A stretch of DNA of 34,860 nucleotides from Terriglobales bacterium (GTDB lineage Bacteria > Acidobacteriota > Terriglobia > Terriglobales > Acidobacteriaceae), in assembly GCA_035543055.1 (NCBI GenBank), contig DATKKJ010000065.1, forward strand, positions 1 through 34,860. Direction: 5' to 3'. The position numbers were made by a program, and so were the translations under genes. The notes under the pieces were generated by a model, which ran no database searches, had not been told where the DNA came from, and worked only from the letters and a program-made list of their open reading frames with translations. Numbering within the stretch: the stretch's first letter is position 1; each line of letters opens with the position of its first letter. Below, one piece after another: positions 1 through 34,860 of the stretch.

Positions 1-293
1 ATGCCAACAACCGCCCAGTAGATCAGCAGGCACGGCAGCACAAGCGGAAACGCATAGATATACAGAAGATCGACACTAATCTTCTTCCATCCGTACATCT
101 TCAGCAGGCCGGCACCTACGATCGCGACGGCTATTACGAACTCCGTTTCCGACATTCGGACTCGTCCAGCGAGCGGTCCGATGTTGACGGGGGACAGCTT
201 CAATAAGAAGAGCCCGTGCAGCCAAAGGAAACTCGCAACCAGAAACCGCGTACTCTTCCTCAAATATCCAAGAGCCACGACAAGTACCTCCAA
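1..293 (-). CDS. Membrane protein, C-terminally truncated by window edge
   Basis: An open minus-strand frame runs from the left edge to a stop near 361. The first usable start is a TTG at 291-293. The translation is strongly hydrophobic, with about three membrane segments: LEVLVVALGYL near the start, FLVASFLWLHGLFLL, and a region ending in LVLPCLLIYWAVVG. Short basic loops (RKSTR, GRVRM, YGWKK) separate them. The DNA is visibly less GC-rich than the neighbouring genes. No family is recognised with confidence. The pattern is loosely like MauE/DoxX-type small membrane proteins, but the usual paired cysteines are not visible. The true start is uncertain because no strong ribosome site precedes the TTG, and a perfect hairpin (304-325) lies just upstream. 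Confidence 0.45.
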   Translation of the reverse strand, partial: MEVLVVALGYLRKSTRFLVASFLWLHGLFLLKLSPVNIGPLAGRVRMSETEFVIAVAIVGAGLLKMYGWKKISVDLLYIYAFPLVLPCLLIYWAVVG

Positions 294-361
294 GAGCGAG
301 AAAGGGCACGGCGTTGGCCGTGCCCCCTCGCGGTCAAAACGTCTTGGGCCCGTTGATTGTT

Positions 362-397
362 AAAGAGGTGTCGTCCCTACGGGACTCGTCCCTCTTT
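362..397. repeat. Imperfect palindrome
   Basis: AAAGAGG (362-368) pairs with CCTCTTT (391-397), and an inner stem GTCCC (373-377) pairs with GGGAC (381-385) around a 3-nt loop. Confidence 0.5.
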
Positions 398-408
398 GTT
401 GTCGCCTA

Positions 409-473
409 CCCGGCACTCAACCACCCCAGCAAACCAACCCCAGGTTTGCTGGGGACCCCGGTCACGTGCCGGG
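409..473. repeat. Nested hairpin
   Basis: The outer stem CCCGGCAC (409-416) pairs with GTGCCGGG (466-473). The inner 12-bp stem CCCCAGCAAACC (424-435) pairs perfectly with 443-454 around a 7-nt loop. The two-level pairing is unlikely to be chance. Its function is unknown. Confidence 0.6.
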
Positions 474-536
474 CTAGATTCTTCCGGCCCTTCGGGCCTG
501 GATTTCGTTGTCTCCGCGTCCTCCGTGTCGTCCACC

Positions 537-570
537 GGCCCGCGCGAGGGCGCGCGGGCTACTTTGTCGA
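537..570 (+). repeat. 34-nt palindromic repeat, copy 1
   Basis: This element matches the one at 13806-13839 at 32 of 34 positions. It forms a 9-bp stem (GCCCGCGCG with CGCGCGGGC) with an AGGG loop and a shared tail GCTACTTTGTCGA. The two differences between the copies lie opposite each other in the stem (G-C here, T-A in copy 2), so pairing is kept. Confidence 0.8.
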
Positions 571-633
571 TTTCTCCTCCGCGTCCGGAGCCTGCCCTGA
601 GGCGAGCCGAAGGGCGTCCTCCGTGGTTCAGGG

Positions 634-662
634 GGAGACGCCCTGACGGGCGTCTCTACCGG
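634..662. repeat. GAGACGCCC hairpin repeat
   Basis: GAGACGCCC (635-643) pairs perfectly with GGGCGTCTC (648-656) across a TGAC-type loop, followed by TACCGG. A near copy lies at 4331-4358 in the leader of the gene upstream of nrdJ. It sits 5-30 nt past the nrdJ stop and could limit read-through. Confidence 0.6.
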
Positions 663-666
663 AAGA

Positions 667-3600
667 CTAACTGCACCCCGAGGTCGCACCGCAGGACATA
701 CATCTGTAGCACGACCCATTCCTGACCATGATGGCGCCGCAGACATGGCAGCTGGGGGCGTCGCCCATGTCGATCAGCTCGCGCATGGCGTCGGCGGCGT
801 GAACCGGCTGCTTCGCAGCCGGAGTACCAGGTACCAAGTACCCAGTACCAAGCTGCGGAGACGTCGACGTCCCGTTCTCCTCGGGCAGGGCCTTGGGCCG
901 GTAGTTCTCGAACAGGAACTGCTGCTGCCCGGTCAGGAACCGCAGCTCCAGCCAGCGGAAGATGTAATCCATGATGCTTTTGGCGAAGCCGATGTCCTGG
1001 TTGCCGCTCCAGCCCGAGGGCTCGAAGCGGGTGTGGGCGAACTTCTCGCACAGCAGCTTGAGCGGCACTCCGTGCTGCAGCGCGATCGAGGTGGCGCAGG
1101 CGAAGCTGTCCATCAGCCCGGAGACGGTCGAGCCTTCTTTTGCCATGGTGATAAAGATCTCCCCCGGCTGTCCGTTGGGGTAGAGGCCCACGGTGATGTA
1201 GCCCTCGTGGCCCGCGATGTTGAACTTGTGGGTCACCGAGAGCCGCTCGTCCTGCAGCTTGTGCCGCGAGGCCCGTGGCGGCGCGTTCAAATCCTCAACT
1301 TCTTTCACCGCCGAGAGCGCCGAGACCGCCGAGGAATCTTTGGCGGAAGAGGTTGCGGTGGCGGTCCCGGCGGCCGAGAGGGGCTGGGCCTTCTTGCAGC
1401 CGTCGCGGTAGATGGCCACCGCCTTCAGTCCCAGCTTCCAGGCCTGGATGTAGGCGTCGGAGATCTCTTCCACCGTGGCCGCCTCGGGCAGGTTGACGGT
1501 CTTCGAAATCGCCCCGGAGATGAACGGCTGGACGGCGGCCATCATGCGCAGGTGTCCCATGTAGTGGATGGAGCGGGTGCCCTTGGCCGGCTTGAAGGAG
1601 CAGTCGAAGACCGGCAGGTGCTCGTCCTTGATGTGTGGGGCCCCTTCGATGGTGCCGGTGGCGTCGATGTAGCTGACGATGGCGTTGGCCTGCTCGGTGG
1701 AGTAGCCCAGCTTGAACAGGGCCGCGGGCACGGTGTTGTTCACGATCTTGATCATGCCCCCGCCCACCAGCTTCTTGTACTTCACCAGCGCCAGGTCCGG
1801 TTCGACGCCGGTGGTGTCGCAGTCCATCATGAAGCCGATGGTGCCGGTGGGGGCCAGCACCGTGACCTGCGAGTTGCGGTAGCCGAACTTCTCGCCGTGC
1901 TGCAGAGCTTCGTCCCAGCACTGCTTGCTGGCCTCGTAGAGCGCGGTGGGGACGTTGCCGCGGTTGATGTTGTTGACGGACGCGCGGTGCATGCGGATGA
2001 CGTCGAGGAAGGGCTCGCGGTTGACGTACCAGCCGGGGCAGGCGCCGCCCCACTCGGGCAGGCGCTCGCTGGCCTGGATCATCTCCGAGTAGCGGGCGGC
2101 GGTGATGTCGGTGGCCGGCATCAGCGGCTGCGCCTGCTCGGCGATGCGCGACGACTGCAGGTACGCCTCGCCGCACATGATGGCGGTGACGCAGGCGGCG
2201 TAATCGCGGCCCGCTTCGCCGTCGTACGGCAGCCCCGAGGCCATCAGCAGCGCGCCCAGGTTGGCGTATCCCAGCCCCAGCGGCCGGTAGTCGTGCGAAT
2301 TCTTGCCGATCGCCTCCGTCGGATAGCCCGAGTTGTCCACCAGGATTTCCTGCGCCGTGATGATGACATCGACGGCGTACTTGTACGCCTCGACATCAAA
2401 CGTCCCGTTGGGCGCGAACTTCATCAGGTTCAAGCTCGCCAGGTTGCACGCCGAATCATCCAGGAACATGTACTCGGAGCAGGGGTTGCTGGCGTTGATG
2501 CGGGCGGTGTTCCTGGAGGTGTGCCAGCGGTTGACGGTGGTGTCGTACTGCATGCCGGGGTCGCCGCACTTCCAGGTGGCCTCGGAGATCCTCTTGAGCA
2601 GGTCGCGGGCAGGGAAGGTGCAGACCGGGCGACCGTCGCGAACGGCCTTGGTGGAGAAGGCGGCGTCGCGCTCGACGGCGAGCATGAAGTCGTCGGTGAC
2701 GCGGACGGAGTTGTTGGCGTTCTGGAAAAAGATGGACGAATAGGCTTCGGAGTCGGGGGAGGAGCCGTCGTATCCGGCCTGCACCAGGGTCCAGGCCTTG
2801 GCCTCTTCCTTGGCCTTGCACTCGATGAAGTCCACGATGTCGGGGTGATCGATGTTGAGGATGACCATCTTGGCGGCGCGGCGGGTCTTGCCGCCGGACT
2901 TGATGACGCCGGCGAAGGCGTCGAAGCCCTTCATGAAGGAGAGCGGGCCGCTGGCGGTGCCGCCGCCGGAGAGTCCTTCGATGGAGCTGCGCAGGGGCGA
3001 GAGATTGGTGCCGGTGCCGGAGCCCCACTTGAACAACATGCCCTCGGTCTTGGCCAGGGTGAGGATGCTGTCGAGCGAGTCCTTCACCGAATTGATGAAG
3101 CAGGCGGAGCACTGGGGATTCTTGTAGCCGGTGACGGCGAACTCGACGCGGCCGAGTTGCGGGTTCCAGTGCCAGTTCTGGGCGTCGGATTGGGGCTCGA
3201 GGCGGTCGCAGCCGACATTGAACCAGACCGGCGAATTGAAGGCGGCGTACTGGCGGAGCAGCAGGAAGGCGAGCTCGTCGTGGAAAGTGGCGGCGTCCTC
3301 GGGAGTGTGGAAGTAACCGCCGGCGACGCCCCAGTCGCGGATGGTCTCGGCGACGCGCTGCACCAGCTGGCGGACCCCGGTCTCGCGCTCGGGCGTGCCG
3401 ATCTTGCCGTGCAGATACTTGCTGGCGACGATGTTGGTCGCCGTCATGGACCAGTCCTTGGGGACTTCGACGTCCTTCTGCTCGAAGATGGTGCCGCCGC
3501 CGGCGTCGTTGATCTGGGCGGTGCGGAATTCCCACTCGACCTCGTCGTAGGGAGAGACTCCGGGCTTGGTGAAGAAGCGGCGGAAGCTGAGGCCCGGAGC

Positions 3601-3684
3601 CTTCTTCCGGTTGATGAAGCTGGTGACGGTCGGCGTCGTCTGCGCGACGTTGGTGGTGTCAGCGGTCTTGGTCACGTCAGCCAT
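667..3684 (-). CDS. nrdJ: B12-dependent (class II) ribonucleotide reductase NrdJ
   Basis: Reduces ribonucleotides to deoxyribonucleotides in the cytoplasm using adenosylcobalamin to form the thiyl radical. The 1005-residue product has the expected NrdJ plan: N-terminal domain, alpha/beta barrel with QCSACF (Cys192, Cys195) and the active-site loop N-P-C-S-E (Asn400, Cys402, Glu404), and a TSCPD-like domain. It ends in a cysteine-rich tail, CHVCG...CYRCMSCG..GCS (Cys979-Cys1004), the usual redox/zinc tail. The ATG at 3684 follows GGGAGAGAGA. Two linkers look built from repeat DNA: residues about 783-793 (SSAVSALSAV) and about 945-954 (LGTGYLVPGT). The gene lies 71 bp downstream of a small unknown gene and is probably cotranscribed with it. 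Confidence 0.96.
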   Translation of the reverse strand: MADVTKTADTTNVAQTTPTVTSFINRKKAPGLSFRRFFTKPGVSPYDEVEWEFRTAQINDAGGGTIFEQKDVEVPKDWSMTATNIVASKYLHGKIGTPERETGVRQLVQRVAETIRDWGVAGGYFHTPEDAATFHDELAFLLLRQYAAFNSPVWFNVGCDRLEPQSDAQNWHWNPQLGRVEFAVTGYKNPQCSACFINSVKDSLDSILTLAKTEGMLFKWGSGTGTNLSPLRSSIEGLSGGGTASGPLSFMKGFDAFAGVIKSGGKTRRAAKMVILNIDHPDIVDFIECKAKEEAKAWTLVQAGYDGSSPDSEAYSSIFFQNANNSVRVTDDFMLAVERDAAFSTKAVRDGRPVCTFPARDLLKRISEATWKCGDPGMQYDTTVNRWHTSRNTARINASNPCSEYMFLDDSACNLASLNLMKFAPNGTFDVEAYKYAVDVIITAQEILVDNSGYPTEAIGKNSHDYRPLGLGYANLGALLMASGLPYDGEAGRDYAACVTAIMCGEAYLQSSRIAEQAQPLMPATDITAARYSEMIQASERLPEWGGACPGWYVNREPFLDVIRMHRASVNNINRGNVPTALYEASKQCWDEALQHGEKFGYRNSQVTVLAPTGTIGFMMDCDTTGVEPDLALVKYKKLVGGGMIKIVNNTVPAALFKLGYSTEQANAIVSYIDATGTIEGAPHIKDEHLPVFDCSFKPAKGTRSIHYMGHLRMMAAVQPFISGAISKTVNLPEAATVEEISDAYIQAWKLGLKAVAIYRDGCKKAQPLSAAGTATATSSAKDSSAVSALSAVKEVEDLNAPPRASRHKLQDERLSVTHKFNIAGHEGYITVGLYPNGQPGEIFITMAKEGSTVSGLMDSFACATSIALQHGVPLKLLCEKFAHTRFEPSGWSGNQDIGFAKSIMDYIFRWLELRFLTGQQQFLFENYRPKALPEENGTSTSPQLGTGYLVPGTPAAKQPVHAADAMRELIDMGDAPSCHVCGAIMVRNGSCYRCMSCGATSGCS
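823..852. repeat. GTACC-type short tandem repeat inside nrdJ
   Basis: A run of GTACCAAG/GTACCCAG units. Positions 831-852 are identical over 22 bases to 3727-3748 upstream of nrdJ. Here it is in frame and encodes LGTGYLVPGT in the linker before the cysteine tail. Confidence 0.8.
1306..1336. repeat. 9-bp tandem repeat inside nrdJ
   Basis: Three units of the form GCCGAGRNC/GCCGAGGAA follow CAC. The segment is in frame and encodes the low-complexity SSAVSALSAV linker between the barrel and the TSCPD-like domain. It resembles intergenic CCGAGGACGCCGAGG-type repeats. Confidence 0.6.
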
Positions 3685-3704
3685 TGTGTCTCTCTCCCAG
3701 TTGC

Positions 3705-3756
3705 CAGTTGCCAGATATCAGTTGCAGTACCAAGTACCCAGTACCAAGTACCAAGT
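3705..3756. repeat. Tandem short repeats between nrdJ and upstream gene
   Basis: CAGTTGC units (3705-3725) are followed by GTACCAAG/GTACCCAG units (3726-3756). The second block shares a 22-base identity with the copy inside nrdJ and ends exactly at the stop codon of the upstream gene. Confidence 0.75.
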
Positions 3757-4259
3757 CAAAAACCTTCAGGGAACGATGGTTTGCCGATCTCCTGTTGCTC
3801 CTTATCCTCCTGATGCGTGGCCGAGGGCGATGAAGCCGTAAAGCCGTCGGTGACGGCGGAGGCGCTCTCGCTGGTGGCGGCCAGCCAGTTGCGGAGGGCA
3901 TGGGCGGCGGCCTGGCGCTGGGTGCGCACCGGCACCACGGCGTAGCGGACAAAGCAGCGGCCCGATTGGAGACGGGGACGCAGCTCGCTGGCGGCCGAGA
4001 ACAGACCGTGCAGGGTGCGCGCCAGATCGTCGGTCTCCTGGATGTCGAAGACGGCGATCATGCGGCGCTGCCCGGTCAGGGGCGACTCGTTCTCCGCGAT
4101 CACCTCCTCCGCCAGGGCGAAGATGCCGGGCAGAGGCGGGACCAGGGCCAGGCTCAGGCTGGACTGGCAGCGAGCCCATCGCGACCATTCCAGGTGACCG
4201 ACCTCGGGGGCCGACAGCTTGCTTTCGGTCACGTCGAGTGCGGTGGGTTCGAACGCCAT
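3756..4259 (-). CDS. Hypothetical protein upstream of nrdJ
   Basis: A 167-residue soluble protein of unknown function. The ATG at 4259 is chosen because AAAGGAGG lies 4 bases before it; the frame stays open further upstream but there it only covers the structured leader. A central stretch (GQRRMIAVFDIQETDDLARTL) looks like a small alpha/beta fold, and ...LQSGRCFVRYAVV... reads as a following strand. The C-terminus is polar and low in complexity (ATSESASAV...SATHQEDKEQQE). There is no signal peptide or membrane segment. It is the first gene of a likely two-gene unit with nrdJ. A role tied to nucleotide metabolism would be guesswork based on position only. Confidence 0.75.
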   Translation of the reverse strand: MAFEPTALDVTESKLSAPEVGHLEWSRWARCQSSLSLALVPPLPGIFALAEEVIAENESPLTGQRRMIAVFDIQETDDLARTLHGLFSAASELRPRLQSGRCFVRYAVVPVRTQRQAAAHALRNWLAATSESASAVTDGFTASSPSATHQEDKEQQEIGKPSFPEGF

Positions 4260-4594
4260 CCGATCCTCCTTTCCAAGCGCGGCAGGCGCGCTCGGAACCT
4301 TGGGCTGAAGCCCAAGGCTGCCTCCCTGCTGGAGACGCCCTGACCGGCGTCTCGACCGAAGAGCCAGGCGAGACGCCAGCGGTACGACAAGGGAAAGAAG
4401 CCCTGTGCCCGGGTGCACTGAATGATGTGCACAGGCCACGAGAGCCTCGGTTGTGTTGTCAAAACCGTCCCCGGTAGGCAACGGCTATCGGGGATATTGA
4501 GGGTCACCGCAGGGCCCGCCGGCGTCACCTCTGGCGCCGGTTCACCGCTCGCCGAGGCCCGGTTCGCCTCGACGCCCATCTTGGCTGGGTCTGC
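4260..4594 (-). promoter_or_regulatory. Long structured 5' leader of the unknown gene-nrdJ unit
   Basis: About 335 nt separate the promoter (4595-4623) from the ATG at 4259. Visible hairpins include a 9-bp stem with a 7-nt loop at 4469-4493, GTGCAC-N8-GTGCAC at about 4422-4441, the GAGACGCC/GGCGTCTC repeat at 4332-4353, a second GGCGAGACGCC-type palindrome at about 4364-4378, and CCTTGGGC/GCCCAAGG at 4298-4317. A cobalamin riboswitch was looked for because nrdJ needs B12, but no B12 box or matching core was found. Some of the hairpins are dispersed-repeat copies rather than a dedicated regulator. Confidence 0.45.
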
Positions 4595-4623
4595 AAGGTA
4601 CGCCCATATAGGGGGCCTGTCAA
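4595..4623 (-). promoter_or_regulatory. Sigma70-type promoter
   Basis: On the minus strand TTGACA (4618-4623) is followed after exactly 17 bases by TACCTT (4595-4600). An AT-rich tract (about 4630-4655) lies immediately upstream, like an UP element. It points at the leader of the unknown gene-nrdJ unit. Confidence 0.6.
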
Positions 4624-4957
4624 GTACCTACCCCAATATATTGTATTTTACACCTTAATCGGCTGGATTCCCTGGCTGGACGGGCCTTTGCAAGGGCCGG
4701 GCTGGGGACATGGCCGGGCTGGCGGCGGACATTTCCACATGGACATCCTTCCCTGGATGGCTGGATGACATCGCGACTGGAGAAAGTGAATCGACTGTAA
4801 GTTGCAATGCGGGGCGGGTCAATCACCTATTAATAGTGCAGGGTTGTGGATTGTGAGGAAAAGAAGTACGCGAAACTAGTAGCCAGCAGAAAGAGAGGCT
4901 TGCGCGAGCGAGGGCACCCGCACATTCCTTCTCATCATTGTTTTCTGGGCAAGCGAA
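4624..4957. other. Gene-free region between pilin stop and nrdJ-unit promoter
   Basis: No coding frame is convincing. It holds an AT-rich tract next to the promoter, several GGCTGG repeats (about 4660-4770), a GGCC-TTTGCAA-GGGCC near-palindrome (about 4684-4700), and near the pilin stop a GCGAGGGCACCCGC element (4908-4921) also found at 10837-10850. Confidence 0.5.
4908..4921. repeat. GCGAGGGCACCCGC element, copy 1
   Basis: Fourteen bases identical to 10837-10850. Both copies lie just downstream of a gene end and contain a GGGCACCC-type palindromic core. Confidence 0.5.
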
Positions 4958-5473
4958 TCAGAGCATGCTGCCGGCGGCGAAGCAGGTGGGCGCCAGGCCA
5001 TCGGGGCTGTAGCTGATGACGGCGGAGGCGTCGGAGCAGAAGGCGCGCTGGCCGCTCGATCCGATGGCCGACGGTGTTGCGCTAAGTTGGTAGGCCAGGT
5101 GCGGCAATGCTCCGCCGCCACCCAGCGGGCCGCCACCCCCGCCGCCGCCCGCGCAGTTCAACTGCAGGCTGTATCCGCTCTTCTGCCCGGTGGCGAGCTG
5201 GGCATCGATGAGATCAGCGTGCGTGGGATCTGCCGGGACCCCAAAACCACTGGGCCCGAGATCGACGAGAGCACAGCCGTATCCGGTTGCCGGGTAAGTG
5301 AGCTGGTAGGAAATCTGGGCGGTATTGATGGTGCGGAGCGAGCCGACGGCCGAGCTCTCATTGGCCGCCATCCGCGACCGCAGCAGGTTGGGGATGGCGA
5401 TGGCCGCGATGATCAGTATGATCGCGACCACAATCAGCAACTCGATCAGGGAGAAACCACGTTCGCGCTGCAC
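4958..5473 (-). CDS. Type IV pilin-like protein
   Basis: A 171-residue prepilin. The GTG at 5473 is chosen because GGAGG lies 7 bases upstream and it gives a short leader, VQRERG. The leader is followed by the class III pilin signature FSLIELLIVVAIILIIAAIAIP, with the processing glycine before Phe(+1) and Glu at +5. NLLRSRMAANESSAVGSLRTINTAQ is the typical N-terminal helix. The globular part has four cysteines (two possible disulfides) and an unusual glycine run, CAGGGGGGGPLGGGG. It is expected to be cleaved by PilD and assembled in the envelope. No assembly genes are adjacent, so it may be a stand-alone major or minor pilin. Confidence 0.9.
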   Translation of the reverse strand: MQRERGFSLIELLIVVAIILIIAAIAIPNLLRSRMAANESSAVGSLRTINTAQISYQLTYPATGYGCALVDLGPSGFGVPADPTHADLIDAQLATGQKSGYSLQLNCAGGGGGGGPLGGGGALPHLAYQLSATPSAIGSSGQRAFCSDASAVISYSPDGLAPTCFAAGSML

Positions 5474-5649
5474 CGTTCGTCCTCCATCCCCAGGAGATCG
5501 GACAGCCTGATCGTAGGCCGAAGGTACAGCCCGGCAGAAGATCACGGGCGTTCACGTGACTTACCAAAGTCGCTGGCACTTCCGGGATCATCAAGGGTGG
5601 CAACTGCTCCGGCGACGGAGCAGCTCCGGCGCAACCAACCCGGCCGAGG

Positions 5650-5976
5650 CTAGTGCGGCTGGGCAAGAAAGGACTGGTTCCAAAAATCGGCCGTGTCGGG
5701 GAATTCCACCGCCACGGTCGCCTCTTGCCCGGCCCGGGCCAATCCCCGATACACGACCCGTGCCCGGGCGCCCTTGCCGCGCGCGGGATCGAGCACGTAG
5801 ACCTGACTTCCGAGCTTGAGCGGGACTGGGCAGGTGAAGCTGCACCCATGCTTGCTGAGAAGCACCGTCTGCGCAGGGTCATCTTCAATGTCCCTGCCGG
5901 GAGGCTGCCAACGGACAACCAGGGGAACCTGCTTAGCGATCCTGTTGCTTCGCCGAATGAATGACTTTGATTCCAT
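5650..5976 (-). CDS. PilZ-like domain protein with degenerate second motif
   Basis: A 108-residue single-domain protein. RRSNR near residues 8-12 fits the RxxxR c-di-GMP motif of PilZ domains. The expected (D/N)xSxxG motif reads L-L-S-K-H-G, so the acidic/amide residue is lost and nucleotide binding is doubtful. Beta-strand patterns such as GSQVYVLDPARGKGARARVVY and EATVAVEFPDTADFW support the barrel fold. The ATG at 5976 was chosen because homologous PilZ domains begin just before the RxxxR motif; the ribosome site is weak. It stands alone next to the pilin gene on the same strand, which hints at a link to surface motility but does not prove one. Confidence 0.75.
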   Translation of the reverse strand: MESKSFIRRSNRIAKQVPLVVRWQPPGRDIEDDPAQTVLLSKHGCSFTCPVPLKLGSQVYVLDPARGKGARARVVYRGLARAGQEATVAVEFPDTADFWNQSFLAQPH

Positions 5977-6112
5977 TATTGTTCTCGCTGCCGACACGGA
6001 GCGAACTCGGTCATCAGAGTACCCTTCCCGGCCCGCTCGCGAAACATGCCCAATGGCCATCTGCGGACCTGACCCAAGGTAATGCGAACAGGACGACGCA
6101 ACGACCTTTCCG

Positions 6113-7486
6113 TCAGGCCTGCTCGATGCCCAGGTGGTCTTCCATCTGCTCCAGAGTGAAGCCCTTGGTCTCGGGATAGACGACCAGAACCACCAGGAAC
6201 TGAATCACCATCATGACGCCGAAGAGCAGGAAGGGGTATCCGCCGGAACGGGCGGCGAAGATGGGAAACAGCTGGCCGATGATGGCGTTCATCACCCAGT
6301 GCGTGCCGCTGCCCAGGCTCTGTCCCCTGGCGCGCACCAGGTTGGGGAAGACCTCGCTGATGAAGACCCAGATCACGGCGCCCTGGGAGAAGGCGAAGAA
6401 AGCGACATACACGATCAGCAGAGTGAGCAGCGCCTGCTGGTGCTGGCGGGTGAAGAAGATGGCGGAGACCCCGAGCAGGCAGGCGGCCATGCCGACGGCG
6501 CCGATCAAGAGCAGGGTCTTGCGCCCAACGCGGTCGATGACCGCCATGGCCATCAGGGTGAAGACCAGGTTGGTCAAGCCGATGGCGACCGCCTGCAGGT
6601 TCGCCGAGAGCTTGCTGTAGCCGCCCATGGCGAAGATGTCGTTGGCGTAATAGAGGATGGCGTTGATGCCGGCGAACTGGTTGAAGAAGGCGACGCTCAC
6701 GGCCAGGAAGATGGGAAAGCGGTACTTCGACGAGAAGAGCGGCTCCGAGCGTCCGGAGCGAGTGAGGTGGACGGAGCGAACGATCTCCTGCAGGGCGGCC
6801 TCACCGTCGCTGTTACCGAGGAGGTCGAGGACCTGAGCGGCCTCGGCGGTGCGGCCCCGGGTCACCAGCCAGCGCGGGCTCTCGGGGATACCGAAGAGCA
6901 GGATGAAGAAGACGAGGGCGGGGACCGCGGCGACGCCGAACTCCCATCGCCATTCCCGGATGCCGAGGCCGACCCGGCTGATCAGGTAATTCGATAAGTA
7001 AGCCACCAGGATGCCGACCACGATGTTGATCTGAAAGACGCCCACCAGGCGTCCGCGCGCGCGGGCGGGGGCAAGCTCGGCCAGATAAACGGGCGCGACC
7101 ACCGAGGAGGCGCCGATCCCCAGGCCTCCGATGAAGCGAAAGCCGATGACGGCGGACCAACTCCAGGCCAGGGCACAGCCCAGCGCCGAGACCATATAGA
7201 AGAGGGCGGTCAGGCTCATGCTGCGGCGGCCGCCGAAGCGCTGGGCGATGACGCCGGCGCAGAGCGCGCCGATCACCGTCCCCCACAGCGCCGCCGAGAC
7301 GGTGAACCCCAGTTGGGCGGGGGAGAGTTGGTACACCGCGCGCAGGGCGCCGGTGGTCCCGGAGATGACGGCGGTGTCGAAACCGAAGAGCAATCCGGCC
7401 AGAGCTCCCACCAGGATGCTGCGCATCAGGTAGGGGTTCGAGGTCAGGGAGATGGAGCCGGCAGGTGGATGGGCGGAAGCGGACAT
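6113..7486 (-). CDS. Sugar porter family MFS transporter
   Basis: A 457-residue, 12-helix proton/sugar symporter-type protein of the inner membrane. Sugar-porter signatures are clear: GLLFGFDTAVISG in helix 1, RFGGRR after helix 2, the R-F-I-G-G-L-G-I-G and P-V-Y-L-A-E-L-A-P-x-x-x-R-G motifs in helices 4-5, PESPRWL before the central loop, QFAGINAILYY in helix 7, and PETKG at the end. The substrate is probably a hexose or pentose. It is transcribed away from the GH38 alpha-mannosidase, with 79 bp between the starts, so mannose or a manno-oligosaccharide product is a reasonable guess. Confidence 0.93.
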   Translation of the reverse strand: MSASAHPPAGSISLTSNPYLMRSILVGALAGLLFGFDTAVISGTTGALRAVYQLSPAQLGFTVSAALWGTVIGALCAGVIAQRFGGRRSMSLTALFYMVSALGCALAWSWSAVIGFRFIGGLGIGASSVVAPVYLAELAPARARGRLVGVFQINIVVGILVAYLSNYLISRVGLGIREWRWEFGVAAVPALVFFILLFGIPESPRWLVTRGRTAEAAQVLDLLGNSDGEAALQEIVRSVHLTRSGRSEPLFSSKYRFPIFLAVSVAFFNQFAGINAILYYANDIFAMGGYSKLSANLQAVAIGLTNLVFTLMAMAVIDRVGRKTLLLIGAVGMAACLLGVSAIFFTRQHQQALLTLLIVYVAFFAFSQGAVIWVFISEVFPNLVRARGQSLGSGTHWVMNAIIGQLFPIFAARSGGYPFLLFGVMMVIQFLVVLVVYPETKGFTLEQMEDHLGIEQA

Positions 7487-7565
7487 GAGGAGCGGCCATT
7501 CAACCGGGTCTCAGAAGAAATTGCAACCTGGGCGCCCGCGACCGAGGAGTAGACTACTGCGCGCC

Positions 7566-10500
7566 ATGAAACGTCCTCTGCTCATCTGCCTGTTCCCTGC
7601 CCTGTTCGTGATGATGCTTTACGCGCAGTCTCCCAGCGCACCTGCCGATCCCTATAAGCCGACGATGGACCGGCTGCAGTCCATCAGCGAGGTCCCGATC
7701 ACGGACTGGCGCAGACACGATGCCGGCCTGGCGCACGGCGAAGATCCCGGGATCAGTACCGCGGACTGGCAACCGGTGAAGGTGCGGGAAGACTGGAACG
7801 GCAGCCGCTGGCTGCGCACCACGATCGCGGTCCCAGAAAAGCTGAACGGCTACGAGCTGCGCGGAGCGGAGGTGCAGCTCGACGCCTGGCTGACCAGCGA
7901 CAAGGCCATCCAGGTGAGCATCTTCGCGAATGGCTCCCTGATCAGCCGCACGGACGAGGACACGCAGTTGCCGGTGACCTTGAGCAGCGCGGCCCAGCCG
8001 GGGCAGAAGTTCGCCATCGCGGTGCGGGTGGTCGGCGCCCCGGTGAAGGCCAGCCTGTACCGGGCGCGGCTGCTGGTCCACGCAGCCAAAGGGCGGCCCG
8101 ATCCCGCGACCCTGCGGATGGAAGTGCTGGCGGCGCAACCGCTGGTGGCGGCGTACGAGAGCGGCAAGACGGAGCGGCAGGCGGTGCTCGACTCTGCGGT
8201 GAAGGCGATCGAGCTGGCGGCCCTGGAGCGCGGAGATCAGCAGGCCTTCGACGCGTCGCTGCGCGCGGCGCAGGCGAAGCTGGGCGAACTCCGACGGTTC
8301 GAGCAGCAGTTCACCATCCAGGTGACGGGCAACTCGCATATCGACATGGCCTGGCTGTGGCCCTGGACGGAGACGGTCGAGGTCGTGCGCAACACCTTCG
8401 AGAGCGCGCTGCAACTGATGCGCGAGTATCCCGACCTGACCTTCACCATGTCGTCGGCGCGGGCCTACGCGTGGATGGAAGAGAAGTATCCGGAGATGTT
8501 CCAGGAGATCCAGCAGCGGGTGAAGGAAGGGCGGTGGGAGATCGTCGGGGGGATGTGGGTGGAGCCCGACCTGAACATGCCGGACGGCGAGTCGCTGGTG
8601 CGGCAACTGCTGATCGGCAAGCGCTATTTCCGGCAGAAGTTCGGGGTGGACGTGCGCATCGGCTGGAACCCGGACTCGTTCGGCTACAACTGGCAGCTGC
8701 CGCAGATCTACAAGCGCTCGGGGCTGGATTACTTCGTCACCCAGAAACTCTACTGGAACGACACCAACAAGTTCCCGCACAAGCTGTTCTGGTGGGAGTC
8801 GCCGGACGGCAGCCGGATCCTGACCTACATCCCGCACGACTACGCCAACCAGGTCGACGGCGCCAAGATGGCGGCGGACCTGGCGGCGTTCGCGCCCGCG
8901 ATGTGGAAGAAGGATGCCGGGGTGCAACAGGCTTCGCCCGGCGAGTTGGAGATGATGTACCTGTTCGGGGTCGGGGACCATGGCGGCGGACCCACCCGCA
9001 AGGACTTGGACACGGCGCAGGCGCTGCGCGATCCCAACCTCGTCTATCCGCCGCTGAAGTTCGGCACGGCGACGGCGTTCCTGCAGAACCTTGAGAAACA
9101 CCGCGAGGAGCTCAACATCCCGGTCTGGAAGGACGAGCTGTACTTCGAATATCACCGCGGGGTGCAAACGACGCAGGCGGAGACCAAGCGGGGCAACCGC
9201 AAGAGCGAAGTGCTGATGCTCAACGCCGAGAAGCTGGCGTCGGCGGCGTCGCTGTTCGGCGTCCCCTACCCGCAGGAGAGCCTGAACACCGCGTGGCGTG
9301 AGGTGCTGTTCAACCAGTTCCACGACATCCTGCCGGGGTCGGGCATCGCGGTGAACTACGTGGACGCGGCGAAGCGCTACGCCAACGTGCGCCACATCGC
9401 CGAAGAAACCATCGAGCAGTCGCTGAGGAGGTTGGGCGCCGAGGTCAACACCCCGGCGACTGCGGTGCTGGTGTTCAACCCGCTGTCGTGGACGCGGACA
9501 GACGTGGTGGAATTCGAGGTCCAGTTCCCCGGCAAGACGACGGCCGTCCAAGCCACCGGGCCCAACGGAAAAGCGATGCCGGTGGAGGTGCTGGCCAACG
9601 ACCGGCGCACCAACCGCCTGCGCTTGCGCCTGCTGGCAAAGGATGTCCCGGCGCTGGGCTACGCGCTGGTAAAGCTGACGCCGGCGACGGCCGCGCCCAG
9701 CCGGGTCTCAACGCTGAAGGCGACGGCAACTTCGCTGGAGAACGAGTACGTGCGGCTCACCGTCGATGCAGCCAGCGGGTGCATCACCAGCGTGGTGGAC
9801 AAGCGCAGCAACACGGAAGCGCTGGCGCCGGCCGAGCCGGGCGACGGCGCTCCCGCCGCCGCTCCGGGGAACAAGCCGTGCGGCAACCTGCTCCAGGTCT
9901 TCACCGACAAACCGAAGCACTGGGACGCGTGGAACATCGACGCGGATTTCATCAAGGAACACGCCGACCTGACGCAGGCGGACGAAGTCAAGCTGGTCGA
10001 GCAGACGTTCCTGAAAGCGGTGCTGCGGGTGAAGAAACACTTCGGGAATTCGGCGTTCGTGCAGGACATCACGATGTACGCAGGTGTGCCGCGCGTAGAC
10101 GTGGCGATGCAGGCGGATTGGCACGAGAAGCACAAGCTGCTGAAGGTGGCGTTCCCGCTCAGCGCGCGCAGCGAGAAAGCGACGTTCGAGATCCCCTATG
10201 GCTCCATCCAGCGGCCGACCACGCGGCGCGACTCCCGGGAGCAGGCGCAGTTCGAGGTCCCCGCGTTGCGCTGGGCCGATCTTTCGGACGGCACGCACGG
10301 TTTCAGCCTGCTGAACGATTGCAAATACGGCTACGACGCCAAGGACAACGTGCTGCGGCTGTCGCTGCTGCGGGCGCCGGAGTGGCCCGATCCGCACGCC
10401 GACCAGGGCCGGCACCAGTTCACCTACTCGCTCTACCCGCACGGCGGCGACTGGCGCGCGGCCATGACCATCCGCCGCGGCTATGAGCTGAACGCTCCGC

Positions 10501-10805
10501 TGCTGACGGTGACGCTAGCGCCGCATCAGGGGCCGCTGCCGGAGCAGCAGTCTCTGTTCGCCGCCGATGCGGACAACGTGATCGTCACCGCCGTCAAGAA
10601 GGACGAGGATGACGCAGCCCTGACGCTGCGCCTTTACGAGTGGGCCGGGCGCAAGGCTTCGGTGCAGCTCAAGCTGCCGGCGGGGTTCCGGGTCGCGGCG
10701 GAAACCAACCTGATGGAGGCGGTCGAGCGGCCGGTGGCCGCAGGCGCGGCGGTGACCGTCGGGCCGTTTGAGATCAAGACCCTCCGGCTGGAGCGGGGGC
10801 AGTAA
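7566..10805 (+). CDS. Secreted GH38 alpha-mannosidase
   Basis: Hydrolyses terminal alpha-mannosyl residues with retention. The 1079-residue protein starts with a signal peptide (MKRPLLICLFPALFVMMLYAQ), so it acts in the periplasm or outside. The GH38 catalytic domain begins near residue 250 with zinc ligands in NSHIDMAW (His258, Asp260) and has the nucleophile in WNPDSFGYNWQLPQ (Asp370). The final metal-site histidine is in NQFHDILPGSG (His586). A long beta-rich C-terminal part is normal for the family. The ATG at 7566 is preferred over upstream in-frame starts because it creates the signal peptide; a GAGGAG lies rather far upstream. It is divergent from the sugar transporter. Confidence 0.95.
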   Translation: MKRPLLICLFPALFVMMLYAQSPSAPADPYKPTMDRLQSISEVPITDWRRHDAGLAHGEDPGISTADWQPVKVREDWNGSRWLRTTIAVPEKLNGYELRGAEVQLDAWLTSDKAIQVSIFANGSLISRTDEDTQLPVTLSSAAQPGQKFAIAVRVVGAPVKASLYRARLLVHAAKGRPDPATLRMEVLAAQPLVAAYESGKTERQAVLDSAVKAIELAALERGDQQAFDASLRAAQAKLGELRRFEQQFTIQVTGNSHIDMAWLWPWTETVEVVRNTFESALQLMREYPDLTFTMSSARAYAWMEEKYPEMFQEIQQRVKEGRWEIVGGMWVEPDLNMPDGESLVRQLLIGKRYFRQKFGVDVRIGWNPDSFGYNWQLPQIYKRSGLDYFVTQKLYWNDTNKFPHKLFWWESPDGSRILTYIPHDYANQVDGAKMAADLAAFAPAMWKKDAGVQQASPGELEMMYLFGVGDHGGGPTRKDLDTAQALRDPNLVYPPLKFGTATAFLQNLEKHREELNIPVWKDELYFEYHRGVQTTQAETKRGNRKSEVLMLNAEKLASAASLFGVPYPQESLNTAWREVLFNQFHDILPGSGIAVNYVDAAKRYANVRHIAEETIEQSLRRLGAEVNTPATAVLVFNPLSWTRTDVVEFEVQFPGKTTAVQATGPNGKAMPVEVLANDRRTNRLRLRLLAKDVPALGYALVKLTPATAAPSRVSTLKATATSLENEYVRLTVDAASGCITSVVDKRSNTEALAPAEPGDGAPAAAPGNKPCGNLLQVFTDKPKHWDAWNIDADFIKEHADLTQADEVKLVEQTFLKAVLRVKKHFGNSAFVQDITMYAGVPRVDVAMQADWHEKHKLLKVAFPLSARSEKATFEIPYGSIQRPTTRRDSREQAQFEVPALRWADLSDGTHGFSLLNDCKYGYDAKDNVLRLSLLRAPEWPDPHADQGRHQFTYSLYPHGGDWRAAMTIRRGYELNAPLLTVTLAPHQGPLPEQQSLFAADADNVIVTAVKKDEDDAALTLRLYEWAGRKASVQLKLPAGFRVAAETNLMEAVERPVAAGAAVTVGPFEIKTLRLERGQ

Positions 10806-10836
10806 GTCGGCCGAAATTGAGAGAGGTGGGTCGCAG

Positions 10837-10850
10837 GCGAGGGCACCCGC
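10837..10850. repeat. GCGAGGGCACCCGC element, copy 2
   Basis: Identical to 4908-4921. It lies between the convergent ends of the mannosidase and the DinB-like gene. Confidence 0.5.
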
Positions 10851-10865
10851 GCCACGCAATCCTTC

Positions 10866-11339
10866 CTATTCCTTCCAGCGCCCGAGCAGCCTGCGCAGCA
10901 GGACCAACTGGCCGAGGTGGTAGGCATTGTGGTCCATCAGCAGCAGGGCCTCACGGAGGAGTGTCTGTCCCCTACCGTGAGGGATGGGAGCGAAGAGATC
11001 CGCTTTGCCGGTGACCAGCTTCTGCATGGCCCTCATATCGGCGCGGAACTGGCGGATGCTCTTGTTCCACGCGGCCGCACTGGGTGGGGCCGCGGTCTTG
11101 GGCCAGTAGCCCACGGGCCACTTGGGCGAGACGTGCCGGGGGTCGCGGGAGAATTCGAGGATGTCCCATTGCGCGATGCGCATGTGCTCCAGCAGTTGCC
11201 AGGCGGTGTAAGGCGCGCCGGCGGGTTTCTTGCCGCGCAAGGATGGCGGCAATCCGGCGATGGCGGCGTCGAAGTCGGCGTGGGCGTGGGACTCGGAGAG
11301 GAATCGGGCGAGCTGGCGGCGGAGGGCTTTGGTGTTCAT
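10866..11339 (-). CDS. DinB-like metal-binding protein
   Basis: A 157-residue helical-bundle protein of the DinB/YfiT type. The three metal-ligand histidines are visible: LLEHMR (His52) and DHNAYHLGQ (His137, His141). Family members include thiol transferases and many proteins of unknown activity, so no reaction is assigned. The ATG at 11339 is chosen; a GTG two codons earlier is possible, and neither has a good ribosome site. It is convergent with the mannosidase gene and has no obvious operon partner. Confidence 0.85.
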
Positions 11340-11516
11340 GGTCACATTTTAAGCGTCGCAGATGTGCGGCCGAGGGCGGCCTGATGCAAGTGCGTGACGA
11401 ACAGCGGCCGGCGGGAGCGCACACCCGGTCCCGTCCTTGCCAAAATCGCCCGCAGAGCTATAGGGTTATGGCCGGGATCGACGGTGGCGCTGGGCAAGCG
11501 CCGGAGGGGGCCGACC

Positions 11517-11870
11517 ATGCAACTTAAAACCAGTACACGCAGCCTCGGGCAGGTGATGATCGTGGATTGCAGCGGCCGATTGGTGTTCGGCGAGGAGACC
11601 ACGTTGCTGCGAGACACAGTCAAAGAACTGCTGGTCGGGTCCAAGCAGGTCGTCCTGAACCTTGCCCACGTGACCTACATCGACAGCTCAGGAGTGGGCA
11701 CGCTGGTGGGACTGTACGCTTCGGCCAAGGCGGCGGGCGCCGCCGTCAAGCTGGCGGCGCTCAGCGCCCGGGTGAGGGACGTACTGGTGATCACCAAGCT
11801 GGGCACCATCTTCGAGGTCCACGGGTCGGCGGAAGAGGCGGCGGGCTCGTTCAGCGGCGGGGCGGGATAG
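11517..11870 (+). CDS. STAS-domain anti-sigma factor antagonist
   Basis: A 117-residue SpoIIAA/RsbV-like protein. The phosphorylatable serine lies in the family motif YIDSSGVGTLVG, and the strand VVLNLAHV precedes it. The ATG at 11517 follows GGAGGGGG at ideal spacing. Family members are phosphorylated by a HPK-like anti-sigma kinase and, when unphosphorylated, free a sigma factor or other partner. No partner kinase is adjacent, so the target is unknown. Downstream lies a purine-rich simple repeat and then a possible regulated promoter. Confidence 0.92.
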   Translation: MQLKTSTRSLGQVMIVDCSGRLVFGEETTLLRDTVKELLVGSKQVVLNLAHVTYIDSSGVGTLVGLYASAKAAGAAVKLAALSARVRDVLVITKLGTIFEVHGSAEEAAGSFSGGAG

Positions 11871-11962
11871 CAGGAGGCAGGAAGCAGGCAGCAGCAGGCA
11901 GGGCGCGCGCGGCGCGCCTGTTCTGTTTCCGGCGACCTCCCCTTTTCCGGGGCAGGCCGGTG

Positions 11963-12054
11963 AAATCGGCTTAAATCCAGTGATCTTCGGTAAATCAAGG
12001 CAAATCACCCTCAAATCCCGAAAAATTCCTGTTTACGCTGCACCGGATTTGAGG
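11963..12054 (+). promoter_or_regulatory. Helically phased AAATC sites with inverted repeat over promoter
   Basis: AAATC occurs at 11963, 11973, 11992, 12002 and 12013, which is close to one copy per helical turn with one turn skipped. The last copy is part of CCTCAAATCC (12009-12018), whose exact inverse GGATTTGAGG lies at 12045-12054. The two arms flank the -35 candidate. This fits an operator array or bent DNA. Confidence 0.5.
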
Positions 12055-12060
12055 CATAGT
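12032..12060 (+). promoter_or_regulatory. Candidate sigma70-type promoter
   Basis: TTTACG (12032-12037), a 17-base spacer, then CATAGT (12055-12060). Each box matches consensus at four of six positions. It would drive the small coiled-coil gene and the PilZ-GAF gene. Confidence 0.4.
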
Positions 12061-12172
12061 CTGGGGTAACGTGGTGTCCCAGGGCCAGCCTGCACGCTCG
12101 CGAAGAACGCGCGACCCTCGATGCACGGCAGGAAGCGCCGTGCTGCGGAAAACGTGAAGCCAAGAGGCGGAG

Positions 12173-12442
12173 ATGAAGAACATCAACGATGTGATCCGGG
12201 CCAAGGAGCAGCAGGTGCAGCAACTCCAGCGGGAGCTGGAGGTGCTGCGCTCGGCGGCGAGACTGCTGGCCGACGACACTGACGCCGCGCCGGCGCCGCG
12301 GCCGGCGAGCGCGAGCAACGTGGCGACGCCGATGGTGATGCGTCCGGCCCAGCCGGCGGCCCCGGTGGCGGCACCCGCCAAGGAGAGCGGCGCCTACGTC
12401 GCGCCTTCGGCCTGGGACGCCAGCAAGCCGCAGTTCCCGTAA
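12173..12442 (+). CDS. Small coiled-coil protein
   Basis: An 89-residue protein of unknown function. The first third is a charged heptad-like helix (INDVIRAKEQQVQQLQRELEVL) and the rest is rich in Ala and Pro, ending SAWDASKPQFP. There is no signal peptide or membrane segment. The ATG at 12173 has GAGGCGG directly before it. It ends 14 nt before the PilZ-GAF gene on the same strand, so the two are probably cotranscribed. Similar short coiled-coil/proline-rich proteins often serve as adaptors, but no partner can be named. Confidence 0.7.
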   Translation: MKNINDVIRAKEQQVQQLQRELEVLRSAARLLADDTDAAPAPRPASASNVATPMVMRPAQPAAPVAAPAKESGAYVAPSAWDASKPQFP

Positions 12443-12456
12443 CCCCGGAGGCAGGG

Positions 12457-13752
12457 ATGGCAGTGGAGCTGCCGCCGGCCGACCTGATGACCGACCGGCG
12501 GAAACACGAGCGCCGGCTGGCGGTGAAAGAACTGATCGGGCTGCAACTGGGGGCCACCAATCGCGCCATCGTCGTCGATCTGAGCGAAGGCGGGATGCGG
12601 GTGCAGGCGGCGGAGCCCGTGCAATTGCTGCCCTCGTCGCTGGTCCGCTTCCAGATCCCGGGCTGCGCGGAACCGGTAGCGGCCAGTTGCGAATTGGCGT
12701 GGGCCGATCATTTCGGCAAGGCGGGACTACGCTTCACCGGGTTCTCCGGCAATTCCCTTCTTGATCTGCGGCGCTGGCTGAAGCAGACGACCGCCCCGGT
12801 GCTGGTGGAAAAACGCGAAGCGGTCCGTCCGCCGCGGACGCTCCCCTTGCCGATCCCGAAGCCGCAGGTGGTGACGGGCACCGGGCCGAGGGTTGCGGTT
12901 TCTGCTCCGGTCCGCGCTTCGCCGGGCGAGACGCCCGGCGCTACACAATCTCCGAAAGTGGAAACGTTCGAGGCGCGACTGCAGGCCGCGGCCCAGCACC
13001 TGATGACCCTGACGTCGGCGGAAGGGGCGGTGGTGGCGCTGCGCAGCGGGCAGCAGATCGTGTGCCGGGCGAGCGTGGGCAGGGCGCCGGCGCTGGGGGC
13101 GGTGGTGCCCTCCGACTCCGGGCTGACGGGCGAGTCCCTGCGGGAGCGCATGGTGGTGTGGTGCCGTGATACCGATAACGATCCGCGGGCGAACCGGGAG
13201 GCGTGCCAGAAGCTGCGCCTGCGTTCGACGGTGCTGGCGCCGGTGCTGCGCCAGAGCAGCGTACAAGGGCTGCTGGCGGTGTTCTCGTCTCAGCCCGACC
13301 GCTTCGACCGCGGCGACGTGATGGCGCTGACCCGGATGGCGGACCTTGTCGCCGAGATGCTGGGCAAGCCGGTAGGAGCCACGAGCGCGGCCGCGCTTGC
13401 CCCGACGGCGATGCCGGCCGCCGCCCCCAAGCCGACTCGGGAAGCGGCCCTGCGCCTGCCCCAGCCGGTGAACGGGATCCTGCGCTGCGACGCCTGCGGA
13501 CATCCCAACCCGGAACGGGCGCAGGTGTGCGAGCGCTGCGATGTCCCGCTGCGGGTCCCGGAACTGGAGGCGTTGCTGGAGCGCGATCCGAAGATCTCGA
13601 AGCTGCTGCTGGCGTTGTTCATGCTGGCGGCGCCGCTGGGAAGTTTCTATGCCGGGCACGAGCTGGGAACGCTGCTGCGCAAGCCAGCGGTGCAGCAAGT
13701 GCAGCCCGTGAAGGCAGATGTCGCAAGGCCGGAGTTGGCAAGACAGATGTAG
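12457..13752 (+). CDS. PilZ-GAF-zinc ribbon membrane-anchored protein
   Basis: A 431-residue multidomain signalling protein. Domains in order: PilZ (about 10-110) with RxxxR at Arg15-Arg19 and DLSEGG at Asp41-Gly46, so both c-di-GMP motifs are intact; a Pro-rich linker; a GAF-like domain (about 168-310, FEARLQAAAQHLMTL...GLLAVFSSQPDRF); a CxxC-N10-CxxC zinc ribbon (Cys344, 347, 358, 361); and one C-terminal transmembrane helix (about 383-402). The ATG at 12457 follows GGAGG. It is likely a c-di-GMP-responsive sensor or adaptor at the inner membrane, possibly acting on EPS or pili. The linker residues SPGETPGAT are encoded by a palindromic repeat. Confidence 0.85.
   Translation: MAVELPPADLMTDRRKHERRLAVKELIGLQLGATNRAIVVDLSEGGMRVQAAEPVQLLPSSLVRFQIPGCAEPVAASCELAWADHFGKAGLRFTGFSGNSLLDLRRWLKQTTAPVLVEKREAVRPPRTLPLPIPKPQVVTGTGPRVAVSAPVRASPGETPGATQSPKVETFEARLQAAAQHLMTLTSAEGAVVALRSGQQIVCRASVGRAPALGAVVPSDSGLTGESLRERMVVWCRDTDNDPRANREACQKLRLRSTVLAPVLRQSSVQGLLAVFSSQPDRFDRGDVMALTRMADLVAEMLGKPVGATSAAALAPTAMPAAAPKPTREAALRLPQPVNGILRCDACGHPNPERAQVCERCDVPLRVPELEALLERDPKISKLLLALFMLAAPLGSFYAGHELGTLLRKPAVQQVQPVKADVARPELARQM
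12921..12946. repeat. GCCGGGCGAGACGCCCGGC hairpin inside PilZ-GAF gene
   Basis: An 8-bp perfect stem with an AGA loop, followed by GCTAC. It resembles the element at about 4364-4384 (GGCGAGACGCCAGCGGTAC). It is in frame and codes for part of the PilZ-GAF linker (about residues 155-163). Confidence 0.65.
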
Positions 13753-13775
13753 GGCTCCTGGGTCCGTGGCGAAAG

Positions 13776-13802
13776 AATCGCGTCCGCAAGGGCGCGATTT
13801 TT
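13776..13802 (+). terminator. Candidate intrinsic terminator of the PilZ-GAF gene
   Basis: AATCGCG (13777-13783) pairs with CGCGATT (13793-13799), with further CC/GG pairing inside, followed by a short T-run ending at 13802. It lies 24 nt after the stop. Confidence 0.65.
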
Positions 13803-13805
13803 CTT

Positions 13806-13839
13806 GGCCCGCTCGAGGGCGAGCGGGCTACTTTGTCGA
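13806..13839 (+). repeat. 34-nt palindromic repeat, copy 2
   Basis: See copy 1 at 537-570. It lies between the terminator of the PilZ-GAF gene and the amidohydrolase start. The stem carries T-A where copy 1 has G-C. Confidence 0.8.
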
Positions 13840-13890
13840 AAGCCGCGGTCGGGTACAATTCACTGCCGAATCAACACCTGAGGGTCTTCG

Positions 13891-15210
13891 ATGAAGAAGC
13901 TATTGGCAGTCTCGTGGGCACTTCTGACACTCACCGGTAACCTTCTTGGCCAGAAGAATCCGACCGACACGCAGAAGCAAGGCCACTGGGTCTATGTGCT
14001 GTGTGGAAGACTCATCGACGGCAAGAGCGACACCGTGCAAACGATGGCTCTGCTGCAGATCGAGGGAGACAAGATCGCGAGAATCCTCGACACGAGGGCA
14101 GGTCTCCCCAATACGGCAAACAGTCCGCTGATCCGCTTGGAGAACCGGACCTGCCTGCCCGGATTGATCGACACCCACACCCACGTGCTGCTGCAGGGCG
14201 ACATCACGGCCGAGGATTACGACAAGCAACTGCTGAAGGAGTCCACGCCCTACCGCACCATCCTGGCGACAAGGAACGTGCGCAAGGCGCTGGAGTACGG
14301 CTTCACCGGCCTGCGCGACCTGGAGACGGAGGGCGCGGGCTACGCCGACGTGGACATCCGCAACGCGATCAACGCGGGCGTGGTCCCGGGGCCGCGCATG
14401 CAGGTGGCGACGCGCGCCCTGGACGTCACCGGCGCCTATCCCCTGCTGGGTTACTCGTGGGAGCTGAAGATGCCGGGCGGCGTGCAATTCTGCGACGGGC
14501 CGGAGGAGTGCCGCAAGGCAGTGCGTGAGCAGATCGCGCACGGCGCCGACTGGATCAAGGTCTATTCCGACCGCAGCTATCGCCTGCTGCCCAACGGCGT
14601 GCTCGACGACGTCCCCACCTTCACGGTGGAGGAGCTGCGGGCGATCGTGGACGAAGCGCACCGGCAACGGAGGTATGTGGCGTCGCACGCCATCGGGATC
14701 CACGGCGTCGAGAACTCGATCGAAGCGGGCGTGGACACCATCGAACACGGCGACTACATCACCGACCCGCAGCTGGCGGCGATGAAGCAGAAGGGCGTGT
14801 GGTTCGTGCCAACGCTGTACGTGGGCGAGTACGTGGCCGAGGGCCGGGCCGCCGCCGGCGCCAAGGTCTGGGTGGAGATGGTGAAGATCTCGCAGGACAC
14901 CTTCCGGCGGGCGCTGAAAGCCGGGGTCAAGATCGCCTACGGGACCGACGCGGGCGGCTTTCCCTGGGACATCAACCTGGCGGTGCAGTTCAAGCGCATG
15001 GTGGAGCTGGGGATGACGCCGGCACAGGCCATCCGCTCCGCCACCCTGGACGCGGCGGAACTCATGCACTGGCAGGAGCAGGTGGGCTCCATCGAAGTCG
15101 GAAAGATGGCCGATATCATCGCCGTGCCGGGCGATCCGCTGAAGGACGTGAGCGCGCTCGAGCACGTGGATTTCGTGATGAAGGGCGGGGTGGTCCAGCG
15201 CAAGCCCTGA
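13891..15210 (+). CDS. Secreted metal-dependent amidohydrolase
   Basis: A 439-residue protein of the amidohydrolase superfamily, closest in look to the Xaa-Pro dipeptidase/imidazolonepropionase-like group. A signal peptide (MKKLLAVSWALLTLTGNLLG) puts it in the periplasm or outside. Metal-site residues are complete: HTH in LIDTHTHVLL (His96, His98), the bridging lysine in DWIKVYSD (Lys223), His266 (ASHAIG), His286 (IEHGD) and Asp353 (GTDAGG). The C-terminal IEVGKMADIIAVPGDPL strand is typical. The ATG at 13891 follows GAGGG. The substrate may be a dipeptide, but the family is broad. It stands alone. Confidence 0.9.
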   Translation: MKKLLAVSWALLTLTGNLLGQKNPTDTQKQGHWVYVLCGRLIDGKSDTVQTMALLQIEGDKIARILDTRAGLPNTANSPLIRLENRTCLPGLIDTHTHVLLQGDITAEDYDKQLLKESTPYRTILATRNVRKALEYGFTGLRDLETEGAGYADVDIRNAINAGVVPGPRMQVATRALDVTGAYPLLGYSWELKMPGGVQFCDGPEECRKAVREQIAHGADWIKVYSDRSYRLLPNGVLDDVPTFTVEELRAIVDEAHRQRRYVASHAIGIHGVENSIEAGVDTIEHGDYITDPQLAAMKQKGVWFVPTLYVGEYVAEGRAAAGAKVWVEMVKISQDTFRRALKAGVKIAYGTDAGGFPWDINLAVQFKRMVELGMTPAQAIRSATLDAAELMHWQEQVGSIEVGKMADIIAVPGDPLKDVSALEHVDFVMKGGVVQRKP

Positions 15211-15255
15211 AGCCCCTTTCTCCTTTTTTTTCAAACATATGTACCGGGAAAGTTC

Positions 15256-15882
15256 TTGACCTGCCGCTCCGCCGCGAAGCACAATCCTCGGCACTATCTC
15301 ACGACCGCCGGCGGTGGCAGACCGGCACGGGCACAGCTCGAGAGCGCGAAGTGGCTGCTGAACGGGTGGGCCATGGATGGCGTGCTGAGCATCGCTTCCG
15401 GCATGCCCTACAACGTGAGCTTTGGCACCGAAACGTTCCTGAACGATTTCAACGGGACGGGAGAATACTACGGGCGCCCGGACCTGGTGGGTGACCCCTA
15501 CGCGGGAACAGGCGGGGTCAAGCTGTTGAACCTCACGGCGCTGGCAGTGCCCAACGGAATCCCGGGGAATCTTCCGCGCAACGCCTTCGTCGGACCCAAC
15601 TTCAGGAATTTCGATTTCTCGCTGGTGAAGAATACGGCCCTGACGGAGCGGTTCCACATGCAGTTGCGGGCCGACTTCTTCAACATCTTCAACCATCCCA
15701 ACCTCGCCAGCCCGCTGTGGCCGGGATATGAAGCCGACATGCTGACCAACGGGATGGATGGAACCGGACATGGGATCGACTTCCTGCGATCCACAGTGAC
15801 CCCCGATGTCGGCCTGGGCAATCCCTACCTGGGCGGCGGCGGACCGCGCGGCATCCAACTGGCGGTGAAGTTCTCCTTCTGA
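15256..15882 (+). pseudogene. Remnant of TonB-dependent receptor, C-terminal barrel only
   Basis: About 208 codons that match only the last strands of Oar-like TonB-dependent receptors common in acidobacteria: GWAMDGVLSIASGMPYNVS, RPDLVGDPYAG, LPRNAFVGPNFRNFDFSLVKN, LQLRADFFNIFNHPN, and a terminal aromatic residue (IQLAVKFSF). The N-terminal carboxypeptidase-like domain, plug and most of the barrel (usually about 800 or more residues) are absent, and there is no signal peptide. The only start is a TTG with no ribosome site. The preceding 45 bp, with a long T-run, show no receptor coding. It is best read as a decayed fragment; a clear terminator remains after it. Confidence 0.85.
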
Positions 15883-15896
15883 TCGCAGTAAACGTC

Positions 15897-15924
15897 AAAG
15901 CCCGGGAGCGATCCCGGGCTTTTT
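15897..15924. terminator. Strong intrinsic terminator, probably bidirectional
   Basis: AAAGCCCGGGA (15897-15907) pairs perfectly with TCCCGGGCTTT (15912-15922) around a GCGA loop, followed by more T. The A-run on the left gives a U-run for the minus strand too, so it can end both the receptor remnant and the minus-strand operon that stops at 15942. Confidence 0.9.
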
Positions 15925-15941
15925 CTCTTGTGCGGAAAGAG

Positions 15942-16397
15942 CTAGAAGATGCTGCGCACGCCCAGCACCCGGAAGTCCGTCAGCGAGGATTTCAGCACGT
16001 AGATGTATTCATTGTTGCTCTCCGGATCGGGCGGCTTGAGAAAAAACCCGGGACTGGTGAGGTGATGCAGGGAGTTGTGCACCACCCCTTCGCTGGCCTC
16101 GCCGTCGAAGAACTTGATGCGCACCCACAGGCCCTCCACCGGGGGATGTGCGTCGAAGAACTTGATCTCCTGGTAGTCGGTGCGGCCCTGGAACGACTTC
16201 ACGAAGAACAATGCCTTCAGGGAATCGAGAGGCACGGAGACCTTCTGGCGTGAACCGTCGGTCTGGAGGGTGATCTGTTTGGGTAGAGGATGAGGGCCGC
16301 CGCGGAGCAGTTCGTCCAACTTCATCTCCGGGGGCAGCGCGTCGGTGTGGCCTTTGAGGAGACGTCCGTCACGCAGATGAGCGACGATCTTCACCAT
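15942..16397 (-). CDS. Conserved hypothetical protein (DUF6982-like)
   Basis: A 151-residue soluble protein. Features: an N-terminal strand pair (VKIVAHLRDGRLLKGHTD), the block SLKALFFVKSFQGRTDYQEIKFF, and a second half (WVRIKFFDGEASEGVVHN...GFFLKPPDPESNNEYIYV) that looks like an Sm-like or PilZ-like small barrel. It resembles the acidobacterial DUF6982 family as I remember it; this was not checked. It is the last gene of the minus-strand unit kinase-regulator-peptidase-this gene, ending 18 nt from the bidirectional terminator. Function unknown; the setting suggests a link to EPS control. Confidence 0.75.
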   Translation of the reverse strand: MVKIVAHLRDGRLLKGHTDALPPEMKLDELLRGGPHPLPKQITLQTDGSRQKVSVPLDSLKALFFVKSFQGRTDYQEIKFFDAHPPVEGLWVRIKFFDGEASEGVVHNSLHHLTSPGFFLKPPDPESNNEYIYVLKSSLTDFRVLGVRSIF

Positions 16398-16454
16398 CGG
16401 GCTGGGCAGTCAACGAACGGTCTCATTCTACGATAAAGCTCGGGAAAGCAGCAG

Positions 16455-16955
16455 TCATCGCCGGCTGGCGGCCGGACGAGCACGTTCGCGCCCTTGGACC
16501 ATCCAGGCCAAGGGCCGCGGCCACACGGTGGCCAGGCGGCACAAGAGAACGGCGAGCCAATGGGGCGGACGGCCCGCGCCCTGGGCGGCTTCCACCCGGC
16601 CCAGCAGCGCTTCCGGACCGACCGGTGGGTCTTCCCGGCTGAGCAGGTCTCCCCGGGTGCGCAGCAGAAGCTGACCGGATCGCTGGAGTGAGCCGAGGAA
16701 GCGATGACAAAAGAGCCGGGCGTCGCGCTCGACCAGCAACAGATCCCCGGGATGCAGAGCGGTGGCATCGGTGGCCACGATCTCGACCACGTCTCCCGGC
16801 CACAGGGCGGGCAGCATGCTGGTGCCGCTCACCCGCAGGCGGGCCCGCCCGAACCGTTGCAGGACTTCGCGCAGCAGCTGGAGATGGACGGGCTCCACGA
16901 CCGGCACCTGGGCATCGGCGGGAGGGACTGCGGCTTCCGTTCGAACGCGCGGCAT
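16455..16955 (-). CDS. S24/S26-like peptidase (signal peptidase fold)
   Basis: A 166-residue protein with the serine peptidase motif VSGTSMLPALWPGD (Ser46). Instead of the lysine dyad of bacterial signal peptidase I, a histidine follows in LFCHRFLG (His84), and acidic residues follow in RTRGDLLSREDP (Asp103, Asp109). This is the arrangement of the Ser/His/Asp type seen in SipW/Sec11-like enzymes. There is no N-terminal membrane anchor; a hydrophobic segment (WLAVLLCRLATVW) lies near the C-terminus. It starts 13 nt after the response-regulator stop, so it is in the same operon. A role in processing secreted or PEP-CTERM proteins is possible but inferred from position. Confidence 0.75.
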   Translation of the reverse strand: MPRVRTEAAVPPADAQVPVVEPVHLQLLREVLQRFGRARLRVSGTSMLPALWPGDVVEIVATDATALHPGDLLLVERDARLFCHRFLGSLQRSGQLLLRTRGDLLSREDPPVGPEALLGRVEAAQGAGRPPHWLAVLLCRLATVWPRPLAWMVQGRERARPAASRR

Positions 16956-16968
16956 CGACCTGCGGCCA

Positions 16969-18396
16969 CTATACCGGATTGTTCATGAAACGGGCAGGCG
17001 GGCGCTTGGCGGGGCGCTCGATGCCGTATTGACGGATCTTGTACAACAGCGCCTTGTAGCTGATATTGAGCAGCTCGGCCGTCCGCTTGCGGCTCCAGTT
17101 GGTCTGCTCCAGGACGCGGGCGATGGCTTCGGCTTCGGCCTGGTCCTTCAGGCCGCGGACGATGTCCTTGAGGCCGCCGGCCGGGGCGGCCGAGGCCACG
17201 GGCACGGGCGTCGCGCTGCTGACCTTGAGCCGCAGCTCGTTCAGGATGGCGGACTCGTCGCCGAGAACGACATAGCGCTTCACCACGTTCTCCAGCTCGC
17301 GCACGTTCCCCGGCCAGGGGTAGCTCACGCAGGCGTCGAGAAAATCCTGGGAGAACGGCAGCGGGTCGCGCGCGTAGCGCTCGGAGATGCGGCTCATGAA
17401 CGTCTTGAGCATGATCGGGATCTCTCTCTTGCGCTCGCGCAGCGGCGGGACCGTGATGGTGAAGGCATTCAGCCGGTAATAGAGGTCTTCGCGCAGCCGT
17501 TTTTCGGCGATGGCGGCCTGGACGTCGATATTGGTGGCGGCGAGGATGCGCACGTCCACCTCGATGGTGGTGCGTCCTCCCAGGCGGGAGAAGGTCTGGT
17601 CCTGCAGGACGTGCAGGAGCTTGGCCTGCAGCGACGGCGGCATCTCGCCGATCTCATCCAGCAGGATGGTGCCTTTGTTGCACAGCTCGAACTTGCCGGG
17701 CTTGGAGCGCACGGCGCCGGTGAAGGCGCCCGGCTCGTAGCCGAACAACTCGCTCTCCAGCAGGTCGGCGGGCATGGCGGCGCAGTTGACCTTCATGAAC
17801 ATGCGGTGGGCCCGGGCCGACGACTTGTGGATGAGGCGGGAGACCACTTCCTTGCCGGTGCCGCTCTCCCCCAGGATGAGCACGGGCACGTCCACCCGGG
17901 CGACCTGGTTGACCTGGCCGCGGATGGCGCGCATCTGCTCGGTGGCGGCCACGAAGCACAGGTCGTCGCCCACCTCTTCGATGTCGGTCCGCTCCACGGT
18001 CACGTCGTCCAGCGAGACCGGCTGCAGGCAGTGCCGGAGCACGGCATCGAGTTCGGCCTTGTTGAAGGGCTTGGTCAGATAGTCCTTGGCCCCGAGGCGC
18101 ATGGCCTCGACCACCTTGCGGGTATCGCTGACGCAGGAGAGCATCACGACCTTCAGTTCGGGATTGAGGGCGCGCAGCTGCTCCAGCGTGCGCAGGCCGT
18201 CCAGACCGGGCATGAGCAGATCGAGCAGGACGACGTTGGGGACCGGATCGCGGCGCACGCGCTGCAAGGCCTCGGAGCCACTGCCGGCGGTCTCCACCCG
18301 GTGGGCATCGACCTCCAGAAGGGTCCGCATGTAACCCAGCATGCTGGGCTCGTCGTCCACCACCAGGATGTCGGCCGGTCGTACTCTTCCGCGCAC
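16969..18396 (-). CDS. NtrC-family sigma54-dependent response regulator
   Basis: A 475-residue activator. The receiver domain (about 9-125) has the acidic pair Asp14/Asp15, phospho-acceptor Asp59 (LLDLLMPGLDG) and Lys109 (TKPF). The AAA+ domain has Walker A GESGTGKE (176-183), an intact GAFTGA loop (223-228) and Walker B TILLDEIGE. A Fis-type helix-turn-helix (WSRKRTAELLNISYKALLYKI) ends the protein. The GTG at 18396 follows AGGAG, and only 3 nt separate it from the kinase stop, so the two are a co-transcribed two-component pair. It resembles PrsR-type regulators of PEP-CTERM loci and is a candidate activator for the sigma54 sites found to the right. Confidence 0.94.
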   Translation of the reverse strand: MRGRVRPADILVVDDEPSMLGYMRTLLEVDAHRVETAGSGSEALQRVRRDPVPNVVLLDLLMPGLDGLRTLEQLRALNPELKVVMLSCVSDTRKVVEAMRLGAKDYLTKPFNKAELDAVLRHCLQPVSLDDVTVERTDIEEVGDDLCFVAATEQMRAIRGQVNQVARVDVPVLILGESGTGKEVVSRLIHKSSARAHRMFMKVNCAAMPADLLESELFGYEPGAFTGAVRSKPGKFELCNKGTILLDEIGEMPPSLQAKLLHVLQDQTFSRLGGRTTIEVDVRILAATNIDVQAAIAEKRLREDLYYRLNAFTITVPPLRERKREIPIMLKTFMSRISERYARDPLPFSQDFLDACVSYPWPGNVRELENVVKRYVVLGDESAILNELRLKVSSATPVPVASAAPAGGLKDIVRGLKDQAEAEAIARVLEQTNWSRKRTAELLNISYKALLYKIRQYGIERPAKRPPARFMNNPV

Positions 18397-18399
18397 TCT

Positions 18400-19347
18400 C
18401 TACTCCTGTACTTCGGCTTCCCGCTTGGTGGGAATGAGAAGGCAGAACTTCGATCCCTGGCCGGGTTCGCTTTCCACCCAGATCTTGCCGCCGTGGGCGA
18501 GCACCAGACGGCGCGCGATGGCGAGCCCCAGACCCATGCCGTCGGGTTGGTGGCCGTTGGGCGCAGGGCCTTTGCTGAAATCGTCGAAGACTTCGGAATG
18601 GAACTCCGGCGCCAGGCCGGGCCCGGTGTCGGAGACGGTGATCCGCGCCGCGTTGGTGGACCACTCGGCGCGCTTGCGGCGGTCGTTGGCTACCTTCGCC
18701 GGCTTGCCGCTGCGCCGCTCCCAGTGATAGGGCTCGGCACTCAACCAAACCGTGCCCCCTGGCGGCGAGAACTTGAGCGCGTTGTCGAGCAGATTCGAGA
18801 TGATGTGCTGGATCTTGAAACTATCGAAGGGGAACGGTTTCAGCCGCTCGCTGGGAAGGACGTAGAGCGCGACGTGATTGTCCTGGAAGCGCTGCAGCCA
18901 AAAGCTGCAGACCTCCTGGAGAACGGCGTTCAGATCCGCCACTTCGCACCGCAGGCGCACGTTCCCGGTCTCCAGGGCGCTGTAGGTGAGGAAGTCCTGG
19001 ATGAATTGCTGCAGGCGAACCCCGTTCTCGCGCATGTCGCTGAGCACCCGGCGTTGGCGCTCGCCCAGGTCGCCGAGCTTGTCACTGAGCAGCAGTTCCA
19101 TATATCCGGTCATGATCGACAGCGGGGTCTTCAGTTCATGCGCAGCCGTGGCCAGGGCCACCGCACGCCGGCGGTATTCCTCTTCCAGGCGGCCGTAGGC
19201 TTCCAGCAGATGGTTGTACTGTTCCACCGTGGGGGGCGAATCCGCCGCAGCCGGTATCCAGGGACCCTCGGCCACTATATCGGTCGCGGGCTGCCGCGAT
19301 CCGACTTCGTTCTCTGCCACGTGGCGCATCTGAGGTTTTTCCGACAT
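18400..19347 (-). CDS. Soluble sensor histidine kinase
   Basis: A 315-residue kinase without membrane segments. HisKA has the phospho-accepting His70 in AAHELKTPLS. The ATPase domain shows the N box (HIISNLLDNALKF), G1 (DTGPGLAP) and G2 (GMGLGLAIARR). The N-terminal 60 residues contain no clear sensor domain, only a short coiled-coil-like stretch (YNHLLEAYGRLEEEYRRR), so the signal may come from a partner protein. The ATG at 19347 has a weak ribosome site. It is the first gene of a four-gene minus-strand operon with the sigma54 response regulator. Confidence 0.92.
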   Translation of the reverse strand: MSEKPQMRHVAENEVGSRQPATDIVAEGPWIPAAADSPPTVEQYNHLLEAYGRLEEEYRRRAVALATAAHELKTPLSIMTGYMELLLSDKLGDLGERQRRVLSDMRENGVRLQQFIQDFLTYSALETGNVRLRCEVADLNAVLQEVCSFWLQRFQDNHVALYVLPSERLKPFPFDSFKIQHIISNLLDNALKFSPPGGTVWLSAEPYHWERRSGKPAKVANDRRKRAEWSTNAARITVSDTGPGLAPEFHSEVFDDFSKGPAPNGHQPDGMGLGLAIARRLVLAHGGKIWVESEPGQGSKFCLLIPTKREAEVQE

Positions 19348-19583
19348 GATGACGACAGCGGACCTCGAAAAACGGAGGTGCTAAACCCGTGAGCACACTG
19401 TACAACGCCGCCAAACGGACACTGTGCGGCGCTCGCTTTCACACTTTCAAAACGGCACGCTACGGTTTTGGGCGAAAGAATCTAACCTAGTTGTCAGTCA
19501 TGCCGGAATATAACGGGCTTACAAAGCCAGTCGGGGGGGAGTTCTAGAGTAAGCCAGGCTTCTGTGGACTGTCAAGCCGGAAG

Positions 19584-19602
19584 TGGTAACGGCTTGCACC
19601 AG
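19584..19602 (+). promoter_or_regulatory. Shared 19-bp motif, copy 1
   Basis: TGGTAACGGCTTGCACCAG. It matches 31407-31425 at 17 of 19 positions and lies about 120 bp upstream of a sigma54-type site, the usual distance of an enhancer-like activator site. It also looks like a sigma54 site with the spacing one base short (GG-N9-GC), which would normally be inactive. Confidence 0.5.
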
Positions 19603-19719
19603 AAAGAGAAAAATGTTGCAGCTTTGGGCCGCCGATGGGTCCGGCGGACGGGAGTCAGAACTTAACTGAAGTACCTTAAGAAACAATGACATACGGGCTC
19701 CGCACCGCCCAGACACGGT

Positions 19720-19736
19720 TTGGCAGCAAGAGTGCG
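19720..19736 (+). promoter_or_regulatory. Candidate sigma54 promoter of PilZ gene
   Basis: TTGGCAGCAAGAGTGCG: a good -24 box (TTGGCAG) and invariant GG-N10-GC spacing, but a weak -12 box (GTGC instead of TTGC). It would give a leader of about 30 nt before the GTG at 19776. Confidence 0.4.
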
Positions 19737-19775
19737 GATTAAAATCCGATGAAACCCTAGACCGAGGAAGCGCAC

Positions 19776-20156
19776 GTGGCACGAAAACGCGGACCGTCGG
19801 ACAAGCGGCAATGGCAACGTATCCCCTTGGCAATACCGGTCTTCATTCGCGGGGTTGACCTGCAGGGTAACGAGTTTCTGGAGTTTGCCACGGCGTTGAA
19901 CATCAGCGCCGGGGGCGCCCTGGTGGCTACCCGACGACAACTGCCGCGCAGCTCGAGGCTTTCGCTGGAGATCCCGGTCGCTCCCGTGCCCCGTGCCATG
20001 AGCCTGCCGAAGGCCGCCCGCAAGCTCCGGGCTACGCTGGTGCGGGTCAACATGGAGCAAGGCTTCCAGCTGTGGGGACTCAAGTTCGCCAACAACCTGG
20101 CGGCCAAGGGGCGGCGCGCGCGCCGCAGCAAGAAGAACGCCCTTTCCTACGCGTGA
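19776..20156 (+). CDS. PilZ domain protein
   Basis: A 126-residue single PilZ domain. RQWQR gives RxxxR and NISAGG gives the (N)xSxxG motif, so c-di-GMP binding is plausible. The C-terminus is strongly basic (KGRRARRSKKN). The GTG at 19776 is the only sensible start, with GAGG about 8 bases upstream. It is the first plus-strand gene of the EPS locus, 135 bp before the export gene, and likely links c-di-GMP level to EPS production or export. A sigma54-type site lies upstream. Confidence 0.85.
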   Translation: MARKRGPSDKRQWQRIPLAIPVFIRGVDLQGNEFLEFATALNISAGGALVATRRQLPRSSRLSLEIPVAPVPRAMSLPKAARKLRATLVRVNMEQGFQLWGLKFANNLAAKGRRARRSKKNALSYA

Positions 20157-20200
20157 GGTCACTCCCCTGGACCTGCTCCGCATTCAGGCAGAAAACACCG

Positions 20201-20217
20201 AGGGCCATGAAATGGCT
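20201..20217 (+). promoter_or_regulatory. Candidate sigma54 promoter of export gene
   Basis: AGGGCCATGAAATGGCT: GG (20203-20204), ten bases, GC (20215-20216). The core GGCCATGAAATKGCT is shared with the TPR-gene site at 23096-23110. The -12 box is TGGC instead of TTGC. Confidence 0.45.
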
Positions 20218-20236
20218 TGAGCAGGCACCTGTCCGA

Positions 20237-20254
20237 GTGAGACGATGTTCTCAC
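20237..20254 (+). promoter_or_regulatory. Inverted repeat in leader of export gene
   Basis: GTGAGA-N6-TCTCAC, perfect 6-bp arms, 38 nt before the GTG start. If the sigma54 site at 20201 is used this is an RNA hairpin in the leader; otherwise it may be an operator. Confidence 0.4.
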
Positions 20255-20291
20255 CCGGCAAGCGACCTGTGATGCGGGATGGGGAATAAGT

Positions 20292-20951
20292 GTGAGCACT
20301 CTTATGAAGAAGCATTGGACGCTGAAACTGATGTTGCTGTCTGTCCTGTTGGTGACGGCGGTGGCCTTCGCCCAAGAGTCGGACAAGAAAGAGTCGGACA
20401 AGAAGAAGGCCGCACCGGCAAGCCCGGAGGCGCAGAAGACCGCGCCCGCGGCCTCGGTCGACGTCAAGACTTACAAGATCGGTCCCGGCGACTTACTGGC
20501 GATCTCGGTGTGGAAGGAACCCGAACTGTCGCAAAAGGTCCCCGTGCGCCCCGACGGGATGATCACCCTGCCCCTGGTGGGCGACCTGAAGGCGTCGGGG
20601 ATGACGCCGCTGGAACTGCAATCCATCATCGAGGAGAAACTCAAGGCCTTCATCTCCAGTCCCGCGGTGACCGTCATCGTGGAGGAGGTTCGGAGCCACG
20701 TCTTCAATGTCATGGGACAGGTGCTGAGACCCGGCACTTATGGCCTGGCCGGACGGACCACGGTCCTTGACGGACTGTCGCAAGCCGGCGGGTTCAGGGA
20801 TTTCGCCAAGACCAAGAAGATCTATGTCATGCGGACGATGCCGGATGGCACGGTGAAGCGACTGCCCTTCAACTACAACGAGGTAATCAAGGGGCAAAAC
20901 GTAGAACAGAACGTGGAGCTGGAATCGCACGACACCATCATCGTGCCCTAG
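20292..20951 (+). CDS. Polysaccharide export (Wza/OPX-like) protein
   Basis: A 219-residue periplasmic or outer-membrane export protein. Signal peptide ends at AFA (about residue 27), with no lipobox cysteine. A charged, Lys-rich spacer follows. The export domain (about 58-135) begins YKIGPGDLLAISVWKEPELS, and an SLBB-like domain (about 140-185) reads VMGQVLRPGTYGLAGRTTVLDGLSQAGGF. The GTG at 20292 is preferred because GGGGA lies 6 bases upstream; an ATG four codons later would also keep the signal. It is short like other PEP-CTERM-type export proteins and lacks a C-terminal pore helix, so the separate barrel gene at 27548 may supply the outer-membrane part. It is 15 nt before the ATPase gene. 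Confidence 0.93.
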   Translation: MSTLMKKHWTLKLMLLSVLLVTAVAFAQESDKKESDKKKAAPASPEAQKTAPAASVDVKTYKIGPGDLLAISVWKEPELSQKVPVRPDGMITLPLVGDLKASGMTPLELQSIIEEKLKAFISSPAVTVIVEEVRSHVFNVMGQVLRPGTYGLAGRTTVLDGLSQAGGFRDFAKTKKIYVMRTMPDGTVKRLPFNYNEVIKGQNVEQNVELESHDTIIVP

Positions 20952-20966
20952 CCATTGGGATAGCGA

Positions 20967-21914
20967 ATGTACAAGAAATTCTTCAACCTGACCAAGAACC
21001 CGTTCGAGATCAGCCCCGACCCGTACTTCTTCTATCCCACAAAGCGGCACTTGGAGGCGCTGGCGGCCCTCAGCTACGGGATCACCAGCAACAAAGGGTT
21101 CATCGTCATCACCGGCGATGTGGGCACGGGCAAGACCCTGCTGGCGCGCTACCTGCTCAGCTACCTGACCCGCAACAACATCAGCTGCGCCTACGTCTTC
21201 AATACCCGGCTCTCGGACATCGAGTTCCTGAAATACATCATGGCGGATTGGGGGTTGCCCTTCGGCAACGGCAAGGCGGATGCCTTGCTGAAGTTGAACG
21301 AGCACCTCATCGCGCGCTTCAAACGCGGTCTGTCCACGGTGCTGATCGTGGACGAGGCCCAGGATTTGAGCTGGGAGGTGATGGAAGAGATCCGGCTGCT
21401 GACCAACCTGGAGACCCATCAGCAGAAGCTGCTGCAGATCGTGCTCGTCGGCCAGGAGGAGCTGGAGACGATGCTCGATTCCGTGAACCTGCGGCAGCTG
21501 AAGCAACGGATCGCACTGCGCTGCCGCCTGCAGCCGCTTACCCTGGAAGAAGCCCGCGACTATATCCTGCAGCGACTGACGCGAGCCGGGGCGACCAAGA
21601 GCGCCGCCCAGAGCCTTTTCCCGGAGCCGGTGATGGCCGCGATCTATCGCAACGCCCGTGGCATTCCCCGGCTGATCAACACCATCTGCGAGAACGCGCT
21701 GATCACCGCCTTCGCCGGCCAGACGCGCACCGTCACCGAAGGCATGGTCGAGGAAGTGGCGACTGATTTCAATCTCAACGCCAATCCCATGGCGTCACCG
21801 CAAGTTCCCACCGACCTGCTCGCCGACCAGGATGCGATCACCCGCTTGATCAAGCTGTTCCGGTCGATGGACGTGGACCAACTGCCCGGCGGGAAGAAGT
21901 TCCGGCCGCAGTAG
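20967..21914 (+). CDS. ExeA-like AAA ATPase of EPS/PEP-CTERM locus
   Basis: A 315-residue ATPase of the ExeA/GspA-like group that is regularly found in PEP-CTERM/exosortase EPS loci. MYKKFFNLTKNPFEISPDPYFFYP is the family's N-terminal signature. Walker A is GDVGTGKT (50-57), Walker B is VLIVDEAQ (125-132), and sensor and lid regions follow (LKQRIALRCRLQPLTLEEARDYI). No transmembrane segment or peptidoglycan-binding domain is present, unlike ExeA itself. It presumably energises or remodels the envelope export complex. It is in an operon with the export gene 15 nt upstream. The start ATG is certain from the signature; the ribosome site is weak. Confidence 0.92.
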   Translation: MYKKFFNLTKNPFEISPDPYFFYPTKRHLEALAALSYGITSNKGFIVITGDVGTGKTLLARYLLSYLTRNNISCAYVFNTRLSDIEFLKYIMADWGLPFGNGKADALLKLNEHLIARFKRGLSTVLIVDEAQDLSWEVMEEIRLLTNLETHQQKLLQIVLVGQEELETMLDSVNLRQLKQRIALRCRLQPLTLEEARDYILQRLTRAGATKSAAQSLFPEPVMAAIYRNARGIPRLINTICENALITAFAGQTRTVTEGMVEEVATDFNLNANPMASPQVPTDLLADQDAITRLIKLFRSMDVDQLPGGKKFRPQ

Positions 21915-21944
21915 ATGGTGCACCCGGACCGCTCACCAGGGTCC

Positions 21945-21959
21945 GTCCCAAATTGAGAC
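21945..21959 (+). promoter_or_regulatory. Candidate activator-binding palindrome
   Basis: GTCCCA-AAT-TGAGAC, a palindrome with one mismatched pair, about 130 bp upstream of the PEP-CTERM sigma54 site, the usual enhancer distance for NtrC-type activators. Confidence 0.35.
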
Positions 21960-22085
21960 ACGTTGAAGTGAGGAATGTGTTTCCCCTGGTGTGCAGCCAA
22001 TTGCAATGCCCACTGCTGATTAGCGCTTCCCCGGCAACCTAAGTTATTGATTTCACTGGGCGTGGATGGTGGGCCAGTGGATAGC

Positions 22086-22103
22086 TTTGGCATTCCACTT
22101 GCC
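22086..22103 (+). promoter_or_regulatory. Sigma54 promoter of PEP-CTERM gene
   Basis: TTTGGCATTCCACTTGCC: -24 TTGGCA with GG at 22089-22090, ten bases, GC at 22101-22102 in a full TTGC -12 box. The start codon is about 50 nt past the expected transcript start. Confidence 0.7.
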
Positions 22104-22165
22104 CTAAGAGTCTTCCGGAGACTGCAGCTAGTCCCTGTCAATACAAAAGAGGAAGAGGTTAAGAG

Positions 22166-22858
22166 ATGAAAACGAGACTGCTTTCTGTACTTGCCCTGGC
22201 GGCAGTGGTCATGGTTTTGTCCGCCGGTGCAAGCGCCGACACAACCCCCGGTCTGCTGATTTACGACTGGGGTACCGGCAGCTTCCTGTACATCACGGAT
22301 GGCGGAGTAAACGACTCGGACGGTCCGGGGAACGGTTCCATCACGTTCGTCGGTTCCATCGGCAACTTCGTCCTGACCGTGGACGTCGGGCAAGCATCGC
22401 CCCCGCTGTCTGCCAACAGCGCGGACCTGAGCTTCTCCGTCACCAACACCAGCAAGGTCGCGGACACGCTCGCGATCGTGTTCTCGACCGCGGGCTACAC
22501 GACCAGCGGCCTTTCCAACAACTCCATCGGTGGGACCCAGCAGGGGACGTTGCAATGGGGCCTCTGGCAAGATAACAGCAACACCGGTTGCCTGTCGGAC
22601 ACCACTTGTCCAGGCTTCAACCTGTTCCAGCACGACCTGAGCGGCAGTCCGTACAGCGACACCGCGGATGTGACGGTGGGCAATGGCGGCGATCCCTATG
22701 CCCTGGAACAGTCCGTCTGGGTTCATTTGGACGGCACCACTGGTCACAACGTCACGACCGGCGATTATTTCCTGCACGTGCCCGAGCCGGCCAGCTTCTC
22801 GCTGCTGGCGTTCGGGTTGATCGGCCTGAACGGACTTCGCAAGAAGTTCCTGGCCTAA
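22166..22858 (+). CDS. PEP-CTERM sorting-signal protein
   Basis: A 230-residue exported protein. A signal peptide ends ASA (about residue 24). The body is rich in Gly, Ser, Thr and Asn with two cysteines in SDTTCPGF-like surroundings, typical for extracellular matrix proteins. The C-terminus is a textbook PEP-CTERM signal: VPEPAS (from residue 205), a hydrophobic stretch (FSLLAFGLIGLNGL) and a basic end (RKKFLA). Such proteins are cleaved at the PEP motif by exosortase during EPS export. The ribosome site is GAGGAAGAGG. It is transcribed alone from a sigma54-type promoter and is followed by a terminator. No exosortase gene is in the window. Confidence 0.95.
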   Translation: MKTRLLSVLALAAVVMVLSAGASADTTPGLLIYDWGTGSFLYITDGGVNDSDGPGNGSITFVGSIGNFVLTVDVGQASPPLSANSADLSFSVTNTSKVADTLAIVFSTAGYTTSGLSNNSIGGTQQGTLQWGLWQDNSNTGCLSDTTCPGFNLFQHDLSGSPYSDTADVTVGNGGDPYALEQSVWVHLDGTTGHNVTTGDYFLHVPEPASFSLLAFGLIGLNGLRKKFLA

Positions 22859-22972
22859 ACCAATCAGCCGCAGCGCTCACCGGGCGCTGCGCTCGGACAA
22901 AGCCGCTGACGCCTTTCCTCCAGGCGTTGGAGCCAGGGCTAGGTTCGGGAGGGGTTTGGCTGCAAGAGTCTC

Positions 22973-23003
22973 AACAGCCGCTCGCAAGAGCGGCTGTTCC
23001 CTT
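22973..23003 (+). terminator. Intrinsic terminator after PEP-CTERM gene
   Basis: AACAGCCGCTC (22973-22983) pairs perfectly over 11 bp with GAGCGGCTGTT (22988-22998), GCAA loop, then CCCTTTT. It separates the PEP-CTERM gene from the TPR gene. The remaining 22859-23187 region holds the next promoter and no gene. Confidence 0.75.
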
Positions 23004-23093
23004 TTCCGGCCGCTCGCACAACCTGCTCTGGGCCCCGGACAGCGAGAGCCTCTTGCTTTATACTGCGGGCAGCGAAGTTCGGATTGAGTTCCG

Positions 23094-23110
23094 TTGGCCA
23101 TGAAATTGCT
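23094..23110 (+). promoter_or_regulatory. Sigma54 promoter of TPR lipoprotein gene
   Basis: TTGGCCATGAAATTGCT: GG (23096-23097), ten bases, GC (23108-23109) in a full TTGCT -12 box. It shares a 15-bp core with the site at 20203-20217. The gene starts about 65 nt past the expected transcript start. Confidence 0.7.
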
Positions 23111-23187
23111 GTATTGTGCTCACTGTTCGTGGTGCGCGTGGGTTGAGCTTCTTAGTCTTCAGTCTTGCGCGGAGGACGTTCGTCGTG

Positions 23188-25479
23188 ATGCGTGACCGCA
23201 ATCGCTCTATTGCATCGATCCTGGCCTTTTCCCTCCTCTTCATGCTGCTGGTGGGGTGTTCCCGCGATCCCAATGTCCGCAAGCAGAAGTACCTCGAGCG
23301 GGGCAACGCCTATCTGAAGGAGAAGAAATACAGAGAGGCCGGGATCCAGTTCGCAAACGCCATCAAACTGGACGCCTCCTTCGCGCCGGCGCACTACGGG
23401 ATGGCTCAGGTGTACCTGGCCTCGGGGGCGTGGAGCGCCGCGTACAGCGAACTGCGACGCACGGTCGAGATCGACCCCGGCGATACAAAGGCCCAGCTGG
23501 ACCTGGGAAACCTGCTGGCTGCCGCTCGTAAGCGGCCCGAAGCGCGCGAACGCGCTGAGCTGGTGATCAAGAAAGACCCTCTGAATGCGGGGGCGTACGC
23601 CCTCCTGGGGAGGATCTCGGCGGCGGAGGACAAACCCGACGAGGCCCTCGCCAATCTGCAGAAGGCCGTCGAGTTGGCTCCGCGGACCCCCGCTCTGTAT
23701 GTGCAGCTGGCCGGCGTGCAGTGGACGGCGAAGAAGGCGGCGGAATCGGAAGCCACCCTGAAGAAGGCCATCGGGATCGATCCCAAGTTCCTGCCCGCGC
23801 ACGTCGCCTTGGGCAACCTCTACCAGCGGCAGGAGCGGTTCTCGGAAGCGGAACAGCAGTTCCGGAGCGGGATCGAGGGGGCGCCGGAGGCGCTGCAGGC
23901 GCGGGTCCGGCTGGCCCAGTTCTACTTGGCGCGCAAGGACAAGGGCCAAGCCGAGCAGGTGATGATCGAGGCCAAGAAGGCGCTGAAAGACGAACCGGCC
24001 GCCTATCGCTCGCTGGGCGAGTTTTACATGGGCATCGGCGAGAAGGACAAGGCCATGGCGGAGTTCGCTTCCGTGATGCGCGACCATCCCAAGGACACCG
24101 CGTTCAAGAAATCCTACATCGAGCTGCTGCTGGCCGACGGGCGCACGGCGGATGCAAGCAAGCTCACGGACGAGATACTGGCGGACAATCCGCAGGATGT
24201 CGAAGGATTGATCTACCGCGCCAACACCCTTCTGGTGGCCGGCAAGGCAGAGGAGGCGATCCGGAACCTGGAAGACGTCCTGAAACGCGAGCCCCAGAAC
24301 GCGTTCGCCCACCATGTCATGGGAGTCGCGCTGCAGGTGAGCGGAGACTCCTCGCGTGCGGAAAAAGAGTTCCGCGAGGCGGTGCGGCTGCGTCCCGAAC
24401 ACGTGCCGGCACAGCGGGCCCTGGCGACAATCGCCATCCGGAAGGGCGACATGGAGACGCTGGCCAGCGCCGCCGAAGCCATCATTGGCCGCGAACCGTC
24501 GGCCCCCGACGGCTACGTCGATCGCGCGATCGTCGAATTGGCGAACAAGCAGAGCGACAAGGCCGAGCACGATCTGCAGACCGCCATTCAAGTGGCTCCC
24601 ACGAACCCCCTCGGTTACGTCAAACTGGGCGAGTTCCGCTTCGCGCAGAAGAAGTACAGCGAAGGGGAGAAGCTGCTGGAACAGGCATTGGAGCGGAACC
24701 CGAACGCCATCGAAGCGTTACAGGCGCTGGCCGCCTTTTACCTCAGTCAGAAGCAGCCGGACAAGGCGCTGGCGCGGGTCCGCCAGGCGATCGAGAAGGC
24801 GCCCAACAACAGCTATTACTACCTGACCCTCGGCCGTTTGCAGGCCAGCACCAGGGACTATGCCGGGGCCCAGGAGTCTCTGAAGAAGGCGGCCGCGATG
24901 GATCCCAAGAACCCGGACGCCATGATGGCGCTGGGGCAGGTGCAAGTCGCGGCCGGGTCGCCGGACCAGGCCGCCGCCACCTGGAAGTCGTTGCTGCAGA
25001 AGAATCCCAAGGATGTCCGCGCCTACTTCATGCTCGGCACTCTGCAAGAATCCCGCAAGGATCTCGCGGGCGCCGAGGAGCTGTACCAAAAGGCTCTGGC
25101 CATCGACCCCAACTATGCGCCCGTGGCCAATAACCTGGCTTACCTGCTGGTCAAGCGAGGCGGGAATCTGGACGTCGCGCTGTCCCTCGCCCAGGTGGCG
25201 CGTCGGGCCATGCCCGACTCGCCCAACGTCGCCGACACTCTCGGCCTGATCTATTTGAAGAAGGGCGTCTACAGCTCGGCAATCGACCTGCTCGAAGAAG
25301 CAGTGAAGAAGACACCCAACAGCCCCGAGATCCAGTGCCACCTGGGGTTGGCGTATCAGAAGACGAATAACGCGCCGCGGGCGAAGGAACACTTGCAAAA
25401 GGCTCTGCAGCTGGGCCTGAAATCCCCCTCCCTGGAAGAAGCCCGCAAAGCGCTCTCTGAGCTTGGTGTCAAGGGCTAG
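23188..25479 (+). CDS. TPR-repeat lipoprotein of PEP-CTERM system (PrsT-like)
   Basis: A 763-residue protein with a lipoprotein signal (lipobox LLVGC, Cys24), so it is lipid-anchored in the envelope. Nearly all the rest is tandem TPR helices, about twenty units, for example YLERGNAYLKEKKYREAGIQFANAIKLD and AELYQKALAIDPNYAPVANNLAYLL. The length and layout fit the PEP-CTERM system TPR lipoprotein (PrsT), thought to scaffold the EPS export machinery. GGAGG lies 12 bases before the chosen ATG; a GTG one codon earlier has better spacing and is an alternative. It has its own sigma54-type promoter. Confidence 0.93.
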   Translation: MRDRNRSIASILAFSLLFMLLVGCSRDPNVRKQKYLERGNAYLKEKKYREAGIQFANAIKLDASFAPAHYGMAQVYLASGAWSAAYSELRRTVEIDPGDTKAQLDLGNLLAAARKRPEARERAELVIKKDPLNAGAYALLGRISAAEDKPDEALANLQKAVELAPRTPALYVQLAGVQWTAKKAAESEATLKKAIGIDPKFLPAHVALGNLYQRQERFSEAEQQFRSGIEGAPEALQARVRLAQFYLARKDKGQAEQVMIEAKKALKDEPAAYRSLGEFYMGIGEKDKAMAEFASVMRDHPKDTAFKKSYIELLLADGRTADASKLTDEILADNPQDVEGLIYRANTLLVAGKAEEAIRNLEDVLKREPQNAFAHHVMGVALQVSGDSSRAEKEFREAVRLRPEHVPAQRALATIAIRKGDMETLASAAEAIIGREPSAPDGYVDRAIVELANKQSDKAEHDLQTAIQVAPTNPLGYVKLGEFRFAQKKYSEGEKLLEQALERNPNAIEALQALAAFYLSQKQPDKALARVRQAIEKAPNNSYYYLTLGRLQASTRDYAGAQESLKKAAAMDPKNPDAMMALGQVQVAAGSPDQAAATWKSLLQKNPKDVRAYFMLGTLQESRKDLAGAEELYQKALAIDPNYAPVANNLAYLLVKRGGNLDVALSLAQVARRAMPDSPNVADTLGLIYLKKGVYSSAIDLLEEAVKKTPNSPEIQCHLGLAYQKTNNAPRAKEHLQKALQLGLKSPSLEEARKALSELGVKG

Positions 25480-25812
25480 ATTCAAAGCCGTGGTCCCGCT
25501 GGCCGGATCCAGCCCGACCGCCCTTGCCTAGGCCTTTCTCATCCTGAGACGAAGCCACAGTACCCAGGGGTCTGAGGAAACTCGTTTCCTCTATGTGAAA
25601 AAGTTTTCTCACTTGAGTGCTCAAAGATGTTCCAGTCGGGCCAGCTTTCCCCTAGGGCGACGACCCTGGGGCCATCCTGAGAAGTTTTATAACTTATTGA
25701 AAATAAATAGTAATCTTCGCTAGATTACCAAGGTTTCTGCACCTTGGACGGGATTTGGTGGCTAGCGTGCGACATGTGCAACATAATTTCGATTTTGAGC
25801 GAGATTTTGCAG
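25480..25812. other. Intergenic region with three hairpins and AT-rich promoter
   Basis: No gene. Three palindromes follow one another: GAGGAAA-CTCG-TTTCCTC (25574-25591), GTGAAAA...TTTTCTCAC (25595-25612, one mismatch) and TTGAGTGCTCAA (25613-25624). An imperfect GGGCGACGACCC palindrome is at about 25657-25672. Then comes an AT-rich tract with a promoter candidate (25697-25726) before the sigma54 activator gene. Confidence 0.5.
25697..25726 (+). promoter_or_regulatory. Candidate sigma70-type promoter of activator gene
   Basis: TTGAAA (25697-25702), 18 bases, TAGATT (25721-25726), inside the most AT-rich stretch of the EPS locus. This would make the sigma54 activator itself independent of sigma54. 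Confidence 0.45.
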
Positions 25813-26865
25813 ATGTCCACAATTGCCTCAAATCTGGCGTCGATAAGTCAGCGGCCTCTGCCCCCAGAGTCTGTGATCTTTGGGTGTTCCGAGCCCATGC
25901 AGGCCTTGCGGGCTAGCGTGGAAAAAGTGGCTGCGGCCAACGTGCCCATGCTCATCGAGGGCGAGAGTGGGACGGGGAAAGACATCATCGCGCGCCTCGT
26001 GCACTGCAAGTCCCCATGGCAATCGGGACCGTTTGTAAAAGTGAGCTGTGCGGCAATCCCTGGCAGCCTCCTGGAGAGTGAGTTGTTCGGGTACGAGAAG
26101 GGGGGTTTCACGGGCGCCTTCGAGTCCAAGCCCGGCAGGGTAGAGCTGGCGCACCGGGGAACCCTGTTCCTGGATGAGGTCTCCGAGCTGGAGTTCACGC
26201 TACAGTCCAAGCTGCTGCAGCTGCTGCAGGACGGACAGTTCTGCCGCATTGGGGCCCAGGAAGACACCCAGATCGAGGTCCGAGTGGTGTGCGCGACCAA
26301 CCTGCGGCTGGAAGAAGAAGTGGGCAAGGGCCGTTTCCGCCCCGATCTGCTCTATCGCATCAATGTCATCTGCCTGCACATGCCGGCGCTCCGGCAGCGC
26401 AGTGCCGACATTCCCATCCTGATCGACTACTTCATCGATACCTTCAACGCCAAGTACAACCGGCGCGCCAAGCCGATCTCGAGCCAGACCCTGGACATGC
26501 TCATGGGTTACGCGTGGCCGGGGAATGTTCGCCAGTTAGAGAACCTGATGAAGCGGTACGTCATCCTCGAGTCGGGAGATGCGATCTGGCGGGAGATTGA
26601 CGCCTCGCCGGAGGCAACCGCTGCCGCCAACCTGCCGGAGATCGCGGCCGACCGCCCGATCTCCCTGAAAGAGATCACGCGCACGGCGGTCCGGGACCTG
26701 GAACGCAAGGTGATCCTGAAGACCCTGGAAGCCAACCATTGGAATCGCAAGCGGGCGGCCAGGATGTTGAGCATCAGTTATCGGGCATTGCTCTACAAGT
26801 TGAAGGGCAACGGAGTGGCCTCGGCGCGAGATCGGGCCAGAATGCTCGAAAGCGGAAAGGACTGA
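25813..26865 (+). CDS. Sigma54 activator without receiver domain, GGFTGA variant
   Basis: A 350-residue enhancer-binding protein consisting of AAA+ domain and Fis-type helix-turn-helix (NRKRAARMLSISYRALLYKL) only. Walker A is GESGTGKD (50-57) and Walker B is TLFLDEVSE. The sigma54-contact loop reads GGFTGA (97-102) instead of GAFTGA. With no receiver it is either constitutive or controlled by a partner. The ATG at 25813 is chosen because the protein then begins just before the AAA+ domain; in-frame starts at 25744 and 25774 have no ribosome site either. It lies in the middle of the EPS locus and is a likely regulator of the nearby sigma54 sites. Confidence 0.9.
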   Translation: MSTIASNLASISQRPLPPESVIFGCSEPMQALRASVEKVAAANVPMLIEGESGTGKDIIARLVHCKSPWQSGPFVKVSCAAIPGSLLESELFGYEKGGFTGAFESKPGRVELAHRGTLFLDEVSELEFTLQSKLLQLLQDGQFCRIGAQEDTQIEVRVVCATNLRLEEEVGKGRFRPDLLYRINVICLHMPALRQRSADIPILIDYFIDTFNAKYNRRAKPISSQTLDMLMGYAWPGNVRQLENLMKRYVILESGDAIWREIDASPEATAAANLPEIAADRPISLKEITRTAVRDLERKVILKTLEANHWNRKRAARMLSISYRALLYKLKGNGVASARDRARMLESGKD

Positions 26866-26869
26866 CCCG

Positions 26870-26937
26870 CCGTATGCCCGGCGTTACGCGATGAGAGGGC
26901 ATGCGGCGGAGCGCGTTAGCCGCCACGAAACGTGGCG
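26870..26937 (+). promoter_or_regulatory. Tandem hairpins in leader of NusG-like gene
   Basis: A 10-bp stem (26870-26879 with 26897-26906, one G-U) and a 7-bp stem CGCCACG/CGTGGCG with an AAA loop (26921-26937). Neither is followed by a T-run, so they are not classic terminators; they may be a leader structure upstream of the antiterminator operon. Confidence 0.4.
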
Positions 26938-26996
26938 CAAGAGTGTACCCGGCAGTTCCGGGGTCACTGGGTTGATGTGACTCAGAGGGCGAAGCT

Positions 26997-27548
26997 ATGA
27001 GTAGTGCGGTCCAACTGGTATCGGCCATCCCGCAGAGCGGTCCGCTGGCGGAACCACCGCAGTGGTACGCGATCCGGACACGCTCCCGGTTTGAGAAGAA
27101 GGTGGCAGCGGAACTCGAGCATCGCGGGATCGAGAGCTTCTTGCCGGTCCAGCAGCAGGTCCGCAAGTGGAGCGACCGCCGGAAACTGGTCAGCTTCCCC
27201 TTGTTCCCGGGCTATGCCTTCGTGCGCATCGCGCCCGTGCCCCGGATGCGGGTGTTGGTGGCGAGCGTCCCCGGGGTGGTCAGCTTCGTGGGCACCCATC
27301 ATAGGCCGATGGCGATCCCGGCCGGCGAGATCGAGCACATTCAGACCCTGGTCCTGAATAACATCCAGGTTACGGGGGAGCCGTTCCCGAGGATCGGCCA
27401 GAGGGTACGCATTTCGGGAGGCGTCCTGGACGGCCTGGAAGGCGTTCTGGTAGGCACGCGGGGTGAACGGCGCTTCGTGGTCTCCGTGTGTACCATCGAG
27501 CGCTCGATCTCCTTCTGTATCGAAGGTTATGAACTGGAGGCAATCTGA
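26997..27548 (+). CDS. NusG-like antiterminator (UpxY/RfaH type)
   Basis: A 183-residue specialised NusG paralogue. The NGN domain (about 22-115) begins QWYAIRTRSRFEKKVAAELEHRGIESFLPV and has FPLFPGYAFVRI. The KOW region (about 125-160) reads GQRVRISGGVLDGLEGVLVG. Such paralogues promote full-length transcription of long polysaccharide operons. GAGGG precedes the ATG. Its TGA overlaps the next ATG (TGATG), so it is translationally coupled to the barrel gene and heads the operon barrel-chain length-kinase. No ops/JUMPstart-like element was recognised in the leader. Confidence 0.92.
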   Translation: MSSAVQLVSAIPQSGPLAEPPQWYAIRTRSRFEKKVAAELEHRGIESFLPVQQQVRKWSDRRKLVSFPLFPGYAFVRIAPVPRMRVLVASVPGVVSFVGTHHRPMAIPAGEIEHIQTLVLNNIQVTGEPFPRIGQRVRISGGVLDGLEGVLVGTRGERRFVVSVCTIERSISFCIEGYELEAI

Positions 27549-28828
27549 TGGCTGCATCCAGATACGCAATCGCGATGCTCATGACCCTGGCGCTGGTCCC
27601 GGCAGCCTGGTCTCAGTCTGCGGTTCCGTCGCCGTTGAATGGAAACCGGGAAACGCCCCGTCTCAGCGGCGACACCGAGCTGAACAACCTTCTGTCGGTC
27701 GACCTGGGGATCTCGAGCCACTTTGACGACAACGCCCTCAACGATAATCAGCACAAGGTCTCGAACTTCATCTACCAGTTTGCGCCGCGCGTCTCCTGGG
27801 ACGTGTCGCGGGCCCATTGGAGCTTCTCCGCCGATTCGCTGACCACGATCTCGTACAGCTACAACCTTCCTCAGTACGGGCGCTTCGGCGAGAACCTCAT
27901 CGTGGGCTTCGATTTTCGACCGGTCCGGAGGCTGGACTTCCGGTTGCGAAACAGCTTCAACCGGAGTTCGGACCCGTTCACCCGGTATCCCGGCTCCAAC
28001 GTCCCGGATTTCGAAAACCCGCCGAACCAGTCGATCTTAGGTCCGCCGGCGACGAGGACGTCGGACCAGGTGGGAATGGACGTCACGTATCAACTCGGAC
28101 CACACACCAACCTGGGGGCGAGCGGGAGTTTCGCCCTGGTCAACTACGAATCTTCCACCGTGACCCCCAGCTTTGTTCAACCGGACACCTATAGCGTGAG
28201 CGGGCGGGCGTTCGTCACTCATCAGTTCTCACCGCGGCACACCAGCAGCCTGGCGTACGACATCCAGAGGTTTACCTTCAGTACCAGCCTGGGTACGACC
28301 ACCCATTCGATCGCGTACTACCACACCGTCACGCTGACTCCCAGCATGTCGCTCTCGGTGTGGGGCGGGCCCGAGTATGTGCGCACCAGCGCGGGATTCC
28401 TGCCCCAACCCATCCAGGGCTCGTGGTCCTGGACGGCTGGGGCGCAGTACGGTTGGACCCACAACCGCACCGGGGTGACCGCGAGCGTGGTCCGTCAGGT
28501 CAGCGATGGCGGCGGGCTGGGATATGCGGTCCAACTGGTGAGCGCCAATGTTGGCTTGCGGCAGCGGTTGAGCCGACGCTGGGTCGCAAGTGCTTATGTG
28601 AATTACAACGTCAATCACTCGGTCAGCGGATTCGGCAATTTCGGTACGCGTTATTTCTCGGGGAATGCCAGCGTCACACGCACATTCACTCCGCATCTGG
28701 GGCTGACGGTCGAATACTGGCGCGCCCGCCAAGGGAGGTCCACGGGGCTCGGATTGCTGGTCCCCAGCGACCACAATCGGGCGGCGGTCACGCTTCACTA
28801 CACATTCTCGCGATCGATTGGGAGCTAA
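27548..28828 (+). CDS. Outer-membrane beta-barrel protein of EPS locus
   Basis: A 426-residue exported protein. Signal peptide MAASRYAIAMLMTLALVPAAWS, then a succession of amphipathic strands with aromatic girdles (FIYQFAPRVSWDVSRAHWSFSADS, FSPRHTSSLAYDIQRFTFS, AAVTLHYTF) and a near-terminal aromatic residue, as in outer-membrane barrels. It resembles the PEP-CTERM system-associated outer-membrane protein group and may form or support the EPS exit pore with the short export protein. It overlaps the NusG-like gene by one base at TGATG and ends 5 nt before the chain-length gene. Confidence 0.85.
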   Translation: MAASRYAIAMLMTLALVPAAWSQSAVPSPLNGNRETPRLSGDTELNNLLSVDLGISSHFDDNALNDNQHKVSNFIYQFAPRVSWDVSRAHWSFSADSLTTISYSYNLPQYGRFGENLIVGFDFRPVRRLDFRLRNSFNRSSDPFTRYPGSNVPDFENPPNQSILGPPATRTSDQVGMDVTYQLGPHTNLGASGSFALVNYESSTVTPSFVQPDTYSVSGRAFVTHQFSPRHTSSLAYDIQRFTFSTSLGTTTHSIAYYHTVTLTPSMSLSVWGGPEYVRTSAGFLPQPIQGSWSWTAGAQYGWTHNRTGVTASVVRQVSDGGGLGYAVQLVSANVGLRQRLSRRWVASAYVNYNVNHSVSGFGNFGTRYFSGNASVTRTFTPHLGLTVEYWRARQGRSTGLGLLVPSDHNRAAVTLHYTFSRSIGS

Positions 28829-28833
28829 AGCAC

Positions 28834-30414
28834 GTGGATAACTTCAAGGAAACACAAGGCGTCGAAGTAGAACAGTATTGGGCCATCCTGCGCCGTCGCC
28901 GGTGGTGGTTGATCGTGCCGGTCGTGGCCACCTGGGCTGCGCTGATGGGGGCCAGCTGGTTCTTCCCCGAGAAATACCGCTCGGAAACCGTGATCCTGGT
29001 AGAGCAGCAGAAAGTGCCGGTGCAGTTCGTCACGCCCAACGTGAGCCTGGACATCCAGCGCCGCCTGCAGACCATGAGCGAGCAGATCCTGAGCCGGACC
29101 CGTCTGCAGCACATCATCGAGACCTTCCAACTGTATCCCCGGGAACGCAAGCACATGTCAATGGACGCTGTGATCGAGATGATGCGCAAGGACATCGACA
29201 TCGATCTGGTCAAGAGCCCGGGGAAGACCGACGTGCTCACCGGGTTCAAGATCGCGTACTCCGGCCCCACCGCAGCCATCGCGCAGCGTGTGACCGGCGA
29301 GTTGACGTCACTTTTCATTGAAGAAAACCTCAAGAATCGCGCGCAACTCTCGGAAGACACTACTGCCTTCCTGCAGACCCAGCTGACGGACGCGGGCAAG
29401 GACCTGGCGGAGCAGGAACAGCGGATGCGGGAGTTCAAGAACAAGTACCTGGGTGAGCTGCCGGAGCAGTTGCAGAGCAACCTGCAGATCCTGGCGGGAT
29501 TGCAGAGCCGCTTGGCGTCGGCCACCGAGAGCCTGCACCACGCGGAGCAGCAAAAACTGTACCTGGAATCGCTGCGGGGCCAGTACCGGTCGCTGGGAGG
29601 CGAAGGCGCAAACCTGCCGGCGCTCGACCAGCAACTGGACAAGCTCAAAGAGCAATTGACCCAGTTGAGCGCAAAATACACGCCCAAGCATCCGGACGTG
29701 GTGAGGATCCAGGAAGAGATCGCGAAGACGGAGCAGCTGAAGAAGGACCTGCAGGCGGACGCGAAATCCGGCAAGGAGCGGCCGTCCGACCTGGCCGACG
29801 TCAGCCTGTCGCCTGACGCGGACCCGAAAAAGGTGCGTCCGTTCATGCAGATCGAAAGCCAGTTGAAGGCGACCGAACTGGACGTCACGAATCGCAGGAG
29901 GGAGATCGCTGGTCTCCAGGCCCAGATCGAAAGCTACCAGGGGCGGCTGAACCTGACCCCGGTTCGGGAGCAGGAGCTGGGTGATGTCATCCGCAACTAC
30001 CAGAGGTCGCGTGAGAACTACGATTCGCTGTTGGCCAAACAGCAGCAATCGGCGCTGGCCACCAACCTGGAGAGGCGGCAACAGGGGGAAAACTTCCGTG
30101 TCATCGATCCCCCGAGCCTGCCGGAGAAGCCTTACTCGCCCGACCGCTTCAAGCTCAGCTTGGCGGGGATTGGGGCAGGATTTGCCATTGCCTTTGTTCT
30201 CCTGGTGGTAATGGAGTTCGTGAATCCGCGGATCGACCGCGAGGGGCAGTTGAAGGAGCTGGTGGCGGCCCCTGTGCTGACCACGGTCCCAGGCCTGTGG
30301 ACCGCGGCCGAAGAATCGGCGAAGCGCAGGTGGGGGATCCTCCAGGTGGCAGCGGCAACGCTGTGCTTCATCTTCATCGCTTCGGCCACAGTGCTGGTGT
30401 ACTACTTCGGTTGA
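28834..30414 (+). CDS. Wzz/GumC-like chain-length determinant
   Basis: A 526-residue inner-membrane polysaccharide co-polymerase. N-terminal helix WWLIVPVVATWAALMGASWF, a Wzz domain (YRSETVILVEQQKVPVQFV), then long coiled coils (about 165-420). Two C-terminal helices follow (LAGIGAGFAIAFVLLVVMEF and the final ILQVAAATLCFIFIASATVL). The layout fits the PEP-CTERM/XrtA chain-length protein family. No kinase domain is fused; the kinase is the next gene. The GTG at 28834 is required because an upstream frame only shadows the barrel gene; GGGAG lies about 10 bases before it. Confidence 0.93.
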   Translation: MDNFKETQGVEVEQYWAILRRRRWWLIVPVVATWAALMGASWFFPEKYRSETVILVEQQKVPVQFVTPNVSLDIQRRLQTMSEQILSRTRLQHIIETFQLYPRERKHMSMDAVIEMMRKDIDIDLVKSPGKTDVLTGFKIAYSGPTAAIAQRVTGELTSLFIEENLKNRAQLSEDTTAFLQTQLTDAGKDLAEQEQRMREFKNKYLGELPEQLQSNLQILAGLQSRLASATESLHHAEQQKLYLESLRGQYRSLGGEGANLPALDQQLDKLKEQLTQLSAKYTPKHPDVVRIQEEIAKTEQLKKDLQADAKSGKERPSDLADVSLSPDADPKKVRPFMQIESQLKATELDVTNRRREIAGLQAQIESYQGRLNLTPVREQELGDVIRNYQRSRENYDSLLAKQQQSALATNLERRQQGENFRVIDPPSLPEKPYSPDRFKLSLAGIGAGFAIAFVLLVVMEFVNPRIDREGQLKELVAAPVLTTVPGLWTAAEESAKRRWGILQVAAATLCFIFIASATVLVYYFG

Positions 30415-30480
30415 GGGCCCCTGGGAGCACGCAGAACCAACGTATGAAAGCCTGCAGTTCGAGGCGGAGAGTATTCGAAC

Positions 30481-31323
30481 ATGAGCAAGATTTTTGAAGC
30501 GCTACAGAAGTCCCAATCACAGGGAGACCGGACGACGGCCATCCCGGAGATGGCGGCGGAAGCGGTGAGTCCTCTCGCGGCACCGGCGGCTGATCTCTCG
30601 GCACTGGACCAATGTGCGATTTTGTCCGTCATCGATACCCCGAAGTCGCGGCTGGTGTCACTGAGTGATGAACGCAGCCTCGGGGCCGAGAAGATGCGCG
30701 TCTTGAGCACCCGGCTGCGACATCTGCGTCACCCCCGGCGCTTCACCAAGTTGCTGATCTCCAGCTGCATGAAGGGCGAAGGCAAGAGTGTGGTTTCCGC
30801 TAACCTGGCGATCACCCTCGCCAAGAACGCCAGCCAGCGGACCTTGCTGGTGGATGGCGACCTTCGCCAGCCTGGGCTGAGCCGCATGTTCGGCAGCGAG
30901 AAGCTGCCGGGCATCGCGGATTGGTATCGTGACCAGGTCCCCATCCATCAGTTTCTCCGGCGATCCCAGGATTTTCCTCTCTGGTTCCTGCCCGCCGGCA
31001 AGGTTCCCGGCCAGCCCCTGGAGGTCCTGCAGTCGGACCGGTTGGCGCAGCTCATGACCGAATTGGGCGAGGTGTTTGAATGGGTGATCGTCGATTCGCC
31101 GCCGCTGTCTCCGCTGGCCGATTCCACCATCTGGGCCGCACTGACTGAAGCCACCGTGCTGGTGGTCCGCGAGGGACAGACTCCGACCAAGCTGTTACGG
31201 AACGTGCTGGATTCGTTCCAGAAGGACCGGTTGGTCGGCGTCGTGGTCAACGAGTCGAAGAGCGCTGAACGCAAGTACTACGACTTGTACTATCGCAAGA
31301 GTCGCAACGGAGACCATCCGTAG
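30481..31323 (+). CDS. CpsD/CapB-type BY-kinase
   Basis: A 280-residue cytoplasmic tyrosine kinase partner of the chain-length protein. It begins MSKIFEALQKSQ, typical for PEP-CTERM-type kinases. Walker A is MKGEGKS (Lys102; Lys replaces the usual Pro before GEGK), Walker A' is LLVDGDLRQP (Asp125, Asp127) and Walker B is WVIVDSPP (Asp205). The C-terminal tyrosine cluster KYYDLYYRKS (Tyr266, 267, 270, 271) is the expected autophosphorylation site. GGAGAG precedes the ATG. It lies 66 nt after the chain-length gene in the same operon. Confidence 0.93.
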   Translation: MSKIFEALQKSQSQGDRTTAIPEMAAEAVSPLAAPAADLSALDQCAILSVIDTPKSRLVSLSDERSLGAEKMRVLSTRLRHLRHPRRFTKLLISSCMKGEGKSVVSANLAITLAKNASQRTLLVDGDLRQPGLSRMFGSEKLPGIADWYRDQVPIHQFLRRSQDFPLWFLPAGKVPGQPLEVLQSDRLAQLMTELGEVFEWVIVDSPPLSPLADSTIWAALTEATVLVVREGQTPTKLLRNVLDSFQKDRLVGVVVNESKSAERKYYDLYYRKSRNGDHP

Positions 31324-31352
31324 ACGGCCGGTGGTAGTAGTTTTCAACCATA

Positions 31353-31368
31353 GTGCAAGAGTTTGCAC
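31353..31368 (+). promoter_or_regulatory. GTGCAA-N4-TTGCAC palindrome
   Basis: Perfect 6-bp arms, about 135 bp upstream of the sigma54-type site at 31502. The half-site TTGCAC recurs in the 19-bp motif at 31407-31425. Confidence 0.45.
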
Positions 31369-31406
31369 ATCGCATTCCCGGTGCCACTCGAGGGCTCGAA
31401 TTACGA

Positions 31407-31425
31407 TGGTAACGGATTGCACTAG
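31407..31425 (+). promoter_or_regulatory. Shared 19-bp motif, copy 2
   Basis: TGGTAACGGATTGCACTAG, 17 of 19 positions identical to 19584-19602, about 78 bp upstream of the sigma54-type candidate. The rest of 31324-31548 holds no gene. Confidence 0.5.
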
Positions 31426-31501
31426 GTCGGTGTAAGGGTTCTAGTCTTCAAGCAGTTAGGGACCGCTGGGAGTTCTTGCCTCTGCCCCCGGCGATTCCAT
31501 C

Positions 31502-31517
31502 TGGAAGTTGGATTGCT
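31502..31517 (+). promoter_or_regulatory. Candidate sigma54 promoter of sugar transferase
   Basis: TGGAAGTTGGATTGCT: GG (31503-31504), ten bases, GC (31515-31516) in a full TTGCT -12 box. The -24 box (TGGAAG) is weak. The ATG is about 20 nt past the expected start. Confidence 0.4.
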
Positions 31518-31548
31518 CTTTCGTGAGTGGCAGGTTGGGACATTGAGC

Positions 31549-32730
31549 ATGGAAGGGGAACGCAGACCCGCGATGGCATCGACGCTGACCTCAAGACCCA
31601 GTGGAGCACCCTACAACGGCCTGATCCGCAACGTCGAGCGCATGCTGTCGGCGACCGGGACCCACACCCTCATCGGAGAGGAAATCTTCCTGGCCATGCT
31701 GTCCCAGGAGCGCAAGAGGTCGGAGCGCTCGGCGAAGCAATTTGTGTTGCTCTTGCTGGATGGGGCACAGGCGTTCGCCGCGGGAGCTGGGGAAGAGATC
31801 ACCCAGCAGGCGGTGGCCTCGCTCTCCACTTGTATCCGTGAGACCGACATCGTGGGCTGGTACGAAGAAGGGTCGGTGATCGGGGTCATCTTCACCGAGA
31901 TGGGCACCGCCAACGAAGGCGCGATCAAGATCATCCTGAACCGCGTGACCTCGGCCCTGCGGAACAACCTGAGCGTCCGTGACATCAATGCCATCTCGAT
32001 CTCGTGTCACCTGTATCCCGAGCAATCGGAGAAACACCGTCCGCAGAAGGTACGGCTGTTCTACCACGATGAGCATGTGGGCGCCGGTTCACGTACCGGC
32101 GCGCAGGTGATGAAGCGGGCCCTGGACATCGTCGGCAGCGCGACCGCGATCCTGATGCTCTCGCCCGTGTTCCTGGTGATCGCGGCTCTCATCAAGCTCA
32201 CGTCGAAGGGGCCGGTCCTCTTCCGCCAGAACCGGGTCGGGCAGTACGGAGCGCCGTTCACGTTCCTGAAGTTCCGCTCCATGTACCTGAACAGCGACTC
32301 CAAGATCCACCAGGAGTATGTGACCAGCTTCATCTCGGGTAAAGGCAAGCGGCACGCCTCGAAGGATGGCGGCATCTATAAGATCACGAACGATCCGCGG
32401 GTCACTCCGCTCGGCCGGTTCATCCGCCGCACCAGCCTGGACGAGTTGCCCCAGTTCTTCAACGTTCTGCGGGGTGACATGTCGCTGGTGGGCCCGCGGC
32501 CTCCGGTGCCCTACGAATTCGAAGCCTACGACGTGTGGCACCGTAAACGGGTCTTCGAAGTGAAGCCGGGCATCACCGGTCTGTGGCAGATCAAGGGGCG
32601 CAGCCGGACCAACTTCGACGATATGGTCCGCCTGGACCTGCAGTATGCGAGGAACTGGTCCATCTGGATGGACATCAAGATCCTGCTGCAAACCCCAGGC
32701 GCCGTGTTCTCCGGCGACGGCGCTTGCTGA
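31549..32730 (+). CDS. Initiating sugar transferase with degenerate GGDEF-like N-domain
   Basis: A 393-residue protein. The C-terminal half (about 186-393) is a polyprenyl-phosphate sugar-1-phosphate transferase: KRALDIVGSATAILMLSPVF membrane hairpin, VLFRQNRVGQYGAPFTFLKFRSM, LPQFFNVLRGDMSLVGPRPP and KPGITGLWQIKGRSR. It starts EPS repeat-unit assembly on the lipid carrier. Instead of the usual four N-terminal helices there is a soluble domain (about 30-170) that reads like a GGDEF fold: QERKRSERS...FVLLLLD...RETDIVGWYEEGSVIGVIF, with the GGDEF motif lost. It may sense c-di-GMP or only mediate contacts. The ATG at 31549 is chosen; one at 31573 follows GGAAGGGG more distantly. Confidence 0.9.
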   Translation: MEGERRPAMASTLTSRPSGAPYNGLIRNVERMLSATGTHTLIGEEIFLAMLSQERKRSERSAKQFVLLLLDGAQAFAAGAGEEITQQAVASLSTCIRETDIVGWYEEGSVIGVIFTEMGTANEGAIKIILNRVTSALRNNLSVRDINAISISCHLYPEQSEKHRPQKVRLFYHDEHVGAGSRTGAQVMKRALDIVGSATAILMLSPVFLVIAALIKLTSKGPVLFRQNRVGQYGAPFTFLKFRSMYLNSDSKIHQEYVTSFISGKGKRHASKDGGIYKITNDPRVTPLGRFIRRTSLDELPQFFNVLRGDMSLVGPRPPVPYEFEAYDVWHRKRVFEVKPGITGLWQIKGRSRTNFDDMVRLDLQYARNWSIWMDIKILLQTPGAVFSGDGAC

Positions 32731-32767
32731 GTGACTTTCGTACCTGCTTACGGGTTCTCCCCCGACT

Positions 32768-32773
32768 TATAAT
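32768..32773 (+). promoter_or_regulatory. Candidate -10 box for the acetamido-sugar genes
   Basis: A perfect TATAAT 103 nt before the oxidoreductase start. No good -35 box is found at 16-18 bases, so this is tentative. Confidence 0.3.
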
Positions 32774-32875
32774 CTGTGCCGCAGTTGGCTGTGCTCTCTC
32801 GCTCGCGTTTTCATCGAACGGAAATGACCTTCGGCGTAGCCTGGGCTGCGCCACGGAACGTATAGGGAACTCATC

Positions 32876-33913
32876 ATGCTACGAGTAGGAGTGATCGGAT
32901 ACGGCTACTGGGGGCCGAACATCGTCCGCAATTTCCGCGGCCTGGAGGGCTCCCAGGTGGAGCTGGTTTGCGACCAGCGCGAAGAATCGCTGAAGAAGGC
33001 GAAGCACGCGTTTCCGGAAATCAAGGTCTGCAGCGACGCTTCCGAGGTCATCAACTCCCGCACCGTCGACGCCGTGGCCATCGTGACTCCGGTGTGGACG
33101 CACTACGAGCTGACCAGGGCGGCGCTGGAAAACGGCAAGCACGTCTTCGTCGAGAAACCGTTCACCGCCACCGTGGCCCAGGCCGAGGAACTGGTCGAGT
33201 TGGCGGAGCGCAAGCACCTGACCATCATGGTGGACCACACCTTCCTGTTCACCGGGGCGGTACGCAAGATCCGGGAACTGATCGACAAGGGCACCCTGGG
33301 CGACCTCTACTATTACGACTCGATGCGCGTGAACCTGGGCCTCTTCCAGCATGACGTGAACGTGGTCTGGGACCTGGCGCCGCACGACCTCTCCATCATG
33401 GACTACCTGATCACGGAGAAGGCCGAGGCGGTGGTCGCCACCGGGCAGGCCCACCTCAACGGGCACGAGGACATCGCTTTCCTCACCATCTATTTCCCCG
33501 GCAAGGTGATTGCCCACATCAACGTCAACTGGCTCTCGCCGGTGAAGGTGCGCACCACCCTGATCGGCGGCGAGAAGAAGATGCTGGTGTGGAACGACCT
33601 GGAAGCCGACGAGAAGATCAAGATCTACGACAAGGGCGTCGACATCAAGACCCAGGAGAACGTCTACCAGCTGTTGGTGAGCTACCGCTCGGGTGACATG
33701 TGGTCACCGCAGGTCGAGCAGGTCGAAGCGCTGAAGCTCGAGCTGGCCCACTTCGTGGACTGCGTCACCAACCGCAAGACTCCCATCAACGACGGCCTGG
33801 CGGGCCTGCGGGTGGTGAACATGCTGGAAGCCGCCCAGACCTCGATCAGCAACCGGGGCAAACTGGTCTATGTGCACGACACCCCGAAGGCGGCTACCGC
33901 CATCGTGCGGTAG
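32876..33913 (+). CDS. Gfo/Idh/MocA oxidoreductase (WlbA-like)
   Basis: A 345-residue NAD-dependent dehydrogenase. Nucleotide-binding motif VGVIGYGYWGPN at the N-terminus, then AIVTPVWTHYELTRAALENGKHVFVEKPF, with the catalytic-region Lys in EKP, and VDHTFLFTGAVRKIRELI as in WlbA/WbpB-type enzymes. These oxidise the 3-position of UDP-N-acetylglucosaminuronate. The two following genes are an acetyltransferase and an aminotransferase of the same pathway type, which supports the assignment to a 2,3-diacetamido uronic acid route. Substrate specificity remains inferred. Confidence 0.88.
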   Translation: MLRVGVIGYGYWGPNIVRNFRGLEGSQVELVCDQREESLKKAKHAFPEIKVCSDASEVINSRTVDAVAIVTPVWTHYELTRAALENGKHVFVEKPFTATVAQAEELVELAERKHLTIMVDHTFLFTGAVRKIRELIDKGTLGDLYYYDSMRVNLGLFQHDVNVVWDLAPHDLSIMDYLITEKAEAVVATGQAHLNGHEDIAFLTIYFPGKVIAHINVNWLSPVKVRTTLIGGEKKMLVWNDLEADEKIKIYDKGVDIKTQENVYQLLVSYRSGDMWSPQVEQVEALKLELAHFVDCVTNRKTPINDGLAGLRVVNMLEAAQTSISNRGKLVYVHDTPKAATAIVR

Positions 33914-33943
33914 GCTAGTCTGAACATTCGAGGGTTCCCGGAT

Positions 33944-34438
33944 ATGAATGAATATGTTTGCATCGCTCCCGACGTGAAGCTCGGGAAAGGCGTCAAGCTG
34001 GCAAAATTCATCAATCTGTATGGCTGCGAAGTGGGCGACGACACCAAGATCGGCGCCTTCGTCGAAGTGCAGAAGAACGCCAAGATCGGCAACCGCTGCA
34101 AGATCTCCAGCCATACCTTCATCTGCGAGGGGGTCACTATCGAGGACGAAGTATTCATCGGCCATGGCGTGACCTTCATCAACGATTCTTACCCGCGGGC
34201 CACCACGGAGTCGGGTGGCCTGCAGACCGAGGCGGACTGGAAGGTAGAACGCACGCTGATCAAGCGGCGCGCTTCCATCGGCTCGGGCTCGACCATTCTT
34301 TCCAACATCACGGTCGGAGAAGGCGCCATCGTGGGCGCCGGCAGCGTGGTCACTAAGGACGTCCCCGCTGACACCGTCGTCGCCGGCAACCCGGCGCGGA
34401 TCCTCCGCTCGCTGAAGGAGGCGGCTTCGTCGAAATAA
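33944..34438 (+). CDS. Hexapeptide-repeat N-acetyltransferase (WlbB-like)
   Basis: A 164-residue left-handed beta-helix acyltransferase with successive hexapeptide turns (VKLGKGVKLAKFINLYGCEVGDDTKIGAFVEV, VTIEDEVFIGHGVTFINDSYPRA). The C-terminal IGSGSTILSNITVGEGAIVGAGSVVTKDVPADTVVAGNPAR is the family hallmark. The FINDSYPRA segment matches enzymes that acetylate the 3-amino group of nucleotide-linked uronic acids. It lies 30 nt after the oxidoreductase and 1 nt before the aminotransferase, so the three form an operon. Confidence 0.9.
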   Translation: MNEYVCIAPDVKLGKGVKLAKFINLYGCEVGDDTKIGAFVEVQKNAKIGNRCKISSHTFICEGVTIEDEVFIGHGVTFINDSYPRATTESGGLQTEADWKVERTLIKRRASIGSGSTILSNITVGEGAIVGAGSVVTKDVPADTVVAGNPARILRSLKEAASSK

Positions 34439-34439
34439 T

Positions 34440-34860
34440 ATGGCCCAGAACATCCCTTTCCTTGATCTGGTCACTCCCCACAAGCAATTGGAAGAGGAGC
34501 TGGTGGCGGCATTCCGCGAGGCGCTGCACACCGCTGGCTTCGTGGGCGGCGCGGCGGTCAGCGGGTTCGAGAACGAATTTGCCCGCTTCTGCGACACCCG
34601 GCACTCGGTGGCCGTCAACAGCGGCACCGATGCGCTGCGGTTTGCGCTGGCGGCGGTCGGCGTGAAGCCGGGCGAGGTCGTAGTGACGGTGCCGAACACT
34701 TTCATCGCGACCACCGAAGCCATCTCCCAGGTCGGGGCGCTGCCGGAATTCGTGGATGTGGACGAGGCCACCTACACGATGTCGCCCAAGCGCTTGCGCG
34801 AATACCTGGAGCAGGGCTGCACCCGGGATTCTGCCGGGCATCCGGTGAGCAAGCGCAGCG
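34440..34860 (+). CDS. DegT/DnrJ/EryC1 aminotransferase, N-terminal part (WlbC-like)
   Basis: A partial gene: 140 codons to the right edge with no stop. The ATG at 34440 comes one base after the previous stop. The start MAQNIPFLDLVTPHKQLEEEL, the substrate/PLP region VAVNSGTDALRFALAAVGVKPGEVVVTVPNTFIATTEAI and VDVDEATYTMSP are typical of PLP-dependent sugar aminotransferases. The PLP lysine lies beyond the edge. Position after WlbA-like and WlbB-like genes suggests amination at C3 of a UDP-sugar acid. Confidence 0.9.
   Translation, partial: MAQNIPFLDLVTPHKQLEEELVAAFREALHTAGFVGGAAVSGFENEFARFCDTRHSVAVNSGTDALRFALAAVGVKPGEVVVTVPNTFIATTEAISQVGALPEFVDVDEATYTMSPKRLREYLEQGCTRDSAGHPVSKRS

Follow-up and report, generated by a model that had tools for sequence, protein, structure and literature searches.

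A degenerate GGDEF domain fused to an initiating sugar-phosphate transferase, a candidate c-di-GMP receptor at the first step of exopolysaccharide assembly

Does the transferase that starts exopolysaccharide (EPS) assembly in this locus carry its own c-di-GMP receptor? The window, by which we mean the whole stretch of 34,860 nucleotides analyzed here from an Acidobacteriaceae member of the Terriglobales, encodes at positions 31549-32730 (forward strand, as for its domains and the PilZ, ExeA-like, beta-barrel, Wzz, kinase-like and nucleotide-sugar genes described below) a protein of 393 amino acids in which a degenerate GGDEF domain is fused to a monotopic sugar-phosphate transferase core. Its open reading frame has a TTG at 31513 as the listed start, a first ATG at 31549, and a stop codon ending at 32730.

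The transferase core (residues 189-387; 32113-32709) matches PF02397 with an E-value of 4.6e-69 and contains a hydrophobic (re-entrant) helix and an intact DELPQ motif (residues 298-302). The window protein thereby possesses the PF02397 core, the hydrophobic helix and the DE dyad of a monotopic sugar-phosphate transferase, and we take this helix and this dyad to have their usual functional roles. TIGR03025 is the best-scoring NCBIfam model (304 bits, above its cut-off); WbaP is the nearest solved sequence relative of the core (E=5e-53), followed at some distance by diacetylbacillosaminyl-1-phosphate transferases (1.7e-29). The sole strongly hydrophobic stretch of the fused protein, at about residues 191-225, lies inside the core. 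No such segment was found in residues 1-185, and the N-terminal membrane bundle is consequently absent. Equally, PF13727, the DUF that is a hallmark of WbaP-type proteins, is not among the Pfam matches listed up to an E-value of 10. The fusion thus shares its catalytic core with the large monotopic transferases of the WbaP/WcaJ type, but where these are described to possess a four-helix membrane bundle and a DUF (PMC10942596), it has a GGDEF domain.

That this N-terminal domain is a GGDEF fold rests on Pfam, on a family profile and on a structural model. PF00990 scores 24.4 bits with residues 38-181, 23.0 bits with residues 1-200 and 20.5 bits with the whole protein (22.0 bits for the fused protein in the genome search), so that the gathering score of 23.8 bits is passed by the trimmed domain only, and narrowly. 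Among 22 family members, PF00990 detects 10 at E<=1 and misses 12, and it gave no match at E<=0.1 in four loci from outside the phylum (L004, L005, L006 and L025). The GGDEF homology is for this reason easily missed in routine annotation, and such proteins are likely annotated simply as sugar transferases. A profile built from 22 fused domains (A1) has GGDEF chains as its best matches in the PDB (7e6g, 1.3e-5; 5euh, 1.2e-4; 4zve, 0.006); the 22 sequences listed comprise 14 GGDEF proteins, seven Rpn11-type proteins, which appear from 0.009 downwards and the best of which matches through a GWY stretch, and one Cas13d.

The structure of the domain was predicted from a five-sequence alignment. Its pLDDT values are 78-89, by blocks of ten residues, over residues 41-160 and poor elsewhere, and the GGDEF-fold domain itself spans residues 41-158 (31669-32022). 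All 50 matches listed by Foldseek for this model are GGDEF proteins (best E-value 7e-6, SiaD), with moderate TM-scores of about 0.4-0.6 for domain-sized targets. All 50 matches listed by VIA are GGDEF proteins as well, in a comparison that re-aligns matches from a search of the Foldseek kind; its best Z was 13.4 (6khu, rmsd 3.2, 122 aligned), and PleD reached a Z of 11.3 (rmsd 3.2-3.3, 132 aligned). When 33 motif-bearing GGDEF domains of the same family are aligned with the window domain, RETDIVGWYEEGSVIGVIF stands in register with their R..D..RYGG(D/E)EF, one residue being inserted. An earlier note on this DNA had recognized a soluble domain with the strand/helix pattern of GGDEF proteins and had placed the same stretch at the R..D..RYGGDEF position, and both readings are borne out; the structure prediction and fold search that it had proposed returned GGDEF proteins, and no unrelated fold appeared among the matches listed.

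The active-site motif of the domain has been lost, just as the earlier note had claimed. At the position expected for RYGG(D/E)EF, the alignment places WYEEGSVI (residues 104-111; 31858-31881), of which W104 recurs in 109 and Y105 in 96 of 110 fused domains, the remaining positions being variable. The alignment holds 126 domains: 110 distinct fused ones, no pair of which is more than 95% identical, and 16 without a detected transferase, namely 13 stand-alone domains and three pieces at contig ends or a frame break. GG(D/E)EF is absent from all 125 domains that cover the site (110 fused, 13 stand-alone, and two of the three pieces, the third of which ends before it). The first metal-binding Asp is present in 63 of the 110 fused domains versus 33/33 ordinary GGDEF domains, and the FK..ND..GH..GD loop is missing from the window domain, which lacks the GG(D/E)EF motif and the metal/GTP residues of an active diguanylate cyclase.

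The I-site residues have been kept. A helix with E54, R57 and R60 (31708-31728) retains each of these residues in 110/110 fused domains. RETD (residues 97-100; 31837-31848) forms the RxxD motif of the I-site, with R97 found in 109 and D100 in all 110 fused domains, and R132 (31942-31944) is Arg or Lys in 107. R60 aligns with R198 of WspR, the second I-site arginine, and R97/D100 align with WspR R242/D245. R132, which presumably corresponds in position to PleD R390, is located 35 residues past R97, matching the distance of PelD R402 from R367; this spacing varies slightly across the fused-domain family, through gaps near 126-128. WspR was reported to bind c-di-GMP with R242xxD245 and with R198 from a neighboring domain (PMC2270323), and PelD to require R367, D370 and R402 (PMC2170427). 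In R97, D100, R60 and R132 the window domain accordingly has the RxxD and the further arginines of an I-site receptor without an active site, a combination of I-site residues that active GGDEF domains commonly have as well. Across the 110 fused domains, conservation is highest at seven residues, E54, R57, R60, D100 and G103 (110/110 each) together with R97 and W104 (109/110 each), in a family whose members are 20-42% identical to the window domain (median 35%) and have a median pairwise identity of 36% among themselves. Exceptions are few: one fused domain lacks both R97 and K/R132, two others lack K/R132, and the stand-alone copy in the locus of the first has Glu in place of D100.

How much weight this retention can carry depends on the ordinary GGDEF domains. 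In a control set of 33 motif-bearing domains, drawn from 37 loci of the same family as the window, RxxD is present in 30, E54 in 26, R57 in 29, the R60 equivalent in 32 and K/R132 in 23. Since ordinary GGDEF domains share them, the I-site residues are inherited and usual, and their retention is no special mark. We therefore rejected the argument that I-site conservation proves c-di-GMP binding, and part of this conservation may be structural or inherited. The informative point, as far as the alignment can tell, seems to be that these residues are near-invariant despite a lost catalytic site and low overall identity. At 31855-31860 of the window, a near-invariant Gly-Trp pair (G103-W104) occupies a place that is mostly taken by Ala/Cys-Arg in ordinary GGDEF domains; position 104 is Trp in the fused domains with the one exception counted above and Arg in 33/33 ordinary ones. 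As both residues are new and near-invariant, the fused family has acquired a feature peculiar to itself, and their location outside the I-site suggests an extra or different function.

We lean, if only slightly, towards viewing this catalytically dead GGDEF domain with its kept I-site as a PelD-like c-di-GMP receptor in the initiating transferase, acting perhaps via dimerization. Judged by its residues, the domain could plausibly bind c-di-GMP and control the first EPS step. What we observe ends with the retained I-site, and every later link of the mechanism is one that we infer. The fused transferase would start the EPS repeat unit by transferring a sugar-phosphate onto the lipid carrier, and its GGDEF-like domain would bind c-di-GMP as PelD and BcsE do. 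Bound across two I-sites, to which, as in WspR, one copy contributes RxxD and the other R60, c-di-GMP would then pair or re-orient the two copies, and in the simplest model this pairing of two fused proteins would switch on the first step. We guess at activation, and not inhibition, from the examples of PelD and EpsW. Where a stand-alone copy is present, it might join the same complex.

Dimerization is proposed as a control point by the precedent of EpsZ-EpsW from Myxococcus xanthus, where, in keeping with our reading of the fusion, a signaling protein acts on the initiating transferase: EpsW stimulates EpsZ, and modeling indicates that it does so through favoring the EpsZ dimer (PMC12802240). 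EpsW is a separate receiver protein, however, whereas the GGDEF-like domain is covalently attached. WbaP from S. enterica is described as a dimer (PMC10942596), and the fusion has, in place of the N-terminal part of such proteins, a kind of domain capable of c-di-GMP-mediated pairing; small one-domain transferases are reported to be monomeric (PMC12802240), and dimer control of the fused core is for this reason not assured.

Among regulatory proteins, PelD resembles the fusion domain in its dead GGDEF, in its RxxD with a third Arg 35 residues on, and in its control of a polysaccharide (PMC2170427, PMC8461298). Yet PelD is a membrane protein in its own right and includes a GAF domain, whereas the fusion domain sits in the initiating transferase itself, without a GAF domain (none among the Pfam matches listed up to an E-value of 10) and without N-terminal helices. 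BcsE has likewise lost its catalytic residues and is reported to bind c-di-GMP by its I-site (PMC8461298), but it belongs to the cellulose system, as a soluble protein of the cytoplasm, and is not a transferase of a lipid-linked pathway. Receiver-domain fusions to small transferases (O'Toole et al. 2021, PNAS, as cited in PMC12802240) also put a regulatory domain on the core; in that citation receiver domains are named, not GGDEF, and the survey itself may list more. Among the titles and abstract openings listed in searches of the open-access literature, which did not extend to the survey by O'Toole et al., none described a GGDEF-transferase fusion; the terms "phosphoglycosyl transferase" and "GGDEF" co-occur in one open-access paper, on Acinetobacter phages (PMC12507263). 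The fusion is real, conserved and easily missed, and it would add a variant to the known dead-GGDEF polysaccharide regulators.

Three other explanations have to be weighed. The domain might be a purely structural dimerization or docking module that replaces the membrane bundle and the DUF, with its charged residues holding the fold and no nucleotide being sensed; its protein partner could be the kinase-like ATPase, Wzz or the stand-alone copy. Such a module would account for the same residues being conserved in ordinary GGDEF domains and for the family-specific G103-W104 off the I-site. It would also suit the usual position of the gene beside those for the kinase-like ATPase and Wzz, the stand-alone copies in 12 of 20 compared loci (12 picked for having them), and the occupation of the same slot by another transferase in five sister loci. 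A docking module, however, need not keep RxxD, R57, R60 and K/R132 jointly at 97-100% while the median pairwise identity is 36%, and we consider this explanation rather unlikely.

A nucleotide other than c-di-GMP, such as 3',3'-cGAMP, GTP or ppGpp, could also be the ligand, bound at the old active site or at the I-site. GGDEF domains that make cGAMP are described (PMC6456294), PleD structures with ppGpp and pppGpp (9g85, 9g86) are among the structure matches listed, and the I-site features seen here fit c-di-GMP and cGAMP alike; the GTP site, on the other hand, has lost its catalytic residues, and another guanine nucleotide or dinucleotide strikes us as improbable. That the domain is no GGDEF relative, being instead an alpha/beta domain of another kind or a resemblance that arose by chance, is scarcely credible and is refuted as far as computation reaches. 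It could draw on the Pfam score near the cut-off, on the members and the four loci that PF00990 misses and on the moderate TM-scores, but GGDEF proteins lead both the sequence and the structure matches, including all 50 listed for each structure comparison, and the alignment is in register through RxxD.

Returning to the c-di-GMP receptor, one may go further and entertain, tentatively and with more doubt than confidence, a widespread unannotated class of initiating transferases in which a cyclic dinucleotide would clamp two dead GGDEF domains at their I-sites to form the active dimer, and in which the stand-alone protein of some genomes would compete or pair with the fusion and so set the threshold. 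Post-translational control of lipid-linked pathways is described as incompletely understood, and the c-di-GMP control of synthase-type polysaccharides as well characterized (PMC12802240). If the proposal is true, this latter control has a counterpart at the first lipid-linked (Wzx/Wzy) step; a built-in dead GGDEF domain would place c-di-GMP control on that step, on one soluble and testable domain.

The window genome has the parts of a c-di-GMP system, with eight GGDEF matches over the cut-off, 27 PilZ matches and seven matches to HD_5, which we take to be HD-GYP-type. A search of this genome for EAL gave no match, and c-di-GMP may be degraded there by HD-GYP enzymes only. The PilZ proteins that the earlier note had seen in the locus are indeed present: two PilZ matches (12493-12783 and 19800-20108) fall into a PilZ-GAF protein (12457-13752), which is the more distant one, and a PilZ-domain protein (19776-20156) about 0.8 kb before the gene for an ExeA-like ATPase. 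With the PilZ proteins of the window as queries, phmmer (E<=1e-5) gave no match in 20 relative loci, each 5.6-18 kb long. Because phmmer is insensitive with divergent PilZ queries, this speaks only weakly against PilZ as a conserved partner.

Directly upstream of the fusion, and a frequent neighbor of it, lies the gene for a kinase-like ParA/CbiA-type ATPase (30481-31323), presumably BY-kinase-like. It is preceded by genes for a Wzz/GNVR chain-length protein (28795-30414) and for an outer-membrane beta-barrel-like protein (27548-28828), so labeled from sequence reading, with relatives in other fusion loci. An AAA ATPase (20967-21914; AAA_22 by Pfam), which we assume to be ExeA-like, is a frequent neighbor in relatives and distant here. 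Downstream follow nucleotide-sugar genes that read as Gfo/Idh-, acetyl- and aminotransferase-like (32876-34859) and that are often found beside the fusion. The 20 relative neighborhoods compared, 12 of them chosen for holding a stand-alone copy and several cut by contig ends, share a usual order of beta-barrel, Wzz, ExeA-like, kinase-like ATPase and fusion/stand-alone genes, often with the Gfo/Idh-, acetyl- and aminotransferase-like genes; some genes of the full order are missing in some of these loci. At 22166-22858, inside the EPS region, the window encodes a small protein that looks secreted and bears a PEP-CTERM signal (PF07589), which fits an exosortase-type locus.

The fusion recurs widely among relatives, which were surveyed as the earlier note had suggested. 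With the N-terminal 200 residues of the window protein as query, a search of 396 genomes from the phylum gave matches at E<=0.001 in 29, and in 19 of these, from five families, the match lies inside a transferase-bearing ORF. A profile search of the window's family detected the fused ORF in at least 91 of 300 genomes, a lower bound because at most 13 candidates were scored per genome, and pieces of it in three more. Overall, 220 of the 300 genomes have profile matches at E<=0.001; the weaker ones we take to be ordinary GGDEF proteins, and one of them overlaps a PF00990 match. Stand-alone copies are a minority feature, present among the strong matches listed in at least eight of the 300 family genomes and in four genomes of other families.

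Beyond the phylum, the best 80 matches of a cross-phylum contig scan, which are not representative of other phyla, include four that cover most of the N-terminal domain: L005 (labeled Deltaproteobacteria), L006 (Fibrobacter), L004 and the remote form L025. The L004 contig is labeled as a DPANN archaeon and yet encodes a bacterial-type EPS transferase fusion, which is probably a binning error. The domain of L025 (Fibrobacterales) scores 17.4 bits with the profile (search space of one) and sits on a very long branch, and its transferase core falls outside the fused branch of the core tree; L025 is perhaps a second, separate fusion. A family-profile scan of viral contigs gave 15 candidate stretches, none of them confirmed, and a search of plasmids gave no match.

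Among relatives for which the search with the N-terminal 200 residues gave no fusion, 12 have a strong Wzz match; five of their loci were compared, and in these sister loci a transferase-core ORF of 460-511 residues follows the Wzz-ExeA-kinase genes. These five slot ORFs gave no domain-profile match, and the one whose sequence was read resembles a large transferase that has membrane helices at its N-terminus; the fusion thus fills a slot that an ordinary transferase takes in the sister loci. A quick tree built from 135 cores places the fused ones (53 rows, including one duplicate) together on one side of a branch with an SH-aLRT of 100, which suggests one old fusion followed mostly by descent. 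The sister-locus transferases match the fused core with phmmer E-values of 4e-28 to 9e-35, whereas the fusions of the 20 relative loci reach 3e-78 or better. Of the earlier note's claim that the priming transferase had lost its membrane-helix N-terminus, the absence of helices from residues 1-185 stands, whereas trimming in place from a large transferase was rejected; given the separate core branch and the weak resemblance to the sister-locus transferases, the whole gene was probably exchanged.

In ten of the 12 loci chosen for a stand-alone dead GGDEF copy, the copy (an open frame of 142-209 aa) lies together with a fusion, and the other two have no fusion inside the compared stretch. In eight of the 12 the copy directly follows the kinase-like gene, with the fusion next or 1.3-3 kb later. 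One locus has a second stand-alone copy of 151 aa on the opposite strand. In a quick domain tree, the stand-alone label needs seven changes, of which well-supported branches force only one, and the stand-alone form likely arose repeatedly. All four loci in which the genes between the stand-alone copy and the fusion were analyzed (L169-L172) have an ATP-grasp gene there, and one of these (L172) also an amino-acid kinase gene, hinting at amino-acid decoration of the polymer. In another of these four (L171; 5568-8195, reverse strand), an ORF of 876 aa combines an aspartokinase-like part, so read from the sequence, with a GGDEF-like domain and the transferase; it is either a true triple fusion or the result of a lost stop codon, and the counterpart of its aspartokinase-like part in L172 is an AA_kinase by Pfam.
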